The notes beneath the pieces are model-generated. The model was not told where the DNA came from. It made no database searches and saw nothing but the letters and a program-made list of their open reading frames with translations. Shown piece after piece: positions 1-64,000 of a DNA stretch of 64,000 nucleotides. The DNA is from Acetobacterium woodii DSM 1030 (GTDB taxonomy: Bacteria > Bacillota > Clostridia > Eubacteriales > Eubacteriaceae): contig NC_016894.1 in NCBI RefSeq assembly GCF_000247605.1, forward strand, positions 2,717,732 through 2,781,731. Direction: 5' to 3'. A program made the translations under genes and the position numbers. The number at the start of each line of letters is the position of its first letter. Positions within the stretch are counted from its first letter, which is position 1.

Positions 1-2
1 CG

Positions 3-47
3 GCACCAGGCTCAACCTTACGTGCTTTTGAAAGCAACAACAATTAA
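3..47 (+). CDS. Possible 3' end of a gene entering from the left
   Basis: Reading frame 3 is open from the window edge to a TAA at 45-47 and would encode the last 14 residues of a protein (ending FESNNN). A strong hairpin at 61-90 follows at terminator distance, which is what one expects after a plus-strand gene. Too little is present to name a family, and the other two frames also stay open for part of this stretch, so this is tentative. Confidence 0.25.
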   Translation, partial: APGSTLRAFESNNN

Positions 48-60
48 ACAAAAATAAACT

Positions 61-90
61 ATAAAAGCACTCTGAATGGAGTGCTTTTAT
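61..90. terminator. Intrinsic terminator, probably bidirectional
   Basis: Perfect 12-bp arms (61-72 and 79-90, arm sequence ATAAAAGCACTC) enclose a 6-nt loop, with A/T-rich flanks on both strands. It could end the gene entering from the left and also the minus-strand metallo-hydrolase that stops at 181. Confidence 0.7.
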
Positions 91-180
91 GGTTTATGGC
101 CTTTATAATTTTCGTCTTTAAATTGAAACTGAACATCTTAAAAAATACGCTACTCACATAACAGGTAATTTAGCCGTTAC

Positions 181-807
181 CTACCGCATTTTCCCAAATG
201 GAAAAGGTTTTCCATGACCTACATAAACTGTTGTAATGGGGTAAGTTTTTAACCCTTCCCAACTTTTCTTAAGCGCCTCTTCATTTTCATAAATATGAGC
301 GAGACTAGGTTTTAAAAAGTTCATAAACATGTCCCCAGCAAACAAGTTACCATCATCAAGCAAAATTCCAAGCGATCCTCTTGTATGTCCCGGCAGCGCA
401 ATAATCTGAGCCGGCAAACCAAATTGATCCAGTCTTTGACCATGAACCAAATGAATATCGGGCTGAATTCTTAATGATTGATGCAACTCTTTTTCAGATA
501 AATATTTAATAACGGCTCCCATCAGACCCCGACTTTTGATTTCTAAAATCGTACAATCGATCGGGTTCATGGCAATTGGCGTTTGATATTTATTTTTGAA
601 ATACTCCGCTGTCCCGGTATGATCCATATGCCCATGAGTCAAAATTAGCAGCTTAATTTCTGCGGGTATTATGCCTTCATCTGCTAACTTCTTTTCAATC
701 ATGTCGGCATCACCGGGATGACCGGAATCAATCATCACGATTGATGATTCCGTCTTGATGACGTAACAATTGGCATTATTACAGGTCAAAGTTATTATTT
801 TTATCAT
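181..807 (-). CDS. MBL-fold metallo-hydrolase
   Basis: A 208-residue metallo-beta-lactamase fold hydrolase. The zinc motif HGHMDH lies at residues 58-63, followed by a histidine in a PGHTRGS context, an Asp in FAGD, and a terminal GHG, so both metal sites look complete. The length fits the glyoxalase II-like/general MBL group; the substrate cannot be deduced. The start overlaps the end of the upstream TetR gene by 29 bp, so the two are co-transcribed and translationally coupled, and the hydrolase is probably controlled by that repressor. Alternatives within the fold include thioesterase or lactonase; family assignment is firm, function open. Confidence 0.85.
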   Translation of the reverse strand: MIKIITLTCNNANCYVIKTESSIVMIDSGHPGDADMIEKKLADEGIIPAEIKLLILTHGHMDHTGTAEYFKNKYQTPIAMNPIDCTILEIKSRGLMGAVIKYLSEKELHQSLRIQPDIHLVHGQRLDQFGLPAQIIALPGHTRGSLGILLDDGNLFAGDMFMNFLKPSLAHIYENEEALKKSWEGLKTYPITTVYVGHGKPFPFGKMR

Positions 808-1414
808 TTTTCACGGCTCCTTTTAATTGTTTCTGATGGTATTCGCCATGCGTTTGATTATACGCGGCGATAAAATTTTCTTTTACCTGTTTTTTATCAA
901 CATCAAAATAATTGCACCACTGCTCCTGATAACAGGCAAAAAGAACACTCGGCATTATACTGGTAAAAAATTCAGCGATCCATCTGAACTGGCTTTTTTT
1001 ATCATCAGCAAGCTCTGGAGCGCCCGCAATTTCCCCCTGATAAGTCATCAACGGTTCAAGCACCTTAAAAACAGGAACGCTTTTATTCCCCTTTTTTAGG
1101 GATTCTACCAAGATGATGCGCAAAAAATCACTGTTTTTCTCCAGATAATCCAAATAGTTATTTAGTCTTTCTTGACAATCAACGTCACCAACTCTCAGTA
1201 GTTGATCATATTCATCAAAAAATTTAAATACAATTGCATTTAGAAGCGTTTCTTTCGATTTAAAATGATAATAAATGAGTGATTTTGGCACTCCCGTTTG
1301 TAAGGCGATTTGATCCATGCTGGTCCCATCGTAACCTTTTTCTGAAAACAATTGTTTTGCATTTTCTAAAATCACTTCTTTTTTACTTTCTCTTTTAGTT
1401 GTAATTGTTGCCAT
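779..1414 (-). CDS. TetR/AcrR family transcriptional regulator
   Basis: About 211 residues. The N-terminal helix-turn-helix occupies roughly residues 10-55 (TSMDQIALQTGVPKSLIYYH is typical of TetR) and the rest is a helical ligand-binding domain. I chose the ATG at 1414 rather than one 33 bp upstream because AGAGGT precedes it at correct spacing. A consensus promoter lies at 1485-1513 and an imperfect inverted repeat at 1463-1480 sits just downstream of its -10, so autorepression is likely. It overlaps the MBL hydrolase gene and probably controls it. The inducer is unknown. Confidence 0.88.
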   Translation of the reverse strand: MATITTKRESKKEVILENAKQLFSEKGYDGTSMDQIALQTGVPKSLIYYHFKSKETLLNAIVFKFFDEYDQLLRVGDVDCQERLNNYLDYLEKNSDFLRIILVESLKKGNKSVPVFKVLEPLMTYQGEIAGAPELADDKKSQFRWIAEFFTSIMPSVLFACYQEQWCNYFDVDKKQVKENFIAAYNQTHGEYHQKQLKGAVKNDKNNNFDL

Positions 1415-1462
1415 ACGATTACCTCTCATTTCGTATTCAAAGGCCATTGTTATTCATTAATG

Positions 1463-1480
1463 ATACTGACCATTCGGTAT
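1463..1480. promoter_or_regulatory. Candidate TetR operator
   Basis: Imperfect palindrome ATACTGACCATTCGGTAT with six of nine base pairs matched. It lies between the -10 of the TetR promoter and the TetR start codon, the usual place for an autoregulatory operator. Position and symmetry support it; there is no direct evidence of binding. Confidence 0.45.
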
Positions 1481-1484
1481 AAGT

Positions 1485-1513
1485 AGTATATGCCATAACT
1501 TTTACTTTGTCAA
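1485..1513 (-). promoter_or_regulatory. SigA-type promoter of the TetR-MBL operon
   Basis: On the minus strand, TTGACA (1508-1513) is separated by exactly 17 bp from TATACT (1485-1490). This is close to consensus and points at the TetR gene starting at 1414. Confidence 0.75.
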
Positions 1514-1632
1514 TTAATTGTATCTCAGCGCAGGCCGTATAAAAGCAATTTCCATTATTCTTCAAAAAACATCTAATCCTGCCCTTGACTCTCCCCGTGC
1601 CGGAGCATTTATACTTCAAATTGTAATAAAAA

Positions 1633-1803
1633 TAGGTAATTACGAAATAAAAAAACATCGAACAGTGGTTGCTTTGGGTTCAGTTTCCACAAACAATTTC
1701 GTAACGTGTAGGCGAACAGTTCATCGAACTGTCCGCCGTACCGTGTAGAATTTGTTTCGTGCGAAACTGGGCCCAAAGCTCACGGCATTTTCGCAATTGC
1801 CTA
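1633..1803 (+). mobile_element. MITE-like structured element, copy 1
   Basis: A 171-bp element with inverted ends (left TAGGTAATTACGAAA, right TTTCGCAATTGCCTA). It is flanked on both sides by the direct repeat GTAATAAAAA (1623-1632 and 1804-1813), a 10-bp target duplication. Inside, GCTTTGGG pairs with CCCAAAGC, CAGTTTC with GAAACTG, and a central hairpin is built from AACAGTTC and GAACTGT, so most of the element can fold on itself. There is no transposase and no plausible gene. It lies directly upstream of the ABC transporter ATPase gene, whose start is 25 bp beyond the element. Confidence 0.85.
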
Positions 1804-1828
1804 GTAATAAAAATGACTGGAGGAAAAA

Positions 1829-2551
1829 ATGGAAAACTGCATCGAAGTCAAGAACTTAACGAAGTATTATGGCAACCGGGTTGCGGTCAACAACTTAAAT
1901 CTCACTGTTAAAAAAGGTGAAGTATTTGGTTTGTTAGATCCAAATGGAGCCGGGAAATCAACCACCATCGACTGTATTCTTGGTCTTAAATCATTTGAGA
2001 ACGGATCGGTTCGTGTTCTCGGCGTTGATCCCACCAACGACAGAAAGCGACTTTTTGAGCAAGTGGGGGTACAACTACAAGCCTCGAGCTATCAGGGCAA
2101 TATTCGGGTCGGTGAAATCTGTACCGAAATATCTGCTCTTTACCGCTCCCCGGCCGATTATCATGACTTGCTGGCACAATTTAAGCTGAACCAGTACCTC
2201 AAGCACCCAGTGGCAAAACTTTCGGGAGGCGAAAAGCAAAAGCTATCAGTACTGCTGGCACTAATCCCTCAGCCTGAGGTCCTCTTTCTCGATGAACTGA
2301 CAACCGGACTGGATACTGAGGCCAGACGAGAGGTCTGGCAGGTTTTAACCAACTTAAAAAAACAGGGACTAACCCTTTTTCTTACCTCTCATTACATGGA
2401 TGAAGTAGAGGTATTGTGTGACCGGGTTTGCATCATCAACCAGGGACATGAACTAATCACCGATACAGTTCCTGAACTAATTAGAACAAGCCCCTATCAA
2501 CGCTTGGAAGAAGCCTATCTTTGGGTCATGAAGGAGGAAATCACGTTATGA
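1829..2551 (+). CDS. ABC transporter ATP-binding protein (altered Walker A)
   Basis: A 240-residue ABC-2 type ATPase. The signature LSGGEKQ is at 131-137, Walker B VLFLDE at 151-156 and the H-loop His at 188. Walker A reads DPNGAGKS at 37-44: the first glycine of GxxGxGKS is Asp, and the residue after the Walker B Glu is Leu where Pro is usual (DELTTGLD). These may lower ATPase activity or just reflect drift. GGAGG precedes the ATG. The stop overlaps the start of the permease gene by 4 bp (ATGA), so the two form one transporter, and a MerR regulator follows. Such trios usually export drugs or peptides. Confidence 0.88.
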   Translation: MENCIEVKNLTKYYGNRVAVNNLNLTVKKGEVFGLLDPNGAGKSTTIDCILGLKSFENGSVRVLGVDPTNDRKRLFEQVGVQLQASSYQGNIRVGEICTEISALYRSPADYHDLLAQFKLNQYLKHPVAKLSGGEKQKLSVLLALIPQPEVLFLDELTTGLDTEARREVWQVLTNLKKQGLTLFLTSHYMDEVEVLCDRVCIINQGHELITDTVPELIRTSPYQRLEEAYLWVMKEEITL

Positions 2552-3288
2552 AAAAATTTTTAACCTTACTAAAAATTGAAGGTATTTTGTCCTTACGCTG
2601 TATTGATAGCATCTTTTTCGGAGTCTTTATGCCAGTCGGAATTATGATCTTAATCGCCCTGATTGCCGGGCAAAACCCTGCTTCCACCGATGCTGGTTAT
2701 TCCATGATTCAAAGCTCTTTTGGGGCTCTGGTCACAGTCGGAATCTGTGCTACGGCTTTTATGGGTATTCCCTTGACCATCGCCGATTATCGAGATAAAA
2801 AAATTCTCAAACATTTTTTTGTAACCCCGGTGAGTCCCACTATGTTATTATGGGTCCATGCGGTCATCAATATGCTATTGTCAATCATTTCGGCACTACT
2901 GATTTATATGGTCGCAACCCTTTTTTTCGGTTATGAAATAATCGGGTCGACGCTCTTATTTATAGGATCTTTTCTGCTGGTCATGGTTTCCATGTATAGC
3001 CTCGGACTACTCATCGCCAGCTTATGTCGAACCGTTAAAACTGCTAACGTCGTCTGTAGTATTGTTTATTTTCCGATGTTATTTTTATCTGGTGCTACCA
3101 TTCCCTTTGAACTCTTTCCCAAACCACTTCAAACAGTGGCCAGTTTTCTCCCCCTTACTCAAGGGATTAAACTTTTGAAATCAATAAGCCTGGGACTAGA
3201 AACAAATCTGCTGCTGCCGTTAATTATTTTGTTTGGATCACTGACAATCGGTGTTATTTTGTCAATGCGATTTTTCCGCTGGGAATAA
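2548..3288 (+). CDS. ABC-2 type transporter permease
   Basis: A 246-residue integral membrane protein with about six hydrophobic segments, typical of ABC-2 permeases. The start at 2548 overlaps the ATPase stop (ATGA) and has AAGGAGG upstream; a longer reading from 2521 would lie wholly inside the ATPase gene and is not preferred. It forms the membrane half of an exporter with the ATPase encoded just upstream. The substrate is unknown; neighbouring MerR regulation suggests a lipophilic or drug-like compound. Confidence 0.88.
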   Translation: MKKFLTLLKIEGILSLRCIDSIFFGVFMPVGIMILIALIAGQNPASTDAGYSMIQSSFGALVTVGICATAFMGIPLTIADYRDKKILKHFFVTPVSPTMLLWVHAVINMLLSIISALLIYMVATLFFGYEIIGSTLLFIGSFLLVMVSMYSLGLLIASLCRTVKTANVVCSIVYFPMLFLSGATIPFELFPKPLQTVASFLPLTQGIKLLKSISLGLETNLLLPLIILFGSLTIGVILSMRFFRWE

Positions 3289-3302
3289 GAAAGGAATCTA
3301 TT

Positions 3303-4151
3303 ATGAACGAAACCGATCAATGCGAACGTCAAGAAAATACCAGTTATTATAAAATTGGACTATTTTCAAAAATGAATCGAGTCACGATTAAAACCCTCCG
3401 TCACTATGATGAAATCGGTCTTCTGCCGCCGGCTTTTATTGAAAAATTTACCGGATACCGCTATTATACTTCTGCTCAGCTGCCTATCCTCCACCAAATT
3501 CTGGCTCTCCGGGAAATGGGCTTCAGCTTGGATGAAATCAAGCAGGTTCAGGGCGGCGTTCCGGAAAAAGAATTACTCCAGAAAAAAAGATTGGAGATCA
3601 TTAAAAAGATAGCCACTGAAACCCTGCGTCTCTCTCAGGTGGAATCTTATCTGCTTAAAAATGATGAAGAAGCTGGCGGATACCATGTCATTCTGAAGGA
3701 ACTGCCTCAAGTTATTGTGGCATCGATGCGCACCATGATTCCCGGATATGACGCACTTTTTGATATTATTCCCCCCATGGGGGCCGAAATGGAACGACTC
3801 GGTTGTAGCTGCGCCGTTCCTGAATATTGCTTTAATATTTATCATGATGGCGAATACCGCGAAACAGATGTCGATGTCGAAATCTGTGAAGCGGTCACTG
3901 AAATAAAAGCGGATTCGGAGATGGTGACGTTCAAAGTCATCGAACGCGTGGAAAATGCCGCCTGTGTACTTCATAAAGGCCCTTATGAGAGTTTCCCCAA
4001 AGCCTATAACGCGGTTCTAAAATGGGTTGAAGATAATGGTTATGAAATTATCGACAACCCTCGGGAATCTTACATTGATGGGATCTGGAATAAAGATTCC
4101 ACCGCAGACTGGTTAACGGAGATTCAGTTTCCAATTAAGAAACGCAACTGA
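3303..4151 (+). CDS. MerR family regulator with GyrI-like effector domain
   Basis: 282 residues. A winged helix MerR DNA-binding domain covers about residues 15-85 (TIKTLRHYDEIGLLPP is diagnostic). A short coiled-coil linker follows, then a GyrI/SOUL-like small-molecule binding domain from about 120 to the end. This is the BmrR/TipA-like layout that senses lipophilic or cationic compounds and activates exporters. It lies 14 bp after the ABC permease gene and is probably co-transcribed with the transporter, which it may control. The first 16 residues are a non-conserved extension. Confidence 0.88.
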   Translation: MNETDQCERQENTSYYKIGLFSKMNRVTIKTLRHYDEIGLLPPAFIEKFTGYRYYTSAQLPILHQILALREMGFSLDEIKQVQGGVPEKELLQKKRLEIIKKIATETLRLSQVESYLLKNDEEAGGYHVILKELPQVIVASMRTMIPGYDALFDIIPPMGAEMERLGCSCAVPEYCFNIYHDGEYRETDVDVEICEAVTEIKADSEMVTFKVIERVENAACVLHKGPYESFPKAYNAVLKWVEDNGYEIIDNPRESYIDGIWNKDSTADWLTEIQFPIKKRN

Positions 4152-4228
4152 GCTTTTCTCCAGTGTTTATTAAAGAAAGCATGATAAAATAGGGTCTTAA
4201 TCTTGTCTCAACCGATTGGAGCTGCGAA

Positions 4229-5056
4229 ATGAAAAAAGACCTGATCCTAATCAAACAATTGATAATTCTTGAAAAACACGAGCAGAAGTTTTTAAACCAG
4301 GACGATCATCCTTTTCTAAAATCTAATATTACCCCGATGGTCAATAAAATCCAAACCAAAATACCAGAAAAATTACAAGCAACACTTGATAAGGCTTTCT
4401 ATCTGGGCTTTCATTTGGTCTTTGAAAAAGGCAATCCCATTATTGAAAAAACCTATCATAAAGAAACGATCGAAATGGAATATGATTTAAATAATTATGC
4501 GATTGAAAAACACCTGAATAAAAAACATCTAAAAAAGTTAGACCGCTCATCTAAACATTCTAAAACCATCAACGAATCCATTGCCGCGATTGAAGGTGGT
4601 GTTCTGGGTTTATTAGGGATTGGACTCCCCGATATTCCGTTGTTTCTCGGTGTCATCATCAAAACCATCAATGAGATTGCTTTGTCCTATGGCTATTCTT
4701 ATACTTCTGATGAAGAAAAAGCATACATGCTTTTTCTCATCTGCGCCGTGATGACCAAAAATGACCAACGAAAAGCTTATGATCAAATAATCGAAGATTT
4801 AGGCCAGACTATTGATACCCAAACCCAACCTGACATTGATTTGGATCGCATTATGAAGGAAACTTCTGATCTTTTATCCAATACGCTGCTGACCGCCAAA
4901 TTTATCCAGGGACTGCCCCTCGTCGGTGTCATCGGCGGGGTCGTTAATCCTCTTATGATTAATAAAATTGGCAAATATGCTCGAATTAAATATAAAAAGC
5001 GCTATTTGCTCGCGAAACTAAATATGGATGTGAGCGATCCCATTGATCATTTCTGA
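4229..5056 (+). CDS. EcsC family protein
   Basis: 275 residues with the glycine-rich hydrophobic core characteristic of EcsC-family proteins (GGVLGLLGIGLPDIPLFLG near residues 127-145 and a second apolar stretch near 235-250). The family is named after the third gene of the Bacillus ecs locus; its biochemical role is not established, though membrane association is expected. A GGAG ribosome site precedes the ATG. It stands alone, 77 bp after the MerR gene and before a bidirectional terminator. Confidence 0.75.
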   Translation: MKKDLILIKQLIILEKHEQKFLNQDDHPFLKSNITPMVNKIQTKIPEKLQATLDKAFYLGFHLVFEKGNPIIEKTYHKETIEMEYDLNNYAIEKHLNKKHLKKLDRSSKHSKTINESIAAIEGGVLGLLGIGLPDIPLFLGVIIKTINEIALSYGYSYTSDEEKAYMLFLICAVMTKNDQRKAYDQIIEDLGQTIDTQTQPDIDLDRIMKETSDLLSNTLLTAKFIQGLPLVGVIGGVVNPLMINKIGKYARIKYKKRYLLAKLNMDVSDPIDHF

Positions 5057-5133
5057 TTATTTAATAAAATGTGCACCCTAACTAAAAACAAGCATCCCTG
5101 CCCATAAAAAGATATCTTAATATAAGCAAACGC

Positions 5134-5188
5134 AAAAAGAGCGATCTCGGCATTTACCCCTTGGGTTAAAGCCAGAATCGCTCTTTTT
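5134..5188. terminator. Bidirectional terminator between convergent genes
   Basis: A long hairpin with outer arms AAAAAGAGCGAT (5134-5145) and ATCGCTCTTTTT (5177-5188). A short inner stem pairs TTTACCC with GGGTTAAA. The A/T tracts at both feet allow termination of the EcsC gene (plus) and the methyltransferase operon (minus). Confidence 0.8.
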
Positions 5189-5235
5189 ATATCATGATTA
5201 TTTAAATGTCGATCTTTGAGTTATTTGATTAATCG

Positions 5236-6213
5236 TTAAAACATTTCCTTACTTAATCGGTCAATTACCTTGCTTGTTTCTTCGTAAACACCTGGGAATG
5301 AACTAAAATTCAAACCTTGCGTTAAGTTCGGAATGAAATATAATTTGCCGCCTTCTTGACAAGCTTTTTCAGTATATTCGGCAACAATTTCTGGTGTCCA
5401 ATTAGGGAAATCAACTACCCCACTATCAATACCACCCATAAACGTGATTTGCTTACCATATTTTTCGATAAGTTCTGGTATATTGTTAGTTGTCATTACG
5501 CCCTGCCAAATATCAATTCCCATTTCGATCATGAATGGAACAAGGTTAACGCCATAGGAGTCACTATGATGAACAATTAATTCGACGCCATTTTCTTTGT
5601 AGAAACCGTAAATTTTTTTATAGGCCGGTAAAAAGAATTCTTCAAACATTTCTGGAGAAACAAATGATGAACGTTGGCTACCCCAGTCATCATGATGAAA
5701 AATACAATCTGGATGAATACGGTTGATCAATTCTTTGGCATAAGCCAGTTCATATTCAACCAGATAATCAATCAGATCATGCATATCTTCAGGTTCTTCA
5801 TAAAGTGCCATCAGAGCATCTTCCATACTCATCAAATGATGTGTCATTTCAAAAATCCCCGGTGCCACAAACGCCGTTACGTATTCTTCGTTACGATCAA
5901 CTGAATTGGCATGAGCAATTGCGGCCGCCCAGGCTTCATCCGAAGTTGCAACAGCTGGTGCTTTAACCTGATTCTTCCAGTCAGTAATGTCTTTTAATAC
6001 CTTATGTTCATCATCATGAACCGGGAATCCTCCTAATTGATCAGCCGGCCAGCTAAAAGTAATTCCCCAGCCATTTTTAATTGTCTGTCCCGGTCCAACC
6101 ATTTCACCAAGTGGCGCTTCCATAATCAGATTCATAAATTCATATTGATTCACAAACCGATCTGGATTTCCGCCTTTCATGGTTTCGATTAAATTCTGTC
6201 TTTTTGTTAACAT
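5236..6213 (-). CDS. UroD-family methyltransferase (corrinoid-dependent methyltransferase I type)
   Basis: 325 residues with the uroporphyrinogen decarboxylase fold used by MtaA/MtbA and acetogen O-demethylase methyltransferases. Residues that could hold zinc occur in VHHSD and FHHDD stretches in the second half, but the HxC metal motif of the MtaA group is absent, so it is not a standard MtaA. It is the last gene of a three-gene set with a corrinoid protein and a pterin-binding methyltransferase. This arrangement moves a methyl group from a methylated substrate to corrinoid and then to tetrahydrofolate in acetogens. The methyl donor is unknown; an O-methyl or N-methyl compound is plausible. 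Confidence 0.8.
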   Translation of the reverse strand: MLTKRQNLIETMKGGNPDRFVNQYEFMNLIMEAPLGEMVGPGQTIKNGWGITFSWPADQLGGFPVHDDEHKVLKDITDWKNQVKAPAVATSDEAWAAAIAHANSVDRNEEYVTAFVAPGIFEMTHHLMSMEDALMALYEEPEDMHDLIDYLVEYELAYAKELINRIHPDCIFHHDDWGSQRSSFVSPEMFEEFFLPAYKKIYGFYKENGVELIVHHSDSYGVNLVPFMIEMGIDIWQGVMTTNNIPELIEKYGKQITFMGGIDSGVVDFPNWTPEIVAEYTEKACQEGGKLYFIPNLTQGLNFSSFPGVYEETSKVIDRLSKEMF

Positions 6214-6249
6214 TTACGGTCTCCTTTGAATTTAAAACATTTATAATTT

Positions 6250-6876
6250 TTATGCAACAAGTTCTTTAGCTTTAACTGCGGCACTACCAGCGTCGGGAGC
6301 AAATCCATCAGCCCCAATTTCAGCTGCGTATTCTGGTGTAACCGGTGCGCCACCAACGATCACTTTAACATCTAAACCACTGGCTTTAATCGTTTGTACG
6401 GCTTCTTTAAGAGCAGGCATTGTTGTCGTCAACAGACCTGAGCAGGCAATTAAGGTAACGTTTTCGTTTTCTTTTGCAGCTTCAACAAATCGTTCGGCAG
6501 GAACATCTACCCCAAGATCAACCATCGTAAAGCCAGCGCTTTCGATCATCATCGAAACCAGATTTTTACCGATATCATGTAAATCGCCAGCGACAGTTCC
6601 GATAATACAGGTTCCTAAAGATGCTGAAGTATCACCAGCTAAAAGTGGTCGTAAAACATCAACGCCTTTAGCCATTGCTTTGGCTGCAATTAACATTTCA
6701 GGAACAAAAATTTCTCCTGAAGAAAATTTTTCACCAACAACACTCATTGAATCAACCATTGCTTGAAGGATATCAGCTGCTGAACTACCTTCGTCTAAGG
6801 CTTCCTGTACTAATCCCGGAATCAGTTTAGTTTTACCAATTTCTACTTTTGCTTTTACTTCTTCAATTTTTGACAT
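6250..6876 (-). CDS. Corrinoid protein (B12-binding methyl carrier)
   Basis: 208 residues from the ATG at 6876, chosen because TTGGAG lies just upstream; an ATG 18 bp earlier lacks a ribosome site. An N-terminal four-helix cap (about 1-85) is followed by a Rossmann-like B12-binding domain. The cobalt-ligand His is in DLHDIGK (His100), with GGAPVT near the end gripping the cofactor tail. This is the MtaC/MtvC/MtgC family. It shuttles the methyl group between the UroD-type enzyme downstream and the pterin methyltransferase upstream in the operon. A second gene of the same family is cut by the right edge of the window. Confidence 0.92.
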   Translation of the reverse strand: MSKIEEVKAKVEIGKTKLIPGLVQEALDEGSSAADILQAMVDSMSVVGEKFSSGEIFVPEMLIAAKAMAKGVDVLRPLLAGDTSASLGTCIIGTVAGDLHDIGKNLVSMMIESAGFTMVDLGVDVPAERFVEAAKENENVTLIACSGLLTTTMPALKEAVQTIKASGLDVKVIVGGAPVTPEYAAEIGADGFAPDAGSAAVKAKELVA

Positions 6877-7043
6877 GTCTTTTCTCCAATTCAATTTATT
6901 AAATTTTATGATTTAACAATCTGTTAGACTGTTAAAAAGGCTTATTAATTGAGCAAATTGCCATCATCAATCGGGTTTGTGTGTCCCCGTTGAAAATATT
7001 TTGCTTATTGATATTTTTGTTTTTCCTGATATAGTATCTGGCA

Positions 7044-7847
7044 CTATTTTTTTTGACCAAAAATCCCTTCGCGATAGGCACCGATATATTCCATACAGTA
7101 GTCATCTTCTCCAAGCAACGCTTCAGTTGCAAAGATGATGCCCATTAAATCGCCATTTGTCGGGTCAAGAATGGCGCTGTCCAAACCAGCATTCATAGCC
7201 AGAACGGTAAAGCCCATGTTAACCATTTTACGCGCTGGCAAGTTGAACGAAATATTGCTGACTGCGCCGGTCACATGAATGGTTGGGTATTGTTCTTTGA
7301 TGCTTTTAATAACTTCGACTACCATCGCAATACCATCTTCCGAGGTACAAAGCATTTCAACCAGGGGATCAATGTGCATACGAGAAGGATCAATGCCGTA
7401 TTCATTCACTTTTGCCATTAGATCGGCAAATACATCAAGACGGTCTTTAGCTGTTTTAGGAATACCTTTGTCGCTGTTAAGCAGTGCCACACATTCCCAT
7501 TTTGTATCGGCAATCACTTTAAATGCCGCATCAACCTTATCACCTTCCAGTGAGACCGAATTAAATAAACCTGGTTTGTTACAATATTTCATTGCTTCAA
7601 TACAGGTGTACACATTAGGGCTATCCACCGCAATCGGAGTATCAGTAACTTCCTGAACCAGATCGATTAACCATTTCATCGTTTCCAGTTCGATGTCATC
7701 ATCAACTGAGGCACAGACATCAATATAATCGACACCAGCTTCCGTTTGAATCTTGGCCAGATTTTTGATGAATTCCGCATCTTTAGCTGCAATTGCTTTT
7801 GCCGTTGAGGGAATCGCGCCGTTAATTTTTTCGCCAATAATAATCAT
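7044..7847 (-). CDS. Pterin-dependent (methyl-tetrahydrofolate) corrinoid methyltransferase
   Basis: 267 residues with the dihydropteroate synthase-like TIM barrel of AcsE/MtvA/MtgA proteins (IIIGEKINGAIPSTAKAI at the N-terminus, DVCASVDD, AVDSPN, and the ending segment of small motifs binding the pterin). It transfers the methyl group from the methylated corrinoid protein to tetrahydrofolate, feeding the Wood-Ljungdahl methyl branch, or works in reverse. It is the first gene of the three-gene operon, with a good ribosome site ahead of 7847. The 167-bp gap to the corrinoid gene contains a small hairpin (6913-6935) without a T-run, perhaps an mRNA processing site. Confidence 0.88.
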   Translation of the reverse strand: MIIIGEKINGAIPSTAKAIAAKDAEFIKNLAKIQTEAGVDYIDVCASVDDDIELETMKWLIDLVQEVTDTPIAVDSPNVYTCIEAMKYCNKPGLFNSVSLEGDKVDAAFKVIADTKWECVALLNSDKGIPKTAKDRLDVFADLMAKVNEYGIDPSRMHIDPLVEMLCTSEDGIAMVVEVIKSIKEQYPTIHVTGAVSNISFNLPARKMVNMGFTVLAMNAGLDSAILDPTNGDLMGIIFATEALLGEDDYCMEYIGAYREGIFGQKK

Positions 7848-8459
7848 TTTTTACCTCCAGGTAAATTTTATTTAATCAGTTGTAAACTGACTTTGCACTA
7901 CTCATATGTTTTTTACGAAATCACTACTTTTTTTATAATTTCATAGCAAAATAGAATTGCGTTAGTATGATTAAAAATAATCATTTTATCTTCTTGCTAA
8001 AACGTTTCCATCATTTGCAAAGATAATAACTTAATAAATTTATTGATATCACATTAAACAAATAAACGATTTTAATAAAATAAATATTCTATCTATTCAT
8101 TTTTATTTGATAATATTACACTAAAAATACTGTTATTCATATTAAAAGTATATTACGACAAAACATCTTTCAAATTTTGTCACACATTTTCGTTGCCCTA
8201 TCTAAAGATATCTTGTACGGGTATAGTATAGCATTATTGCAAAGGAGCGTCAATTACTTTTTTAAATGTATTTAACATTTTACGATATCGTAAAATGTTA
8301 GTATATATTCAATACTTTGCTATATTTATTTATTTATTACACGTAGTTAATATACCATTCGCCCTTTTTCTGCTACTGATTGATCATTTTTTGACTTTAT
8401 TTTCAATTTAAGTGATCCCTATTTTAACCAACGGTCTGAGAAATGTTACTCAATCAAAA
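7848..8459. other. Promoter region of the methyl-transfer operon
   Basis: About 610 bp without a credible gene, very A/T-rich, between the start of the pterin methyltransferase gene and the terminator of the aldolase operon. It holds a perfect 28-bp palindrome (8273-8300, listed separately) and a small hairpin at 7967-7984. I looked for cobalamin riboswitch motifs and saw none. A promoter for the minus-strand operon must be here, but no single pair of boxes stands out. Confidence 0.5.
8273..8300. promoter_or_regulatory. Perfect 28-bp palindrome, candidate operator
   Basis: The half-site TAACATTTTACGAT is followed by its exact reverse complement, centred on GATATC. There is no T-run and no adjacent gene end, so it is not a terminator. 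It lies about 430 bp upstream of the corrinoid methyl-transfer operon. Perfect dyads of this length are typical of sites for dimeric repressors or activators. No regulator gene is adjacent, and the same sequence was not noticed elsewhere in the window. Confidence 0.5.
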
Positions 8460-8511
8460 AAAGAGAACTCCATCAAATTATTGTTAACAATAATTTGATG
8501 GAGTTCTCTTT
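8460..8511 (-). terminator. Strong terminator of the transketolase-aldolase operon
   Basis: A perfect 26-bp inverted repeat centred on GTTAAC at 8483-8488, followed on the minus strand by a run of T. It starts just past the stop codon of the aldolase-PHP gene. Confidence 0.85.
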
Positions 8512-8517
8512 AAAACA

Positions 8518-10305
8518 TTATTTTGCAATTGCCGATAAACAAGCATTGTTTTTGAAATAATCATAACTGATTCCACATTCGCCAACTTCCCGAATATTTT
8601 TGCTGGTCTTTTTGTAATCTGCATGATAATCAGATCCACCGGAAATAATTGCGACCTTGTCTGTATACATTTCCTTGATTTTTTCAATGATTTCATTTTT
8701 GGTCAACTTCCCGTGATAGGTCGTTTTGTCATAGGTATAGGAAGCTTCAATCCCGTCTAAGCCAGCTTCAATTAGGGATTCAATAAATTCATCCCTGCTG
8801 ATTTTTTTTTCGTCAATTTTTATAGTTTCATCAATTAAATAAGGATGGGCAAGAATACAAATTCCACCGGTTTCATGTGCAAGTTTAATAATATCGACAG
8901 CTTTCGGTTTTTGCCGTTTAACAGAGTACTCGGGATTATTTCGACATAACAGTTTTCCGTCACTCCAAGTTTCGACATATCCTTTTTCTGCCATCAGATT
9001 AAATATGATTTTTTTCTGCACATCTTCTGACTTTCTCGGAATTCCACCATAATTTAAAACTTCATCCCATGTAATCGGAAAACCTTTTTTAGTTAATACC
9101 TCTGTCAATTCGCGATAAGTATGGATCTTACTTTCAACAATTTTTTTATTCATCTCACGAATTTTGTCATCGCTGTAATCACAACCCAAAACCACCAAAT
9201 GTACATCTTCGGCTTGTGTCTCACATGAAAATTCAATTCCGGGAAGAACTTTCACTCCTTTTGTTTTGGCATAAGCTGTCATATCAACCATAATGCCATT
9301 GACTTCGATTTTATCTGCCGGAAGAACATCATGATCCGTCATCGCGATGACACACATACCTAGACTAGAGGCTTTATCTATTAATTCTTTCGGTGTATCG
9401 CTGCCATCGGAACGAGTCGTGTGACAATGTAGATCAACCTCATAATTGGGACGTTTTCGATCACTAAGGCTAAAAAAACGGATATGTTCTTGAACCATTT
9501 TTTTTACTTGTTCCTTAACGTAAGCATCCAGTTTCAATGGATTATTCTGTTTAGGGTTTTGTTCCATATAATCCTTCATACCTTGACAATAAGCAATCTT
9601 TACAGCGGTCGAAATATTGACTTTGGCAGCCCCCAGATCAATCAACCGATAAAACATACCATCCGTCAGTCCGGTCCCACCATGTAATACCAAAGGACAA
9701 GGCGAATTGCTATTAATTGTTTCAAAAAGGTCATAATCAAGATTTATTTCGCCTTTATAAACACCATGAGCAGTTCCAATAGCTGGCGCAAAAGCATCTA
9801 CTTTGGTTTCACTTAAAAATACTTTGCAATCTTCCAATCGAGCATGTGCCCCTTCGCCTTCTTTAACATAGATATCGTCTTCAACACCAACAATAGCACC
9901 TAACTCCCCTTCAACTGTCACATCAAATTTTTGGGCATAAGCAACAATTTCTTTAGTATTAGCGATATTCTCTAAAAGCGGCAGTTTTGAACCATCATAC
10001 ATAACCGAAGACCATCCGGCATCGATACACGTTTTGGTAAATGCAACGTCTGTCGAATGATCCAGATGAATCGCAACTTTTACCTTTGCCTCTTCAACAA
10101 TTGGTTTTAACCAACTCATCATTTCTATTACGCCAAACGCTTTTACGGTCTTCACCGAAGTTTGCAGAATAATATTTTGGTTCAGCTCTTCTGCTCCTTC
10201 AACCGCCGCTTTTGCAGTCAGATAATTAACGATATTAAACGCACCTACTGCATACCGATTTTTTCTAGCATCCGTAAGGATACTTTTCATATTAACATAA
10301 CTCAT
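8518..10305 (-). CDS. Class II ketose-bisphosphate aldolase fused to a PHP domain
   Basis: 595 residues in two parts. Residues 1-285 are a class II (zinc) aldolase of the fructose/tagatose-bisphosphate type: IHLDHST at 79-85 carries the Asp and zinc His, with further ligands Glu134, His180 and His208 (VLHGGTG). Residues 288-595 are a PHP phosphoesterase domain: DLHCHTTRSDG at 291-301, TDHD at 323-326, PGIEFSCE, ILAHP and SGGSDYH all match its metal ligands. Aldolase and PHP phosphatase are normally separate proteins. The fusion suggests that a phosphorylated aldol product or donor is dephosphorylated by the same polypeptide. It is the last gene of the operon with two split transketolases and an RpiB-like isomerase. 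Confidence 0.9.
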   Translation of the reverse strand: MSYVNMKSILTDARKNRYAVGAFNIVNYLTAKAAVEGAEELNQNIILQTSVKTVKAFGVIEMMSWLKPIVEEAKVKVAIHLDHSTDVAFTKTCIDAGWSSVMYDGSKLPLLENIANTKEIVAYAQKFDVTVEGELGAIVGVEDDIYVKEGEGAHARLEDCKVFLSETKVDAFAPAIGTAHGVYKGEINLDYDLFETINSNSPCPLVLHGGTGLTDGMFYRLIDLGAAKVNISTAVKIAYCQGMKDYMEQNPKQNNPLKLDAYVKEQVKKMVQEHIRFFSLSDRKRPNYEVDLHCHTTRSDGSDTPKELIDKASSLGMCVIAMTDHDVLPADKIEVNGIMVDMTAYAKTKGVKVLPGIEFSCETQAEDVHLVVLGCDYSDDKIREMNKKIVESKIHTYRELTEVLTKKGFPITWDEVLNYGGIPRKSEDVQKKIIFNLMAEKGYVETWSDGKLLCRNNPEYSVKRQKPKAVDIIKLAHETGGICILAHPYLIDETIKIDEKKISRDEFIESLIEAGLDGIEASYTYDKTTYHGKLTKNEIIEKIKEMYTDKVAIISGGSDYHADYKKTSKNIREVGECGISYDYFKNNACLSAIAK

Positions 10306-10355
10306 TTTAACCTCTCTTCAATCATTTTTATGCCGATTTCGCCAAGATAAACGAT

Positions 10356-11294
10356 CTACGCTTCTAATAAAAAGCGAATAGCGGATTGTACAATACCATC
10401 AAGATCCAAGTGATAATAAGACAACAACTCATCATATTCTCCTGTTGTTGCATATACTTTGGGAATTCCAATCCGGTTGACCGTTACATTTTTCATGTTA
10501 CACAATAACTCACATACCATGGTTCCCATTCCGCCATCAGTATAATGTTCTTCAATGGTCATCACTCGTTTTGTTTTTTTAGCTGAACTTCTAATCAATT
10601 CTTGATCCAGCGGATAAACTGTCGGCAAGCCAATTACTCGGACTGAATAACCATTTTTTTCTAAAATTTTAGCGGCCTCAATAACTGTTGCTGTCATCGA
10701 ACCGGTGGAAATTATCGTTAACTCGTCACCATCTTGAATCAGCCTTCCTTTTCCAATTTCAAAAGGCGTCTCTTCAAATAAAACCGGAATCTTAGGATTG
10801 CCGATACGCATATAGACTGGCCCAGTATAATCGATCATCGCCTTAACAGCCATTTTAATTTCCGTCGGGTCCTGCGGTGCTAAAATAACAACATCAGGAA
10901 TTAACCGAATGATTCCAAAATCATCCAAGCTCTGATGTGTCGCGCCAAGATCGGAATAGGTGAGCCCACAATTTCGACCAACAACTTTAACATTTTGGTG
11001 CATATATCCAAGGTCATTTCGAAACATTTCATAAGGTCTAGCGGTGACAAATGGTGCAATTGCACAAAACACCGGAATTTTTCCAATGGTTGCCATTCCC
11101 GATGCCATTCCAATAATACCTTGCTCCATAATACCACATTCAAAATACCGATCAACATACGCTTTCGCGAATTCACCAAAACCGGAACTTTTCCCGCTAT
11201 CTGCCGAAAAGACAACAATGGACTGGTTTGTCGCCGCCAAATCCGTTACTGCTTGACCAAAAACTTTTCGTGGATCTAATTTCTCTCCGATCAT
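10356..11294 (-). CDS. Transketolase, C-terminal subunit (second pair)
   Basis: 312 residues corresponding to the pyrimidine-binding and C-terminal domains of transketolase. The glutamate that activates TPP lies in CGIMEQG near residue 56 (NVGIAEQN in the usual family), and LGATHQSLDDFG is present. It works only together with the N-terminal subunit encoded immediately upstream; the two genes overlap by 4 bp. The altered context around the catalytic Glu separates it from the other split pair in this operon, so the two transketolases probably have different substrates. Dihydroxyacetone synthase or 1-deoxyxylulose-type activities cannot be excluded. Confidence 0.87.
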   Translation of the reverse strand: MIGEKLDPRKVFGQAVTDLAATNQSIVVFSADSGKSSGFGEFAKAYVDRYFECGIMEQGIIGMASGMATIGKIPVFCAIAPFVTARPYEMFRNDLGYMHQNVKVVGRNCGLTYSDLGATHQSLDDFGIIRLIPDVVILAPQDPTEIKMAVKAMIDYTGPVYMRIGNPKIPVLFEETPFEIGKGRLIQDGDELTIISTGSMTATVIEAAKILEKNGYSVRVIGLPTVYPLDQELIRSSAKKTKRVMTIEEHYTDGGMGTMVCELLCNMKNVTVNRIGIPKVYATTGEYDELLSYYHLDLDGIVQSAIRFLLEA

Positions 11295-12241
11295 CGAACC
11301 ACCTCCTCAAGTCCTGATTGCAAACTTTGAATTCGCTTATTTAATAAGTTTTCAGCCTGTTCCAAATCTTTATCTGAAGGTTTCCAGAAATGAAATTCAG
11401 GATCATTTTCACCGATTGGTAAACCCTTGGATTTAATGGTTTGAGATAAAATCATCATTGGTTTTCCACTCATTTTATCAACATTATCCAATGCACTAAC
11501 AATCTCAAAAATATTATTGCCATTAATGTTTAGCACTTCCCAACCAAAAGCTCTAAATTTTTCATCAATTGGCCGCATATCCATCACTTCAACAACCTTT
11601 CCACTTATTTGCAGTTGATTATTGTCAATAAAAACAACCAGGTTATCTAACCCGAATTTTGAAGCGGCAGCGACAGCCTCCCAATTTGATCCTTCCGTTA
11701 GTTCTCCATCGCCCAGCATTACGTAAACCTTTGAATCAAGTTTATCCACTTTTAGTGCCATCGCCATTCCTGCGGCAATTGCCATCCCATGACCTAAAGC
11801 CCCGGTATTGGCTTCAATTCCCGGTAACTTATGCATATCCGGATGTCCTGGTATTTTGGAATGAAGTTTTCCATAACTATCAAGTATTGATTTTTCAAAA
11901 TAACCTTTTTCAGCCAGCACACCGTATTGAGCCATGCATTTATGTCCTGCCGATAAAATAAAGCGATCCCGGTTTTTCATCTGAGGATCTTTGGGGTTCA
12001 CTCTCATTTTATAAAAATACAAGGCTGAAATGATATCGATAGCCGAAAATGAGCCTCCGACATGGCCGTGCCCACTGGACCGAAGCATCCGAATAACGTT
12101 AAGCCGGCATTGGGCCGCTTTGATTTCCAGCTCGGTCATATTGGGTAAACCATATCCAAATTGATTCGATTTGGTCTGCCCAGTGAATCCGATCATATCT
12201 TTCTCAAGATGTCGTTCTTGTATTCGGGAAATTGTATCCAT
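11291..12241 (-). CDS. Transketolase, N-terminal subunit (second pair)
   Basis: 316 residues making up the TPP diphosphate-binding half of transketolase. GHGHVGG appears near residue 57 and the TPP motif GDGE...NN is present (GDGELTEGSNWEA to IDNN). It has about 35 extra N-terminal residues compared with the other N-subunit in the operon. GGGAGGAATA upstream of the ATG lies inside the end of the RpiB-like gene, so translation is coupled. Together with the next gene it forms a heteromeric transketolase that transfers two-carbon units between ketose and aldose phosphates. Confidence 0.88.
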   Translation of the reverse strand: MDTISRIQERHLEKDMIGFTGQTKSNQFGYGLPNMTELEIKAAQCRLNVIRMLRSSGHGHVGGSFSAIDIISALYFYKMRVNPKDPQMKNRDRFILSAGHKCMAQYGVLAEKGYFEKSILDSYGKLHSKIPGHPDMHKLPGIEANTGALGHGMAIAAGMAMALKVDKLDSKVYVMLGDGELTEGSNWEAVAAASKFGLDNLVVFIDNNQLQISGKVVEVMDMRPIDEKFRAFGWEVLNINGNNIFEIVSALDNVDKMSGKPMMILSQTIKSKGLPIGENDPEFHFWKPSDKDLEQAENLLNKRIQSLQSGLEEVVR

Positions 12242-12687
12242 TATTCCTCCCGCTTTCCCAGTTCGTATTCGCTAATTCGCTCTACCTTATTAGCCGATCT
12301 TGAATTGGGATCAAATGACAAACTCAAATACTCTCTAACAAAACATTTGCCCAGTTCAATACCGGTAACCTGAGCGCCAAGCGTGATAATATTAGCATTA
12401 TTGCTCAACTGCGCACGTTGAGCCTGATAAATATTGTTAACTAATGCAGCATAAGCGCCCTTAACCTTATTGGCCGCAATCGATACCCCAATACCGGTTC
12501 CGCAAATTAGAATACCGCGATCATACTCTTTTCTGGCAACCGCTTCGGCGACTGCAATTGCAACGTTTGCATAAACCGGATCTGCACTTCCAAAATCAGT
12601 ACATTCGTAACCCAATTCTTTTATAAAAGGAATTAATACCGCTTTATATTCTTTCGCATTCGGGTCACATCCTATTGCTATCTTCAT
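12241..12687 (-). CDS. RpiB/LacAB-family sugar-phosphate isomerase, altered active site
   Basis: 148 residues from the ATG at 12687, preceded by AAGGAGAT; an earlier in-frame ATG lies 72 bp upstream without such a site. The RpiB/LacA-LacB fold is clear: catalytic Cys62 sits in LICGTGIGVSIAANK. Aligned by eye with E. coli RpiB, the two active-site histidines are replaced: His10 by Pro9 and His99, which opens the sugar ring, by Ser95 (QLSNNAN). Such changes fit isomerases that act on open-chain substrates, for example tetrose phosphates of the EryI type, rather than ribose 5-phosphate. It lies between two split transketolases whose products include tetrose and pentose phosphates. Confidence 0.82.
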   Translation of the reverse strand: MKIAIGCDPNAKEYKAVLIPFIKELGYECTDFGSADPVYANVAIAVAEAVARKEYDRGILICGTGIGVSIAANKVKGAYAALVNNIYQAQRAQLSNNANIITLGAQVTGIELGKCFVREYLSLSFDPNSRSANKVERISEYELGKREE

Positions 12688-12733
12688 TTCAATCTCCTTA
12701 TTTTTAATTTTTAGATTCTCTAAAATCACTTGT

Positions 12734-13672
12734 TCATTTACCAAAGCGCTTGATTTCATCGGCTATTTTTTTTGCTGAAAGGCCATAATAATCCAGTAAT
12801 TCTAACGGTTTCCCGGATCTTCCAAAACAATCCTTCATGCCAATCATTTTTATCGGACAAGGAAACTGCTGACTGACAACTTCAGCGACGGCACTACCTA
12901 AACCACATAAAATATTACTTTCTTCCACTGTTACAATTCTTCCCGTCTCTCTAGCCGCTTTAATAATAATTTCTGAATCGATCGGTTTTATGGTGTGCAT
13001 ATCAATCACGCGGCAATTCAGTCCGTCAGATTTCAACATCTGACTAGCTTTTAATACTTCCTGGACCATCAGGCCTGAGGTTATAATTGTTAGATCGCTG
13101 CCTTCACTTAATGTGATTCCTTTTCCTAGCTGAAAATCACAATGCCCTTCTTCATAAACCGCTTCGACAGCCAACCGTCCCAATCGCAAATAAAATGGGC
13201 CGTCTATTTCTAACGCTGTTTTTACCGCTAATCGGGTTGAAACGGCATCACACGGCTGAATAATTTGCATATTCGGGATCGATCGCATAATTCCCAAATC
13301 CTCCACTGCCTGATGTGATGCTCCATCTTCACCAACTGAAATACCCGCATGGGTGGCTCCAATTTTTACATTTAGGTTGGGGTAACAAATGGAGTTTCTG
13401 ATTTGTTCACAACCTCGCCCGGCAGCAAAAACTGCAAAGGTGCTGGCAAAACAAGGTTTCCCCATTGATGCGATGCCTGCTGCTACTGACATCATATTAC
13501 CTTCAGCGATCCCCATATTAAAATGGCGTTCCGGAAAATCTTCTTTAAAAAAACGGGTCATCGTCGATTTGGTCAAATCGGCATCTAAAACATAAAATCC
13601 ATAATCCTTTCCCAACTCTGCCAATGCTTTACCATACGCTTCTCTGGTTGCAATTTTTTCCCGATTACTCAT
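12734..13672 (-). CDS. Transketolase, C-terminal subunit (first pair)
   Basis: 312 residues, pyrimidine-binding plus C-terminal domains of transketolase. NMGIAEGNMMSVAAG holds the TPP-activating Glu, although Gly replaces the usual Gln after it (AEQN becomes AEGN). VGEDGASHQAVEDL is the typical active-site loop. The start at 13672 has GGGGAAAT upstream and overlaps the N-subunit stop by 8 bp, so the two subunits are translationally coupled. This pair looks closer to standard split transketolases than the second pair in the same operon. Confidence 0.88.
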   Translation of the reverse strand: MSNREKIATREAYGKALAELGKDYGFYVLDADLTKSTMTRFFKEDFPERHFNMGIAEGNMMSVAAGIASMGKPCFASTFAVFAAGRGCEQIRNSICYPNLNVKIGATHAGISVGEDGASHQAVEDLGIMRSIPNMQIIQPCDAVSTRLAVKTALEIDGPFYLRLGRLAVEAVYEEGHCDFQLGKGITLSEGSDLTIITSGLMVQEVLKASQMLKSDGLNCRVIDMHTIKPIDSEIIIKAARETGRIVTVEESNILCGLGSAVAEVVSQQFPCPIKMIGMKDCFGRSGKPLELLDYYGLSAKKIADEIKRFGK

Positions 13673-14513
13673 GGCATTTCCCCAATTCCTTAATCTTTGC
13701 ATCTAATTCTAAAACAGCCATTTCGTATTGCTCTTGGTTAGGAGTACTGCCATGCCACTGATATTGACCTTCCATAAATGAAACCCCTTTTCCTTTAACC
13801 GTATGTCCAACAATGACAGTCGGTTTATCCGTTTTGGCCATATGAATGGTATCAAGGACCATCGTTAATTCACTGATATCGTTTCCATTACAGCTTAGAA
13901 CGTTCCAATCAAAGGCCTTAAACTTTTTGGCGACATCACCAACATTCATGACCATTTGAGTGTTACCATCAATTTGCAATCCATTCAAATCAACAAAAGC
14001 CACCAATCGATTTAGACCATAATGAGCTGCACACATTGAAGCCTCCCAGACCTGACCTTCCTGGAGTTCTCCATCTCCGAGAATAACATAAACCCAATTA
14101 TCATATTTTTCGGCTCGCGAAGCCAATGCCATTCCAACCGCTGCTGAAATTCCCTGTCCCAAAGATCCGGTTGACATATCTACTCCTGAAACATGCTTCA
14201 TACATGGATGACCTTGTAAATAACTGTCGATTTTTCTAAATGTTTTTAAATCCTCTAAAGGAAAGTAATCTTTAAGTGCCAGAACTGCATAAAGTGCCGG
14301 AGCACAATGACCCTTTGATAATACTACTCGGTCGCGATCGATCATTTCCGGGTGGTTAGCATCAAAATTCAAATATCTTTCATAAACACAGGCAAGAAAA
14401 TCTGCACAAGATAACGATCCTCCTGGATGTCCACTTTTAGCAGAATATACTTCCTCAATGACCCATCGCCTTATTTTCGCTGCCAATATTTCAATACTAT
14501 CTACATTTTGCAT
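13665..14513 (-). CDS. Transketolase, N-terminal subunit (first pair)
   Basis: 282 residues, TPP diphosphate-binding domain of transketolase: SGHPGGSLSCADFLA near residue 27, LSKGHCAPALYA, and the TPP motif GDGELQEGQ...VDLN. The ATG at 14513 is preceded by AAGGAAAGG, whereas a longer reading starting 45 bp earlier has no such support. It is the first gene of the operon tktN-tktC-rpiB-tktN-tktC-aldolase/PHP and is divergent from the CdaR-type regulator at 14774, which is the obvious candidate to control it. Confidence 0.88.
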   Translation of the reverse strand: MQNVDSIEILAAKIRRWVIEEVYSAKSGHPGGSLSCADFLACVYERYLNFDANHPEMIDRDRVVLSKGHCAPALYAVLALKDYFPLEDLKTFRKIDSYLQGHPCMKHVSGVDMSTGSLGQGISAAVGMALASRAEKYDNWVYVILGDGELQEGQVWEASMCAAHYGLNRLVAFVDLNGLQIDGNTQMVMNVGDVAKKFKAFDWNVLSCNGNDISELTMVLDTIHMAKTDKPTVIVGHTVKGKGVSFMEGQYQWHGSTPNQEQYEMAVLELDAKIKELGKCHE

Positions 14514-14773
14514 ATACTTTCCTTTCCTTATGATAACTTTAGAAGCTTTTTTACACATGCATTTGTTATTTCTTCTAATCTAATGGTAACGAATATTGCT
14601 ATTCATGTAAATATTTGAACACACTGAATTTTTAAATCAATTCTGGTTCACTCATATAAACACAATTGTATTAAACATCTAAATATTTATTTCATTTTTA
14701 TTCCTTCGACACATATGTACAGTAGCTTTAAAAATGGTATGCTTGAGAAAATATTAGATAGAGGTGATTTTAG

Positions 14774-15898
14774 TTGATCGATAAAGAATTTGCTGAAAGG
14801 TTTATTGAGGAAATCAGTGAAAATTCATCTTATAGTTTTCTTGTCTTTAATTGCAAAGGCATCATCCTTGCTGCTACCGAAAAAGAACGGGAAGGTGCAT
14901 TTCATGAAGCCGCCTATAGTATGATGCAGAATAACAAAAATATGATTATCATAGAAAATGATAACGTTAAAAACTACATCGGTGTTAAACCAGGCATCAA
15001 TGTAATCGTTTCACACAATCATAAAATGATTGGTGCTATTGCGATGACTGGTCCTCCTGACGAAATTTATGAAATTATTATGGTTGCAAAGATGACGTTT
15101 GAAAAAATGTTTGATTATGAAATTTTAAAAAAACAAGCCCTTCAAAACAATAACAAACGGGAAGCTTTTTACGGTTTGTTATTGGTCGGTGAGCCGGAAA
15201 ATGCTGAAAAATTGAATAAAATGGCCAAACATCTTGATCTTTCGAATGATTTACTAAGAGTACCGGTCCTTTTTACCACAACCAGCAATAATGAAAATAT
15301 TGTTTTATCGACAATTCAGAAAAGCGAGTACTTCAGTCAACAAGACTTTGCTTTTATCAGCCGGAAACAAACATTGGTTGTCTTTAAAAGTATTAATAAA
15401 TCTTCCAGCGACTTGTTCAAATTATACCGAAAAGATTTGTTTAAATTTATCAATCCAATTTGTGAGACCTTAACAGAAAAAAACATATCGTATAATTACT
15501 TCGTGGGAAGTTTTCAAAATTCTCTCAATAACTACCATTTTGCATACAAACACTGTCTTTGGTTGGCTGAAAGAAATCTCCTACGCTCCTTTTTCTATGA
15601 TTACATTGATGATTATATTCAATCAATTATCCCCATTCAAGAGCTTAATGGTATTTACCATTCCATTGAAACAATGATGGATTCCAAAATGAGAAAAGAT
15701 TTTTTTGAACTTTTCTCAGTGCTTAAGCAATACAATTATAATTTAGTTGAAAGCAGTGAAAGTTTAAATATTCACAAGAACACCTTGATTTTCCGCTTAA
15801 ATAAATACAAAAATTATTTTAATTTTAATCCGATCCATGATTCTGAAGATCGCGCGTTTGCCGATTTTCTTTGTATTTATATTAATCTCTTATTTTAG
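14774..15898 (+). CDS. CdaR-type transcriptional regulator (sugar-diacid recognition + PucR HTH)
   Basis: 374 residues. The N-terminal 130 residues match the putative sugar diacid recognition domain of CdaR/SdaR (start motif FAERFIEE, GAIAMTGPPDEIYE near residue 95). The C-terminal 65 residues are a PucR-type HTH (NYNLVESSESLNIHKNTLIF). The middle is a poorly conserved linker domain. CdaR relatives sense glycerate, glucarate or galactarate and activate catabolic genes. The start codon is TTG, chosen because AGAGGTGA precedes it and the N-terminal domain begins there. It is the only plus-strand gene in the island and is divergent from the transketolase operon. Confidence 0.85.
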   Translation: MIDKEFAERFIEEISENSSYSFLVFNCKGIILAATEKEREGAFHEAAYSMMQNNKNMIIIENDNVKNYIGVKPGINVIVSHNHKMIGAIAMTGPPDEIYEIIMVAKMTFEKMFDYEILKKQALQNNNKREAFYGLLLVGEPENAEKLNKMAKHLDLSNDLLRVPVLFTTTSNNENIVLSTIQKSEYFSQQDFAFISRKQTLVVFKSINKSSSDLFKLYRKDLFKFINPICETLTEKNISYNYFVGSFQNSLNNYHFAYKHCLWLAERNLLRSFFYDYIDDYIQSIIPIQELNGIYHSIETMMDSKMRKDFFELFSVLKQYNYNLVESSESLNIHKNTLIFRLNKYKNYFNFNPIHDSEDRAFADFLCIYINLLF

Positions 15899-15982
15899 AA
15901 AAGCTTACCATCAATAAAAATTATAACATCCTCCTTGTTTTCATCACAGTATTGACGAATTCAATAAAAAAACAACCGCTCC

Positions 15983-16030
15983 TCAAAAAGAAACGACTGA
16001 AAGCTTCAACTTTCAGTCGTTTCTTTTTGA
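15983..16030. terminator. Bidirectional terminator between regulator and pseudokinase genes
   Basis: 21-bp perfect arms (15983-16003 and 16010-16030) with a 6-nt loop and A/T tracts inside the stem feet. It overlaps the last codons of the minus-strand FGGY gene and serves the convergent CdaR-type gene as well. Confidence 0.88.
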
Positions 16031-17523
16031 AACAAATTTTCATTCCAACCGAGTGTTCGGTTAATCGCTTCACACCAGCCTGCATACCTCGCTAATCGTA
16101 CCTCTTCTGATAACTCCGGGAAAAAAGATTTTTCAATTTTCAAAGCCCCTTTAAAATCTTCAAACGTCCATATTCCTGCTGCTAACCCTGCCAACTGAGC
16201 CGCACTAAATGAATCTGCTTCGACTAAATAAGGTCGATCTACCTGGGCATTTAAGATATCCGCCATCATCTGAGCTAATAGGTCATTTTTCGAATCTGTT
16301 CCAACGACACGTATTTCATCAATTTTTATCCATGTATCTTTTTCAACCACATCAAGAATATCTTTCAAACGGTAAACAATACCTTCCAGTGTTGCCCTGA
16401 CAAGATGAGCGCGGGTAGTCCCCCGGTTAATTCCAAAAATAGTACCCCGAGTCATACAATCATGATAGGGTACACTGATCCCGGTTAACGCCGGAACAAA
16501 GTATACACCCCCGGTATCTTCCACTTCTTTTGCGATTATTTCAGATTCCAGTGAATCTGAAATAATGGAAATCCCCTCTTCCAACCATTGCAACGCCGAA
16601 CCCGTTTCTGAGTCAAATCCTTCCAGTGCATATTCAGTTTTACCGTTAATATTCCAGGCAATCACCGTATTTAAACCGTAATCAGAGATAATACATTCGT
16701 TACCAATATAAATATCAATAATCGATACGGCTTGATTCATAATCTTACAAATACCCCGTTGATTACATTCCACGGCAAACAAAGCAGCCTGTTGATCAGC
16801 AATATCACTGCCAATTGCAATCTCACGACCAAAAATCTCTGCTAAAACAACCCCAAAATCACCCGAATCATTGACAACTTGAGGATAAATATCCGTTGTT
16901 ATTCCTAATGTTTGTAAAAACTCCGTATACCATTCTTCTTTCCGCAACTGAAAACTTCCCATCGAAGACGCATTTGAATAACTCACAACATGTTTTTTAC
17001 CCCCAGTGAGTTTCCAGATCAGCCAAGTATCAATTGTGCCAAACAAAGCATCACCAGCTTCAATTTTTTCCTTTATGATCGGAACATTGTTAATATACCA
17101 GTTAAGCGATAGTGATGAGTAAGCTGGCGATACTTTCCATCCCATGGCTTTTCTAGCCTTCTCACCCCAAGGGCTCTCATTGATTTCCCGGCATTTAGAG
17201 TTTGTTCGACTATCCTGCCAGGTAATGGCTCGTTCCAGTGGCAGTCCCGTCGTTTTATCCCAAACTAAACAGGTCGATCTTTGATTTGTAATTCCCAGAG
17301 ATATTATTTCTTTTGCACCAATACCCGCCGCCGCTATAGCGTGTTTACAAACATCAATACTCTTTTCATATATTTCCATTGCATCATGTTCAACACGATA
17401 GCTACTCGGAGTATATTGAGTGAATTTTTCGGAATCTTTTGATATAATATTAAACTGTTCATCGTAAATTGTTGCTTTGATCACGTTTGCGCCAGCGCTG
17501 ATAACCATGATATATTTTTTCAA
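16006..17523 (-). CDS. FGGY-family protein resembling glycerol kinase, probable pseudokinase
   Basis: 505 residues, full FGGY length and clearly glycerol-kinase-like. However, all three ATP-contact motifs are degraded. Phosphate-1 reads ISAGANVIKA where the kinase at 19800 has IDSGTTSGRA; phosphate-2 reads MNQAVS instead of YGTAGV; the adenosine motif reads VGTDSKN instead of DGGAVQN. The catalytic Asp region (IADQQAALF) and some substrate residues (Arg in NQRS, WQD) remain, but the Glu after Arg is Ser. The start is TTG with GGGAGTG ahead of it. A terminator separates it from the SDR gene upstream, so it has its own promoter. It may be a regulatory subunit or sensor rather than an enzyme. 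Confidence 0.8.
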   Translation of the reverse strand: MKKYIMVISAGANVIKATIYDEQFNIISKDSEKFTQYTPSSYRVEHDAMEIYEKSIDVCKHAIAAAGIGAKEIISLGITNQRSTCLVWDKTTGLPLERAITWQDSRTNSKCREINESPWGEKARKAMGWKVSPAYSSLSLNWYINNVPIIKEKIEAGDALFGTIDTWLIWKLTGGKKHVVSYSNASSMGSFQLRKEEWYTEFLQTLGITTDIYPQVVNDSGDFGVVLAEIFGREIAIGSDIADQQAALFAVECNQRGICKIMNQAVSIIDIYIGNECIISDYGLNTVIAWNINGKTEYALEGFDSETGSALQWLEEGISIISDSLESEIIAKEVEDTGGVYFVPALTGISVPYHDCMTRGTIFGINRGTTRAHLVRATLEGIVYRLKDILDVVEKDTWIKIDEIRVVGTDSKNDLLAQMMADILNAQVDRPYLVEADSFSAAQLAGLAAGIWTFEDFKGALKIEKSFFPELSEEVRLARYAGWCEAINRTLGWNENLFQKETTES

Positions 17524-17689
17524 TATCTCACTCCCTTATTGATTTCTCAATTACTCAGTATTGGACGATTAATTTTTATTTTATTATATCACGTTAGATA
17601 TAATTTGCAATTAATTGTTCGCTCCAGTTCTACCGCTATCTTAACCTCTTAGTTATTGAGCTTTACATTTTTCATAAAAATATTAGTTG

Positions 17690-17741
17690 AAAAAAACGCC
17701 ATTAACCGATTTATTTCATACATATCATCAGTTAATGGCAT
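17690..17741 (-). terminator. Terminator after the SDR gene
   Basis: Minus-strand hairpin GCCATTAACTGAT/ATCGGTTAATGGC with one mismatch and a long loop, followed by a run of seven T (17691-17697 on the plus strand as A). It ends the operon that includes the SDR gene at 17796, so the pseudokinase gene downstream needs its own promoter. Confidence 0.7.
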
Positions 17742-17795
17742 CAAGATACCGTTTTATCATTCATCCAACTTCCAACAATTATTATTAATTCCTTA

Positions 17796-18554
17796 TCAAG
17801 TATTGACTACCGAACCTCCATTGATCGGAATCGTTTGCCCCACAATGTAGGATGCGTCATCAGATAACAGAAAAGCAATGACGTTAGCCACTTCTTCGGG
17901 TTCACCAAATCGCCTCATCGGAATCGTTTCTAACCATTTTTCCAATTTTTCCGCTGATCCATTCATTGTCATTGGCGTTCGGATTACTCCTGGGGCCACA
18001 CAATTGATGCGAACACCGCTTGCTGCTACTTCATATATTAATGAACGGGCAAATCCTTGCATTGCCGATTTAGTTGCTGCATAATGGGTGTGCAAAGCAC
18101 TTCCTCTAATACCTGCTTGAGATCCAAAAACAATGATTGATCCCTGTTTTCGTTCGAGCATTTGTGGCAATACTAAATGAGTTACCAGAAATACTCCGTT
18201 CAAATTAATATCAATGGTTTGTTTCCATTCTTCAAAACTCATTTCTGTCAGTTTTCGATCCTTATAAATACCTGCTGCGGCAACCAAATAATCGATTTTT
18301 CCGTATTTTTTCAGACAAGCATCAACCATTGATTTGACACTTTCTTCGCAAGCAATATCTACCGATACCCCATCAATATCAATTCCTTCTTTTTTAAACT
18401 CATCAATTGTTTTATTAACAACCTCATCGTTAATATCACAAATGAATATTTTACACCCATTAACGCCAAATTTTCTTACGGTAGCCTTGCCTATTCCGCC
18501 GGCTCCTCCGGTAACCAATGCAACCTTATCTTTAAATTCATTATAAATTGCCAT
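17796..18554 (-). CDS. Short-chain dehydrogenase/reductase
   Basis: 252 residues. NAD(P)-binding TGGAGGIG lies near residue 16. The catalytic Ser is in VFGSQAG and Tyr-x3-Lys is in HYAATKSAM near residue 157-161. Where most SDRs have NNAG this one has VAAAG, a change seen in some members. The C-terminus (GQTIPINGGSVVNT) is typical of the polyol/3-oxoacyl reductase group. A ribosome site AAGGAG precedes the ATG. It is the last gene before the terminator at 17690 and probably oxidises a hydroxyl of the island's substrate; the exact substrate cannot be read from sequence. Confidence 0.87.
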   Translation of the reverse strand: MAIYNEFKDKVALVTGGAGGIGKATVRKFGVNGCKIFICDINDEVVNKTIDEFKKEGIDIDGVSVDIACEESVKSMVDACLKKYGKIDYLVAAAGIYKDRKLTEMSFEEWKQTIDINLNGVFLVTHLVLPQMLERKQGSIIVFGSQAGIRGSALHTHYAATKSAMQGFARSLIYEVAASGVRINCVAPGVIRTPMTMNGSAEKLEKWLETIPMRRFGEPEEVANVIAFLLSDDASYIVGQTIPINGGSVVNT

Positions 18555-18614
18555 CTTTTCTCCTTCTTTATCATCTAACCATACTTACTTCTTTCAAGCT
18601 ACTTTTTTAATATT

Positions 18615-18836
18615 TCAGGTACATCCTCGTTCTACCCCAGTTCCGGCAAGATCTGTTACCACAACGTTCCCAATATACACAGGCGATTCAATCTCCAATT
18701 CGCGAATTATTTCCATCATTTCAAATATCTTTTCTTTATTTACTGCTTTTTTGGTTTTAACTGGCACCGGAGGTAAATAACCGGATTTTAATTTAATTGA
18801 ACATCCCTTAGAGCAACCGAGACATATTTTTTTCAT
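18615..18836 (-). CDS. Miniature DUF1667-family protein
   Basis: 73 residues. The N-terminus has CLGCSKGC (Cys5, Cys8, Cys12) and the second half has PVPVKT...KIFEMMEIIRELEI...PVYIGNVVVTDLAGTGV. Both parts match DUF1667, a roughly 120-residue family usually encoded with anaerobic glycerol-3-phosphate dehydrogenase and an NADH-oxidase-like flavoprotein in Firmicutes. The central segment with further cysteines is missing here, so this is a natural short form. It sits between two SDR genes and downstream of a glycerol-kinase-like gene. A metal or Fe-S site is plausible; the function is not known. Confidence 0.7.
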   Translation of the reverse strand: MKKICLGCSKGCSIKLKSGYLPPVPVKTKKAVNKEKIFEMMEIIRELEIESPVYIGNVVVTDLAGTGVERGCT

Positions 18837-18873
18837 CTGCTATTTTTTACCCCTCTGTCTCATTCTACTTTTT

Positions 18874-19641
18874 CTATCTTAACGTCCAACCACCATCAAT
18901 CAAAAAGTTTTGACCAACAAAATAATTTGACTCGCTGCCTGCCAAAAATAATGCTGCGTAAGCAATTTCCTCAAGTTCACATACTCTTCCAATTGGTAAT
19001 CCTTTGACAATTAATTCATCATACCATTTAGGATCTTTTAGTCGCTCGACAATTCGCGGCGAGTTAACATAACCGGGTGAAATGACATTAACATTGATAT
19101 TTCTTTTAATTGCATCGAGCGCCATCGATCTGGTTAAGGCAACTACGCCACCTTTACTGGTCGTATATCCAGCCCGATCATAATTTGTTACGGTTCCATA
19201 GATTGATGACATATTAATCACTTTTCCGCCACCTTGTTTAGCCATCTCCTGCATCACTCGTTGCGAGACGATAAAAACACTGATTAGATTAACATCAATC
19301 ATTTGCTCAAAATCTGCTAATGAACTTTCAAAAACACTAAAGCTTGAACCACTAGCTGGCCCCATTATCCCAGCATTATTAACCAAAATATCAATTCGTC
19401 CAAAGCGCTCCAAGGTTTTGTTGACAAAATTATCAACCTCTTCTTTTGAAACTACATTTCCTGTAAACCAAGCACACTGCGCGCCTAAGTCTTCAATTTC
19501 CTGACAGACAGACTTTGCCGCTGACTCGATTAAATCAACAATAACCACAATAGCACCCTCTTGAGCAAAAACTTTCGCCATCGCTCGCCCAATCCCAGAA
19601 CCAGCTCCCGTAATTAAAGTTACTTTGTTTTCTAATCGCAT
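18874..19641 (-). CDS. Short-chain dehydrogenase/reductase
   Basis: 255 residues, classical SDR: cofactor motif TGAGSGIG near residue 11, NNAG near residue 90, Ser in MSSIYG, Tyr-x3-Lys in GYTTSKGG. An Asp at the end of strand 2 (VIVDLIE) suggests NAD rather than NADP. It follows the glycerol-kinase-like gene after a weak terminator and precedes the mini-DUF1667 and second SDR genes. Likely a polyol or sugar-alcohol dehydrogenase of the island. Confidence 0.87.
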   Translation of the reverse strand: MRLENKVTLITGAGSGIGRAMAKVFAQEGAIVVIVDLIESAAKSVCQEIEDLGAQCAWFTGNVVSKEEVDNFVNKTLERFGRIDILVNNAGIMGPASGSSFSVFESSLADFEQMIDVNLISVFIVSQRVMQEMAKQGGGKVINMSSIYGTVTNYDRAGYTTSKGGVVALTRSMALDAIKRNINVNVISPGYVNSPRIVERLKDPKWYDELIVKGLPIGRVCELEEIAYAALFLAGSESNYFVGQNFLIDGGWTLR

Positions 19642-19721
19642 CTTAATTATTCCCTTTCTATTGGTATTTTGTTATGCTTTTTTATGAAAAGCTCGACAAA
19701 TAATTTAATTTTTGTATTAAA

Positions 19722-19751
19722 AGGTATCCCTCAATTAGTCAAGGGATACCT
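19722..19751 (-). terminator. Weak terminator or attenuator between kinase and SDR genes
   Basis: 10-bp perfect arms AGGTATCCCT (19722-19731) and its complement (19742-19751), with four T following on the minus strand. It would reduce, rather than abolish, readthrough into the SDR genes. Confidence 0.55.
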
Positions 19752-19799
19752 ATTTATTTAGTAAAACCTGAATTATGCTTTTAATTTTGCAGTTTTCTT

Positions 19800-21305
19800 T
19801 TAAGCTTCAGTCCCACGAGCCACCCAACTTCTTGACCGTTCAACCGCTCGAAGCCATTCGTCATAAAATCTATTAGCCTCTTCTCTACTCATTTTAGGTT
19901 GGTACTCTGCTGCTGGTTTCCATAGTTCACTCAATTCTTCCAAACTACTCCAGAAACCAGTATACAGACCCGCTAACCAGGCGGCCCCAAGTGCCGTCGC
20001 TTCCGAAACGGCGGGAACCAATACTGGTACCCCAACAATATCAGCGACAAACTGCATTAACCATTTATTCTGAACTGCGCCACCATCAACACGAAGGCAA
20101 CTGATAGGGTTTCCAGATTCCTGGACATAACGATCAAATACGTCGCGGGTCTGATAAGCCATTGATTCCAAAGTAGCTCTAGCCATATGATTTTCATTGG
20201 TTCCACCGGTAATTCCAATAATCGTACCACGGGCATATGGATCCCAATAAGGTGCACAAAGGCCAGATAAAGCTGGTACAAAGTAAACCCCACCAGTACT
20301 GTCCACCGATCCCGCCATGGCTTCAGTATCAGATGCTTTTTTGATTATCTTTAAGCCATCCCGTAACCACTGAACAGCTGCGCCAACAATAAATTGAACG
20401 CCTTCAATTTCATATAAAACTTCGTTATTTAAACCGACAAAACAAGAAGCTGTCAAACCCTCGAGGGGTACCGACTTTTTCCCAGTACAAAGAGTGAAGA
20501 CACCCGCCGTCCCATAAGTCATTTTAGACATTCCTTCTTTAAAACATGCCTGTCCAAAAAGACCAGCCTGCTGATCACCAGCATTGCCACAAATCGGTAT
20601 CGAAATTCCCAGGAGCGAACTACATGTTTCGCCAAAACTTCCAGATGAAGGCCTTACTTCTGCCATTTTTACATCGGAGATACCTAAATGTTCCATAATG
20701 TCCTTATCCCAAACTAGTTCATTAATGTTAAACAACATCGACCGGGCTGCATTAGAATAATCTGTCGCAAAAACTTTCCCACCGGTTAATTTATAAATCA
20801 ACCATGTATCAACATTACCAAAAGCAATTTCACCTTTAGCAGCCTTTTCAGCAACACCTGGAACATTTTCCATAATCCATTTGACTTTTGTCGCGGAAAA
20901 ATATGAATCGACATTTAATCCTGTTTTTTGACGATAGATTTCGCCCCATTCACTTTCCTTGATGTCTTCGCAAAAATCTGCCCCTCGCCGATCTTGCCAA
21001 ACGATGGCATTATAAACCGGTTGTCCGGTTGTAAGATCCCAAACTACCGCCGTTTCCCGTTGATTTGTAATGCCAATCGCTTCAATATCCAAAGCTGTAC
21101 ATCTAGCCTTAACCAATGCTTCCATGATTGAGTTTTTAACTACTTTCCATATTTCATTTGCGTCATGCTCCACCCATCCTGGTTTAGGATATATCTGTGT
21201 GATTTCTTCTTGTCCGACACCAGCAATATTCAAATCTTTATCAAAAACTAAAGCCCGACCACTCGTTGTCCCACTATCAATACCGATAATATATTTTTTT
21301 CTCAT
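19800..21305 (-). CDS. glpK: Glycerol kinase-like FGGY kinase
   Basis: 501 residues, the length of glycerol kinase. Phosphate-1 motif GIDSGTTSGR carries Asp10, and substrate residues Arg83-Glu84 sit in NQRETAVVWD. Tyr in DSYFSATKVKW, the catalytic Asp in NAGDQQAGLFG (about 245) and the adenosine motif VDGGAVQNKWL are all present. It should phosphorylate glycerol or a close polyol at C3. Two deviations from typical GlpK are DSGTTSG (usually DQGTTSS) and YGTAGVF (usually YGTGCF). GGAGACG precedes the ATG. It lies downstream of the lipoate ligase gene and has an apparently inactive paralogue 2.3 kb further down. The symbol reflects family, not proven substrate. Confidence 0.85.
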   Translation of the reverse strand: MRKKYIIGIDSGTTSGRALVFDKDLNIAGVGQEEITQIYPKPGWVEHDANEIWKVVKNSIMEALVKARCTALDIEAIGITNQRETAVVWDLTTGQPVYNAIVWQDRRGADFCEDIKESEWGEIYRQKTGLNVDSYFSATKVKWIMENVPGVAEKAAKGEIAFGNVDTWLIYKLTGGKVFATDYSNAARSMLFNINELVWDKDIMEHLGISDVKMAEVRPSSGSFGETCSSLLGISIPICGNAGDQQAGLFGQACFKEGMSKMTYGTAGVFTLCTGKKSVPLEGLTASCFVGLNNEVLYEIEGVQFIVGAAVQWLRDGLKIIKKASDTEAMAGSVDSTGGVYFVPALSGLCAPYWDPYARGTIIGITGGTNENHMARATLESMAYQTRDVFDRYVQESGNPISCLRVDGGAVQNKWLMQFVADIVGVPVLVPAVSEATALGAAWLAGLYTGFWSSLEELSELWKPAAEYQPKMSREEANRFYDEWLRAVERSRSWVARGTEA

Positions 21306-21468
21306 TTCTCGTCTCCTTCAATTTATATTTATTTTAATGTGGATTGGTGTTAACTTCGTTTGGAGCATGTTTTAAAAATACTTCTTTGAATTTCAATTGT
21401 TAATTTAAAACGCCATATACTTACCATCACATTATGTTAAGTAATCGTCTTCATTATGCTTCTTTTTT

Positions 21469-21505
21469 ATCCGCTGCATGATCTCTGGCACAGATATGCA
21501 GCGGA
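21469..21505. other. Intergenic hairpin of unknown role
   Basis: 11-bp perfect arms ATCCGCTGCAT (21469-21479) and ATGCAGCGGAT (21495-21505), with a partly self-complementary loop. On the minus strand it is followed by A rather than T, so it is not an intrinsic terminator. It lies between the lipoate ligase and glycerol-kinase-like genes and may be an mRNA processing or protein-binding site. Confidence 0.5.
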
Positions 21506-21563
21506 TCTAGAATTACCACTCTATTCTCCAATATTATTTTAATTTTTTAAAATTTTTTGAAAA

Positions 21564-22559
21564 CTAATTCAGTATCATTTCAACCAACTCATTCGAATTA
21601 ATCTCAGGCATGAAATTATTAATATTACAAAAACTTAATGTCTCCAATAATACTGCAGATTTCATTTCTTTATTTTTTAAAATATTTTCCAGATCTTGGA
21701 TTTGAATCCTTCCATTAAAAGGACCTTCAAATTGAATGGTATTGATTCGGCCATGTCGATTAACATCAATTTTTATCTTAATCGGATTGCTATCATTGCT
21801 TAAGCAACGCACCTTTTCAACCTGATATCCCGGTGAATGTCCATAGTTCCATTCCCATTTTTGATATTTATCCTGAACCAATTTATTTATTTCCGATAAA
21901 TCCCGTTCTGATAACAGCAATGATTCCAATGAAGCTTCTGCTTGCATCACGTTAATCAATTCATTAAAAAAATCATCAATGCTGATTTTTTCAGAGAGAT
22001 GCTCGCTGATGTTAGTGATCGAACTTCGTACTGATTGGATGCTTTTACTTTGGAATTTATCGTTTTTTGTCCGCAGTGCCGCTCTTAAAAAATTAAGATC
22101 GGAATTAAAAAGCAAGGTACCGTGATGAAGAATCCGGCCTTTTTTTTCGGTTTGAGCAGTTCCTGAAAATTTAAAATCATTAATTCGCAAATCATTACGT
22201 TTCGTGCACTCCGCCTTTACTCCCCATTTTTGCAGCGTTTTTATGATAGGCACGGAAAATTGCGAAAAATCCATTCCTATGGAGGAATCCTTTTCTTGAA
22301 TAAAGGTATAATTCACATTACCTAAATCATGATAAACAGTTCCACCACCAGTGTTTCTTCGTACTACTTTGGTATTCATATCGTTTACAAATTGTAGATT
22401 AATTTCCTCCATCACGTTCTGATTTCGGCCTACTACAATGGTATTATCATTTTGCCATAACATGAACAAAGGCATTTTGAGCTGTTCATGCATAAAAAGA
22501 TATTCTTCTAAGGCCAGATTAAAATATGGATTGGTGGATTGATTACGATAAAAATACAT
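21564..22559 (-). CDS. lplA: Lipoate-protein ligase A
   Basis: 331 residues with an N-terminal catalytic domain of the biotin/lipoate ligase fold: VVGRNQNVMEE, RRNTGGGTVYHD, and the lipoyl-AMP motif with Lys in DFKFSGTAQ, followed by LHHGTLLFNSDL. A C-terminal accessory domain (about 250-331) is present. It activates free lipoate and attaches it to the E2 lipoyl domain encoded three genes upstream, and so matures the dehydrogenase complex of this operon. The order E1a-E1b-E2-E3-lplA is common for acetoin dehydrogenase-type clusters in Firmicutes. Confidence 0.93.
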   Translation of the reverse strand: MYFYRNQSTNPYFNLALEEYLFMHEQLKMPLFMLWQNDNTIVVGRNQNVMEEINLQFVNDMNTKVVRRNTGGGTVYHDLGNVNYTFIQEKDSSIGMDFSQFSVPIIKTLQKWGVKAECTKRNDLRINDFKFSGTAQTEKKGRILHHGTLLFNSDLNFLRAALRTKNDKFQSKSIQSVRSSITNISEHLSEKISIDDFFNELINVMQAEASLESLLLSERDLSEINKLVQDKYQKWEWNYGHSPGYQVEKVRCLSNDSNPIKIKIDVNRHGRINTIQFEGPFNGRIQIQDLENILKNKEMKSAVLLETLSFCNINNFMPEINSNELVEMILN

Positions 22560-22604
22560 ACTTAACCTCTATCTTATATCTAATTGTCATTCCCTATTCG
22601 GTTT

Positions 22605-24002
22605 CTAAATATGAATTGCTTTTGAAACCACTGCATGAGCAGCTTCCATAATTGCTTCAGAAACTGACGGATGGGGATGAATAACCTGAGCGATATCATC
22701 GGCTGTAAATTCCAGATCAATATAACCGGCTGCAGCGGCAATCAATTCGGTAACATGGCCGCCAACGAGATGAATGCCCAAGATTTCATGGTATTTTTCA
22801 TCCGCAACGATTTTCACAAATCCGGTTGTTTCATTCATTGCCAACGATTTTCCATTTGCCAGTAATGGAAATTCACCAACTTTAACTTTATATCCGGCAC
22901 CTTTTGCCTGCTCTTCGGTTAAACCGACACTGGCTACTTCCGGATAAGTATAGGTACATCTGGGAATATTTGAGTAGTTTATTTTTTTAACCGTTGCGCC
23001 TAAAATTTGATGAACAACTTCCAGACCCTGAGCTGACGCTACATGAGCTAATGCCAGCTTGCCAGTCAAATCACCGATGGCATAAACAGTGGCACAACTG
23101 GTTTGAAACTGATCGTTGATGTCCAGAAATCCTCTTTGGTTTATTTTAATTCCAGCGGATTCTAACCCTAAATTTTCAGTATTGGCACGAACCCCGGCTG
23201 ATACCAGTAGCTTGTCTCCCATAATTTTTTCGCTTTCGCCATTTTTTTCGAGGTTGACTTCGATTTTTTTACCTTTTATTGATACTAAAGTGACTTTATA
23301 ACCCGCCCTTATTTTGACACCTCTTTTTTTAAAGGCTCTGGTCATTTCTTTCGAAACTGCTTCATCTTCATTGGGTAAAATCCGCGGTAACATCTCAATA
23401 ACCGTTACTTGGGCGCCGTAGCTTGCCCAAATGCTGGCAAACTCCATCCCGATCGCCCCAGCGCCAATCACAACAACTTCGTCCGAAGCTTTAAGATCGG
23501 TCATTTCCAATGCTCCTCGCGATGTCATGATATTGGGATTTTGATAATCAAAACCCGGAATTTTAAAGGGATGGGATCCAGTTGCTAAAACAATATTTTT
23601 AGCTGCCAGAATTTCTTCCGAAGCTGTCAGTTTTACATTGGTTCCATTAACTAATTTTGCGCGATCTTTGAAAATATCAACTTTATTTTTGTGCAGTAAT
23701 CCCTGCACACCCTTGTTTAATTTTTTACTGACTTCACGACTTCTTTTTTGAGCCATAGCATAATCGACTTTTATCTGGTTAGGATCGATACTGATCCCGT
23801 AGTCTTTTGAATCGAAGATTGTCCTTAGCACCTCAGCATTTTTAGCTAATGCTTTTGTCGGGATGCAGCCCCAATTTAAACAGGTTCCCCCCAAATCTTT
23901 TTCTTCAATTAAAGCCGTTTTTAATCCGTTTTGGGCTGCGTAAATTGCAGTAACATATCCGCCTGGTCCACCACCAACGACTATTAAATCATATTGTTTC
24001 AC
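22605..24002 (-). CDS. Dihydrolipoamide dehydrogenase (E3)
   Basis: 465 residues. The FAD motif GGGPGGY lies near residue 10 and the redox disulfide in GGTCLNWGCIPTK near residues 38-50. The NAD motif is GAGAIGMEFA and the dimer-interface HPHPSVSEA carries the catalytic His near 443. It reoxidises the dihydrolipoyl arm of the E2 protein encoded upstream and makes NADH. The start codon is GTG, with AGGAGA upstream. It has no N-terminal lipoyl domain, unlike some acoL products. Confidence 0.94.
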   Translation of the reverse strand: MKQYDLIVVGGGPGGYVTAIYAAQNGLKTALIEEKDLGGTCLNWGCIPTKALAKNAEVLRTIFDSKDYGISIDPNQIKVDYAMAQKRSREVSKKLNKGVQGLLHKNKVDIFKDRAKLVNGTNVKLTASEEILAAKNIVLATGSHPFKIPGFDYQNPNIMTSRGALEMTDLKASDEVVVIGAGAIGMEFASIWASYGAQVTVIEMLPRILPNEDEAVSKEMTRAFKKRGVKIRAGYKVTLVSIKGKKIEVNLEKNGESEKIMGDKLLVSAGVRANTENLGLESAGIKINQRGFLDINDQFQTSCATVYAIGDLTGKLALAHVASAQGLEVVHQILGATVKKINYSNIPRCTYTYPEVASVGLTEEQAKGAGYKVKVGEFPLLANGKSLAMNETTGFVKIVADEKYHEILGIHLVGGHVTELIAAAAGYIDLEFTADDIAQVIHPHPSVSEAIMEAAHAVVSKAIHI

Positions 24003-24062
24003 ATTACTTCTCCTGTTTGAACTATTCTGTCTGCGTTATTCAGTCCGAAATCAAAGGATGGT

Positions 24063-25289
24063 CTACATCAGAATTTTCATTGGCTCTTCCAGCAAGTTTT
24101 TAATAAAACCAAGGAATTGGGCAGCATAATCACCATCCACCATACGATGATCAAAACTGAGGGTAATGTTCATCATCGGTCGGATGACAATTTCATCAGC
24201 AACAACGACTGCTGTTTTAATCGTGGCTGCCACAGCTAAAATAGCGCACTCCGGCGGGTTAATGACGGCTCTGAAATTCGACACCCCTCTGCCCCCGAGA
24301 TTACTGATGGTGAATGTGCCTCCAGATAAATCCCCCGAAATATTTTCCCGGGCTTTGGTTCGTTCAACAAGGCCTTTAAAATCTTCAGCTAATTCAATGA
24401 CGCCTTTTCGCTCAACATTTTTAAGCACCGGTACCATTAATCCCGAATCAGTATCCACGGCAATGCCAATATTAATATCGTTTAATTCATAAATTTCATT
24501 TCCGTCAGCTGCCAATTGGGCATTTATTTTAGGGAACTCGATCAAAGCACGTGAACAAGCTTTAGCCAGCATTTCGTTAAAACCAACTTTAAGTTGCGCC
24601 ATTTCATTAACTCTTTTTCGCCAATTCACAGTTTCTGTCATATCAACTGCCATGGTTAAAGCTGCCCAAGGCTTTGTATTGACACTCTCGGTCATGCGAC
24701 TGCCAATTTTTTTGCGCATTCCACTATAAGAAACGACGTTTCCGTTAATACTTACGGGTAGCATTTCATTGCTTACTTCAGGTGCTTCTTCTTTTTTCAA
24801 ATCCTGATAGGCTAAAATATCGGCTTTCACAATCCGAATTCCCTGATAGTTAACCGCTGCAAGATCAATCCCCAGATCTTTCGCCATTTTTTTAGCTAAT
24901 GGCGAAACCGGAATTCTGCCTGACTCATTTTTTTGAACAATGCTTTCTTTCGCTCCCGCCGTATCAACACGTTTTTCAGCTACCTGAGGAGCTGTTGATG
25001 GAGGCTCCGGTTGACCGGAAATTTCCGCCATAAGATGATCGATATTTTCACCGGCGTTTCCAACAATAGCCAACGGTTTATGACACTCCACATTATCACC
25101 AGCTTGAGCGATAATTTTTAAAACAATTCCTGATTGATCGGCCGGAATATCCTGAACATCTTTATCTGTTTCTGCCGCTAAAGCCATTTCACCAAATTTT
25201 ACTTTATCGCCTTCATTAACATACCATTCAGTAATCGTGCCATCTGTCATGTTGACACCAATTTTTGGCATATTCATTATTTTCGCCAT
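24063..25289 (-). CDS. Dihydrolipoamide acyltransferase (E2), acetoin/2-oxoacid dehydrogenase type
   Basis: About 408 residues from the ATG at 25289 (AAGGAG upstream). A single lipoyl domain covers residues 1-80 with Lys in ETDKDVQD. A linker follows, then a peripheral subunit-binding domain near 120-155 (VSPLAKKMAKDLGIDL). The catalytic domain reaches the C-terminus with the His-x3-Asp-Gly site in SFDHRMVDGDYAA. It accepts the acyl group from E1 and passes it to CoA. It is encoded between the E1 beta and E3 genes. Whether the acyl is acetyl from acetoin or pyruvate, or another group, cannot be told from E2. Confidence 0.92.
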   Translation of the reverse strand: MAKIMNMPKIGVNMTDGTITEWYVNEGDKVKFGEMALAAETDKDVQDIPADQSGIVLKIIAQAGDNVECHKPLAIVGNAGENIDHLMAEISGQPEPPSTAPQVAEKRVDTAGAKESIVQKNESGRIPVSPLAKKMAKDLGIDLAAVNYQGIRIVKADILAYQDLKKEEAPEVSNEMLPVSINGNVVSYSGMRKKIGSRMTESVNTKPWAALTMAVDMTETVNWRKRVNEMAQLKVGFNEMLAKACSRALIEFPKINAQLAADGNEIYELNDINIGIAVDTDSGLMVPVLKNVERKGVIELAEDFKGLVERTKARENISGDLSGGTFTISNLGGRGVSNFRAVINPPECAILAVAATIKTAVVVADEIVIRPMMNITLSFDHRMVDGDYAAQFLGFIKNLLEEPMKILM

Positions 25290-25309
25290 TTTGAGCACTC
25301 CTTTACGAT

Positions 25310-26284
25310 TTATTGAAATGTTTTTCGTACTGCTGCCGCAATATCTTCTTTTTTAGGGGTACACAATGCCTCTAAAGCTTCGTTGTAAGGAACTGGCGAA
25401 TTTTTACTGCCAACCCGTTCCGGCGGCGCATCTAAAAAATCGAATCCTCGGGCAATAATTTCACCAACGATTTCTCCCGTAATTGATCCCCGTAATGGTG
25501 CTTCGGTTACGACAACCACCCGACTGGTTTTTGCCACTGATTCCATAACCGTATCATAATCCAAAGGTAATAAAGATCTCAAATCAATGATCTCGCAACT
25601 AATTCCTTCTTTTTCCAGATCTTTAGCAGCCTCTTCAGCCACGTAGGTCATATAAGAATAGGTCACGATGGTACAATCTTTTCCTTCTTTTCGTACGCAC
25701 GCTTTACCAATTGGGATTAAGTATTCGCCATCAGGCACTTCCCCTTTTAACGAATAATTACGTTTATGTTCAAAGCAAAGTACTGGGTTATTGTCTCGTA
25801 TTGCTGACTTCAGTAAGCCTTTCATATCATAAGGTGTTGATGGCGTAATCACTTTCAAACCCGGAACATGGACAAACCAGTTTTCATTATTCTGCGAATG
25901 TTGTGCCGCAACGCCACCACCTACTCCAAAAGGAGCTCGAATAACAATCGGTACATGAGCCTGACCACCAAACATATAACTTGTTTTTGCCGCAGTATTA
26001 ACGATCGTATCCATTGGTAAGGTAATCCAGTCATCATAAAGTATTTCTACGAGTGGTCGCATTCCAGCAATAGCTGCGCCTACCCCTAAACCAGTAAATC
26101 CGGCTTCAGAAATTGGTGTATCTAAAACGCGGCGTTCGCCAAATTCTTTCATTAATCCTTTAGTAATGCCAAAAGGGTTGCCCCGTAATCCAACATCACA
26201 ACCCATGATAAAGACATTTTCATCGCGGATCATTTCTTCACGCATTGCCTGAGTGATCGATTCTCTGAGGGTAATAATTGCCAT
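25310..26284 (-). CDS. Dehydrogenase complex E1 component, beta subunit
   Basis: 324 residues of the transketolase-like pyrimidine-binding and C-terminal domains found in pyruvate/acetoin/branched-chain E1 beta. Visible are the TPP-activating Glu in TPISEAGFTGLGVGAA near residue 60 and HSQNNENWFVHVPGLKV. The ribosome site AGGAGAA precedes the ATG. It pairs with the alpha subunit encoded upstream as an alpha2-beta2 thiamine enzyme. AcoB-like similarity is likely given the gene order, but PDH beta is an alternative. Confidence 0.9.
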   Translation of the reverse strand: MAIITLRESITQAMREEMIRDENVFIMGCDVGLRGNPFGITKGLMKEFGERRVLDTPISEAGFTGLGVGAAIAGMRPLVEILYDDWITLPMDTIVNTAAKTSYMFGGQAHVPIVIRAPFGVGGGVAAQHSQNNENWFVHVPGLKVITPSTPYDMKGLLKSAIRDNNPVLCFEHKRNYSLKGEVPDGEYLIPIGKACVRKEGKDCTIVTYSYMTYVAEEAAKDLEKEGISCEIIDLRSLLPLDYDTVMESVAKTSRVVVVTEAPLRGSITGEIVGEIIARGFDFLDAPPERVGSKNSPVPYNEALEALCTPKKEDIAAAVRKTFQ

Positions 26285-26335
26285 AATATTTTCTCCTAAT
26301 CTTAATCTGATAATCGTTTCAAAAAATAAAAACCG

Positions 26336-27385
26336 TTATTTAATCACTTCGCCATCGGCATAAATGTGGTCATAAAACGTGTCGAGGGAAGGTTCGTGAC
26401 ATTGGGTATCCGCATAAACGATGGATTCCTGTACCTGTTGCATAGCATCGTCATCAAGGGCTTTTAATTCTGCTTCACTGGCAATATTATTTTCAACCAT
26501 AAATTCACCCATTCGTGTGATTGGTTCAATTTGCCAATATTTTTCAACAATTGACATATCCCGATACCAGTTATCATCAGTCGCATGATGTCCCAATAAT
26601 CTGAGTGTTTTACATTCAATAAATGTTGACCCTTCACCGGTTCGCGCCCGTTCAATGGCCTCTTTAGCTGTTTCCCAAATTTGATAAATATTAAATCCAT
26701 CACATTGAAAACTGGGAATACCTAAACCAATCCCTCTTTGATAAATTTCCGCATCGCCGGTAACCCGGGCAATATCTGTCGCGATCGCCCATTGATTATT
26801 TTCGCAAACAAATATTACCGGCAATTTCCAGGCAGCGGCCATGTTCATTGCTTCATAAATCGAACCGGCATTGGCTCCGCCATCACCGAAAAATACGACA
26901 GTTACATCATCGGTTCTTTTTATCCAGCTACGCAGGGCACTACCAACCGCTGGTGCCACTGCCGCACCAACAATGCCACTAGCGCCGAGCATCCCAATAC
27001 TCATATCAGCAATATGCATTGAACCGCCGCGACCTTTATTGTAACCTTCTTCTTTGCCAAAAAGTTCAGCCATCATCTTCTTGATATCGCCACCTTTTGC
27101 AATAACATGTCCATGACCGCGATGTGTCGAACCAATATAATCTTCTTTACGAAGTTGTGAAATAATTGCTACCGCAATTGCTTCTTCGGTAATATAGGGG
27201 TGATAATACCCATGTACCTTATTTGCCATCCACAACGGTTTTACTTCTTCTTCAAAATGCCTGATTAAACACATTGTCCCATACATTTTCAATTGTTCTT
27301 CCTGACTCAATTCTTCTGGAAGATACATCTCGGTATATGCATTGAATTCTTCTTTAATCAGTTCGAGTGTTTTTTGGTCTGCCAT
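26336..27385 (-). CDS. Dehydrogenase complex E1 component, alpha subunit (acetoin/pyruvate dehydrogenase type)
   Basis: 349 residues from the ATG at 27385, selected because GGGAGGAATA precedes it; a reading 54 bp longer would start without a ribosome site. TPP motif: GDGGANAGSIYEA ... NNQWAI. GYNKGRGGSMHIAD and the active-site loop LLGHHATDD, equivalent to the phosphorylation loop of PDH alpha, are present. It decarboxylates or cleaves its substrate on TPP and passes the acyl group to the E2 lipoyl arm. The order alpha-beta-E2-E3-lplA recalls acoABCL. In this island, downstream of a transaldolase-like gene and a ketose kinase, a sugar-derived 2-hydroxyketone is a possible substrate. Confidence 0.9.
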   Translation of the reverse strand: MADQKTLELIKEEFNAYTEMYLPEELSQEEQLKMYGTMCLIRHFEEEVKPLWMANKVHGYYHPYITEEAIAVAIISQLRKEDYIGSTHRGHGHVIAKGGDIKKMMAELFGKEEGYNKGRGGSMHIADMSIGMLGASGIVGAAVAPAVGSALRSWIKRTDDVTVVFFGDGGANAGSIYEAMNMAAAWKLPVIFVCENNQWAIATDIARVTGDAEIYQRGIGLGIPSFQCDGFNIYQIWETAKEAIERARTGEGSTFIECKTLRLLGHHATDDNWYRDMSIVEKYWQIEPITRMGEFMVENNIASEAELKALDDDAMQQVQESIVYADTQCHEPSLDTFYDHIYADGEVIK

Positions 27386-27416
27386 TTTTATTCCTCCCTG
27401 GTTTTTTGATTTTAAA

Positions 27417-28730
27417 CTATTTTTGGCCTTTTGCAGCATTCATAAAGCGACGTTGATAACTGATAACCTGATTCGTCGATGTAAACCGAGCCAGATAATT
27501 AGGTTCAGCGGTGATCACCAATTTGTGATGCATATCGATAAATTCGGGTTCACACATCAATTTATCAATATCCGGATAATTAAACGGTCCTTCCATGGAG
27601 CAAACAATCAAACGGGTATCTTTTAAATTGCAATTTTTGAGCAGTCGCAGATTATGTCGCATCGAATCCAGACCATCCTGACCTTCGGCATCTTCAAAAT
27701 GGCGATACTTGATAATCCCCTGTCCTAATGCATAAACGTTCTCAAGAGCCATTAATTTATCTTCCTGGGTATAGTAATCACAAGCGATAAAATAATTTCG
27801 CAATGTTTCCAAATGCCTTTTATCATGGGTGGCATCATAACAAGCAATCATTTTCTTAATTTCTTCTGATTGAATTAAGCGATGCCGTACAAAAGAATTA
27901 ATAAAATAAGGTTTAGCTTGAAGTGCCAATTGGGTTTGGAAAGGCTCAAACATCAAAGTAAAATTAACCCGGTAACCCTGCTCTTGTAATTTCAGTGCCA
28001 GACTATGACCATGTAGCGCCCCTTCGGTCTTAACCTGATCTTGCCGTACATTTAATTTCTGATCACCTTCCAAAAGCTGTTTATAATTGTCTTTGGTTAC
28101 CGCCCCAGTATGAGGCACTTTTATGACGACCCGATATTCTGATAACATTTCTTTGAATTTTGCAGCTTCATCCAAAATTTTATTAAAATCGGTTTCAAAA
28201 GGATTATTTAATTCAACACTAATATCACAACCAGGACCTAGAATTCTGGCTATTTCACTCATGACCTCATCACGATTTTTATAAAGTCCATTGATGTTTG
28301 CTTTGGGGTTATTAATAAATAAATCATAGATGATTCCCGGATTGCAGGTTAGGTTTGCAATTAGCGGTGCAATCGGCTCTACCTCATAGGGATTGGCACT
28401 GTCCGCCGAAAAAAGAACCTTTGTTGGTCTCAATTCGCCATTTTTATCATAACTGATATCTCTTGCCAGATTGATCCGTAAAACACCTTCCTTTTCAAAA
28501 ATAAATTCTTTTTTAAATCCCGCTGGTGTTTCGCCCTCGGGAACCTTAAAGGTCTTCATTACATTTTTAAATTCGTCGGTAACGCCAATAAATTTTACTT
28601 TTCTATTTAAACTTTCAAATTCTTCTGCCGATAATTTGCTCTTCATCATATAATGAACGAAATCTTCTTCCCCCGAAATTATTTGTGCATCCAATGATGA
28701 TAAATTTGCTTTTATAATATTTTTACTCAT
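27417..28730 (-). CDS. Long transaldolase/FSA-superfamily protein
   Basis: 437 residues, much longer than bacterial transaldolases (about 215-320). The barrel is recognisable. FSADSANPYEVEP matches the first strand with the conserved Asp, and LTCNPGIIYDL matches TTNPSLI. VVIKVPHTG carries the Schiff-base Lys, and NFTLMFEPFQTQLALQAK...FVRHR matches NVTLIFSANQALLA...FVGR. An insertion of about 30 residues separates the Lys strand from the NFTLMF strand, and there are N- and C-terminal extensions of about 100 residues each. It probably transfers or cleaves dihydroxyacetone units on an unusual substrate. It is second in the operon, after a pentulose-type kinase; GGAGGG precedes the ATG. Confidence 0.75.
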   Translation of the reverse strand: MSKNIIKANLSSLDAQIISGEEDFVHYMMKSKLSAEEFESLNRKVKFIGVTDEFKNVMKTFKVPEGETPAGFKKEFIFEKEGVLRINLARDISYDKNGELRPTKVLFSADSANPYEVEPIAPLIANLTCNPGIIYDLFINNPKANINGLYKNRDEVMSEIARILGPGCDISVELNNPFETDFNKILDEAAKFKEMLSEYRVVIKVPHTGAVTKDNYKQLLEGDQKLNVRQDQVKTEGALHGHSLALKLQEQGYRVNFTLMFEPFQTQLALQAKPYFINSFVRHRLIQSEEIKKMIACYDATHDKRHLETLRNYFIACDYYTQEDKLMALENVYALGQGIIKYRHFEDAEGQDGLDSMRHNLRLLKNCNLKDTRLIVCSMEGPFNYPDIDKLMCEPEFIDMHHKLVITAEPNYLARFTSTNQVISYQRRFMNAAKGQK

Positions 28731-28803
28731 TTAACCCTCCTGATCCAATTTAATTCTATATTTAGGGGCTCCCTTATAAAAAAGCATCCCCACCAGATGT
28801 TCT

Positions 28804-30348
28804 TTATTTATTAATATAATTAACCATATCGTGAACTAGATCGCTAACCATTGGCCATAATGCCATATATTTTTCAAAGTAAAATTGGTAGTCATCATAA
28901 TTCGATTGAATTGGTGTATAAACTTTGTCCACTGCAACCATATTATTGGCGGCTTCTTCAATCGATGCATACAATCCCGATCCAACGGCGCCAGCCATTG
29001 CATCGCCCAGGCATCCGGCACTTTGACTTTCTTTTGTAATATAAATTGGAATTCCCATGACATCAGCGTGCATTTGCATCCAAAAATCAGATTGTGCCAT
29101 ACCACCACAGGCATAAATTTTCTCAACTTTATAACCCGAATCGGCCATCGCTTTAATGCAATGGGCCGCGCCAAATGTTACACCCTCCATAATCGAACGG
29201 GCAATATGACTTATTTCATGGCCCAGTGATAGACCAACAAACATCCCTCGAGCAAGCGAATCTGAATACGGAGCGCGGTTACCCTGGAAATAGTCCAACA
29301 TGATCAAACCATTTGAACCAATCGGAATCTCAGCCGCATACTTGTCCATAATTTGATAAAGGGTGGTTCCCTTTGCTTCTGCTTCATCAAACCACTCCTT
29401 TGGTGCTAAATTATTTCTAAACCAGGCGATTACTGAGCCTGACGATGCTTGCCCTCCTTCGACTAAACTAGTACCATCGATCGCACAATTAGGATAAGCA
29501 CCATTGACTCCTTCGCTGTGGAATTCAACTTCTGAAAGTCCGAATAAACAGGTTGAACTGCCACCAATCATTGCCATTCCTCCCGCCGTAACGCTACCGA
29601 CACCTAACATGCAGGCACAAGCATCAAAGGCACCTTCGATTACTAAGGTATTTTCTGATAGTCCTAAAACAGAAGCGGTTTCTTTTGAAACTTTACCTAA
29701 GGTTTCCCCTGTTTTTAAAATTTGTTCCGGAAGTTTATCCATCAGATCTTCCAATCCAATTAATTCGTAAAAGTCTTTTTGCCATCCGCCAGCAGGTTCA
29801 TCGTAAAACCACCGAAATGCTGCAATTGAATTATCAACTGTTTTTTGTCCAGTTAATTTCCAATTCATCCAACTGGTGTATTCAAGTACCGTTTCCGTGT
29901 TATTCCAAATTTCCGCTTCGTTTTCTTTAATCCACATGCATTTGGGAATCAAACTTTCGGCTGGCACTCCTGATAGATAATAACGATTCATGCGATGATT
30001 TGCGTTTGTGATTTTTTCGGCCTGAGAAGCAGCTCGTACATCCATCCATAAAATAGGTCGCCGCAGAATCTGATCGTTTTTATCCAATAATACCACCGTA
30101 CTTGTTGTTGCATCACAAGTAATGGCGACAATTTCTTTCGGATCAACCTTTGAATTCTTGATCGCAGCCGGAATCGCGGTTTTCATGGCGTTCCACCAAT
30201 CTCCATCATCCTGTTCTGCCCAACCACTTTTGGGATAATAGGTATCATATTCAACAACTTCATATCCCATATTTTTCCCTTTTTCGTCAAAAACTGCGAC
30301 GCGAAGACTCCCCGTTCCACCGTCAACACCCATAAAATACTTACTCAC
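28804..30348 (-). CDS. FGGY-family ketose (pentulose-type) kinase
   Basis: 514 residues. Phosphate-1 motif GVDGGTGSLR is intact; CDATTSTVVLLD and WMDVRA, the catalytic Asp in EGAFDACACMLG, phosphate-2 GGSSTCLFG and the adenosine motif CGGMAQSDFWMQ are all present, so it should be active. The motif context is that of the ribulokinase/pentulose group rather than glycerol kinase. The start is GTG, supported by AGGAGG eight bases upstream. It is the first gene of the long minus-strand operon and most likely phosphorylates the ketose that the transaldolase-like and dehydrogenase genes downstream process. Confidence 0.85.
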   Translation of the reverse strand: MSKYFMGVDGGTGSLRVAVFDEKGKNMGYEVVEYDTYYPKSGWAEQDDGDWWNAMKTAIPAAIKNSKVDPKEIVAITCDATTSTVVLLDKNDQILRRPILWMDVRAASQAEKITNANHRMNRYYLSGVPAESLIPKCMWIKENEAEIWNNTETVLEYTSWMNWKLTGQKTVDNSIAAFRWFYDEPAGGWQKDFYELIGLEDLMDKLPEQILKTGETLGKVSKETASVLGLSENTLVIEGAFDACACMLGVGSVTAGGMAMIGGSSTCLFGLSEVEFHSEGVNGAYPNCAIDGTSLVEGGQASSGSVIAWFRNNLAPKEWFDEAEAKGTTLYQIMDKYAAEIPIGSNGLIMLDYFQGNRAPYSDSLARGMFVGLSLGHEISHIARSIMEGVTFGAAHCIKAMADSGYKVEKIYACGGMAQSDFWMQMHADVMGIPIYITKESQSAGCLGDAMAGAVGSGLYASIEEAANNMVAVDKVYTPIQSNYDDYQFYFEKYMALWPMVSDLVHDMVNYINK

Positions 30349-30822
30349 ATTACAATCCTCCTTTTAATTTTTTAAACTAACAGCGAATGTTTTTCCTATC
30401 AATATAACAAACCCACTTTGTTGCAGACGTTTACTTCTGTTTCCCGAAATTTGAGCAAACTACATAATTAATTAGAGGTTTATACCTATTAATTATTAAC
30501 CCCCTTCATCGACCTTATTCCTCCAAAGGATCTGATTCAAATCTTACGTTTTTTACTTAATTCAAAGAAGTAACTTGATAGCTTAAATTTTATAGTATCG
30601 ATGGTTTTCTGTATATATTTCTAAAATACGTAAAATAAAGCCTATTTTAGTTCAGATAAATAATCGCACTTGTATCGTTAAACCAAAAATGTAATCGCTT
30701 AATTATTTCAATAACCTGAATTAATCTTCTTTATCCAGCCAATTTTCTCTCTCAAGCGATTTTACAAACAAAAAAGCGCTCCATTTAGGCAATATCATTA
30801 AGTGAAATGAATTTCAAATGAT

Positions 30823-30868
30823 AAGAAGAAGAAGTTTAACGAATAAAAGTCATAAACTTCTTCTTTTT
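30823..30868 (+). terminator. Orphan plus-strand terminator-like hairpin
   Basis: Arms AAGAAGAAGTTTA and TAAACTTCTTCTT are followed by TTTTGT on the plus strand. No plus-strand gene lies upstream in the intergenic region, so it may end an unannotated small transcript starting between 30350 and 30800, or be fortuitous. Confidence 0.5.
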
Positions 30869-31076
30869 GTATTCTTATTAAATTTTAAGCATGGCAAAAA
30901 GACAGCATCCCTTCTGCCTAATTGATTTATTACGCTATTTAAACTACTCTGTATAAGAAGCCTCAACATTGCTCTACTTTGATGTCCCTAAAAAAATTGC
31001 GACCTGGGTAAATGGACTTGCACATGAGTGCTTCCATTTTTTAACTACTTTTCAAACTTTTTATGTTCTATAGCAT

Positions 31077-31113
31077 AAAAAAAGGGTCTTATGCTTTTGT
31101 AAACATAAGACTC
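31077..31113 (-). terminator. Terminator of the DUF4153 gene
   Basis: Arms GTCTTATG (31086-31093) and CATAAGAC (31104-31111) with extra G/C pairs at the foot, followed on the minus strand by seven T (31077-31083). Confidence 0.75.
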
Positions 31114-31226
31114 TTCTGATTTTCTTAACTTAATGACCTTGCCCCATTTAGATGCTAGGTCTGGATCTATTTAATTAAAGTGATTCACCCAATTCTGGCT
31201 ACGATATTTCCATTAGAATATCTATC

Positions 31227-33026
31227 CTATCGAATTTTGATTAAAACATAAAAGCTACCATTACCTCCATTGACCTGATCTGACTTTTCAATATTTAAAT
31301 TTTTTGCCACTAAGGCAATCGTCGCTTCGTTGTTTTCTTTAATAAATGTCGCCTCATTAGCTGTTAAAGCAGTTTTGTTTAGCTGACTATTTTCAGTCGC
31401 AACAGTATTATAATAATCAAATACTTCTTTCATATTAATTTGAATCAGGTCCTGATTTGTTTCATCTGTTAATTTTAGGATTTTAAAGTCAGCGGTTTTA
31501 TCCCAGGAGAGTGTGTATTTTTTTCCATTTATCTTAAAATAGCTAATATCTGACTCGATCTTTTGATCCTGTTCATAAAAATCGATCTCAACAAGTGTAT
31601 CATAATTGGAGATGTCAATTGGTTCTTGTCTATCCAAATTGAGAAAAACCGAATCCTTTAAACGATTACTCTTCTCATCATAATAAAATCCAAAGGTATT
31701 ATAAAAATCTCTATCGATATCAAAATTTTCACCCAAATAAGGGATATTTTTTGAATACTCCATCATAACCAGATAATCTACCGTTTCGGCAATAATTTTC
31801 TGATCCCTTTCAGATAACGATGTATTTGCCACCACAACATCCCCGGTTTGTAACATTCCATTGCGCCCAAGAACATTCGTCAGTCGATCGATCTGATTCG
31901 TTCGACTGATCGTAAACGCATCCACCGGTGGGATTAAGGAAAACAGCAAAATGCCAATCAGCACTGCCGCAATAATTCCGTTTTTACGGACCCCATTAAC
32001 ACTCATAACAACTCCAGAAATTGCCGCAAAAATGCCAAAAATAATTACATAATAACGGCTATACGTGATTCCGGTATCCTGAATTTTTAAAACGGATGCC
32101 GCAATTTGAAACAAAACAATCGGTATTAACAGCTTGGGAAAAACTTTTCTAAACCAAACTGCAAATTTGTTTTCGAAATTACTGGCCAGAATATAAATTA
32201 AAATAACTGTTACGGCAAATCCTATCAACATCGGTTCCAACAAATTATCGGTCCAAAAACTTCCAGTGATATTTTTGATAATATAAACAATCAAAATGAC
32301 TGTATACATAAAAATTAAAGGAATCAAAATATAAGAAATAAGAATCTCTAGAAATTTAGGACATGAACAAGCATTTTCTAACTTTTTTCGGTTATGCTTC
32401 AATTTTTCTGACGATCGGTTTTTGTCCGAAGCTCCCGGATAAACAGGCCCCAGCGATAAAAAATAAACGGGTGCAAACAGAAAACCGATCACATTAAGAG
32501 TATGTATAAATGCCTTATCTGAAACCGCCCAAAGAAGCTGATCGATCGCGGTAATAATCACTACACATCCTAAAAAAAGTACGCCTGCAAAAAGTGCTGT
32601 CATAAAAAACGCTTTAAACGAAGCCATAAAACTTTCATTGAAACTGAGCTCGCTTTTGATCACAGGCACCCAAATATAAGCTACCAATAAAATTAGCAAA
32701 ATCACCCCCGTGCGCACCTCAATTTCCACTCCGATAGTCGTCTTATCTTCGACCAAAAGAAAGTAACCTAACGTCAGAATCAATGCCATTCCCATCGTCA
32801 AAAACCAGGATAATCGGGTATTAAAAAAACGCTCCCAAAAAACCTGAAGCGTCATCCCCAAAAATCCTCCCATCAAAAAAGTTAATAACCATTTTGAATA
32901 GTCTACATTCTGATTGATCGACATCGCATTGATAATTGCCGCCGCCACTAAAAAAATAACAGTTAGCGGATACCGCGACAAGGCTTCCACCAATTGACTA
33001 AGTTTTTCTAAAATTTTTTTAATCAT
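31227..33026 (-). CDS. DUF4153-family membrane protein
   Basis: 599 residues. About ten to eleven hydrophobic helices fill the first 370 residues, followed by a soluble C-terminal region of about 220 residues (outside or cytoplasmic side not determined). The pattern of helices with conserved WLLTFLMGGFLGM and the helix break matches DUF4153, a family of unknown function. The gene stands alone, with its own terminator, downstream of the EAL protein gene on the same strand (69 bp apart). No catalytic motif is visible. Confidence 0.7.
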   Translation of the reverse strand: MIKKILEKLSQLVEALSRYPLTVIFLVAAAIINAMSINQNVDYSKWLLTFLMGGFLGMTLQVFWERFFNTRLSWFLTMGMALILTLGYFLLVEDKTTIGVEIEVRTGVILLILLVAYIWVPVIKSELSFNESFMASFKAFFMTALFAGVLFLGCVVIITAIDQLLWAVSDKAFIHTLNVIGFLFAPVYFLSLGPVYPGASDKNRSSEKLKHNRKKLENACSCPKFLEILISYILIPLIFMYTVILIVYIIKNITGSFWTDNLLEPMLIGFAVTVILIYILASNFENKFAVWFRKVFPKLLIPIVLFQIAASVLKIQDTGITYSRYYVIIFGIFAAISGVVMSVNGVRKNGIIAAVLIGILLFSLIPPVDAFTISRTNQIDRLTNVLGRNGMLQTGDVVVANTSLSERDQKIIAETVDYLVMMEYSKNIPYLGENFDIDRDFYNTFGFYYDEKSNRLKDSVFLNLDRQEPIDISNYDTLVEIDFYEQDQKIESDISYFKINGKKYTLSWDKTADFKILKLTDETNQDLIQINMKEVFDYYNTVATENSQLNKTALTANEATFIKENNEATIALVAKNLNIEKSDQVNGGNGSFYVLIKIR

Positions 33027-33095
33027 TGCCTTCTCTCCCTATTACTTAAATTTTAAAATCATCATGACAGTTCTCTGAATTAGGATTAGTTTCCC

Positions 33096-35636
33096 TTAGT
33101 TCTTCTCAAATAATTCTTCGATTGGACACGGCCGCTTAAATAAATAGCCCTGAAGTTCATCCGGTTTAAAGGTTTTAATGATTTCATACTGTGCTTCGGT
33201 TTCCACGCCTTCAACAGTGACTTCAAAAGACAGTTCATGGGCCATTTGAATAATTCCTTTTAACAAGTTACGTGACTTTAAATCATCCAGTCGCCGGGTA
33301 AATGACTGATCAATTTTGATCTTATCGATTGGCAAACACTTGATATAACTAATCGACGAATAACCCGTTCCAAAATCATCAAGCGTGATGGTAAATCCAA
33401 AATTTCTTAATTCTGTCAAAATTGCAGCACCAAATTCTTTATTAGCAATCAAAGCGGTTTCAGTAATTTCGATTTCTAATAAAAATTGCGGTATTCGATA
33501 GCGCTCGATGACATCTTTTAATTTATACAAAATATCTTTGCTGGCAAAATGCTGACCTGATAGATTGATCGCAACAGGAATTTTCCTGGTTATCAAATCA
33601 TACTTGACGATTGTTTCACAAACTTGCTCAATCACATAAAAACCGATATTGATAATTTGACCTGATTGCTCCGCGACATCGATAAAATAGGCTGGCGTTT
33701 TGATTGTCCCATCTTTGTGATTCCAGCGAATTAAAGCCTCCAAACCAACCATTGTAACCCCATCTATTCCATATTTGGGTTGATAATAAAGCATCAGCTC
33801 TTGTTTTTCCATTGCCGTTTCAATTTCTGTTCTAATACAGTTTTCGTGTATGATTTTTTCGATTGTTGTGTGTTTAAAAACGGCCACATTCGAGAGCTCA
33901 TTATTAATTTCTGGCATAATGGCCAATCGGCTATGATACAACAATTCTGTATATGAGCTTGATTGCGACGGATAATAAGCGATTCCAATTTTGTATTTTA
34001 TTATCACCGTAATCAAATCTAAAACAAATGGATGTTCAAAGAATCGGATAATTTCCTTAACCAGGTCGGATTCCACTTCATAAATGCCTTCTGTTGCAAT
34101 TAAAAAATCATTATTTCCGGCTAAGCCAATTAAATCATTTGCTGAAATGATCCTGTTTAAAAAGTCAGCAATCCGTTTAAGGATTGCTTCATAAATTTCT
34201 TTTCCCTGACTATAAGTTAATTCATTTAAATTTGTAATCGTAATATTAAAAAATGTGATTTCTTTATCTAGTGCAAAATTCGTTTTTAGCAGATCAATAA
34301 ATCGTATTTCTGTATAAATACCTATTGCCTGATTATAATTCACCAAGTTAGATATTTTTTCGTTAGCTGCCACCAGCAAGTCGTAATTTTTTGTCAGCGC
34401 TATTTGACTTTCAATCAGCTTTTCTCCTTTTTCTTCAAGCTCAATTTTGTTTTTATATAAATCATCATTTGCTTTTGATAAAGATAAATTCGCTTTTCTG
34501 CGAATTTTTATAATGATTAATAACCCCGATATGATCACCATCAATAATAAAATCATGGTTATAAAAAGGATCACCTGATTATATGTCAGCGTATAATTGT
34601 TTTTAGGATTATTAATAATCTTACTATTTGGTGGTAAATCGGATACTGAAATATTAAACGCTTTCATCCCATAATAATTAAAAATTCGCGCTTCAACCGG
34701 TTTTTCAATTATCGGCAATGTGGTGATGTCGCGACCAGCCGAAAGTTCAAGTATTTCCTTACCCAGGATCGCTCCATGTTGATGAGGTGAGATCACAAAA
34801 CCGCCAATAACCTGATTCGTAATTGATGTTGAGACCCCACAAAATGTTGGCATATTTGTATTGGAGGATAACATATCTGTATATTGATCATGGTTCAGTA
34901 CCCCAAAAGAGCCCGCTGAATAAAGCGCTGTCGCGTTTTTATCATACGCTTTTATCTCATTCGTTTGTTCAAAATAATCGTCAATTGTGATTGAATGGAT
35001 CGTAAAATTAAGATTTATGGGGTTTAAATCTTCATACGCTTTGATGATCTGGGCATAGGTCCCCTTTGTTGTTGCGGTATCCGCTCCGCAAACCAATAGA
35101 TCTTTAATTTGCGGCATTGTGGCATTTAACCATAACAAAAACTCGCGATAGTCAATATTTTGAAGAATTCCTTTGACATCATCAAACGCCATATTCGGAG
35201 GTATTCCGCCATTTACTCCGGCAAATAACACCGGCGTATTCGGAAAAAAATCCTTTTTTAGCGTTAAAATAAGATCAAAAGCCGTATTATCAGTCACGAC
35301 AATATAATCGATGTTCTTCGTTGCATAACTCTTAATGGTTTCAATTTTATTTTGATTCAGCGGATTATCGCGATATGCGTCCAAATATTCTGTATAAATA
35401 TTATATTGACTATCTGGAAGTTGTTCTATAATCCCATGATGCAGTTCATCTGTCCAGGAAAATCCCTGATTGTAAGAATGAATAATTAAAATATTTTCTC
35501 GCGAATCGGTATTTGAACTCTTAACCTGATCAGCAGCAATCGCGTAAAAAATACATATTATCCCCACTAAAAAAAGAATCAATAATATTATTTTAACACG
35601 CATTAAAGTCAGACTTTTTGCATTTGATTTACCCAT
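33096..35636 (-). CDS. ABC_sub_bind sensor with degenerate GGDEF and EAL c-di-GMP phosphodiesterase
   Basis: 846 residues from the ATG at 35636 (GGAGG seven bases upstream). There is an N-terminal membrane anchor, then an extracytoplasmic domain (about 45-340) of the ABC transporter substrate-binding (ABC_sub_bind) type, then a second membrane helix near 360-385. A degenerate GGDEF domain follows (AGNNDF in place of GGDEF). The C-terminal EAL domain keeps EALIRW, the NLSGQHF Asn, EITET, DDFGTGYSS, the KIDQSF Lys and EGVET, so phosphodiesterase activity is expected. It probably couples an external ligand to c-di-GMP breakdown. Confidence 0.88.
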   Translation of the reverse strand: MGKSNAKSLTLMRVKIILLILFLVGIICIFYAIAADQVKSSNTDSRENILIIHSYNQGFSWTDELHHGIIEQLPDSQYNIYTEYLDAYRDNPLNQNKIETIKSYATKNIDYIVVTDNTAFDLILTLKKDFFPNTPVLFAGVNGGIPPNMAFDDVKGILQNIDYREFLLWLNATMPQIKDLLVCGADTATTKGTYAQIIKAYEDLNPINLNFTIHSITIDDYFEQTNEIKAYDKNATALYSAGSFGVLNHDQYTDMLSSNTNMPTFCGVSTSITNQVIGGFVISPHQHGAILGKEILELSAGRDITTLPIIEKPVEARIFNYYGMKAFNISVSDLPPNSKIINNPKNNYTLTYNQVILFITMILLLMVIISGLLIIIKIRRKANLSLSKANDDLYKNKIELEEKGEKLIESQIALTKNYDLLVAANEKISNLVNYNQAIGIYTEIRFIDLLKTNFALDKEITFFNITITNLNELTYSQGKEIYEAILKRIADFLNRIISANDLIGLAGNNDFLIATEGIYEVESDLVKEIIRFFEHPFVLDLITVIIKYKIGIAYYPSQSSSYTELLYHSRLAIMPEINNELSNVAVFKHTTIEKIIHENCIRTEIETAMEKQELMLYYQPKYGIDGVTMVGLEALIRWNHKDGTIKTPAYFIDVAEQSGQIINIGFYVIEQVCETIVKYDLITRKIPVAINLSGQHFASKDILYKLKDVIERYRIPQFLLEIEITETALIANKEFGAAILTELRNFGFTITLDDFGTGYSSISYIKCLPIDKIKIDQSFTRRLDDLKSRNLLKGIIQMAHELSFEVTVEGVETEAQYEIIKTFKPDELQGYLFKRPCPIEELFEKN

Positions 35637-35792
35637 CGCTGCCTCCATTATTCTTTTAGCACGAATTATCAATATTATATTTTAAAAGGTTCTTTAATGA
35701 TTATTATATACCCTTCATAATTATAGTTAAATGTATTTTTCATAAATAACTCGTAGCGATTCCAAATAAAACGCCCTTATCATTATAAGCAC

Positions 35793-35824
35793 AAAAAAAA
35801 TCCCCTTTGATTATCAAAGGGGAT
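35793..35824 (-). terminator. Terminator of the subtilase gene
   Basis: Arms ATCCCCTTTGA (35800-35810) and its complement (35814-35824), with a 3-nt loop, followed on the minus strand by eight T. Confidence 0.88.
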
Positions 35825-35868
35825 ACTGCTTAAATTTATTAATCATTTTTATCATTATTTACGTTTCA

Positions 35869-37860
35869 TTAATTTTCTAAATAAGCATTTTCAATTGAAC
35901 CTGGCGCTTGACTGCCTTTCGGTAGAATTTGAATCCTGATGCCTTCCAATCGATAACCAAAACCGGCTGTCCCAGAAGGTTCTCCATTTTTAGTCCATCC
36001 CATCCAGCCAACATTTTGGGCATGAACCTGGTAATAAACATCAAATAACTTGGCATCATTACCAGTCAATTCAATTTTGATGGCTTCAAGACGGAGCGAC
36101 TGCCCCGATGTCCCGCTTAAGGCACCGTTAATGGCATAATCCTGCCATCCAATATTTTGTACATGTGTTTTATACTTGACACCCAAATCATAAGCGGGAG
36201 CATCCGTATTTATTTCAATCGCTTCCAGTCGCAGTGACTGACCGACTGTTCCACTAACTGTTCCATCTGCCACAACATTTTGCCAGCCTTCATTTTGTAC
36301 GTGAGTACGGTAGTTAATGGATGCGGTAACTTCTTTTACGACATAATTAACGATCGATTTTTTTACAAGATTATTACTTTCATCAATCACTTCAACTGAC
36401 AAGGTATAAATTCCTGGGCTTAGCGGCGTAAAAGAGGCACTACTAGCCGGGCTGTAATCTTGAATGGTAGTGGTGTTGCCATTTAAATCATAATAAAAAC
36501 CATATCGATAATCGCCCGTTCCGCCACTGGCCACTGCATCCAATGTTAGAAGAGTTCCGACCGATTGATCGGTCGGCTTATCGACGGTAAAACTGTTAAT
36601 CGTTAGTGGCACAGTTGGTGTCACCGTCGCCAGCGCGGCATCCAATTGAATCATCCCGTAACCATAATAATCATCTCTTCCCGTGGTTCCAAAATCCAAT
36701 GCCGTCGCTTCTAATTTATTTTCTACCGTTGTGCTGTCAAGGGTGGGATCTGATGCAATTAATACCGCACAAGCCCCCGCCGTAATTGGACTGGCAAAAG
36801 ACGTCCCCGATACCGCTTCATATCCGCCATCATGGTTCGTCGTATAAATTTTTTGACCTGGTGCACATAAATCAACCAAACTATTGTGTTGTGAAAAATA
36901 GGCCACTTTATTGGTATTGTCTGTTGCTCCTACTGAAATAACATTATTATACGATGCCGGAACCGCTAACTCACCACTATAATCCGCGTTTGCACCTTCA
37001 TTTCCAGCTGCTGCCACCAGAACTTTTCCAGCACTGGCCGCGTTTTCGATCGCCGTTCGCAAAGCTGATGAAACCAGGTATCCGCCAAAGCTCATATTAA
37101 TGACTCTTACTTCAGGTCGCGCTGCAGCCGCATACAAAGCGGCACAAATATAACCGACATCCAAGTTTTTATCGTTATCAACTAATCCCCCAACCCGGTA
37201 TGGTGCAACTTTGATGTTGGCAGTTCCGGCGACCCCGGCAATCCCCATCTTATTATTGGCAACAGCGGCAATACAACCGCTAACCATCGTTCCATGCCCG
37301 GCTAAATCAACCATATCGGTGGTTCCGTTAACAAAATCATATCCCGTCACAAGATTTCCGTCCAGATCGGGGTGTTCGGTATTTACACCGGTATCAATCA
37401 CCGCGACCACAACGGTTTGCGGGTTATCTACGACATTCCAGGTTTTATCGGCACCAATCCGCTCAAACTGCCATTCCGATGATAACTCCGGGTCGTTTGG
37501 AAGCGCTGACGTTTGAATATAGCTATTTTTTTCGGCCACTAAGACGTTCGGATTAGCCGAAAGTTCCGTGACCATATTATCGACATTCGCAGTGTCAGTT
37601 ACTTGAATAATGTCCACTTGATCCGTTAAGGTTTCGCCACCCTTAATATCTTTAGTCGTTAATGACAGATTTCCAATGTTGGCCTGATCTTTATAAATAA
37701 CAATAATTTGATCATCAACGGATGAGTCATTTTCCAGTTCGGCCACTTGATCCAGACTTTGGATCACCAGTGATTGATTTTCAGCCAAAACACCTAGGGG
37801 GCATGAACTTCCAATGAGTGCCAATGCCAAGAGAAAAACAAGTATTCGTTTGAATTTCAT
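35869..37860 (-). CDS. Secreted subtilisin-like serine protease with ChW repeats
   Basis: 663 residues. A signal peptide lies at 1-27 and an inhibitor-like propeptide at about 30-120. The S8 catalytic domain has Asp156 (VIDTGV), His189 (AGHGTMVSG), oxyanion Asn287 (AAGNEG) and Ser354 (SGTSFASP), all intact. A beta-rich linker follows near 410-510. Three tandem C-terminal ChW repeats start near 515, 565 and 610 (each with a GW and a RLEAI/RLEGI segment), a clostridial surface-binding module. The protein should be exported, self-processed and cell-wall associated, acting in extracellular protein digestion or processing. Confidence 0.92.
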   Translation of the reverse strand: MKFKRILVFLLALALIGSSCPLGVLAENQSLVIQSLDQVAELENDSSVDDQIIVIYKDQANIGNLSLTTKDIKGGETLTDQVDIIQVTDTANVDNMVTELSANPNVLVAEKNSYIQTSALPNDPELSSEWQFERIGADKTWNVVDNPQTVVVAVIDTGVNTEHPDLDGNLVTGYDFVNGTTDMVDLAGHGTMVSGCIAAVANNKMGIAGVAGTANIKVAPYRVGGLVDNDKNLDVGYICAALYAAAARPEVRVINMSFGGYLVSSALRTAIENAASAGKVLVAAAGNEGANADYSGELAVPASYNNVISVGATDNTNKVAYFSQHNSLVDLCAPGQKIYTTNHDGGYEAVSGTSFASPITAGACAVLIASDPTLDSTTVENKLEATALDFGTTGRDDYYGYGMIQLDAALATVTPTVPLTINSFTVDKPTDQSVGTLLTLDAVASGGTGDYRYGFYYDLNGNTTTIQDYSPASSASFTPLSPGIYTLSVEVIDESNNLVKKSIVNYVVKEVTASINYRTHVQNEGWQNVVADGTVSGTVGQSLRLEAIEINTDAPAYDLGVKYKTHVQNIGWQDYAINGALSGTSGQSLRLEAIKIELTGNDAKLFDVYYQVHAQNVGWMGWTKNGEPSGTAGFGYRLEGIRIQILPKGSQAPGSIENAYLEN

Positions 37861-38287
37861 TCAGATACCTCTTTCAGATTTTATTTTTTGATCGATCGTT
37901 TATTCGCAAACGATTTACCTTTAGATCCATTTTGGGGGAATTGAAATTGTACTAAGGTCCTTAATTTTATGACTTGCCGATTTCTTTAAATTATATCCTT
38001 AAAACGACTTATTTTCAACTACTAATGAACGCGGTTTAATCCCGCTATCACTATTTTTCTTAAACCTAACTGAATTTCAAGCTTCGCTAAAGGTTTTAGC
38101 CTTAATATACTAAGTAAGAGATAAACATCTCTCCCCTTTTTCTTTTCATTCCTAATATAAAAAAGCAATGTATCGATCCGAGGTACATTGTTTTTTTATT
38201 TGTCATTTGATCAAAATTATTCTCCATGTTAAAATTGGATAAACACTAATTTCACCACTGATTTTCAGAAGAATAGGAGCAAAAAAT
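37861..38287. other. Divergent intergenic region with an internal terminator
   Basis: 427 bp between the subtilase gene (minus) and ybaK (plus). No gene is visible. A short GCGG/CCGC hairpin near 38033-38050 and a bidirectional terminator at 38159-38196 are present; the latter is unexpected between divergent genes. Promoters were not identified with confidence. Confidence 0.5.
38159..38196. terminator. Orphan bidirectional terminator in a divergent region
   Basis: Arms CAATGTA (38166-38172) and TACATTG (38184-38190), with a seven-T run on the plus strand and six T on the minus strand. There is no gene for it to end, which hints at a small RNA or lost gene between 37900 and 38160. Confidence 0.6.
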
Positions 38288-38767
38288 ATGGCAATTGAAA
38301 AAGTTCGGGCTTATTTTAAACAATTTAATATTGATTCGCAAATTCAGGAATTCGAAACATCTTCGGCAACGGTTGAACTGGCCGCTCAAGCATTAGGTTG
38401 TGAACCTGAAAGAATCGCCAAAACGTTATCGTTTAAATTGGATGATCAATGTATCTTAATCGTAGCCGCTGGCGATGCCAAAATTGACAACGCCAAATTC
38501 AAATCACATTTTAACGCCAAAGCTAAAATGCTTGCCGCCGATGAGGTTGATCGTCTTGTTGGACATGGGGTTGGCGGCGTTTGTCCTTTTGCCGTTAATG
38601 ATGATGTGACCGTTTATCTGGATCACTCACTCAGACGCTTCAACACCGTTTTTCCCGCCTGCGGAAGCAGCAATAGTGCTATTGAATTAACCGTTGCCGA
38701 GTTGGAAAAATACTCCAATAGTATTATGTGGTTAGATGTCTGTAAAAATTGGCAACCCCAAAACTAA
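38288..38767 (+). CDS. ybaK: YbaK/EbsC family aminoacyl-tRNA deacylase
   Basis: 159 residues, the full length of the family. The conserved Lys lies in IAKTLSFK near 47-51 and the GVGGVCPFA loop near 93-101. The family hydrolyses mischarged tRNA, typically Cys-tRNA(Pro), and so protects translational accuracy. A GGAG ribosome site precedes the ATG. The gene stands alone and ends at a terminator shared with the convergent PspA/GIDE operon. Substrate within the YbaK/ProX group is not resolved by sequence. Confidence 0.88.
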   Translation: MAIEKVRAYFKQFNIDSQIQEFETSSATVELAAQALGCEPERIAKTLSFKLDDQCILIVAAGDAKIDNAKFKSHFNAKAKMLAADEVDRLVGHGVGGVCPFAVNDDVTVYLDHSLRRFNTVFPACGSSNSAIELTVAELEKYSNSIMWLDVCKNWQPQN

Positions 38768-38795
38768 ATATTTCATTGAAAACTTCCTTCAAAAA

Positions 38796-38830
38796 ACAAA
38801 ACCCAACAATCAATTCTCGTTGGGTTTTGT
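38796..38830. terminator. Bidirectional terminator between ybaK and the GIDE gene
   Basis: 12-bp arms ACAAAACCCAAC (38796-38807) and its complement (38819-38830), with A and T tracts flanking it. Confidence 0.85.
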
Positions 38831-38841
38831 TATATTCACCG

Positions 38842-39627
38842 CTAAAACAAAAACATGACCGCAATTCCGACGACGACACCAGCCACACCAATCCCAATAG
38901 CGACGAGTTTTTCGTTTTTGATATCATCCAACAACTCATCTTCGGATTTATAGGTCACATGCGATGGTTTTTTGGCAGCCACCGAGCGGCCGACATAAAG
39001 TCGATTCCCGCGTTTGTGAATCTCTCCCAAAATATACATCGGTTGATCTTCCGGTAAAATTTCTTCAAAAAAACGATAACCTAAAAAGCGTGAACCTCTA
39101 TTTTGATTTACACTGAAATTAAAGTTATTTCTCACCCAATCCGAATCTTTTGATTCCATCCGATTACATCCCGGCATTAAATCTACATCGCTACCAAAGC
39201 TAGCCAAATCAATATAAACTTTTTCGTCTGAGCTACTATCTGATAAATAAACTTCCACCGGACTTTTTTCACTGGATAAAGACGTTTCGACTTTATCGGT
39301 AACAGTTCGGGTGTTACCTTTATCATCACGTTCTGTTCGCGTTTCTTCATGAACCGAATAAACTTCATTTTCATAATAAGCTACCGGGCGCTGCGAAAAT
39401 GGTGCTTCGACATTGCCTGAAACACTGTGCAATTGACCTTTTACTTCGCTATAATGCCGATAATTTTCATCTAAACTGGAGAGATCACCAACAATGTCCA
39501 AAACATCTTTAATACAAGTTGTTTGCTGAAACTGAATCTCCTGTACTTTATTGGTGTTTTTGCGATAAATATAAACAGCATAAAAAATTCCTGCAATGAT
39601 AATTAATAATCCAATAATAATAGCCAT
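38842..39627 (-). CDS. GIDE-domain membrane protein
   Basis: 261 residues. There are hydrophobic helices at both ends (about 2-20 and 240-260). Between them is a GIDE-type domain (EVKGQLHSVSGNVEAPFSQRPVAYYENEVY at about 62-92, then a beta-rich core ending in YILGEIHKRGNRLYV). In eukaryotes this domain belongs to the mitochondrial ubiquitin ligase MUL1/GIDE; no RING finger is present here. It is encoded 4 bp after a PspA-family gene, so both probably act in the envelope-stress response, perhaps with the GIDE protein as the membrane anchor. The biochemical activity is unknown. Confidence 0.75.
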   Translation of the reverse strand: MAIIIGLLIIIAGIFYAVYIYRKNTNKVQEIQFQQTTCIKDVLDIVGDLSSLDENYRHYSEVKGQLHSVSGNVEAPFSQRPVAYYENEVYSVHEETRTERDDKGNTRTVTDKVETSLSSEKSPVEVYLSDSSSDEKVYIDLASFGSDVDLMPGCNRMESKDSDWVRNNFNFSVNQNRGSRFLGYRFFEEILPEDQPMYILGEIHKRGNRLYVGRSVAAKKPSHVTYKSEDELLDDIKNEKLVAIGIGVAGVVVGIAVMFLF

Positions 39628-39631
39628 CGTT

Positions 39632-40300
39632 TTAGCTTATTCCCAACTCAGCTTTTAGTTTGGCAAGTTCGTCATCAACTGCCGCTCCTTTTTCTAACGC
39701 TTCAAACTCATCGTCAAGGCTGGTATTTTCTCCCGCCATCTCTGTAAAGGCTTGCGCTTCCGCTTCCTTAGCATTAACTTTTTGTTCCATTTTATCCAAT
39801 TTTGTAAAGGCACTGCTACTATCCGTACTGTTTAAAGAAGTGCTGACATTTTTTTGGGCATCAGCCATTTTAGATCGGGCAATCAGCATATTCTGCTTCA
39901 TTCGTGCTTCTTCAAGTTTGGATTTTAACTGCCGCACCTGATCTTTCAACTGACCAACTTGCATACTCATCGAATCATAGGCAGCTTGGAATTGAACTAA
40001 ATCTCCATCCACGCTGGTTTTTTGAGCCAATGCTTTTTTAGCTAATTCTTCATTACCCGCCAGTAATGCCGTTTTTGCTTTTTTGCTCCAGTCTTCTGAC
40101 GCTGCTTTTGCCGATTCCAACTGCTTTAATGCCTGTTTTTCACTCCCCATTGCCGCACCAAGAGCCTGCGTCGCACTATTGACCTGCGCTTCCATATCAA
40201 TGATTATCTGTTTTACCATTTTTTCCGGATCTTCTGCCTTGTCCAACAGATCGTTAACATTAGCTTTTAATAGATCTCCCAACCGTTCAAAAATTGCCAT
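39632..40300 (-). CDS. pspA: PspA/IM30 family envelope-stress protein
   Basis: 222 residues, almost entirely helical coiled coil, beginning MAIFERLGDLLKANVNDLLD as in PspA/LiaH/Vipp1 proteins. These polymerise on damaged membranes and maintain the proton barrier. The acidic C-terminal end after residue 190 resembles the Vipp1/LiaH tail. It is the first gene of a two-gene operon with the GIDE-domain protein. Ribosome site GGAGG precedes the ATG. Regulation is not visible: no psp regulator is nearby. Confidence 0.92.
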   Translation of the reverse strand: MAIFERLGDLLKANVNDLLDKAEDPEKMVKQIIIDMEAQVNSATQALGAAMGSEKQALKQLESAKAASEDWSKKAKTALLAGNEELAKKALAQKTSVDGDLVQFQAAYDSMSMQVGQLKDQVRQLKSKLEEARMKQNMLIARSKMADAQKNVSTSLNSTDSSSAFTKLDKMEQKVNAKEAEAQAFTEMAGENTSLDDEFEALEKGAAVDDELAKLKAELGIS

Positions 40301-40714
40301 TTTTTCCTCCTCTAATTTTAACTTAAGAATATAATGCCAGTCCGAATAAATAACTTGAGCGATGGCCCAATTTTCGAAAAATTTTCATTTTTACTATTAT
40401 GCACATCTTACCAAATTGCTGAAAATATGTCTATTTCTTTTTTTATCTTCAACTTAATTTTTACCACATAATTTTTGACACTATTTTGATTTTTAAAATT
40501 TATGGTATTTTCTAATTATTTTATTCAAACTCCCCCAAAATGAATATTCCGGTTTTTATGGGGTATCAAAATTAAAATATTCTCTTAAAATAAGCGTATT
40601 GATCATTATTCCGCACATTAAAAATAAGGATCATATAAAAAAAGATTCAATTAACACAAAAACACAATTTAAATTATAAATATAAAATTTTATTTATCTA
40701 AAGAGGTGGTGTAT
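40301..40714. other. Divergent intergenic region
   Basis: About 410 bp, strongly A/T-rich, between pspA (minus) and the first chemoreceptor gene (plus). No gene, riboswitch or strong hairpin was recognised. Promoters for both directions must be here, but A/T-richness prevents a confident call. Confidence 0.4.
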
Positions 40715-43700
40715 ATGAAAGGCATTCGAACAAAACTGATGGTTTATTTTTCCGGGTTGATTCTCATTATCTGTGCAATTTTTACCTTTGTTTCGATCAC
40801 CGCGTTAACCAAATCCGTGGTAACCGAAGCTGAGAAATCGTTGCAAAAACAAGCTCAAAATTCAGCTGAAATTATCAGCAGCCGAAACGAACAAAATTAT
40901 ATTTATCTTGAGGGAATTGCCTCCCGGGATAAGATTTTCTCGAACACTATACCAATGGCTGAAAAAATGACCATCCTTAAAAACGATGTCCGTAGTTCAA
41001 ACCGATTCCTGCGAATTGGGGTTGCTGACCTTAATGGAAACCTTTACCTCTCGGATAGCTATGGCGATCGGGGACAGATTGTCGATATCACCACCCGTGA
41101 TTATTTTCATGACTCAAGCGTTGGTAAGCGGGGTACATTGAATCCCGTCATTAGTGTCAATCCTGATGACAACGGGGCCTTAATCATGGCCTATTCGGTG
41201 CCCATTTATGAAAACGGTACCATTACCGGCGTTCTGGTTGCTGTTGCTAATGCCTGGTTTTTAAACGATATCACCGACAACATGAACTTTGGCAAAACCG
41301 GATATACCTACATTGTTGATTCAACCGGCACCGCTATCTCTCATCCCGAACGAGATAATGTTGTTAATCAGATGAATCCCATTACCCTCTCCGATACCGA
41401 CCCCAACTATAAAGAACTGGGGAATGCTTTAACATCGGCTTTGACTCAAGATTATGGAACAACTACCTATACCCTGAATAACACGAAATACTACCTCGGT
41501 TTTGCCAAAGTGGCAGGGATGGACTGGACTGTTCTTCTTACTATTGACTCCACCGAAGTTCTGGCTGCTCTTCCCGGCGCCATCTTTAGCAGTGTGCTCA
41601 TTTCTATTATTGTTCTGGCTATTAGTCTGATCCTTTGTTATTTCATTGCTAAACGGATTAGCGGCCCCATTAAATTAGTCAATCATATGATCAAAGAAAT
41701 GGGCCTGGGCCATTTAAGCACGCGTCTTAACATGGATAGCAATGATGAAATCGGAGAGATGGCTCTGGTGATGGACAATTTTGCCGATAATCTGCAAACT
41801 GAAGTGATTGCAGTCATGAATCAGATTTCAAATGGCGATGTCTCCGCTGACATTAACATCAATGATGATCGCGACGAAATCAAACCGGCTCTTAAAAAGA
41901 CCATTGAATCGATTCGTGGTTTAATTGCCGAAACAGCCCTACTGGCCCAAGCTGGTGTTGCCGGTGAACTTTCCACGCGGGGCGATGCTGACTCATTCAA
42001 TGGCGGTTTTAAAGATATTGTCGTCGGTGTGAATGAAACCCTTGACGCTGTGGTTGGTCCTCTTAATGTCGCTGCCGATTATGTCGAGCGCATTGGCAAA
42101 GGACAAATCCCGGAAAAAATCACAACTGCCTATAATGGCGACTTCAATACGTTAAAGAATAGTATCAATGCCTGTATTGACGGGTTGGGGGCCCTTAAAG
42201 AAAGCAACCGCGTGCTTGGTCAAATGCGGTTAAATGATTTTTCTGAAAAAATGCCAACAAATTATCTGGGCATTTACTCTGAAATCGCCCATTCAATCAA
42301 TGCTGTCCATGATCAATTAAACCGTATTGTCGCCATTTCAACCCATGTCGCGAATGGCGATATGAGTGATCTGGAAGGACTTTCTAAAATCGGCAAACGT
42401 AGCGATAACGATACGTTGATTCCGGCTTTGGTCGGCATGATCCAGACTATTATCGCGCTGGTAAATGAAACTAAACAAATGGCTGATATTGCCGTTGAAG
42501 GTAATTTGAGCAACCGTGGCGATGTCTCACGATTCCCTGGTGAATTTGGTAAAATTGTAATTGGCTTTAATCAAACCCTGGACGCTGTTATTGCCCCGAT
42601 TAAGGAAGCCTCTGCAACCCTCACCCAGTTGTCCCTGGGTAATCTTGGTATGAAAATGGAAGGTCAATATTGTGGTGATCATACGCAAATTAAAGACGCC
42701 TTGAATCAAACCATTGACTTCTTAAATCGCTATGTTATGGAAATAACCAGTACGCTGGAAGAAATGGGCCACGGCAACTTGGATCATGAAATTACTACTG
42801 AATATCTGGGGGACTTCCAAGCGATTAAAACGGCCCTTAATGATATCAATACCAATCTCAGCGCTACCATGACTGAAATTGATGTGGCTGCTGAACAAGT
42901 TGATATCGGCGCCAAACAGATTTCCGACGGTGGTCAGGCGTTGGCCCAGGGCACCACCGAACAGGCTAGCTCGATTCAGGAATTAAATGCTTCCATTGAA
43001 GAGGTTGCCATTGAAACAAAGAAAAACGCCGGCCGTGCCAATGATGCCAATGAACGCGCCGTTGAAGTTCGCACCTATGCGGAAGTCGGCAATACCCAAA
43101 TGACAAAAATGATCACCGCTATGGATGATATTAATCTGTCTTCCAATAATATTTCCAAGATCATTAAGGTCATTGATGATATCGCCTTCCAAACCAATAT
43201 TCTGGCCTTGAATGCCGCTGTCGAAGCGGCCCGTGCCGGTTCGCATGGTAAAGGTTTTGCTGTTGTTGCTCAGGAAGTCCGAAATCTGGCCGTCAGAAGT
43301 GCCGAAGCCGTCAAGGAAACAAGCAGCCTGATTGAAGGTTCCATCGATAAAGTGAACATGGGCACTAAAATTGCCGATGAAACAGCTATTAGTCTCAAAG
43401 AAATTCTTGATGCGATTGAAAAAGTTACTGCTCTGATTAGCGACATTGCTCAGGCTTCGAATGAACAAGCCTCTGAAATTGCCCAAATCACCCAAGGCAT
43501 TGAACAGGTTTCTCAAGTGGTTCAAACCAATTCAGCCACCGCCGAAGAAAGCGCTGCCGCCAGTGAAGAACTGTCCGGTCAAGCAGAAATGTTAAAAGAA
43601 ATGGTCGACGCCTTTAAAGTCAAAGCTATCACTCAAACGGCATTTAAAAGATCTACTGCCGTAAAATCAGAACCCCTTATTTCCGATAAATCAACACTGC

Positions 43701-43741
43701 CGGAAATATCTCTGGATGATATCGATCTTGATAAATACTAG
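40715..43741 (+). CDS. Methyl-accepting chemotaxis protein, dCache sensor with poly-HAMP linker
   Basis: 1008 residues from the ATG at 40715 (AGAGGTGG eight bases upstream). A membrane helix lies near 8-30. The extracellular dCache-type sensor spans about 35-280 ([49 protein letters not shown]), with a second helix near 285-310. A long cytoplasmic stack of HAMP-like modules follows (about 315-700). The signalling hairpin is at about 705-1000, with [20 protein letters not shown] at its tip and methylation Glu-Glu patches. It binds a small molecule and sets the CheA kinase state. A 217-bp gap with a terminator separates it from the second receptor gene. Confidence 0.93.
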
Positions 43742-43784
43742 TCGCTACCGTTTTCTTAGCGCTTTCGATTGAAAACTGTTGCTC

Positions 43785-43836
43785 AAAATAATCCTTTTAG
43801 TTATACTAAAAAAAGCTAATCAGGAGGATTATTTTT
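43785..43836 (+). terminator. Terminator after the first chemoreceptor gene
   Basis: Arms AAAATAATCCT (43785-43795) and AGGATTATTTT (43825-43835), with an inner stem TTTAGT/ACTAAA and a short T-run. Confidence 0.75.
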
Positions 43837-43958
43837 CTGCGTTTTTTGAAATTTTTAGCTATTATTTTATTCGCTTATTCTGTTATAGTTTATGTTATTT
43901 GGGTAAACAGTACCGAGAAGAGGAAAAAATTCAGCCTTGAAATGGGGAGGGCATCAAA

Positions 43959-46817
43959 ATGAAATGGTTCTGCAATATGAAAATTGGGGCGAAGTTAATG
44001 GTGAGTTTCATCATTCTCGCACTCATATCAGGAATTGTCGGTCTTTTAGGTATTATTAACCTACAGAGTCTTAACGACTCGGATACCCAGTTATACGAAA
44101 ATATGACTGTACCAATTGCCGAGGTTGGTCAAATCTCTACGTCCTATCAGCGGATGCGCGTTATCGTAAGAGATATGATCATTGAAAACAGTCCGGAATT
44201 AATCCAGTCAAATGCGGATAAAGTGATCATCCGTAATAATGAGATTGATGAAGCTGCCGCAGCCTTTGCAACAGCAATCGTTGATCCTGAGATGCAAACG
44301 GTTTACGACGAATTTGTCGCATCTCGAAAAGTTTTAGCTCAGGAATTTGCAAAAGTTAAAGCCCTCGCTCTGGAAAATCGTGATGCCGAAGCCTTTGCTT
44401 TAATGGCTGATACCGGATCCTATGAAATAGCGGCTCAGGTCGAAATGGATGCAATCAATAAGCTCGTGCCGATGAAATTGAATGAAGCCAAAGCCAAAGA
44501 AGATGCAGTTACACTTCAGGGAAATTCAGCCGTAACCATTCTGGAAATTATCACTGCTATCTCTTTTATTGTGGCAATTGCTTTCGGACTGATTCTTCGT
44601 TCGATTATCAGTAAACCATTAGGGGCTGCTAATCAGATGATCAAAGAAATGAGTTTAGGACATTTTTCTATCCGTCTTAATATGGATTGCAAGGATGAAA
44701 TAGGTGAAATGGCCCGATCGATGGATACCTTCTCTAACGATATTCAAACGGTTATTATCGGCACCATGAATCAAATCTCCAATGGCGACGTCAGTGCCAA
44801 TGTTGAACCACGAGATTCCAAAGATGAACTAGCACCAGCGCTGAAGTTAACCATCAAAACAATCCGAAACCTGATTAATGAAGCGACCATGCTTTCAAAT
44901 GCCGCAATCGCTGGCGAATGGCATACCCGCGGCGACGTTAATGCCTTTAATGGTGGCTACAAAGAAATTCTTGAAGGTGTCAATGCGACATTAGACACGG
45001 TTGTTGATAAAATGGTTTGGTATGAAGCTATCATTGATGCGGTGCCATTTCCAATTCATGTCACCGATAATAATATGAAATGGACGTTTATGAATAAACC
45101 ATTTGAAGATTTAATGATTGCCAATGGTGTTATCAATGATCGTAATTCAGCTTGTGGAATGGATTGCTACAACGCTAATGCAGATATTTGCCGAACCGAT
45201 GGCTGCGGTATCCGACGTCTGGTCGACCAAGGTTTAAGCGACAGTTATTTTGAGTGGGTTGGCCGTAGCAATAAACAAGATACCGCCTATCTGAAAAATG
45301 CTAAAGGCGAAAATATCGGATTTGTCGAAGTTGTTACCGATTTAACCCCGATTATTCGGGTCAGAGACTATACCAATGATGAAGTAAAGCGACTTGAAAA
45401 CAACCTGATGCGTTTATCCGAAGGAAATCTGGACTTTGATATGGCAATTGGCGAAGCCGATGAATATACTACTGAAGTGAGTATCCAATTTAATGAAATC
45501 GTTAAGAGTTTGACCGCTGTAAAAACCTCCATTGATAATATGATTAGTGATACGATCATGCTGGCTCAAGCTGGCATTGAAGGTCAATTGGATACCAGAG
45601 CCGATATCAGTCACCATCATGGCGATTTTGCTCGTATTGTCGATGGTGTCAATGCGACTCTGGACGCTGTTGTCAAACCGATTAAGGAAGCTTCGGCCAC
45701 CTTAAATCAACTCTCTCAAGGAAACCTGGAAACCGGAATGATTGGAGATTACAATGGTGATTACACCATAATTAAAAACAGCATGAACCAAACGGTTGAT
45801 TTCCTAAAACGTTATGTGGATGAAATTACTTCCACCCTCGAAGAAATGGGTCAAGGCAATCTCGATCAACATATCGCTTCCGATTATTTGGGCGATTTCC
45901 AGGCTATCAAATTAGCACTTAACGATATTACCAGTACCCTTAGCAAAACGATGAACGAAATTAATATCGCCGCGGGTCAGGTAGATATGGGAGCCAAACA
46001 AATCTCTGATGGTGGTCAAGCCTTATCCCAAGGTACCACCGAACAAGCCAGTGCCATTCAGGAATTAACCGCGTCAATTGAAGAAGTTGCCGCAGAAACC
46101 AAACGTAATGCCATGAATGCTAACCAAGCCAACGAGTTGGCCGTAAATGTTCGTAGCAACGCTGAAAAAGGAAATACTCAAATGGCCACGATGATTGATG
46201 CGATGGGAGATATCAATGATTCTTCCAACAACATTTCAAAAATTATCAAAGTTATTGACGATATTGCCTTCCAGACTAATATTTTAGCACTTAACGCAGC
46301 TGTTGAAGCGGCCAGAGCTGGTCAGCATGGCAAGGGTTTTGCCGTCGTTGCCGAAGAAGTTCGGTCGCTGGCTGCCCGAAGTGCCGAAGCCGCTAAAGAA
46401 ACCACTGGCTTAATCGAAGGTTCTATCGAAAAGGTTAGTGTTGGTACTAAAATTGCTGATGATACTGCTGAAAGCCTAAGAGAAATTCTTAATCAGATTG
46501 ACAAGGTTGCGGCTTTAGTTGGAACCATTGCCCAGGCTTCCAACGATCAAGCCTCCGAAATCGCCCAAATTACCCAAGGGATTGAACAGGTTTCTCAGGT
46601 TGTTCAAACCAATTCTGCTACCGCCGAAGAAAGTGCAGCTGCCAGTGAAGAACTTTCAGGACAAGCTGAAATGCTTAAAAACATGGTCGATGCTTTCAAA
46701 ATAAAAGCAGAAGGTAATACCAACACTCAAAAACAAACCCCTGTCAAAGCGCTCGAAAAAAACAATCCACCGCAACCAGAACCAACAATAATACTTGATG
46801 ATATGGATAAATATTAG
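43959..46817 (+). CDS. Methyl-accepting chemotaxis protein, 4-helix sensor with a Cys-rich PAS domain
   Basis: 952 residues. A membrane helix lies near 12-33, a four-helix-bundle (4HB_MCP-type) extracellular sensor at about 36-190, a second helix at 192-214, then HAMP modules. From about 352 to 460 a PAS-like domain interrupts the HAMP stack and carries four cysteines (399, 403, 411, 416; C-x3-C-x7-C-x4-C). More HAMP-like repeats follow and the conserved signalling tip at the C-terminus. The C-terminal half is nearly the same as the gene upstream, so the two arose by duplication with sensor exchange. The cysteines suggest a redox or metal sensor inside the cytoplasm. GGGAGGG precedes the ATG. 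Confidence 0.92.
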
Positions 46818-46825
46818 ATTTTGAC

Positions 46826-46854
46826 AAAGGGTGGAGATATGATCTCCTCCCTTT
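46826..46854 (+). terminator. Terminator after the second chemoreceptor gene
   Basis: AAAGGGTGGAGAT pairs with ATCTCCTCCCTTT (one T-T mismatch, 3-nt loop), followed by a T-rich stretch. Confidence 0.8.
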
Positions 46855-47157
46855 ACTTTTTATTTTTAAAAATTTACGCTAACTGATTTTAAAAACGCAA
46901 TTAACTAAAGTCTTTAATCCTTTAATATTTTTAGCAAATTATTGCTGTTTTTACATTTTTCCTAAAGTAATTAACAATCATGGCGATAATAATATTAAGC
47001 GCGAATGAATACGAGTTAAATGACAATCTATTTAAGATAATTCGCCAAAAGCGGATATCTCTGAAGCTAAACTCTTCTAGCCTATAGTGAATCCAAACAT
47101 AAGACTCAGGGTCATTTTGCCAACAACTAAATGTAGCTACATAGGAGGTTCATAAAA
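46855..47157 (+). other. Intergenic region before the 90-residue gene
   Basis: About 300 bp of A/T-rich sequence. The palindrome ATGTAGCTACAT (47132-47143) lies next to the AGGAGG ribosome site at 47144, where a bound protein or hairpin could affect translation of the gene at 47158. Nothing else is recognised. Confidence 0.4.
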
Positions 47158-47430
47158 ATGAAATGGATTAAAGACATACGCACAGATACAAAGGCTTGGC
47201 TAAAAAATTTATTCAGATGGTCAGAAAATACTGTTAACGAATTTGATGAAACCATTATGATTAATGATTGTTTTTCCACCTACCTCCAAAAAATAGTGGC
47301 TGACAAACTTAAACCTGCACCGGATCCTATTGTTATTACCAAAACAACCCCAAAACCTGCTGATGACTTAAACATAAAACAGCCTGATCAATCAATAAGA
47401 GCCCTGTCCCCCTTGAAACAAATTATCTGA
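47158..47430 (+). CDS. Hypothetical 90-residue protein
   Basis: A short protein with a basic, aromatic N-terminus (about 1-25, helix-forming), a single Cys near residue 39, and a Pro-rich, probably disordered C-terminal third. I recognise no family. A strong AGGAGG lies eight bases before the ATG, and a hairpin of terminator type followed it before the insertion of repeat copy 2, which supports a real gene. Possible partner of the conserved gene at 47744. Confidence 0.6.
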   Translation: MKWIKDIRTDTKAWLKNLFRWSENTVNEFDETIMINDCFSTYLQKIVADKLKPAPDPIVITKTTPKPADDLNIKQPDQSIRALSPLKQII

Positions 47431-47647
47431 AAAACCTTTCAATTAATAGGTAATTGCGAAATAAAAAAAAATCGAACAGTGGTTGCTTTGGGTTCAGTTT
47501 CCACAAACAATTTCGTAACGTGTAGGCGAACAGTTCATCGAACTGTCCGCCGTACAGTGTAGAAATTGTTTCGTGCGAAACTGGGCCCGAAGCTCACGGC
47601 ATTTTCGCAATTACCTATTTCAATTAACAGTGAAAGGGATTTTTCAG
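47427..47647 (+). terminator. Hairpin split by repeat copy 2 (former terminator)
   Basis: The left arm CTGAAAAACCTTTCA (47427-47441) and right arm TGAAAGGGATTTTTCAG (47631-47647) are complementary and would form the terminator of the gene at 47158 if the element and one copy of its 10-bp duplication were removed. The element sits in the loop, so the stem can still pair around it. Confidence 0.6.
47447..47617 (+). mobile_element. MITE-like structured element, copy 2
   Basis: 171 bp, ends TAGGTAATTGCGAAA and TTTCGCAATTACCTA (perfect inverted repeats). It is flanked by the direct repeat TTTCAATTAA (47437-47446 and 47618-47627). It is nearly identical to copy 1 throughout; in the basal stem CCCAAAGC is CCCGAAGC, which keeps pairing as G-T. 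It lies in the loop of the preceding terminator hairpin and 126 bp upstream of the gene at 47744. It carries no open reading frame with gene character. Confidence 0.88.
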
Positions 47648-47743
47648 CCCCTAATTAATTCAAATTTTACTCATTATTTATTAACTTTTGCCGATATATC
47701 CAATACGAAGGTACTGTTTTTTCATATTAACAAGGAGGCTATT

Positions 47744-48343
47744 ATGAATACTAATGCTATTGATGCAAACAAAACATTGAATCAAAATATTCAATCAAAA
47801 GGTGTCACCCAAAATGCCGACGTCAAAGCCGATCCTGAGGCTGTTGACAAAGTTCAACCGGTCGTCCCAAAACTTGACTCAATTGAACTTGGCACAGCTA
47901 CCGCTAAAGACGTTGGAACCTATACTGTTGACCGCAAAAAAATAGACGAAATCAAACAGGATTTTGCCAGAAATAACGCGTCGTTTAAAAAAATGGTCGA
48001 AGCCATGCTTGAAAAACAAGGAAAAAAAGTCAATCAAGTGCTAAAAGATCTGGCGGCGGGCAAAGCTGTCGATATCACTGTTGATTCTGAAACACAGGCC
48101 GCTGCTCAGGACGCTATTTCCGAGGATGGCTATTTTGGCGTAAATAAAACATCAGAACGAATTGTTGGTTTTGCCAAAGCGCTATCCGGCGGCGATAAAA
48201 GCAAAATCGAATCTCTTAAAAATGCCTTTAAAGAAGGATTTGAAAGTGCCAAAAAAGCTTTTGGCGGAAAACTTCCCGATATCTCCCAACAAACCTACGA
48301 TAAAGTTATGCAGGGTTTTGATGATTGGGAAAAAGAAGAATAG
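47744..48343 (+). CDS. Conserved hypothetical protein (199 residues)
   Basis: The start at 47744 is fixed by AAGGAGG; an open reading of the same frame begins inside the repeat element and is spurious. The first 60 residues are low-complexity and probably disordered. The rest is helical, with the conserved look of a family found in many Firmicutes (VDRKKIDEIKQDFARNN, then AISEDGYFGVNKTSERIV, FAKALSGGDKSKIESLK, and an ending YDKVMQGFDDWEKEE). I recognise the pattern but know no function. No signal peptide, so it is cytoplasmic or exported with flagella-type secretion. A terminator follows. Confidence 0.75.
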   Translation: MNTNAIDANKTLNQNIQSKGVTQNADVKADPEAVDKVQPVVPKLDSIELGTATAKDVGTYTVDRKKIDEIKQDFARNNASFKKMVEAMLEKQGKKVNQVLKDLAAGKAVDITVDSETQAAAQDAISEDGYFGVNKTSERIVGFAKALSGGDKSKIESLKNAFKEGFESAKKAFGGKLPDISQQTYDKVMQGFDDWEKEE

Positions 48344-48420
48344 TCAACCAAGTCAAGCCTTTTAAACACACGCAACTAAATTGTAACCCGCCTTGCTGCC
48401 TAATATTGTTATTTTTAAAA

Positions 48421-48460
48421 AAACTGATGAAACATTAAACTGTTTTTCATCGGTTTTTTT
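48421..48460 (+). terminator. Terminator of the gene at 47744
   Basis: AACTGATGAAA pairs with TTTCATCGGTT with one wobble, followed by a run of eight T. Confidence 0.78.
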
Positions 48461-48497
48461 TGCCAATAATTTTAGTATCCTTGCGATGCTCAAACGC

Positions 48498-48529
48498 GCA
48501 AAAAAGCCAAGGAGAATTATCCCTGGCTT
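48498..48529 (-). terminator. Minus-strand terminator
   Basis: AAGCCAGGG and CCTTGGCTT (48504-48529) form a stem followed on the minus strand by six T. It would end the GNAT gene or the gene remnant downstream of it. Confidence 0.75.
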
Positions 48530-48539
48530 AAATTCCATA

Positions 48540-48700
48540 TTAATATTTTAATTTAAATTGTGCGCTCATCTCTTTGAGTAACTGAGATGGGCCGGATAAT
48601 TCTTCAATTTTAATCCATTTGGCTAAATTGGAAAATTTCGATTACTCAACTCCGGCATATTCAATAATTTGCTTTCATTCATTAGTTCAGTATCGCCTTT
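48540..48700 (-). pseudogene. Probable gene remnant downstream of the GNAT gene
   Basis: The minus strand contains two short, protein-like stretches in different frames, ending in the fragment LAKWIKIEELSGPSQLLKEM followed by TAA at 48540. The upstream fragment (MNESKLLNMPELSNRNFP) is one frame away, and further up a stop codon interrupts. This looks like the decayed 3' end of a gene broken by indels. No family was identified. Confidence 0.4.
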
Positions 48701-48730
48701 TTATACAGCTTCAGATCTTGGGATTAGCTC

Positions 48731-49000
48731 TTAAAGAACATCTTGATAAACGTTGTTTTCGGTCAGCACTTTATCAGCATAAGAGCAATTCGAGATAATT
48801 TTTAGCTTGTTTTCTCGAGCGTAGGTTACCGCTCTTTCAACAAGTTTTACACCAAGTTCCTGTCCTCTAAGCGCTTTGGTAACATAAACATGTTCGATAA
48901 CGAGATTATCTTTTTCGATGTGGTAGTTTAGCAATCCAATCGGTTCATCTTCATTCACCCCGATATAAAACTTGTTTTTACTTTCATGAATGCTCTCCAT
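48731..49000 (-). CDS. GNAT-fold N-acetyltransferase (YjdJ-type)
   Basis: 89 residues from the ATG at 49000 (GGAGGATAAT before it; the ATG 12 bp further up overlaps the ribosome site). Small GCN5-related acetyltransferase: the beta-strand IGLLNYHI, then VIEHVYVTKALRGQELGVKLV, where RGQELG replaces the usual RGQGLG of the acetyl-CoA loop, and the ending NCSYADKVL. The single-domain short form usually acetylates small molecules or protein N-termini; the substrate is unknown. Confidence 0.75.
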   Translation of the reverse strand: MESIHESKNKFYIGVNEDEPIGLLNYHIEKDNLVIEHVYVTKALRGQELGVKLVERAVTYARENKLKIISNCSYADKVLTENNVYQDVL

Positions 49001-49201
49001 ATTATCCTCCATTTATTCTCAGCTTTTAACTTTTCAATGTTTCATGATTAATCTATTGTATCACATTTTTGTTTTGTCATTCTAAAGAAATCAGCAAATT
49101 TCAGATAATCTCCCTAACTACGCGAATTGTTTCATAATTATTTTGTATATAAAAACCTAATCTTAAAAGCGTTTAAAAACCCTTGATTCCTTGGCTATCC
49201 G

Positions 49202-49230
49202 TTGATTATGATAATTATTTATGCTATAAT
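49202..49230 (+). promoter_or_regulatory. SigA-type promoter upstream of repeat copy 3
   Basis: TTGATT (49202-49207), 17-bp spacer, TATAAT (49225-49230) with a TGC extended -10. Transcription would start near 49237, so repeat copy 3 (49252-49409) becomes part of the 5' leader of the gene at 49439. Confidence 0.7.
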
Positions 49231-49251
49231 TATTAAAATTAAATCATTAAT

Positions 49252-49409
49252 CAGGTACTTGCGGAATTAAAAAACATTGAGCCGAGGTTGCTTTATATGC
49301 AATTTCACAAGCGATTTTGTCACGTGTCGGCGAATTGTCGGCCGTTTCGGGTAGAAATTGTTTCTTGCGAAACTGGACATAAAGCTCGCGACACTTTCGC
49401 AATTGCCTA
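49252..49409 (+). mobile_element. MITE-like structured element, copy 3 (diverged)
   Basis: 158 bp, older and more diverged than the others. The ends are CAGGTACTTGCGGAA and TTTCGCAATTGCCTA. It is flanked by AAATCATTAAT and AAATTATTAAT, an 11-bp target duplication with one mismatch. Although the sequence has changed, the basal stem is kept: GCTTTAT pairs with ATAAAGC where the other copies have GCTTTGGG with CCCAAAGC. It sits downstream of a promoter and 29 bp upstream of the start codon of the coiled-coil gene. Confidence 0.78.
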
Positions 49410-49438
49410 AAATTATTAATAAATGACAGGAGCTAAAA

Positions 49439-49669
49439 ATGGATGAATTAAACAAATTAAGTGATGTTGAACTTAAAAACAAGCTGGCAGATTTAAAAGA
49501 AGATTTGGAAGATGTCGAAAATGAACGCAGTTTTATTTTCAAACAATCGGGAGTACACGTTTCCAGCAGTAAAGTTTCCATTCAAATGGAAGAATATGAT
49601 ACTGATATCGAAAACCTAACCGCATCGATTGCCAAATGCGAAAAAGAAATTAAACGTCGAAACATTTAA
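49439..49669 (+). CDS. Small coiled-coil protein
   Basis: 76 residues, highly charged and helical with heptad-like spacing (LSDVELKNKLADLKEDLEDV, then IENLTASIAKCEKEIKR), likely a dimeric coiled coil. CAGGAG lies before the ATG and a good promoter lies upstream, with repeat copy 3 in the leader. No family was recognised. A terminator at 49672 follows at once. Confidence 0.7.
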   Translation: MDELNKLSDVELKNKLADLKEDLEDVENERSFIFKQSGVHVSSSKVSIQMEEYDTDIENLTASIAKCEKEIKRRNI

Positions 49670-49671
49670 AA

Positions 49672-49702
49672 AACAACAAGGGTCATCTAATCCCTTGTTG
49701 TT
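49672..49702. terminator. Bidirectional terminator
   Basis: 11-bp arms AACAACAAGGG and its complement with a T-run on each strand; it serves the coiled-coil gene (plus) and the GGDEF gene (minus). Confidence 0.85.
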
Positions 49703-49742
49703 TTTTATTTCGGATATTTTTTTTAAAAAACCGCTACTACTT

Positions 49743-52396
49743 CTAATTCTCTGTTTCCACACGGTTACGACCCTTTTTTTTAGCCCGATACAATGCCATA
49801 TCAGAACGCGTTAACAAATCATCAATGGTCTCATCTTTGCGCAGCTGGGCGACTCCAAAAGAACATGTTTTTTTTCCTACTAATTCAAATTCATGAATCG
49901 CGATCATTTCCCGCAATTTTTCGGCTAGCAATGTTGCCCCTGCTAAATCAGTATTGGGACAGATAATCATAAATTCTTCGCCGCCCCAACGACCCAATAC
50001 ATCGGTTTTTCGAATTCCCTTTCCGAGAATTTTTGTAACATCTGTTAATACCACGTCCCCAACCAAATGACCAAATTGATCATTAACCAATTTAAACATG
50101 TCAATATCGGCAATAATAATTGCTAATTTTTCATTGTTTCGATCTGTTCGATCTTTCTCTTCATCGAGTACCTGATCAATCTTGCGACGATTGAAAATTC
50201 CCGTCAGTTGATCCTTAATGACAAGCTGTTTAAGCTCGTTTTCCAATTGCTTTCGATCAGTAATGTCACGCTCGATATATAATATTCCGATTGGGTTATT
50301 ATCAGAATCGCGAAGAATATTCGCATTCGCTTCACAATAAAACAAGCTACCGTCTTTTTTGATCATTAAATATTCTGCCGCTCCAGTAAGATGACCGTTT
50401 AACATTTCAGCAATTAATTCTTTAGCTTTCGCATGATAGCTTTGGGATACGAACTCCATGATATTTTTTCCAACGATTTCATCACTGGAATCATACCCCC
50501 ACATTGAGACACTTTTTGACGTGGCAAACTCAATGACGCCGTCGATTGACGAAATTACAATGCCATCCGGCGATGTTTCAATAATAATTTTTAATTTTTC
50601 TTCACTGTTTCGAAGAGCCTCTTCAATTTGCTTGCGTTCAATAATCTCATCTTCTAAACGTCTATTTGTTTCCAAAATTTTAAAATATGCTTTTTTTAGC
50701 TCCGTGATATCCCAATTTGTACCAATCATTCGAATCGCCTTGCCTGCACGATCACATTGTACGGTCGCCTGTGACCGGATATTGTGGATCGAACCATCGG
50801 GCCAAATAACGCGAAACTCAGTATCGAGTCCCGTTTTCTCCTTGATGGCCTTTTCCAGTTTCATTTCCACCTGGTCACGATCTTGCGGATGCAAAAAAGA
50901 TCGCCAAGATTCATATTCAATTTGACATTGATCCTTTTCTAAACCATACAATTTGATCATCAAATCGTCCAACAAGATAATCTTCTCAATAATATCAAAA
51001 TCAAAAATTCCAACACGACCGGCTTTTGTCGCCAAAGTCAATCGTATTGAAGCCTGATTTAATTTTTCTTTTGCCTGTTTTTGCTGCGAAATATCAAAAA
51101 CAACACCATTAAAGACAATTTCACCATTTTTTAATTCTGTGGGATCGGATTCAATCCGAATCCAATGTATCTCTTCTTTATACCAACAACGACCTTCCCA
51201 TCTTTGGCCTTGTTTTTGTTGTAAGGCCTGATGAGTAGAAATAATCAACGAACTTCGATCTTCCTCATAAATATTATTAAAAATGGCATCGCTATTATTT
51301 TTTATTTCTGCTTTATTCAAGCCCAACAATTCGTAAAATTTTTCGCTACAATAATCGTACTTAATCCCTCCATCGGCTTGCATATGCATGGTATAAATCC
51401 CCACCGGAATTCGTTTTACTAATTTGTCATAACGTGAATTGCTTTCATATAAGGCTGCTTCAGCTTTTTTTCGATCAGTAACCGACCAGATCGCTTCCAT
51501 TAATAAAGTGACCTTCAGTACATCGGTTTCATCATAATCAGTTTTTTTATTGGCTAATCCCAGAACCCCAACAATTTGTTTTTTTTGAAAATAGGAACTG
51601 TTAAAAAATTATCCAAGTGAACGTGTCCTTGAGGATAGCCTTTTCTTAGGGGATTCTCAACGTTAAAATCATTTACTATAATTGGACCTCGTTGCCGGAC
51701 TGCTTCTCCCCATATTCCGGTTTTATCAAGTTCATAAATTGTCTGTTTTTGTTTAACTTGACATTCTTTCATTACTGTTTCTGACCATGAGTTTAAAGTA
51801 AATTGTTTACTGCTTTCGTCATAATTATAAATATAACCAATTTTACTATCCGTGAACTCAATCGCTTGTTTCATCGAATAATCCAGAAATTCCTGAATTG
51901 TTTCCGAAGGATGCTGTAAAATGTTAACAATTCTTTTTAAACGCTCTTCATTTTCCAGTATATGTTTACTAAATTCATTGCCCTTAATAACTTCACATTT
52001 TAATTTTTTTAATGCCTGATACGATTGAAGCTGATTGTCAATCTTGATCATCTCAACTTCGACATTAAACGGTCTTGCCAAATAATCCATTGCTCCTAAG
52101 TTTAACGCTCTCACTTGCTCTTCAATCTCAAAACTATCTGCAATAAAGATTACTGGGATCGCTTGAGTTTTGTCATTTAATTTAAGTTGTTTACAAATAA
52201 TGAAGCCTTTACTTTCTGGTAACTGGACATCAATCAAAACTAAATCCGGTTGAATCGTCATGGTATCTTCAAGTGTAGTTTGATCATCGATAGCAAAATA
52301 AACAACATATTTTAATTTTAACTGGTCTGTTAATTCTCGAAATATATCTAACCTTCTGCTAACTATTAAAATATTTTGTCTTTCAATTGCTTTCAT
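49743..52396 (-). pseudogene. Response regulator-GAF-PAS-PAS-PAS-GGDEF diguanylate cyclase, frameshifted
   Basis: Two adjacent minus-strand frames are one gene. The 5' frame (52396 to 51554) encodes a receiver domain with the phospho-Asp in LVLIDVQLP (about 56) and most of a GAF domain, ending abruptly in LLGFWD. Shifting frame at the run of eight A (51579-51586) restores QIVGVLGLANKKTDYDETD and continues into three PAS domains and a GGDEF domain whose active site GGEEF is intact near the C-terminus, stopping at 49743. One more or two fewer A would restore the frame. It is a disrupted gene, a sequencing slip, or a phase-variable or slippage-dependent one. Intact, it would make c-di-GMP in response to a signal. 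Confidence 0.85.
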
Positions 52397-52704
52397 TTCA
52401 GGTTACCTCTCTGTATCTGGCTTCATCGATATCAAAAAATAGTTAGCTTTATAATTATTTTTTGACGCGATCTAACGCCATCCATTATAACATAGGATTT
52501 GACCAAACAAATACCTCAATTTTTAAAGTATTCTCAGAAATCTTTTTTTATCGCTTTTTATGTCGCCGGCATTGCTGTAAACTTAGGTAAATAGACCGCA
52601 CTCTGCACAATATGCTTACCCCCACGCAATCAAAAAACGCACAAAAAGCCTGAAATAAATTCATCAGGCTTTTCGGAAAACAATAAATTTAAGGGTAATC
52701 GCTT
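52397..52704. other. Intergenic region between phoU and the frameshifted gene
   Basis: 308 bp holding the phoU terminator at 52644-52673 (listed separately) and an A/T-rich stretch that should contain the promoter of the receiver-GGDEF gene. No gene or riboswitch was recognised. Confidence 0.5.
52644..52673 (-). terminator. Terminator of the pst-phoU operon
   Basis: AAAGCCTGA and TCAGGCTTT arms, followed on the minus strand by T-rich sequence. Confidence 0.78.
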
Positions 52705-53400
52705 TTAATTTTGTGCCACAAGAACTTGAGCGATTGTTTCTTCAGTCAAATCATTGAAATCAATATAATCACCCGTCACGATATAAAAAACAGTCTCAAA
52801 AATATTCGTAGCATGATCACCAATTCGTTCCAGATAACTGCCGACAAAAATAAATACCGATCCCTGATGAATATTTTTACTATCATCCATCATATATGCC
52901 AAACAATCGTGATGAATCTGGATATTCAGCGCATCAATTTCATCTTCCAGATCAACGATTTCTCTTAAATGAGTGATATCTTCATTAATAAATGCCTGTA
53001 TCGCCAACTTTAATAATTTTTCAGCCAGTTCACACATCCGCGGAATATCCACCAATCGCTTCATATAAACAATATCTGATAATTCCAAAACCCGTTTTGA
53101 AACATTCACCGCTAAATCAGCGATCCGTTCCAGATTTGTGATTATTTTATAGGTTGAAGCTAACCGTCTCAAATCCGTTGCTACCGCTCCCTGAGTCGCA
53201 ATAACCTGACTGACAATGAGCTGAAGCTCAATTTCTTTGGCATCTACCAAATCATCCCGTTCAATCACTGATCTGGCCAAATCTGAATCTTTCGATTTAA
53301 GCGCCAAAACTGAATCGGACAACATTTTTTCGGTTATTGCCGACATCAACAAGATCTCATCTTTAATTGTTCTTAATTCTTCGTTATATTCTACTCGCAT
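52705..53400 (-). CDS. phoU: Phosphate transport regulator PhoU
   Basis: 231 residues forming two three-helix PhoU repeats with the metal-binding E/D clusters (about 85-100 and 185-200: NLERIADLAVNVSKR and YLERIGDHATNIFE). It modulates the phosphate signalling between PstB and the Pho sensor kinase. It is the last gene of pstSCAB-phoU, 15 bp after pstB. Start ATG with GGAGAA upstream. Confidence 0.95.
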   Translation of the reverse strand: MRVEYNEELRTIKDEILLMSAITEKMLSDSVLALKSKDSDLARSVIERDDLVDAKEIELQLIVSQVIATQGAVATDLRRLASTYKIITNLERIADLAVNVSKRVLELSDIVYMKRLVDIPRMCELAEKLLKLAIQAFINEDITHLREIVDLEDEIDALNIQIHHDCLAYMMDDSKNIHQGSVFIFVGSYLERIGDHATNIFETVFYIVTGDYIDFNDLTEETIAQVLVAQN

Positions 53401-53415
53401 GATTTATTCTCCTTC

Positions 53416-54174
53416 TCATCCAAAGCGCCCTGTGATGTAATCCTCTGTCCGTTTATCATTTGGATTGGTGAAAATGACAGGGGTTTCATTAAATTCGATC
53501 ACCTCACCCATTAGAAAGAAAGCTGTTTTATCAGAAATTCGACCAGCCTGTTGCATTGAGTGCGTGACAATGATAATCGTATAGTCTTGTTTCAAACTCG
53601 ACATCAAATCTTCAATTTTAGCGGTGGCTATGGGGTCCAGCGCTGAAGTTGGTTCATCCATTAGAATTACCTCAGGATTCATGGCAATGGTTCGCGCAAT
53701 ACAAAGACGTTGCTGCTGACCGCCGGAGAGACCAAGTGCCGACTTATTTAAGCGATCCTTTACTTCATCCCAAAGTGCTGCCTTAACTAAACTTTCCTTA
53801 ACCAGCGTGTCCAGCACGGTTTTATCTTTCATACCCTGGCATTTTGGACCATAAGCAATGTTTTCATAAATACTCATGGGAAAAGGATTGGGTTTCTGAA
53901 AGACCATTCCTACTCGCGTTCGTAAACTGATAACATCAATATCACCATTAATGTCATTGCCATCGAATAAGATCTCTCCTTTTATTTTTACCGAATCGAT
54001 GAGATCATTCATCCGGTTTAAACACCGTAAAAAAGTTGATTTACCACAACCGGACGGACCAATAAAGGCCGTCACTTCTTTTTCACATATTTCCATATTG
54101 ATTGATTTGAGAGCTTGAAAATCGCCGTAAAACAAATCAAGGTTTTTCGTGTTAAACTTAATTTTCTTGTCCAT
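53416..54174 (-). CDS. pstB: Phosphate ABC transporter ATP-binding protein PstB
   Basis: 252 residues from the ATG at 54174 (GAGGAG upstream; an ATG 12 bp earlier lies inside the ribosome site). Walker [10 protein letters not shown] near 38, ABC signature LSGGQQQRL near 145, Walker [13 protein letters not shown] and the H-loop in THSMQQ are intact. It drives inorganic phosphate import with PstA and PstC. Confidence 0.96.
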
Positions 54175-54182
54175 ATTACTCC

Positions 54183-55388
54183 TCATTTTTTGTTAAAGAC
54201 ATCCAACTTGTCCGAAGCGATCCGCGACAAGATGTTTAGTACAATAACAATTACAATTATAACAATCCCAATCGCACAAGCCAATTCAATATTACCTTCT
54301 TCTTTGGCCACATAATAAGCTTGTACGGTTAGAGTGCTGCCCGGTGAAAACAATGTTCCCGGAATTTGCGCGGCGGTACCGGCGGTTAAAAGCAATGCCG
54401 CCGATTCACCAACGACCCGTCCTATACTCAGCAACACCGCGGTCGCAATCCCCGGTACCGCACATGGTAAAACCACCTTAAAAATGGTTTGCAGTTTCGT
54501 CGCACCTAATGCCAGCGAACCTTCGCGGAATATCATTGGTACCGTTTTTAAAGCTTCTTCGGTACTTCTGATAATAACCGGTAACAAAATAATCGCAACT
54601 GTTAAACTCCCGGAGATCAGGGAAATCTGAAAATTCAAAGCCACAACAAAGAACGCCATCCCAAATAGACCAAAAATGATCGAGGGAATCCCCGCCAGAC
54701 ATTCCGCCGCAAAACGGATCACATTGACCATTTTCCCCGGTTTTGCATATTCGGTTAAATAAATCGCTCCGAAAATGCCTAAAGGCAAGGCAATCACCAA
54801 CGACAACAACACCATGTATAAGGTTGTTATGATGTTTGATTTAATCCCGCCACCGGGCTGGACAATTTTAATTTTCAATTTGCCGGACTGATTTCCGATT
54901 GTAGAAACTACTTCCGCTAGGGACATATCCGTAAAGTCATTGCCATTGATACTTTCAATGACATAATCTGTTCCGACCTTCAGCTTTGTCCCATTTGAGT
55001 CTACCGCCTTTAATAACGGCGAATCAGCCTCAATATAAGTAATGACAAACTGCTGTTTTTCTGTCGAATGATTTTTAAAAGTAACTTGCGCTATCGCCGC
55101 ACCAATGTTTTTGACATAGCTTGGTTTTGTTAAAGCCGTTTCATAGCGATTGTCATAGGGGATTTTATCGTTTAGTGTATTTTGATCGATACTTAGGGGA
55201 ACATCACTAGACTCGACAAATGCATAAGCCACCGAATCATTAAAATCACGGCTTAAAAAATCCCAATTAATGAGACCAATTCCTTTGACAAAGATAAATC
55301 CGATAATAAAAATTAATACACTCAATGTAATTCCCGTGGCCAGATAAATAATCGCTTTTATAAAAAGATCACTTACTCTTCGACTCAT
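54183..55388 (-). CDS. pstA: Phosphate ABC transporter permease PstA with an inserted extracellular domain
   Basis: 401 residues from the ATG at 55388 (AAAGGTGG upstream). PstA is normally about 280-300 residues. Here a stretch at about 55-182, between the first two membrane helices and outside the cell, is inserted; its second part (about 128-178: [15 protein letters not shown] ... [13 protein letters not shown]) resembles a PDZ-type fold. The remaining membrane domain has the EAA-type loop ([20 protein letters not shown]). It pairs with PstC and PstB. The insertion may dock PstS or another envelope protein. Confidence 0.9.
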
Positions 55389-55389
55389 C

Positions 55390-56271
55390 TCAACTGCCCA
55401 CCTTTGCTTTAACCAATTTATTAACAACAAAATTGATAATCATAATAAAAACAAACAATACCACCCCGGTCGAATATAAGAGTTCCTGATGTACTCCGGA
55501 TGCATAACCCATTTCCAACGCGATATTTGTGGTAAGGGGACGAATCTGATCAAAGATACTGGTGGGAATACCGGCAATGGGATTACCACAAACCAACATA
55601 ACGGCCATCGTTTCCCCAATTGCTCGACCAATTCCCAGAATAACACCCGTCATAATTCCTGATCGGGCCGCCGGTAAAACAACCTTAAAGATCGTTTGAA
55701 TCTTTGATGCTCCCAAGGCATACGAACCTTCCCGATATTCTCTTGGAACAACGCTAATTGAGGTTTCCGAAATACTTACAACAGTTGGCAAAATCATAAT
55801 TGCTAATACTAAAATCGTAGCCAATAATGATTCCCCCTGAGCCATCGGTGATATTTTAAGTACATAGGGAACAATAATTCCTAAGCCAAAAACCCCATAT
55901 AAAACGGATGGGATTCCAGCCAGCAATTCAACCGCAAAGCGAATGATTTTACCAAAAGTGGATCCAGCCATCTCGGCAATATAAACAGCGGTCAGGATTG
56001 CAACCGGGACACCGATAAGAATTGCTCCTACAGTCGCATAAATGGACCCCATAATCATATAAAAAATACCATACAAATTTGATCCGGGCCGCCATTCAAC
56101 ACCGGTTAAAAATTCAAAAAGTGAATAACTATTAGAAATAAATGGTTTGACGCCGTTATAAAAAACAAAAACTGTAATCGCCAAAACACTGGCTACCGCT
56201 ACAAATGCACAAATGAAAAAAAAGTTCTCGATTATTTTTTCTTTTTGTTTCTTACGTTTAATTGCCTGCAA
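55390..56271 (-). CDS. pstC: Phosphate ABC transporter permease PstC
   Basis: 293 residues, six membrane helices, with the coupling loop VPREYREGSYALGASKIQTIF facing PstB. Normal length. The gap to pstA is 1 bp. It is preceded by a hairpin at 56337 that may reduce its expression relative to pstS. Confidence 0.95.
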   Translation of the reverse strand: MQAIKRKKQKEKIIENFFFICAFVAVASVLAITVFVFYNGVKPFISNSYSLFEFLTGVEWRPGSNLYGIFYMIMGSIYATVGAILIGVPVAILTAVYIAEMAGSTFGKIIRFAVELLAGIPSVLYGVFGLGIIVPYVLKISPMAQGESLLATILVLAIMILPTVVSISETSISVVPREYREGSYALGASKIQTIFKVVLPAARSGIMTGVILGIGRAIGETMAVMLVCGNPIAGIPTSIFDQIRPLTTNIALEMGYASGVHQELLYSTGVVLFVFIMIINFVVNKLVKAKVGS

Positions 56272-56336
56272 AATAAACGCTCCTTTTCATACCCATGCCG
56301 CTTGCTTCATGTCATGGGATTATTTTAATAAAACAA

Positions 56337-56356
56337 GACTCCAGTTAACTGGAGTC
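56337..56356 (-). terminator. Attenuator hairpin between pstS and pstC
   Basis: Perfect 20-bp palindrome made of GACTCCAGTT and its complement, followed on the minus strand by a T-rich tail (TTGTTTTA). It probably stabilises or partly terminates the pstS transcript so the binding protein is made in excess. Confidence 0.7.
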
Positions 56357-56377
56357 TCGCTTAGATCAAGTTAAGAG

Positions 56378-57217
56378 TTAAACCGTGATTGCGCCTTCTT
56401 TTTGGACAATTGCCTGGCCATCGTCAGTCATCAGGAAGTCTAAGAATGCCAGTGTTGCATCGTCAACTTTTGATTTATCATAAAGCGCCAGGAATGGTCT
56501 TGAAATCGCGTAGCTTTTATTTTTAACATTATCAACTGTCGCTTTTACGCCATCGACATCAACGGCTTTAACTGTTTTATCAACAAAAGTTAATGAAACA
56601 TATCCAATTGAATTTTGGTTTCCGGCGATCGTAGTCTGAACATTTCCGTTACCTTCTTTAATCGTTGCATCTGGTTTCAGTTTTTCAGCAAATCCGATCA
56701 ATTCTTCGGTCGCACTTCTTGTTCCTGATCCATCTTCACGAGAAACAACCACGATTGGGGCATCTGCTCCACCAACTTCACTCCAGTTGGTGATTTCGCC
56801 CATATAAATTTTAGCAATTTGATCTTTTGTCAGATTTGAAACGGTGTTGGCCGGATTCACAACAACGGCGATTCCATCATAAGCAAATACCAGTTCCGTT
56901 AAATTTGCTTTTTCTTCTGCTTTTAAGTCTCGTGATGCACATCCAAATGAATAAGTGCCCGCGGTTGCCCCTTTAATCCCATCGGAAGATCCGGTTCCGC
57001 TATAGGTAAACTTAACATCGGGGTTTAATGCTGAAAACTCTGAGCCAGCGGCGTCAATAACTTTTTGCACGGATGTTGAACCACCACCATTAATTTCTCC
57101 CGAAATTTTTGCACTTGAAGTGGTCGTGCTACTTCCCGACGACCCACAACCTGCCAGTGATAAAACAGCTGCACTGACTAATAAAGACACTAACACTTTT
57201 TTAAAACTTTTTGACAT
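56378..57217 (-). CDS. pstS: Phosphate-binding lipoprotein PstS
   Basis: 279 residues. The signal peptide with lipobox LAGC ends at Cys24. The mature protein is the PstS/PBP-like phosphate binder (GGGSTSVQKV, SYSGTGSSDG-type segments, REDGSGTRSATEEL loop near 160). First gene of the operon, behind a Pho box, as in Bacillus and clostridia. It captures inorganic phosphate for PstCAB. Confidence 0.95.
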   Translation of the reverse strand: MSKSFKKVLVSLLVSAAVLSLAGCGSSGSSTTTSSAKISGEINGGGSTSVQKVIDAAGSEFSALNPDVKFTYSGTGSSDGIKGATAGTYSFGCASRDLKAEEKANLTELVFAYDGIAVVVNPANTVSNLTKDQIAKIYMGEITNWSEVGGADAPIVVVSREDGSGTRSATEELIGFAEKLKPDATIKEGNGNVQTTIAGNQNSIGYVSLTFVDKTVKAVDVDGVKATVDNVKNKSYAISRPFLALYDKSKVDDATLAFLDFLMTDDGQAIVQKEGAITV

Positions 57218-57261
57218 TTTTTTCTCCTTAAATTTCCTTAATTTTCGTTGATTGCATGGTT

Positions 57262-57267
57262 ATCTTA
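57262..57267 (-). promoter_or_regulatory. Candidate -10 box of the pst operon
   Basis: TAAGAT on the minus strand, about 32 bp downstream of the Pho box and 45 bp upstream of the pstS start. The spacing to the PhoP sites is consistent with class II activation; the -35 is replaced by PhoP sites. Confidence 0.4.
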
Positions 57268-57298
57268 CCAAATTAAAAACGATAAAAGGTTTTGAGGA

Positions 57299-57326
57299 GG
57301 TAAAGGAATTGTTAATTCTATGTTAA
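57299..57326 (-). promoter_or_regulatory. Pho box (three PhoP half-sites at 11-bp spacing)
   Basis: On the minus strand TTAACA (57321-57326), TTAACA (57310-57315) and TTTACC (57299-57304) recur exactly every 11 bp. This matches the Bacillus PhoP consensus TT(A/T/C)ACA with 5-bp spacers. It lies upstream of pstS, so the operon should be induced by phosphate starvation through PhoP-PhoR. Confidence 0.82.
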
Positions 57327-57420
57327 ATACATTACTCGTAAAAAAAATATCATGCTTATCGCTCTTCTTAAAAAATCGCCATTTCTAAATGTCTGTTTGA
57401 CTCACTATTTCCAGGTTTTA

Positions 57421-57987
57421 TTAAACTTCACGGGTATTCGTTTTTAGTCGAAAATCTCCTCGATCAGTTGTTTTAATTCCTGATACATCTATTAGCTCTT
57501 CAATTGGCTTAAGCGCCTCAAGAACGCCTTTATAATACCATGCTTGTTTTTCTTTTCCACGGACAAAAATATCCCAGATATTTTCACCCATTTTTTGATA
57601 GTCGTCTTTGATGCTTCTGATATTGGCCAATTTATCGGCACAAGCCAGCATCAACATCTCTCGCGTCGCTTCATTATTTAGAAAATCAATGGTATTTTGT
57701 TTCCGTTTCTCCCATGAAAGCGACTTGTTTTCGGAATCCGATGCCACCAGCTTCGCAACTGTTTCGCCAAATTCCTGTCGAATTGTTTCTAAACTTGTCC
57801 CGGTATCTTCGACCGTGTCATGCAGGAGTCCCGCACAAATGAGGGCTTCGTTTTCTTCTGGATCAACTGCTTCCCCCAAAATTTTCGCAACTTCAAATGG
57901 GTGTGTAATGTAAGGAACCTTCGATCCCTTTCTAAAATAGCCGGCATGAGCCTTCGCCGAAAATTCAATGGCTTTTGCAATTGACAT
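57421..57987 (-). CDS. HD-domain hydrolase of the MESH1/SpoT-like type
   Basis: 188 residues. The HD motif is in LLHDTVEDTGT near residue 55, preceded by HPFEVAKIL and followed by ADKLANIRSI, the layout of single-domain (p)ppGpp hydrolases (small alarmone hydrolase/MESH1 type) and of some nucleotide phosphohydrolases. No synthetase domain. It may remove alarmone or act as a general HD phosphatase. Start ATG with AGGAGGG upstream. It lies downstream of the NUDIX gene on the same strand with a 24-bp gap. Confidence 0.82.
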   Translation of the reverse strand: MSIAKAIEFSAKAHAGYFRKGSKVPYITHPFEVAKILGEAVDPEENEALICAGLLHDTVEDTGTSLETIRQEFGETVAKLVASDSENKSLSWEKRKQNTIDFLNNEATREMLMLACADKLANIRSIKDDYQKMGENIWDIFVRGKEKQAWYYKGVLEALKPIEELIDVSGIKTTDRGDFRLKTNTREV

Positions 57988-58011
57988 AAAACCCTCCTTT
58001 TTGATAAATCA

Positions 58012-58569
58012 TTAACTTAATATTTTTTCTAAAATCTTATGATAGACACCCAACATATGTGTTTCACTGACAAAATCGTTTAAAGCACTGATGGGAATCC
58101 ATTGAACACCACTATTTTCGTCCGGTTTAATCGCAACTGTTTCTGTTTCCGACGCCTGCAACACATAAGCAACCGATAAATGCAAATGGGCCGAAACAGC
58201 TTTACCATTCTTGAGATGCCCAAAAACCGGTAAAATGTCCAACGCCACAATTTTTGAATCGCTCGCTTCAAAACGCTTTAGCCCGGTTTCTTCTTGGGCC
58301 TCTTTAATCGCCACCTGAAATAGATCCCGATCGCCATCGGCATGTCCACCCGTCCATGACCATGATTTATAAATATTATGATAAACCATTAATAGCTTAT
58401 CTTTTGAGGTATTATAAATCAGAGCTGAACTGGTTAAATGGGCAATTTTATTTTCTCTTCGCAGCACATCGTCGGGATTCTTTTTAATAAACGCCAGGAT
58501 CGTCTCTTGATCGGCCGCTTCCTGGGCCGTACCCGGTTTAAATTGAGTAATCGCAGTCAGATAGTCCAT
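58012..58569 (-). CDS. NUDIX hydrolase
   Basis: 185 residues. The Nudix box reads GHADGDRDLFQVAIKEAQEE followed by TGL near residue 75: the KEAQEETG core that binds Mg is present, but the first Glu of the consensus is Arg and the Arg before the core is Lys. Typical substrates are nucleoside diphosphates linked to another group; the specific one is unknown. The start is 14 bp after the helicase gene and both are likely co-transcribed. Confidence 0.82.
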   Translation of the reverse strand: MDYLTAITQFKPGTAQEAADQETILAFIKKNPDDVLRRENKIAHLTSSALIYNTSKDKLLMVYHNIYKSWSWTGGHADGDRDLFQVAIKEAQEETGLKRFEASDSKIVALDILPVFGHLKNGKAVSAHLHLSVAYVLQASETETVAIKPDENSGVQWIPISALNDFVSETHMLGVYHKILEKILS

Positions 58570-58583
58570 CTGTCGTTCACCGG

Positions 58584-60074
58584 TTAATAAAAACGACGAA
58601 TCGGTTTCTTTCTGGCAATGGTTACCGGTTTATCTTCAGCCAGAGTTACCTTTCTTAGTCGTCCTTTTATGTTGCGGGTTTGCAGTTCTTTTAGCACCTG
58701 TGGCCCTTTGTTGTTTAATATTTCAACAAAGGTCGAAACATCCAAAATGGTGATCACACCAATATCTGCTGCAGTCATTCCCTCTAAATTACATAACGTT
58801 CCCACAATATCGACTGGTCGCATTTTTGTCTTTTTTCCGGCATTGATATGAATTTTGGTAATTTCTTTTGTTAAATCATGTGCTTTATCAATTTTCTCTT
58901 CCGGTTTTTTTAACAGTTTTTCCACAAAAGCTGATTTTAAAGCCGCTACATCTGCTACGGTTGGACATTCCCTTGCTATTATTTTTTTGTCGGTATACGC
59001 TTCAATATCGCTAAATAGTCGGCCTTCTTTTACGGAAACCAGGGTGATCGCTTTTCCCATCGTCCCTCTCCGTCCGGTCCGTCCAATCCGATGAATATAA
59101 GTTTCTTTTTCCCACGGCACATCATAATTGATCACTAAAGAAATTTCATGGACATCGATTCCCCGGGCTGCCACATCCGTAGCAATTAGATAGCGGAATG
59201 CCCCTTTTTTAAAACGCTGCATTACTTGGGTCCGCTCATCCTGCTCCATTCCGCCATGGATTTTTTCAAACGCCTTATTATTTTTTCCCAATAAATTGAA
59301 AATCGCATTTACCCGTTCCTGAGTATTACAAAAAACAATGCAGCTGTCGGGATTTTCCAGCACTAAAACATTATTTAGCACCTCCAATTTATCAACATTC
59401 CCGGTTTTATAAACAAATTGTTCAATCGCATCGGTGCGTTTAGCTTCAGCCTCAATTTCAATGATTTTAGGATTATTCATATATTTCTGCGAGAGCCGCT
59501 GAATCTCATTTTCGAGTGTCGCCGAAAAAAGCATCGTCACACGATTTTTAGGCAGCTCATTGATTATTTCCTCGACCTGATCAATAAAACCCATGTTTAG
59601 CATCTCATCGGCTTCGTCGATAATCAAATATTTAATTTCATCGGTAATAAAGTTTCCCCGTTCAATATGGTCTAAAACGCGGCCGGGAGTCCCCACCACC
59701 ACATGTGTTTTCTGTTTTAATTCTTTTTCCTGACGCCGAATCGGTGATTTTCCGTAAAGTGCTGAAACCTTCACCCGTTTAAATCGGCCAATATTAAAAA
59801 TATCTTCATGCACCTGCAACGCCAGTTCCCGAGTCGGTGTTAACACCAAAACCTGTGGTTTATTTTCCTCCCAATCCAACAACTCACAAATCGGAATTCC
59901 AAAAGCTGCCGTTTTCCCACTGCCGGTTTGGGCCTTACACAAAATATCGTTTTTTTCCAGGGCAATCGGAATAACGGCCTCCTGAACCTTGGTTGGATTT
60001 TTAAAGTTCAGCTTTTCAATCGCTTTTAATAACTCATCACTGAGGTGGTACTGGTTAAACTTGGTTTCTATCAT
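58584..60074 (-). CDS. DEAD-box RNA helicase with DbpA-type RNA-binding domain
   Basis: 496 residues. Q motif FKNPTKVQEAVIP, AQTGSGKTAAF, PTRELALQ, GTPGR, DEAD, SAT, and the C-terminal helicase motifs ATDVAARGID and HRIGRTGR are all in order. The last 75 residues (from about 405) form the DbpA RNA-binding domain (IVGTLCNLEGMTAADIGVI), which in E. coli DbpA targets 23S rRNA hairpin 92. It likely acts in ribosome assembly or RNA turnover. Confidence 0.93.
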   Translation of the reverse strand: MIETKFNQYHLSDELLKAIEKLNFKNPTKVQEAVIPIALEKNDILCKAQTGSGKTAAFGIPICELLDWEENKPQVLVLTPTRELALQVHEDIFNIGRFKRVKVSALYGKSPIRRQEKELKQKTHVVVGTPGRVLDHIERGNFITDEIKYLIIDEADEMLNMGFIDQVEEIINELPKNRVTMLFSATLENEIQRLSQKYMNNPKIIEIEAEAKRTDAIEQFVYKTGNVDKLEVLNNVLVLENPDSCIVFCNTQERVNAIFNLLGKNNKAFEKIHGGMEQDERTQVMQRFKKGAFRYLIATDVAARGIDVHEISLVINYDVPWEKETYIHRIGRTGRRGTMGKAITLVSVKEGRLFSDIEAYTDKKIIARECPTVADVAALKSAFVEKLLKKPEEKIDKAHDLTKEITKIHINAGKKTKMRPVDIVGTLCNLEGMTAADIGVITILDVSTFVEILNNKGPQVLKELQTRNIKGRLRKVTLAEDKPVTIARKKPIRRFY

Positions 60075-60330
60075 TAATTAATCTTCTACTTTCTTTTATC
60101 AACTTTTTTTTATTTCATACGGATCATTCCCCATGATTTAATTTAACGCGCGGATTAACTTTTCAGCTCTTATAATGCCATCGCTTGATTCATATCCTTA
60201 CAAACAAGAACATTTAATGCTTATTCATTATACATGATTCGTCTTTTTTAAGCATCTTTATTATTTAAAAGCAGCAAAATTAGTGTCCTGAAACAATACT
60301 TATGCACTATTATTTAAGAAAGGTTTTCTA

Positions 60331-61428
60331 TTACTCCCATTTATCATCACTGGCAATCGCTTTTAAGACTGCAATATCGGTTGATACGTCAAGATATTCC
60401 GCTTGATAAAAATCATCGATCATTGTTTGATACGCCGAATTAAGCACATAAAAAGACTCCTGAATTTCAGCAATTATTTTTGCGCGATGTCGGTCTTGTT
60501 CCCGACTGCTTTGGTACTTTTGATATGACTGCATTAATTCCAAGGTTGTTGGCAGGTAATAGTTCATCAGCTGTTTATTTTTTGTTATATATTCCGGATG
60601 TTTCCAGACATAATCGTTTATCTGCTCAATCAATCTCACCATTATCACTAACTGCTGATCGGCGTGATCTTGCTGCTGTTTTTGAACTTCCCGGATATTT
60701 TGGATCACCGTTTCGATGGTCTGGTTAAAAACCGCTGCCTTCGATATTTCTGCCGCCGACCGTTTTGTTTTAGTCTGATCATAAACCCCGATACAAAATC
60801 CAAAATTCACACCGGCTGAAAGATTTCCATAATCATTTGAACCATCACTTAACACGGTTACATAGGTGTCATAAGGACCCAATGAACGGGTATGATAAGG
60901 ATAGGTTTCACCACCTGCAAACCGCCGACTGCGGTTGTTTTTAAAAATCGGATATTGGCTTCCTTCGCCGTAACCACTATGCTCGTTTTTTCCAAATATT
61001 TCAACTTCCGAAAAAAGAAATAAACGCTCGACCGTTGTGATAATCGGCTGATCCTTAATTTCTCCAACCGTTTGTTTTTCAACCGGCAAAATTTCATTTT
61101 GGAGCTCTTCCGGCAATTGGTAAAATAAATCTTCGTTTAGCCATCTTCGCATCTCTGACTTTTCCCATCCCGCAAAAGCCGCCTCATCGGCATTCATCCT
61201 TCGTTCGTTTGACATTAAAAATTTCAATCCAAAGGTGATTGCACTTTTACTCTGACTGTTTTCACAAAGATCATGATTAAAATCGTAAACTTGAACAATC
61301 AGTTGTTCCCCGTTTTGCAGTTCAACTTTTTTTGAGGCCCCGATTTCAAAACATTCTTCGACCAGACCCAGTGCTATCCGATCACTTATTTCCCGCCATG
61401 AAAAATCATCCAACTTACTTTTTATCAT
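60331..61428 (-). CDS. DUF6273-like domain fused to an XpaC-like domain
   Basis: 365 residues. The N-terminal half (about 20-235) is a DUF6273-type sulfatase-modifying-factor/lectin-like fold (WEKSEMRRWLNEDLFYQLP, then RRFAGGETYPY, and DGSNDYGNLSAGVNFGFCIG). The C-terminal part (about 255-365) matches the 5-bromo-4-chloroindolyl-phosphate hydrolysis protein XpaC family (NYYLPTTLELMQSYQKYQ, FYQAEYLDVSTDIAVLKAI). I have not seen this combination described. No signal peptide or membrane helix. Function unknown; XpaC proteins often accompany toxic-anion-resistance (TelA) proteins, but none is nearby. Confidence 0.65.
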   Translation of the reverse strand: MIKSKLDDFSWREISDRIALGLVEECFEIGASKKVELQNGEQLIVQVYDFNHDLCENSQSKSAITFGLKFLMSNERRMNADEAAFAGWEKSEMRRWLNEDLFYQLPEELQNEILPVEKQTVGEIKDQPIITTVERLFLFSEVEIFGKNEHSGYGEGSQYPIFKNNRSRRFAGGETYPYHTRSLGPYDTYVTVLSDGSNDYGNLSAGVNFGFCIGVYDQTKTKRSAAEISKAAVFNQTIETVIQNIREVQKQQQDHADQQLVIMVRLIEQINDYVWKHPEYITKNKQLMNYYLPTTLELMQSYQKYQSSREQDRHRAKIIAEIQESFYVLNSAYQTMIDDFYQAEYLDVSTDIAVLKAIASDDKWE

Positions 61429-61466
61429 CGTTTTCTCCTAATTTATAATTAAAACCAGCTTTTCAA

Positions 61467-61494
61467 TTGCTTTTATTTCATTTAATTGTATAAT
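61467..61494 (+). promoter_or_regulatory. Promoter candidate for the flotillin gene
   Basis: TTGCTT (61467-61472), 16-bp spacer, TATAAT (61489-61494). The transcript would include repeat copy 4 in a leader of about 350 nt before the start at 61850. Confidence 0.5.
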
Positions 61495-61605
61495 AAAGTT
61501 AGCAACTTATTCTGAATAGAAAATTTTGTCGCAACCCAGGAACTTTAACCTAATTTATATATAACTATTTTCTATCAGAAATATGTTTTATGTCAATAAT
61601 TAAAT

Positions 61606-61774
61606 TAGGTAATTGCGAAATTAAAACAGCGAACAACGGTTGCTTTGGGTGCAGTTTCCACAAACAATTTTGTAACGTGTAGGTGAACCGTTCATCGAAC
61701 TGTCCGCCGTACCGTGTAGAAATTGTTTCGTGCGAAACTGGGCCCAAAGCTCACGACATTTTCGCAATTACCTA
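61606..61774 (+). mobile_element. MITE-like structured element, copy 4
   Basis: 169 bp, ends TAGGTAATTGCGAAA and TTTCGCAATTACCTA. It is flanked by AATAATTAAAT on both sides (61595-61605 and 61775-61785), a perfect 11-bp target duplication. Nearly identical to copies 1 and 2 including the central AACCGTTC/GAACTGT hairpin (one substitution). It lies between the promoter at 61467 and the flotillin gene, 75 bp ahead of the start codon. Confidence 0.88.
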
Positions 61775-61849
61775 AATAATTAAATTTAAAGGAGGTTTAA
61801 TAATTATTTAGAAACGCTGGTCACAATTTCAATTTATTAGGAGGATTTA

Positions 61850-63400
61850 ATGATACTTTTACCAATAATAACTATTGTTTTAATCGTTGCTCTCGTGTTT
61901 GTCCTAGTGATGCTTAGTTATGTTAAGGCCCCGCCCGATAAAGCTTATGTAATATCCGGACTTCGACGACGCGTTATTATCGGCCGTGCCGGATTTAAAA
62001 TACCGTTTTTAGAACGGGTTGACATCCTGGATTTAAAACTGATGTCAGTTGATGTTAAATCCAATGAATCAGTTCCGACCAATAATTTCATCGATGTTTT
62101 TGTTGATGGTGTTGTTAAGGTGAAAATCGGATCGGATGATGAAGCCATCCGCTTAGCATCGGAGAACTTTCTTAATCAGGGCACGAATTATATCATCGAA
62201 CAAGTAACCGATGTCCTGGAAGGGAATATGCGGGAAATAATCGGTTCACTCGATTTAAGAGAAATGATGACCGATCGTAAAATGTTTTCTGAAAAAGTCC
62301 AGGAAAATGCTGTTCCTGATCTTAAGCGAATGGGACTGGAAATTATCTCTTTTAATATTCAATCCTTTACCGATAAAAATAATGTTATCGAAGATTTAGG
62401 AATTGAAAATATCGCCCAGATCCAAAAAAGTGCCAAAATTGCTAAAGCAAATGCTGAAAAAGAAGTTGCAATTGCTCAATCCGAAGCTGAAAAAATTTCC
62501 AATGATGCCCGCATTAAAGCCGAACTCGAAATTTCTCAAAAAAATACCGATTTAGAAAATAAAAAATCTGAGCTTAAAAAGAACTCTGATATGATCAAAG
62601 CTCAGGCTGATGCAGCTTATGAAATTGAAAAAGAAGAACAACGTAAAGTAATTGTTCGTAAATCCCAAGAAGCAAATATTATAAAACAGGAAAAAGAAGT
62701 CGAATTAGCCGAAAAAGAAGCTCAAGTTCAAGAACAACGCTTGAATGCCGAAATCAAAAAATCTGCGGATGCCGATCTTTATCGACGTAAACAACAAGCG
62801 GAAGCCGAATTATTTGAAAAACAAAAAGAAGCGGAAGCAAACTTATATGTGATCGAAAAAGAATCTCTCGCCAACCGAACCGAAGCCGAGGCCAAACGTT
62901 TTGCCGAAGAGCAACAAGCGAAGGCCATTCAAGCCAAAGGTTTAGCTGAAGCGGATGCCATCAAAGCCAAACTGCTGGCCGAAGCCGAAGGAATTGATGC
63001 CAAAGCCGAGGCGATGAAGAAATATGGTGACGCCGCAATTATGGAAATGTACTTTAAAGCCTTGCCCGAAATTGCTCGAAATGTTGCTGCACCACTAAAC
63101 AACGTCGACAAAATCACAATGTACGGTGAAGGTAATTCAGCCAAGATGACAAAAGATATTATCAATACGATGTCCCAAATAACCAATGGCATTACCGAAA
63201 GCACCGGAATTGATCTGCAATCCTTAATCTCCGGTTTTGTCGGTGGAAAATTTGCCATCCCCACCGCTGCGATATCAGTCACAGATGAGCGCTCATCTTC
63301 ATCTGCAAATATGGTTGCTAACCGTTCCGATGAAGCTGTTGCGACCGCTAACTTAACGGATATAAAGCCAAACCCTGTTGAAATTAAGCCGGAAGATTAA
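61850..63400 (+). CDS. Flotillin-like SPFH/band 7 membrane protein
   Basis: 516 residues. A single N-terminal membrane helix (about 2-25) is followed by an SPFH/band 7 domain (about 30-200). A long Ala/Glu/Lys-rich coiled coil follows (about 210-420; many EAE/AEA repeats typical of FloT/YuaG). The C-terminal end carries small hydrophobic patches (LISGFVGGKFAIPTAAISV). It forms oligomers in membrane microdomains. AGGAGG lies before the ATG. The NfeD partner often next to flotillins is not in the window. Confidence 0.92.
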   Translation: MILLPIITIVLIVALVFVLVMLSYVKAPPDKAYVISGLRRRVIIGRAGFKIPFLERVDILDLKLMSVDVKSNESVPTNNFIDVFVDGVVKVKIGSDDEAIRLASENFLNQGTNYIIEQVTDVLEGNMREIIGSLDLREMMTDRKMFSEKVQENAVPDLKRMGLEIISFNIQSFTDKNNVIEDLGIENIAQIQKSAKIAKANAEKEVAIAQSEAEKISNDARIKAELEISQKNTDLENKKSELKKNSDMIKAQADAAYEIEKEEQRKVIVRKSQEANIIKQEKEVELAEKEAQVQEQRLNAEIKKSADADLYRRKQQAEAELFEKQKEAEANLYVIEKESLANRTEAEAKRFAEEQQAKAIQAKGLAEADAIKAKLLAEAEGIDAKAEAMKKYGDAAIMEMYFKALPEIARNVAAPLNNVDKITMYGEGNSAKMTKDIINTMSQITNGITESTGIDLQSLISGFVGGKFAIPTAAISVTDERSSSSANMVANRSDEAVATANLTDIKPNPVEIKPED

Positions 63401-63439
63401 TCAGCCGTTTAACGACTCCTTACCTTTTAAAAAATCACC

Positions 63440-63482
63440 AAAAAATCCCAATCCGCTACTAGTACTTTACTAGGAGCGGATT
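63440..63482 (-). terminator. Terminator of the corrinoid gene
   Basis: AATCCGCTACTAGTA (63450-63464) and TACTAGGAGCGGATT (63468-63482) pair with one mismatch; on the minus strand GGGATTTTTT follows. It should end the minus-strand corrinoid gene at 63558. Confidence 0.7.
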
Positions 63483-63557
63483 AATACATTATTAAGTGCC
63501 TTATATATATTTGCGTGTTAAATAATAATTGTCTATATCAATACGCCACGACTGCTT

Positions 63558-64000
63558 CTACACGGTATATTTCCCAATTCGATTCTTTACCAGATCCTCG
63601 ACTGCTTCGGTCGCCTCAAACAGATCATTAGCATAGGCATCGGCCTTGATCCGCCCGGCATATTCGGCAGTAACCGGAGTCCCACCCACAATGACTTTAA
63701 CCTGGGATCTTAGTCCCTCCGCCGTCAATACATCAATCATATTATCCAGTTCCGGTAAGGTAGTAGTTAATAGCGACGATAAAGCCAGAACATGAGGCTT
63801 GTGCATCCGGATGGCCTCAATAAAGGTTTCCACTGGCACATCAATACCTAAATCAATGACCGTATATCCGCTACCTTGAAGCATCATGATCACCAGATTT
63901 TTACCGATATCGTGAAGATCTCCGGCCACCGTGCCAATGGCCACAATGCCTTTGGATGTACCGATTGAACGGGACAGAATCGGTTCCATTACGTACATAG
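63558..64000 (-). CDS. Corrinoid protein (B12-binding), truncated by the window edge
   Basis: The B12-binding domain is complete: cobalt-ligand His in GDLHDIGKN and GGTPVTAEYA near the end. The N-terminal helical cap is outside the window; the frame stays open to the edge and the ATG at 63998 is internal, not the start. Same family as the protein at 6250-6876 but only moderately similar, so the genome has at least two methyl-transfer systems. The partner genes are probably to the right. Confidence 0.9.
   Translation of the reverse strand, partial: MYVMEPILSRSIGTSKGIVAIGTVAGDLHDIGKNLVIMMLQGSGYTVIDLGIDVPVETFIEAIRMHKPHVLALSSLLTTTLPELDNMIDVLTAEGLRSQVKVIVGGTPVTAEYAGRIKADAYANDLFEATEAVEDLVKNRIGKYTV

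Follow-up and report, generated by a model that had tools for sequence, protein, structure and literature searches.

The repeat at positions 49252–49409 of the window (the whole 64,000-nt stretch of the Acetobacterium woodii DSM 1030 genome analysed here, from contig NC_016894.1) is one of four copies there of a small non-coding transposon of Acetobacterium, of the MITE type. The element folds as one long hairpin whose two arms have changed jointly in copies of different species, and in most copies, in either orientation, one of its ends lies at a fixed distance from a Shine–Dalgarno (SD)-like purine tract. As a whole, these observations are best explained by a non-autonomous MITE with SD-anchored insertion whose hairpin is retained mainly in spreading lineages, a reading to which we assign a probability of roughly 0.8.

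Identity and range of the repeat

As expected of a MITE, the element is short, non-coding and multicopy, and it is bounded by terminal inverted repeats of about 15 bp, TAGGTAATTGCGAAA and TTTCGCAATTACCTA. Its usual size, from TAGG to CCTA, is 171 bp, a length shared by 187 of the 249 close pairs of terminal repeats in fetched loci that overlap one another. A covariance model based on 28 copies gave at least 143 matches in the 4,044,777-bp host genome among the best 150 of 2695 candidates scored. Merging the palindrome's two strands by hand leaves at least 129 places, at least 122 of them above 60 bits; because 150 of the 2695 candidates were scored, this copy number is a lower bound. Flanks were analysed for 121 host copies, that is, the 129 less seven under 60 bits and one with short flanks.

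The repeat belongs to one genus within the collections searched. The model matched 17 of 19 Acetobacterium genomes (the host included, and one with a single weak match) and none of 42 genomes of other genera, searched with stricter filters. An exact 23-base core occurs in 21 stretches of a named genome collection, every one labelled Acetobacterium: A. wieringae, A. fimetarium, A. dehalogenans and A. bakii, together with an A. woodii MAG and an Acetobacterium sp. MAG. A 21-base core had no match among viral contigs, and Rfam 15 gave no match anywhere in the window at the gathering threshold. The accessible portions of the open-access literature on MITEs and Shine–Dalgarno sequences, and on Acetobacterium and MITEs or repeats, describe neither this element nor SD targeting.

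Two observations document insertion itself. First, direct repeats of 9 nt or more, mismatched at one position at most, border 97 of the 121 host copies, and 90 of the 97 span 10–13 nt; pairing left and right flanks from different copies gave a mean of 1.55 and a maximum of 4 in 20 shuffles. Second, one insertion in genome G018 has empty sites in two relatives, G010 and G017, where the blocks on either side share 9 and 11 bp, as expected of a duplicated target; the unoccupied sites also contain the SD and the start codon. The original prediction had proposed that the fold serves either transposition or an RNA; of these, the former is supported by the inverted ends, the duplicated targets and the empty sites.

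All four copies in the window lie on the + strand. Copy 1 (1633–1803; AGG to CCT, 1634–1802) lies between target duplications at 1623–1633 and 1804–1814, with a T at 1633 that may belong to either the element or the duplication. Outside it, GGAGG (1819–1823, +) is the SD of an ABC-transporter ATPase gene (1829–2551) that starts 26 nt from the end of the copy. Copy 2 (47447–47617; AGG to CCT, 47448–47616) has target duplications at 47437–47446 and 47618–47627 and an outlying AAAGGG motif (47633–47638, +); the interval examined beyond this motif lacks a start codon. Copy 3 (49252–49409; AGG to CCT, 49253–49408) is diverged and carries a 12-nt apical deletion. Its target duplications, AAATCATTAAT (49241–49251) and AAATTATTAAT (49410–49420), differ by one mismatch in 11, and its SD, AGGAG (49428–49432, +), precedes a 76-aa open reading frame (ORF; 49439–49669, +) that belongs to no Pfam family and starts 30 nt from the copy end. 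Copy 4 (61606–61774; AGG to CCT, 61607–61773) has target duplications at 61595–61606 and 61775–61786, with a T at 61606 that again may belong to either, and a AAAGGAGG motif (61788–61795, +) followed by no start codon over the interval examined. Near this copy, the SPFH/flotillin gene does not start until 61850, and the orthologous locus in relatives has no alignable leader. The window also holds a diverged direct repeat (66%) at 42538–42837 and 45620–45919, the second copy of which lies inside a 952-aa ORF that by eye resembles a chemotaxis receptor.

Size variants occur as well. Tiny elements of 52–70 bp consist of little beyond the two terminal repeats (L322:4563-4622, L328:2816-2867, L320:2676-2745, L330:2947-3006 and L336:2669-2728); those in L322, L328 and L336 sit, by eye, upstream of an SD-like motif and ATG. 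Four host copies form a 132-bp class without the apex, and at G000:C1:53903-54251 in the host genome two copies adjoin, one apparently inserted beside the end of the other. A 259-bp copy in G016 (L359:2051-2309) carries an unrelated palindrome-rich insert within one arm and occupies the site found empty in G010 and G017.

Covariation of the hairpin arms

Joint change of the arms was assessed in 213 of 222 aligned copies from the host and other genomes of the genus, found partly by a structure model and afterwards aligned by means of a profile built on sequence alone; the counts exclude five inverted-core copies and rows with 30 or more gaps. On a single FastTree tree with Fitch parsimony, the 62 stem pairs carry 90 same-branch double changes, 70 to 71 of which lead from one standard pair to another (random tie-breaking shifts the count). 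When the 3′ partners are shifted by 1 to 4 columns, 24–40 doubles result, 1–7 of them from standard to standard, a comparison in which the tested structure, the minimum-energy fold of the host consensus, is favoured over the slid registers. A branch-permuted null that preserves column and branch loads is free of that bias and yields a mean of 14.7 (s.d. 3.5, maximum 26 in 300 permutations), compared with 70 observed.

Over 13,695 column pairs, the covariation statistic places stem pairs at all of ranks 1–6 and at 12 of the top 50 ranks. A first R-scape-like test, with an APC-corrected G statistic and a per-column tree null in which substitutions were placed by branch length, returned no significant pairs, although its statistic nonetheless ranks stem pairs at the top. 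Whole stem segments differ in other species yet stay complementary (GCTTTACGCTCAG/CTGAGCGTAAAGC, GCTTAACGCTCAG/CTGAGCGTTAAGC and GCTGTGATGCCGG/CCGGCATCACAGC). The idea that the fold matters would fail if stem positions varied independently in a larger alignment; with many copies aligned, the covariation is strong, both in the top-ranked column pairs and in the excess of paired doubles over the permuted null.

That idea had come from copy 3, in which GCTTTAT (49290–49296, +) faces ATAAAGC (49379–49385, +) where copies 1 and 4 have GCTTTGGG/CCCAAAGC and copy 2 has CCCGAAGC. The letters were quoted correctly, but the stem is not basal, as had been stated: the base of the hairpin is a 14-bp terminal repeat, and the quoted stem lies further inside the hairpin. 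The two arms did change together at two adjacent pairs (G-C to A-T and G-C to T-A), but the next pair is broken (A.C). Relative to the host-genome consensus, copy 3 differs at 28 of 156 aligned positions and has standard pairs at 45 of 53 comparable pairs (8 of 53 non-standard), where the same number of random substitutions leaves a mean of 40.9 standard pairs and a 95% range of 36–46 that includes its 45. Its minimum-energy fold deviates from the consensus fold. Two or more Watson–Crick doubles arose by chance in 13% of 5000 simulations for this copy; with this P of about 0.13, the broken neighbouring pair and overall pairing inside the drift range, copy 3 alone is not beyond chance. We put chance as the source of its paired changes at somewhat below even odds, as pairs from the same stretch (44/140, 45/139 and 46/138) are among the five highest covariation scores over all copies. 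The fold thus matters on the evidence of the genus as a whole, which extends neither to copy 3 by itself nor to selection on each drifting copy.

Covariation of this kind could also be mostly mutational, with template switching copying a change in one arm to the other in the absence of selection on the fold. Paired transversions on a single branch account for many of the doubles (TA to GC occurs seven times at columns 66/116). Paired transversions are also seen in the near-consensus copies 306646 and 2875419. In copy 183024 the right arm exactly complements the left where the common form does not (CTGCACCC), and copy 35458 is a near case. In five host copies the inner core, judged by eye, reads in the opposite direction to the ends, as though through recombination between the arms (G000:C1 703903, 1808601, 2698577, 790890 and 3947084). 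These inverted cores and the near-consensus paired transversions suggest recombination or template switching between the arms as one source of paired change. As the main source it is unlikely: the long asymmetric bulge and the small bulges persist in most aligned copies, and single changes that break pairs are common on leaves of the tree.

Selection could instead act on each copy in place, with the hairpin being a functional RNA in the 5′ leader that controls stability or translation of the downstream gene. The strong covariation agrees with such a role, as does the location of 95 of 121 host copies directly before an ORF start. Across the tree, single changes from a Watson–Crick pair go to G.T 252 times and to A.C 161 times, and G.T exceeds A.C at 36 stem pairs with the reverse at 14 (p = 0.003, among related sequences). 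Other genomes share this preference, by 16 to 14 among variants seen at most twice and by 67 to 36 among those seen at most ten times. Selection on RNA in place leads one to expect G.T on the transcribed strand; the split of G.T and A.C by gene side leans as predicted when all states are counted (p = 0.017) and is not significant for rare changes (p = 0.11 to 0.56).

Private changes in the host genome do not reveal selection on each copy. Among the 106 host copies with 90% or more likeness to the consensus, singleton frequency is 0.39 per column where bases pair and 0.42 where they do not; for variants seen up to three times the figures are 0.87 and 1.07. In the same 106 copies, the middle stem is quieter, with private changes at 0.27 per column, which would suit an RNA role, and bulge columns 15–32 are busier, at 0.61. 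In a set of 112 host copies, stem-pair singletons comprise 13 G.T, 12 A.C, 31 other mismatches and no doubles, and variants seen at most twice include three paired doubles compared with no unpaired ones. The quiet middle stem, these three paired doubles and the surplus of G.T over A.C on the tree speak against plain drift. No preference for one orientation is apparent either (R 54 and L 36 in the host, R 35 and L 52 elsewhere), and Rfam has no match in the window. A functional RNA in place is improbable as the explanation. Because most private changes in host copies look like drift, the fold is best regarded as retained mainly in spreading lineages: it seems to be kept mainly at that level, with arm-to-arm correction contributing.

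Position relative to Shine–Dalgarno-like motifs

Outward from one end of the element, the layout is the target duplication, about 5 bp, and then GGAG. A loose SD-like motif occurs 14–24 nt outside either end at 114 of the 121 host copies, compared with 3 to 18 of 121 in eight other distance intervals, and is absent at the remaining 7 of 121. A strict motif at the same distance accompanies 103 of 121 copies (1 to 11 in the other intervals). Copies in other Acetobacterium genomes, which are best-scoring or hand-picked places rather than a random sample (105 less one with a short flank and one with a duplicate flank), have the strict motif at 15–23 nt in 81 of 103 cases, compared with 8, 4 and 6 in three control intervals.

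Genes follow the same geometry. In 95 of the 121 host copies one end is no more than 45 nt from an ORF start, which is on the right in 54, on the left in 41 and never on both sides, with distances clustering at 26–31 nt; the same holds for 86 of the 103 copies from other genomes. In the 95 gene-side flanks, GGAG or a near form stands at 17–19 nt in 67. A start was scored as ATG, GTG or TTG within 200 nt, preceded by an SD-like motif and followed by at least 45 stop-free codons, in a flank of at most 390 nt. Because this rule itself demands an SD-like motif, the distance of the start, not the motif, is the result here, and the independent evidence consists of start distances and ORF-free motif counts only.

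The anchor can be separated from the start codon by their variation. In 165 cases, with GGAG at a median position of 18, SD position is uncorrelated with SD–ATG spacing (rho −0.05) and the distance to the ATG is correlated with it (0.64); the variances are 6.8 for SD position, 10.0 for ATG distance and 4.1 for the spacing. SD position is thus independent of the spacing and ATG distance dependent on it, so the anchor is the SD and not the ATG. Furthermore, the loose motif is found in 17 of 21 host copies with no ORF of at least 45 codons at that place (the 26 copies lacking such a start, minus five in which a weaker motif precedes a long open frame); several of the 21 do carry a short ORF. Eight of these 17, window copies 2 and 4 included, lack a start codon over the interval examined. 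At G000:C1:306646 the SD-like motif is, by eye, an arm of a terminator-like hairpin rather than a gene start.

Survivorship alone, with insertion everywhere and persistence just upstream of an SD, is very improbable: insertions into genes or promoters would often do harm, but other intergenic sites should be tolerated, yet the motif sits at 17–19 nt in those 67 of 95 gene-side copies and recurs in 17 of 21 copies with no sizeable ORF start. Retention in 5′ leaders could nevertheless sharpen a looser target preference.

Proposed mechanism and comparison with known systems

With SD-anchored insertion as the preferred reading, the repeat is rather likely to reflect a DNA transposition system that targets the Shine–Dalgarno motif and inserts a self-folding hairpin at a fixed distance upstream of ribosome-binding sites, at about a hundred or more genes of one genome and in either orientation. 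A putative transposase or target-selection factor would recognise the DNA motif AAGGAG(G), with cuts about 5 and about 16 bp upstream of it; because the cuts would fall there, the SD and start codon would survive insertion. Most copies would then drift. The hairpin may be retained, mainly in spreading lineages, because transposition may need the palindrome, because a 5′ leader may accept, in both orientations, only an element that folds on itself, or for both reasons, and arm-to-arm templated correction probably generates some of the paired changes.

Two transposase families were considered as partners and set aside. For PF01609 (IS4/IS5-type), two copies in the host genome have other ends, 28 scanned loci fetched from the genus show no good terminal repeat, and there is no match in G010 and G018, both rich in copies of the element. 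PF03400 (IS1-type) occurs in none of the 19 genomes. No autonomous element with the same ends was found among the PF01609 and PF03400 loci and the fetched DNA, and the 1.26 Mb of fetched sequence, parts of which overlap, yielded no terminal-repeat pair that was both long and clean. Of 32 raw terminal-repeat pairs over 250 bp, the five with no inner end span 251–259 bp and have no open frame above 84 codons; one longer pair encloses a 573-aa ORF that by eye resembles a solute-binding protein.

If this reading is true, an element that finds ribosome-binding sites would own a built-in safe harbour beside genes, under a simple target rule of motif, gap of about 5 bp and duplication of 10–13 bp. 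The same hairpin placed in many mRNA leaders would then provide a natural experiment on the effect of 5′ structure on expression. Acetogens of this group are used in gas fermentation. The covariation offers a clean case for weighing selection that keeps a transposon palindrome against arm-to-arm correction.

Hairpin-structured MITEs are familiar in bacteria, among them Correia/NEMIS of Neisseria and ERIC and YPAL of enterobacteria. RUP and BOX of pneumococcus are of the same kind (PMC3049150). Like all of these, the Acetobacterium element is short, non-coding, multicopy and highly base-paired, with inverted ends and a target duplication. Unlike them, it has a target that lies a set distance away from an SD-like motif; the sequence comparison is with Rfam, which has no match in the window. 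Within the accessible parts of the open-access literature surveyed, this SD-like target at a fixed distance is a feature with no described match.

REP/REPIN elements, which are mobilised by RAYT, are by definition short palindromes with no target duplication. The Acetobacterium element resembles them in being palindromic, high in copy number and intergenic, but it is longer and has terminal repeats of about 15 bp, and its target duplications set it outside the REPIN/RAYT group. Some insertion sequences have sequence-specific targets such as REP elements, as described in a published account (PMC1525189). Compared with the insertion sequences described there, the Acetobacterium element likewise enters a repeated genomic motif rather than random sites, but its motif is SD-like, lies outside the duplication and stands on one side only.
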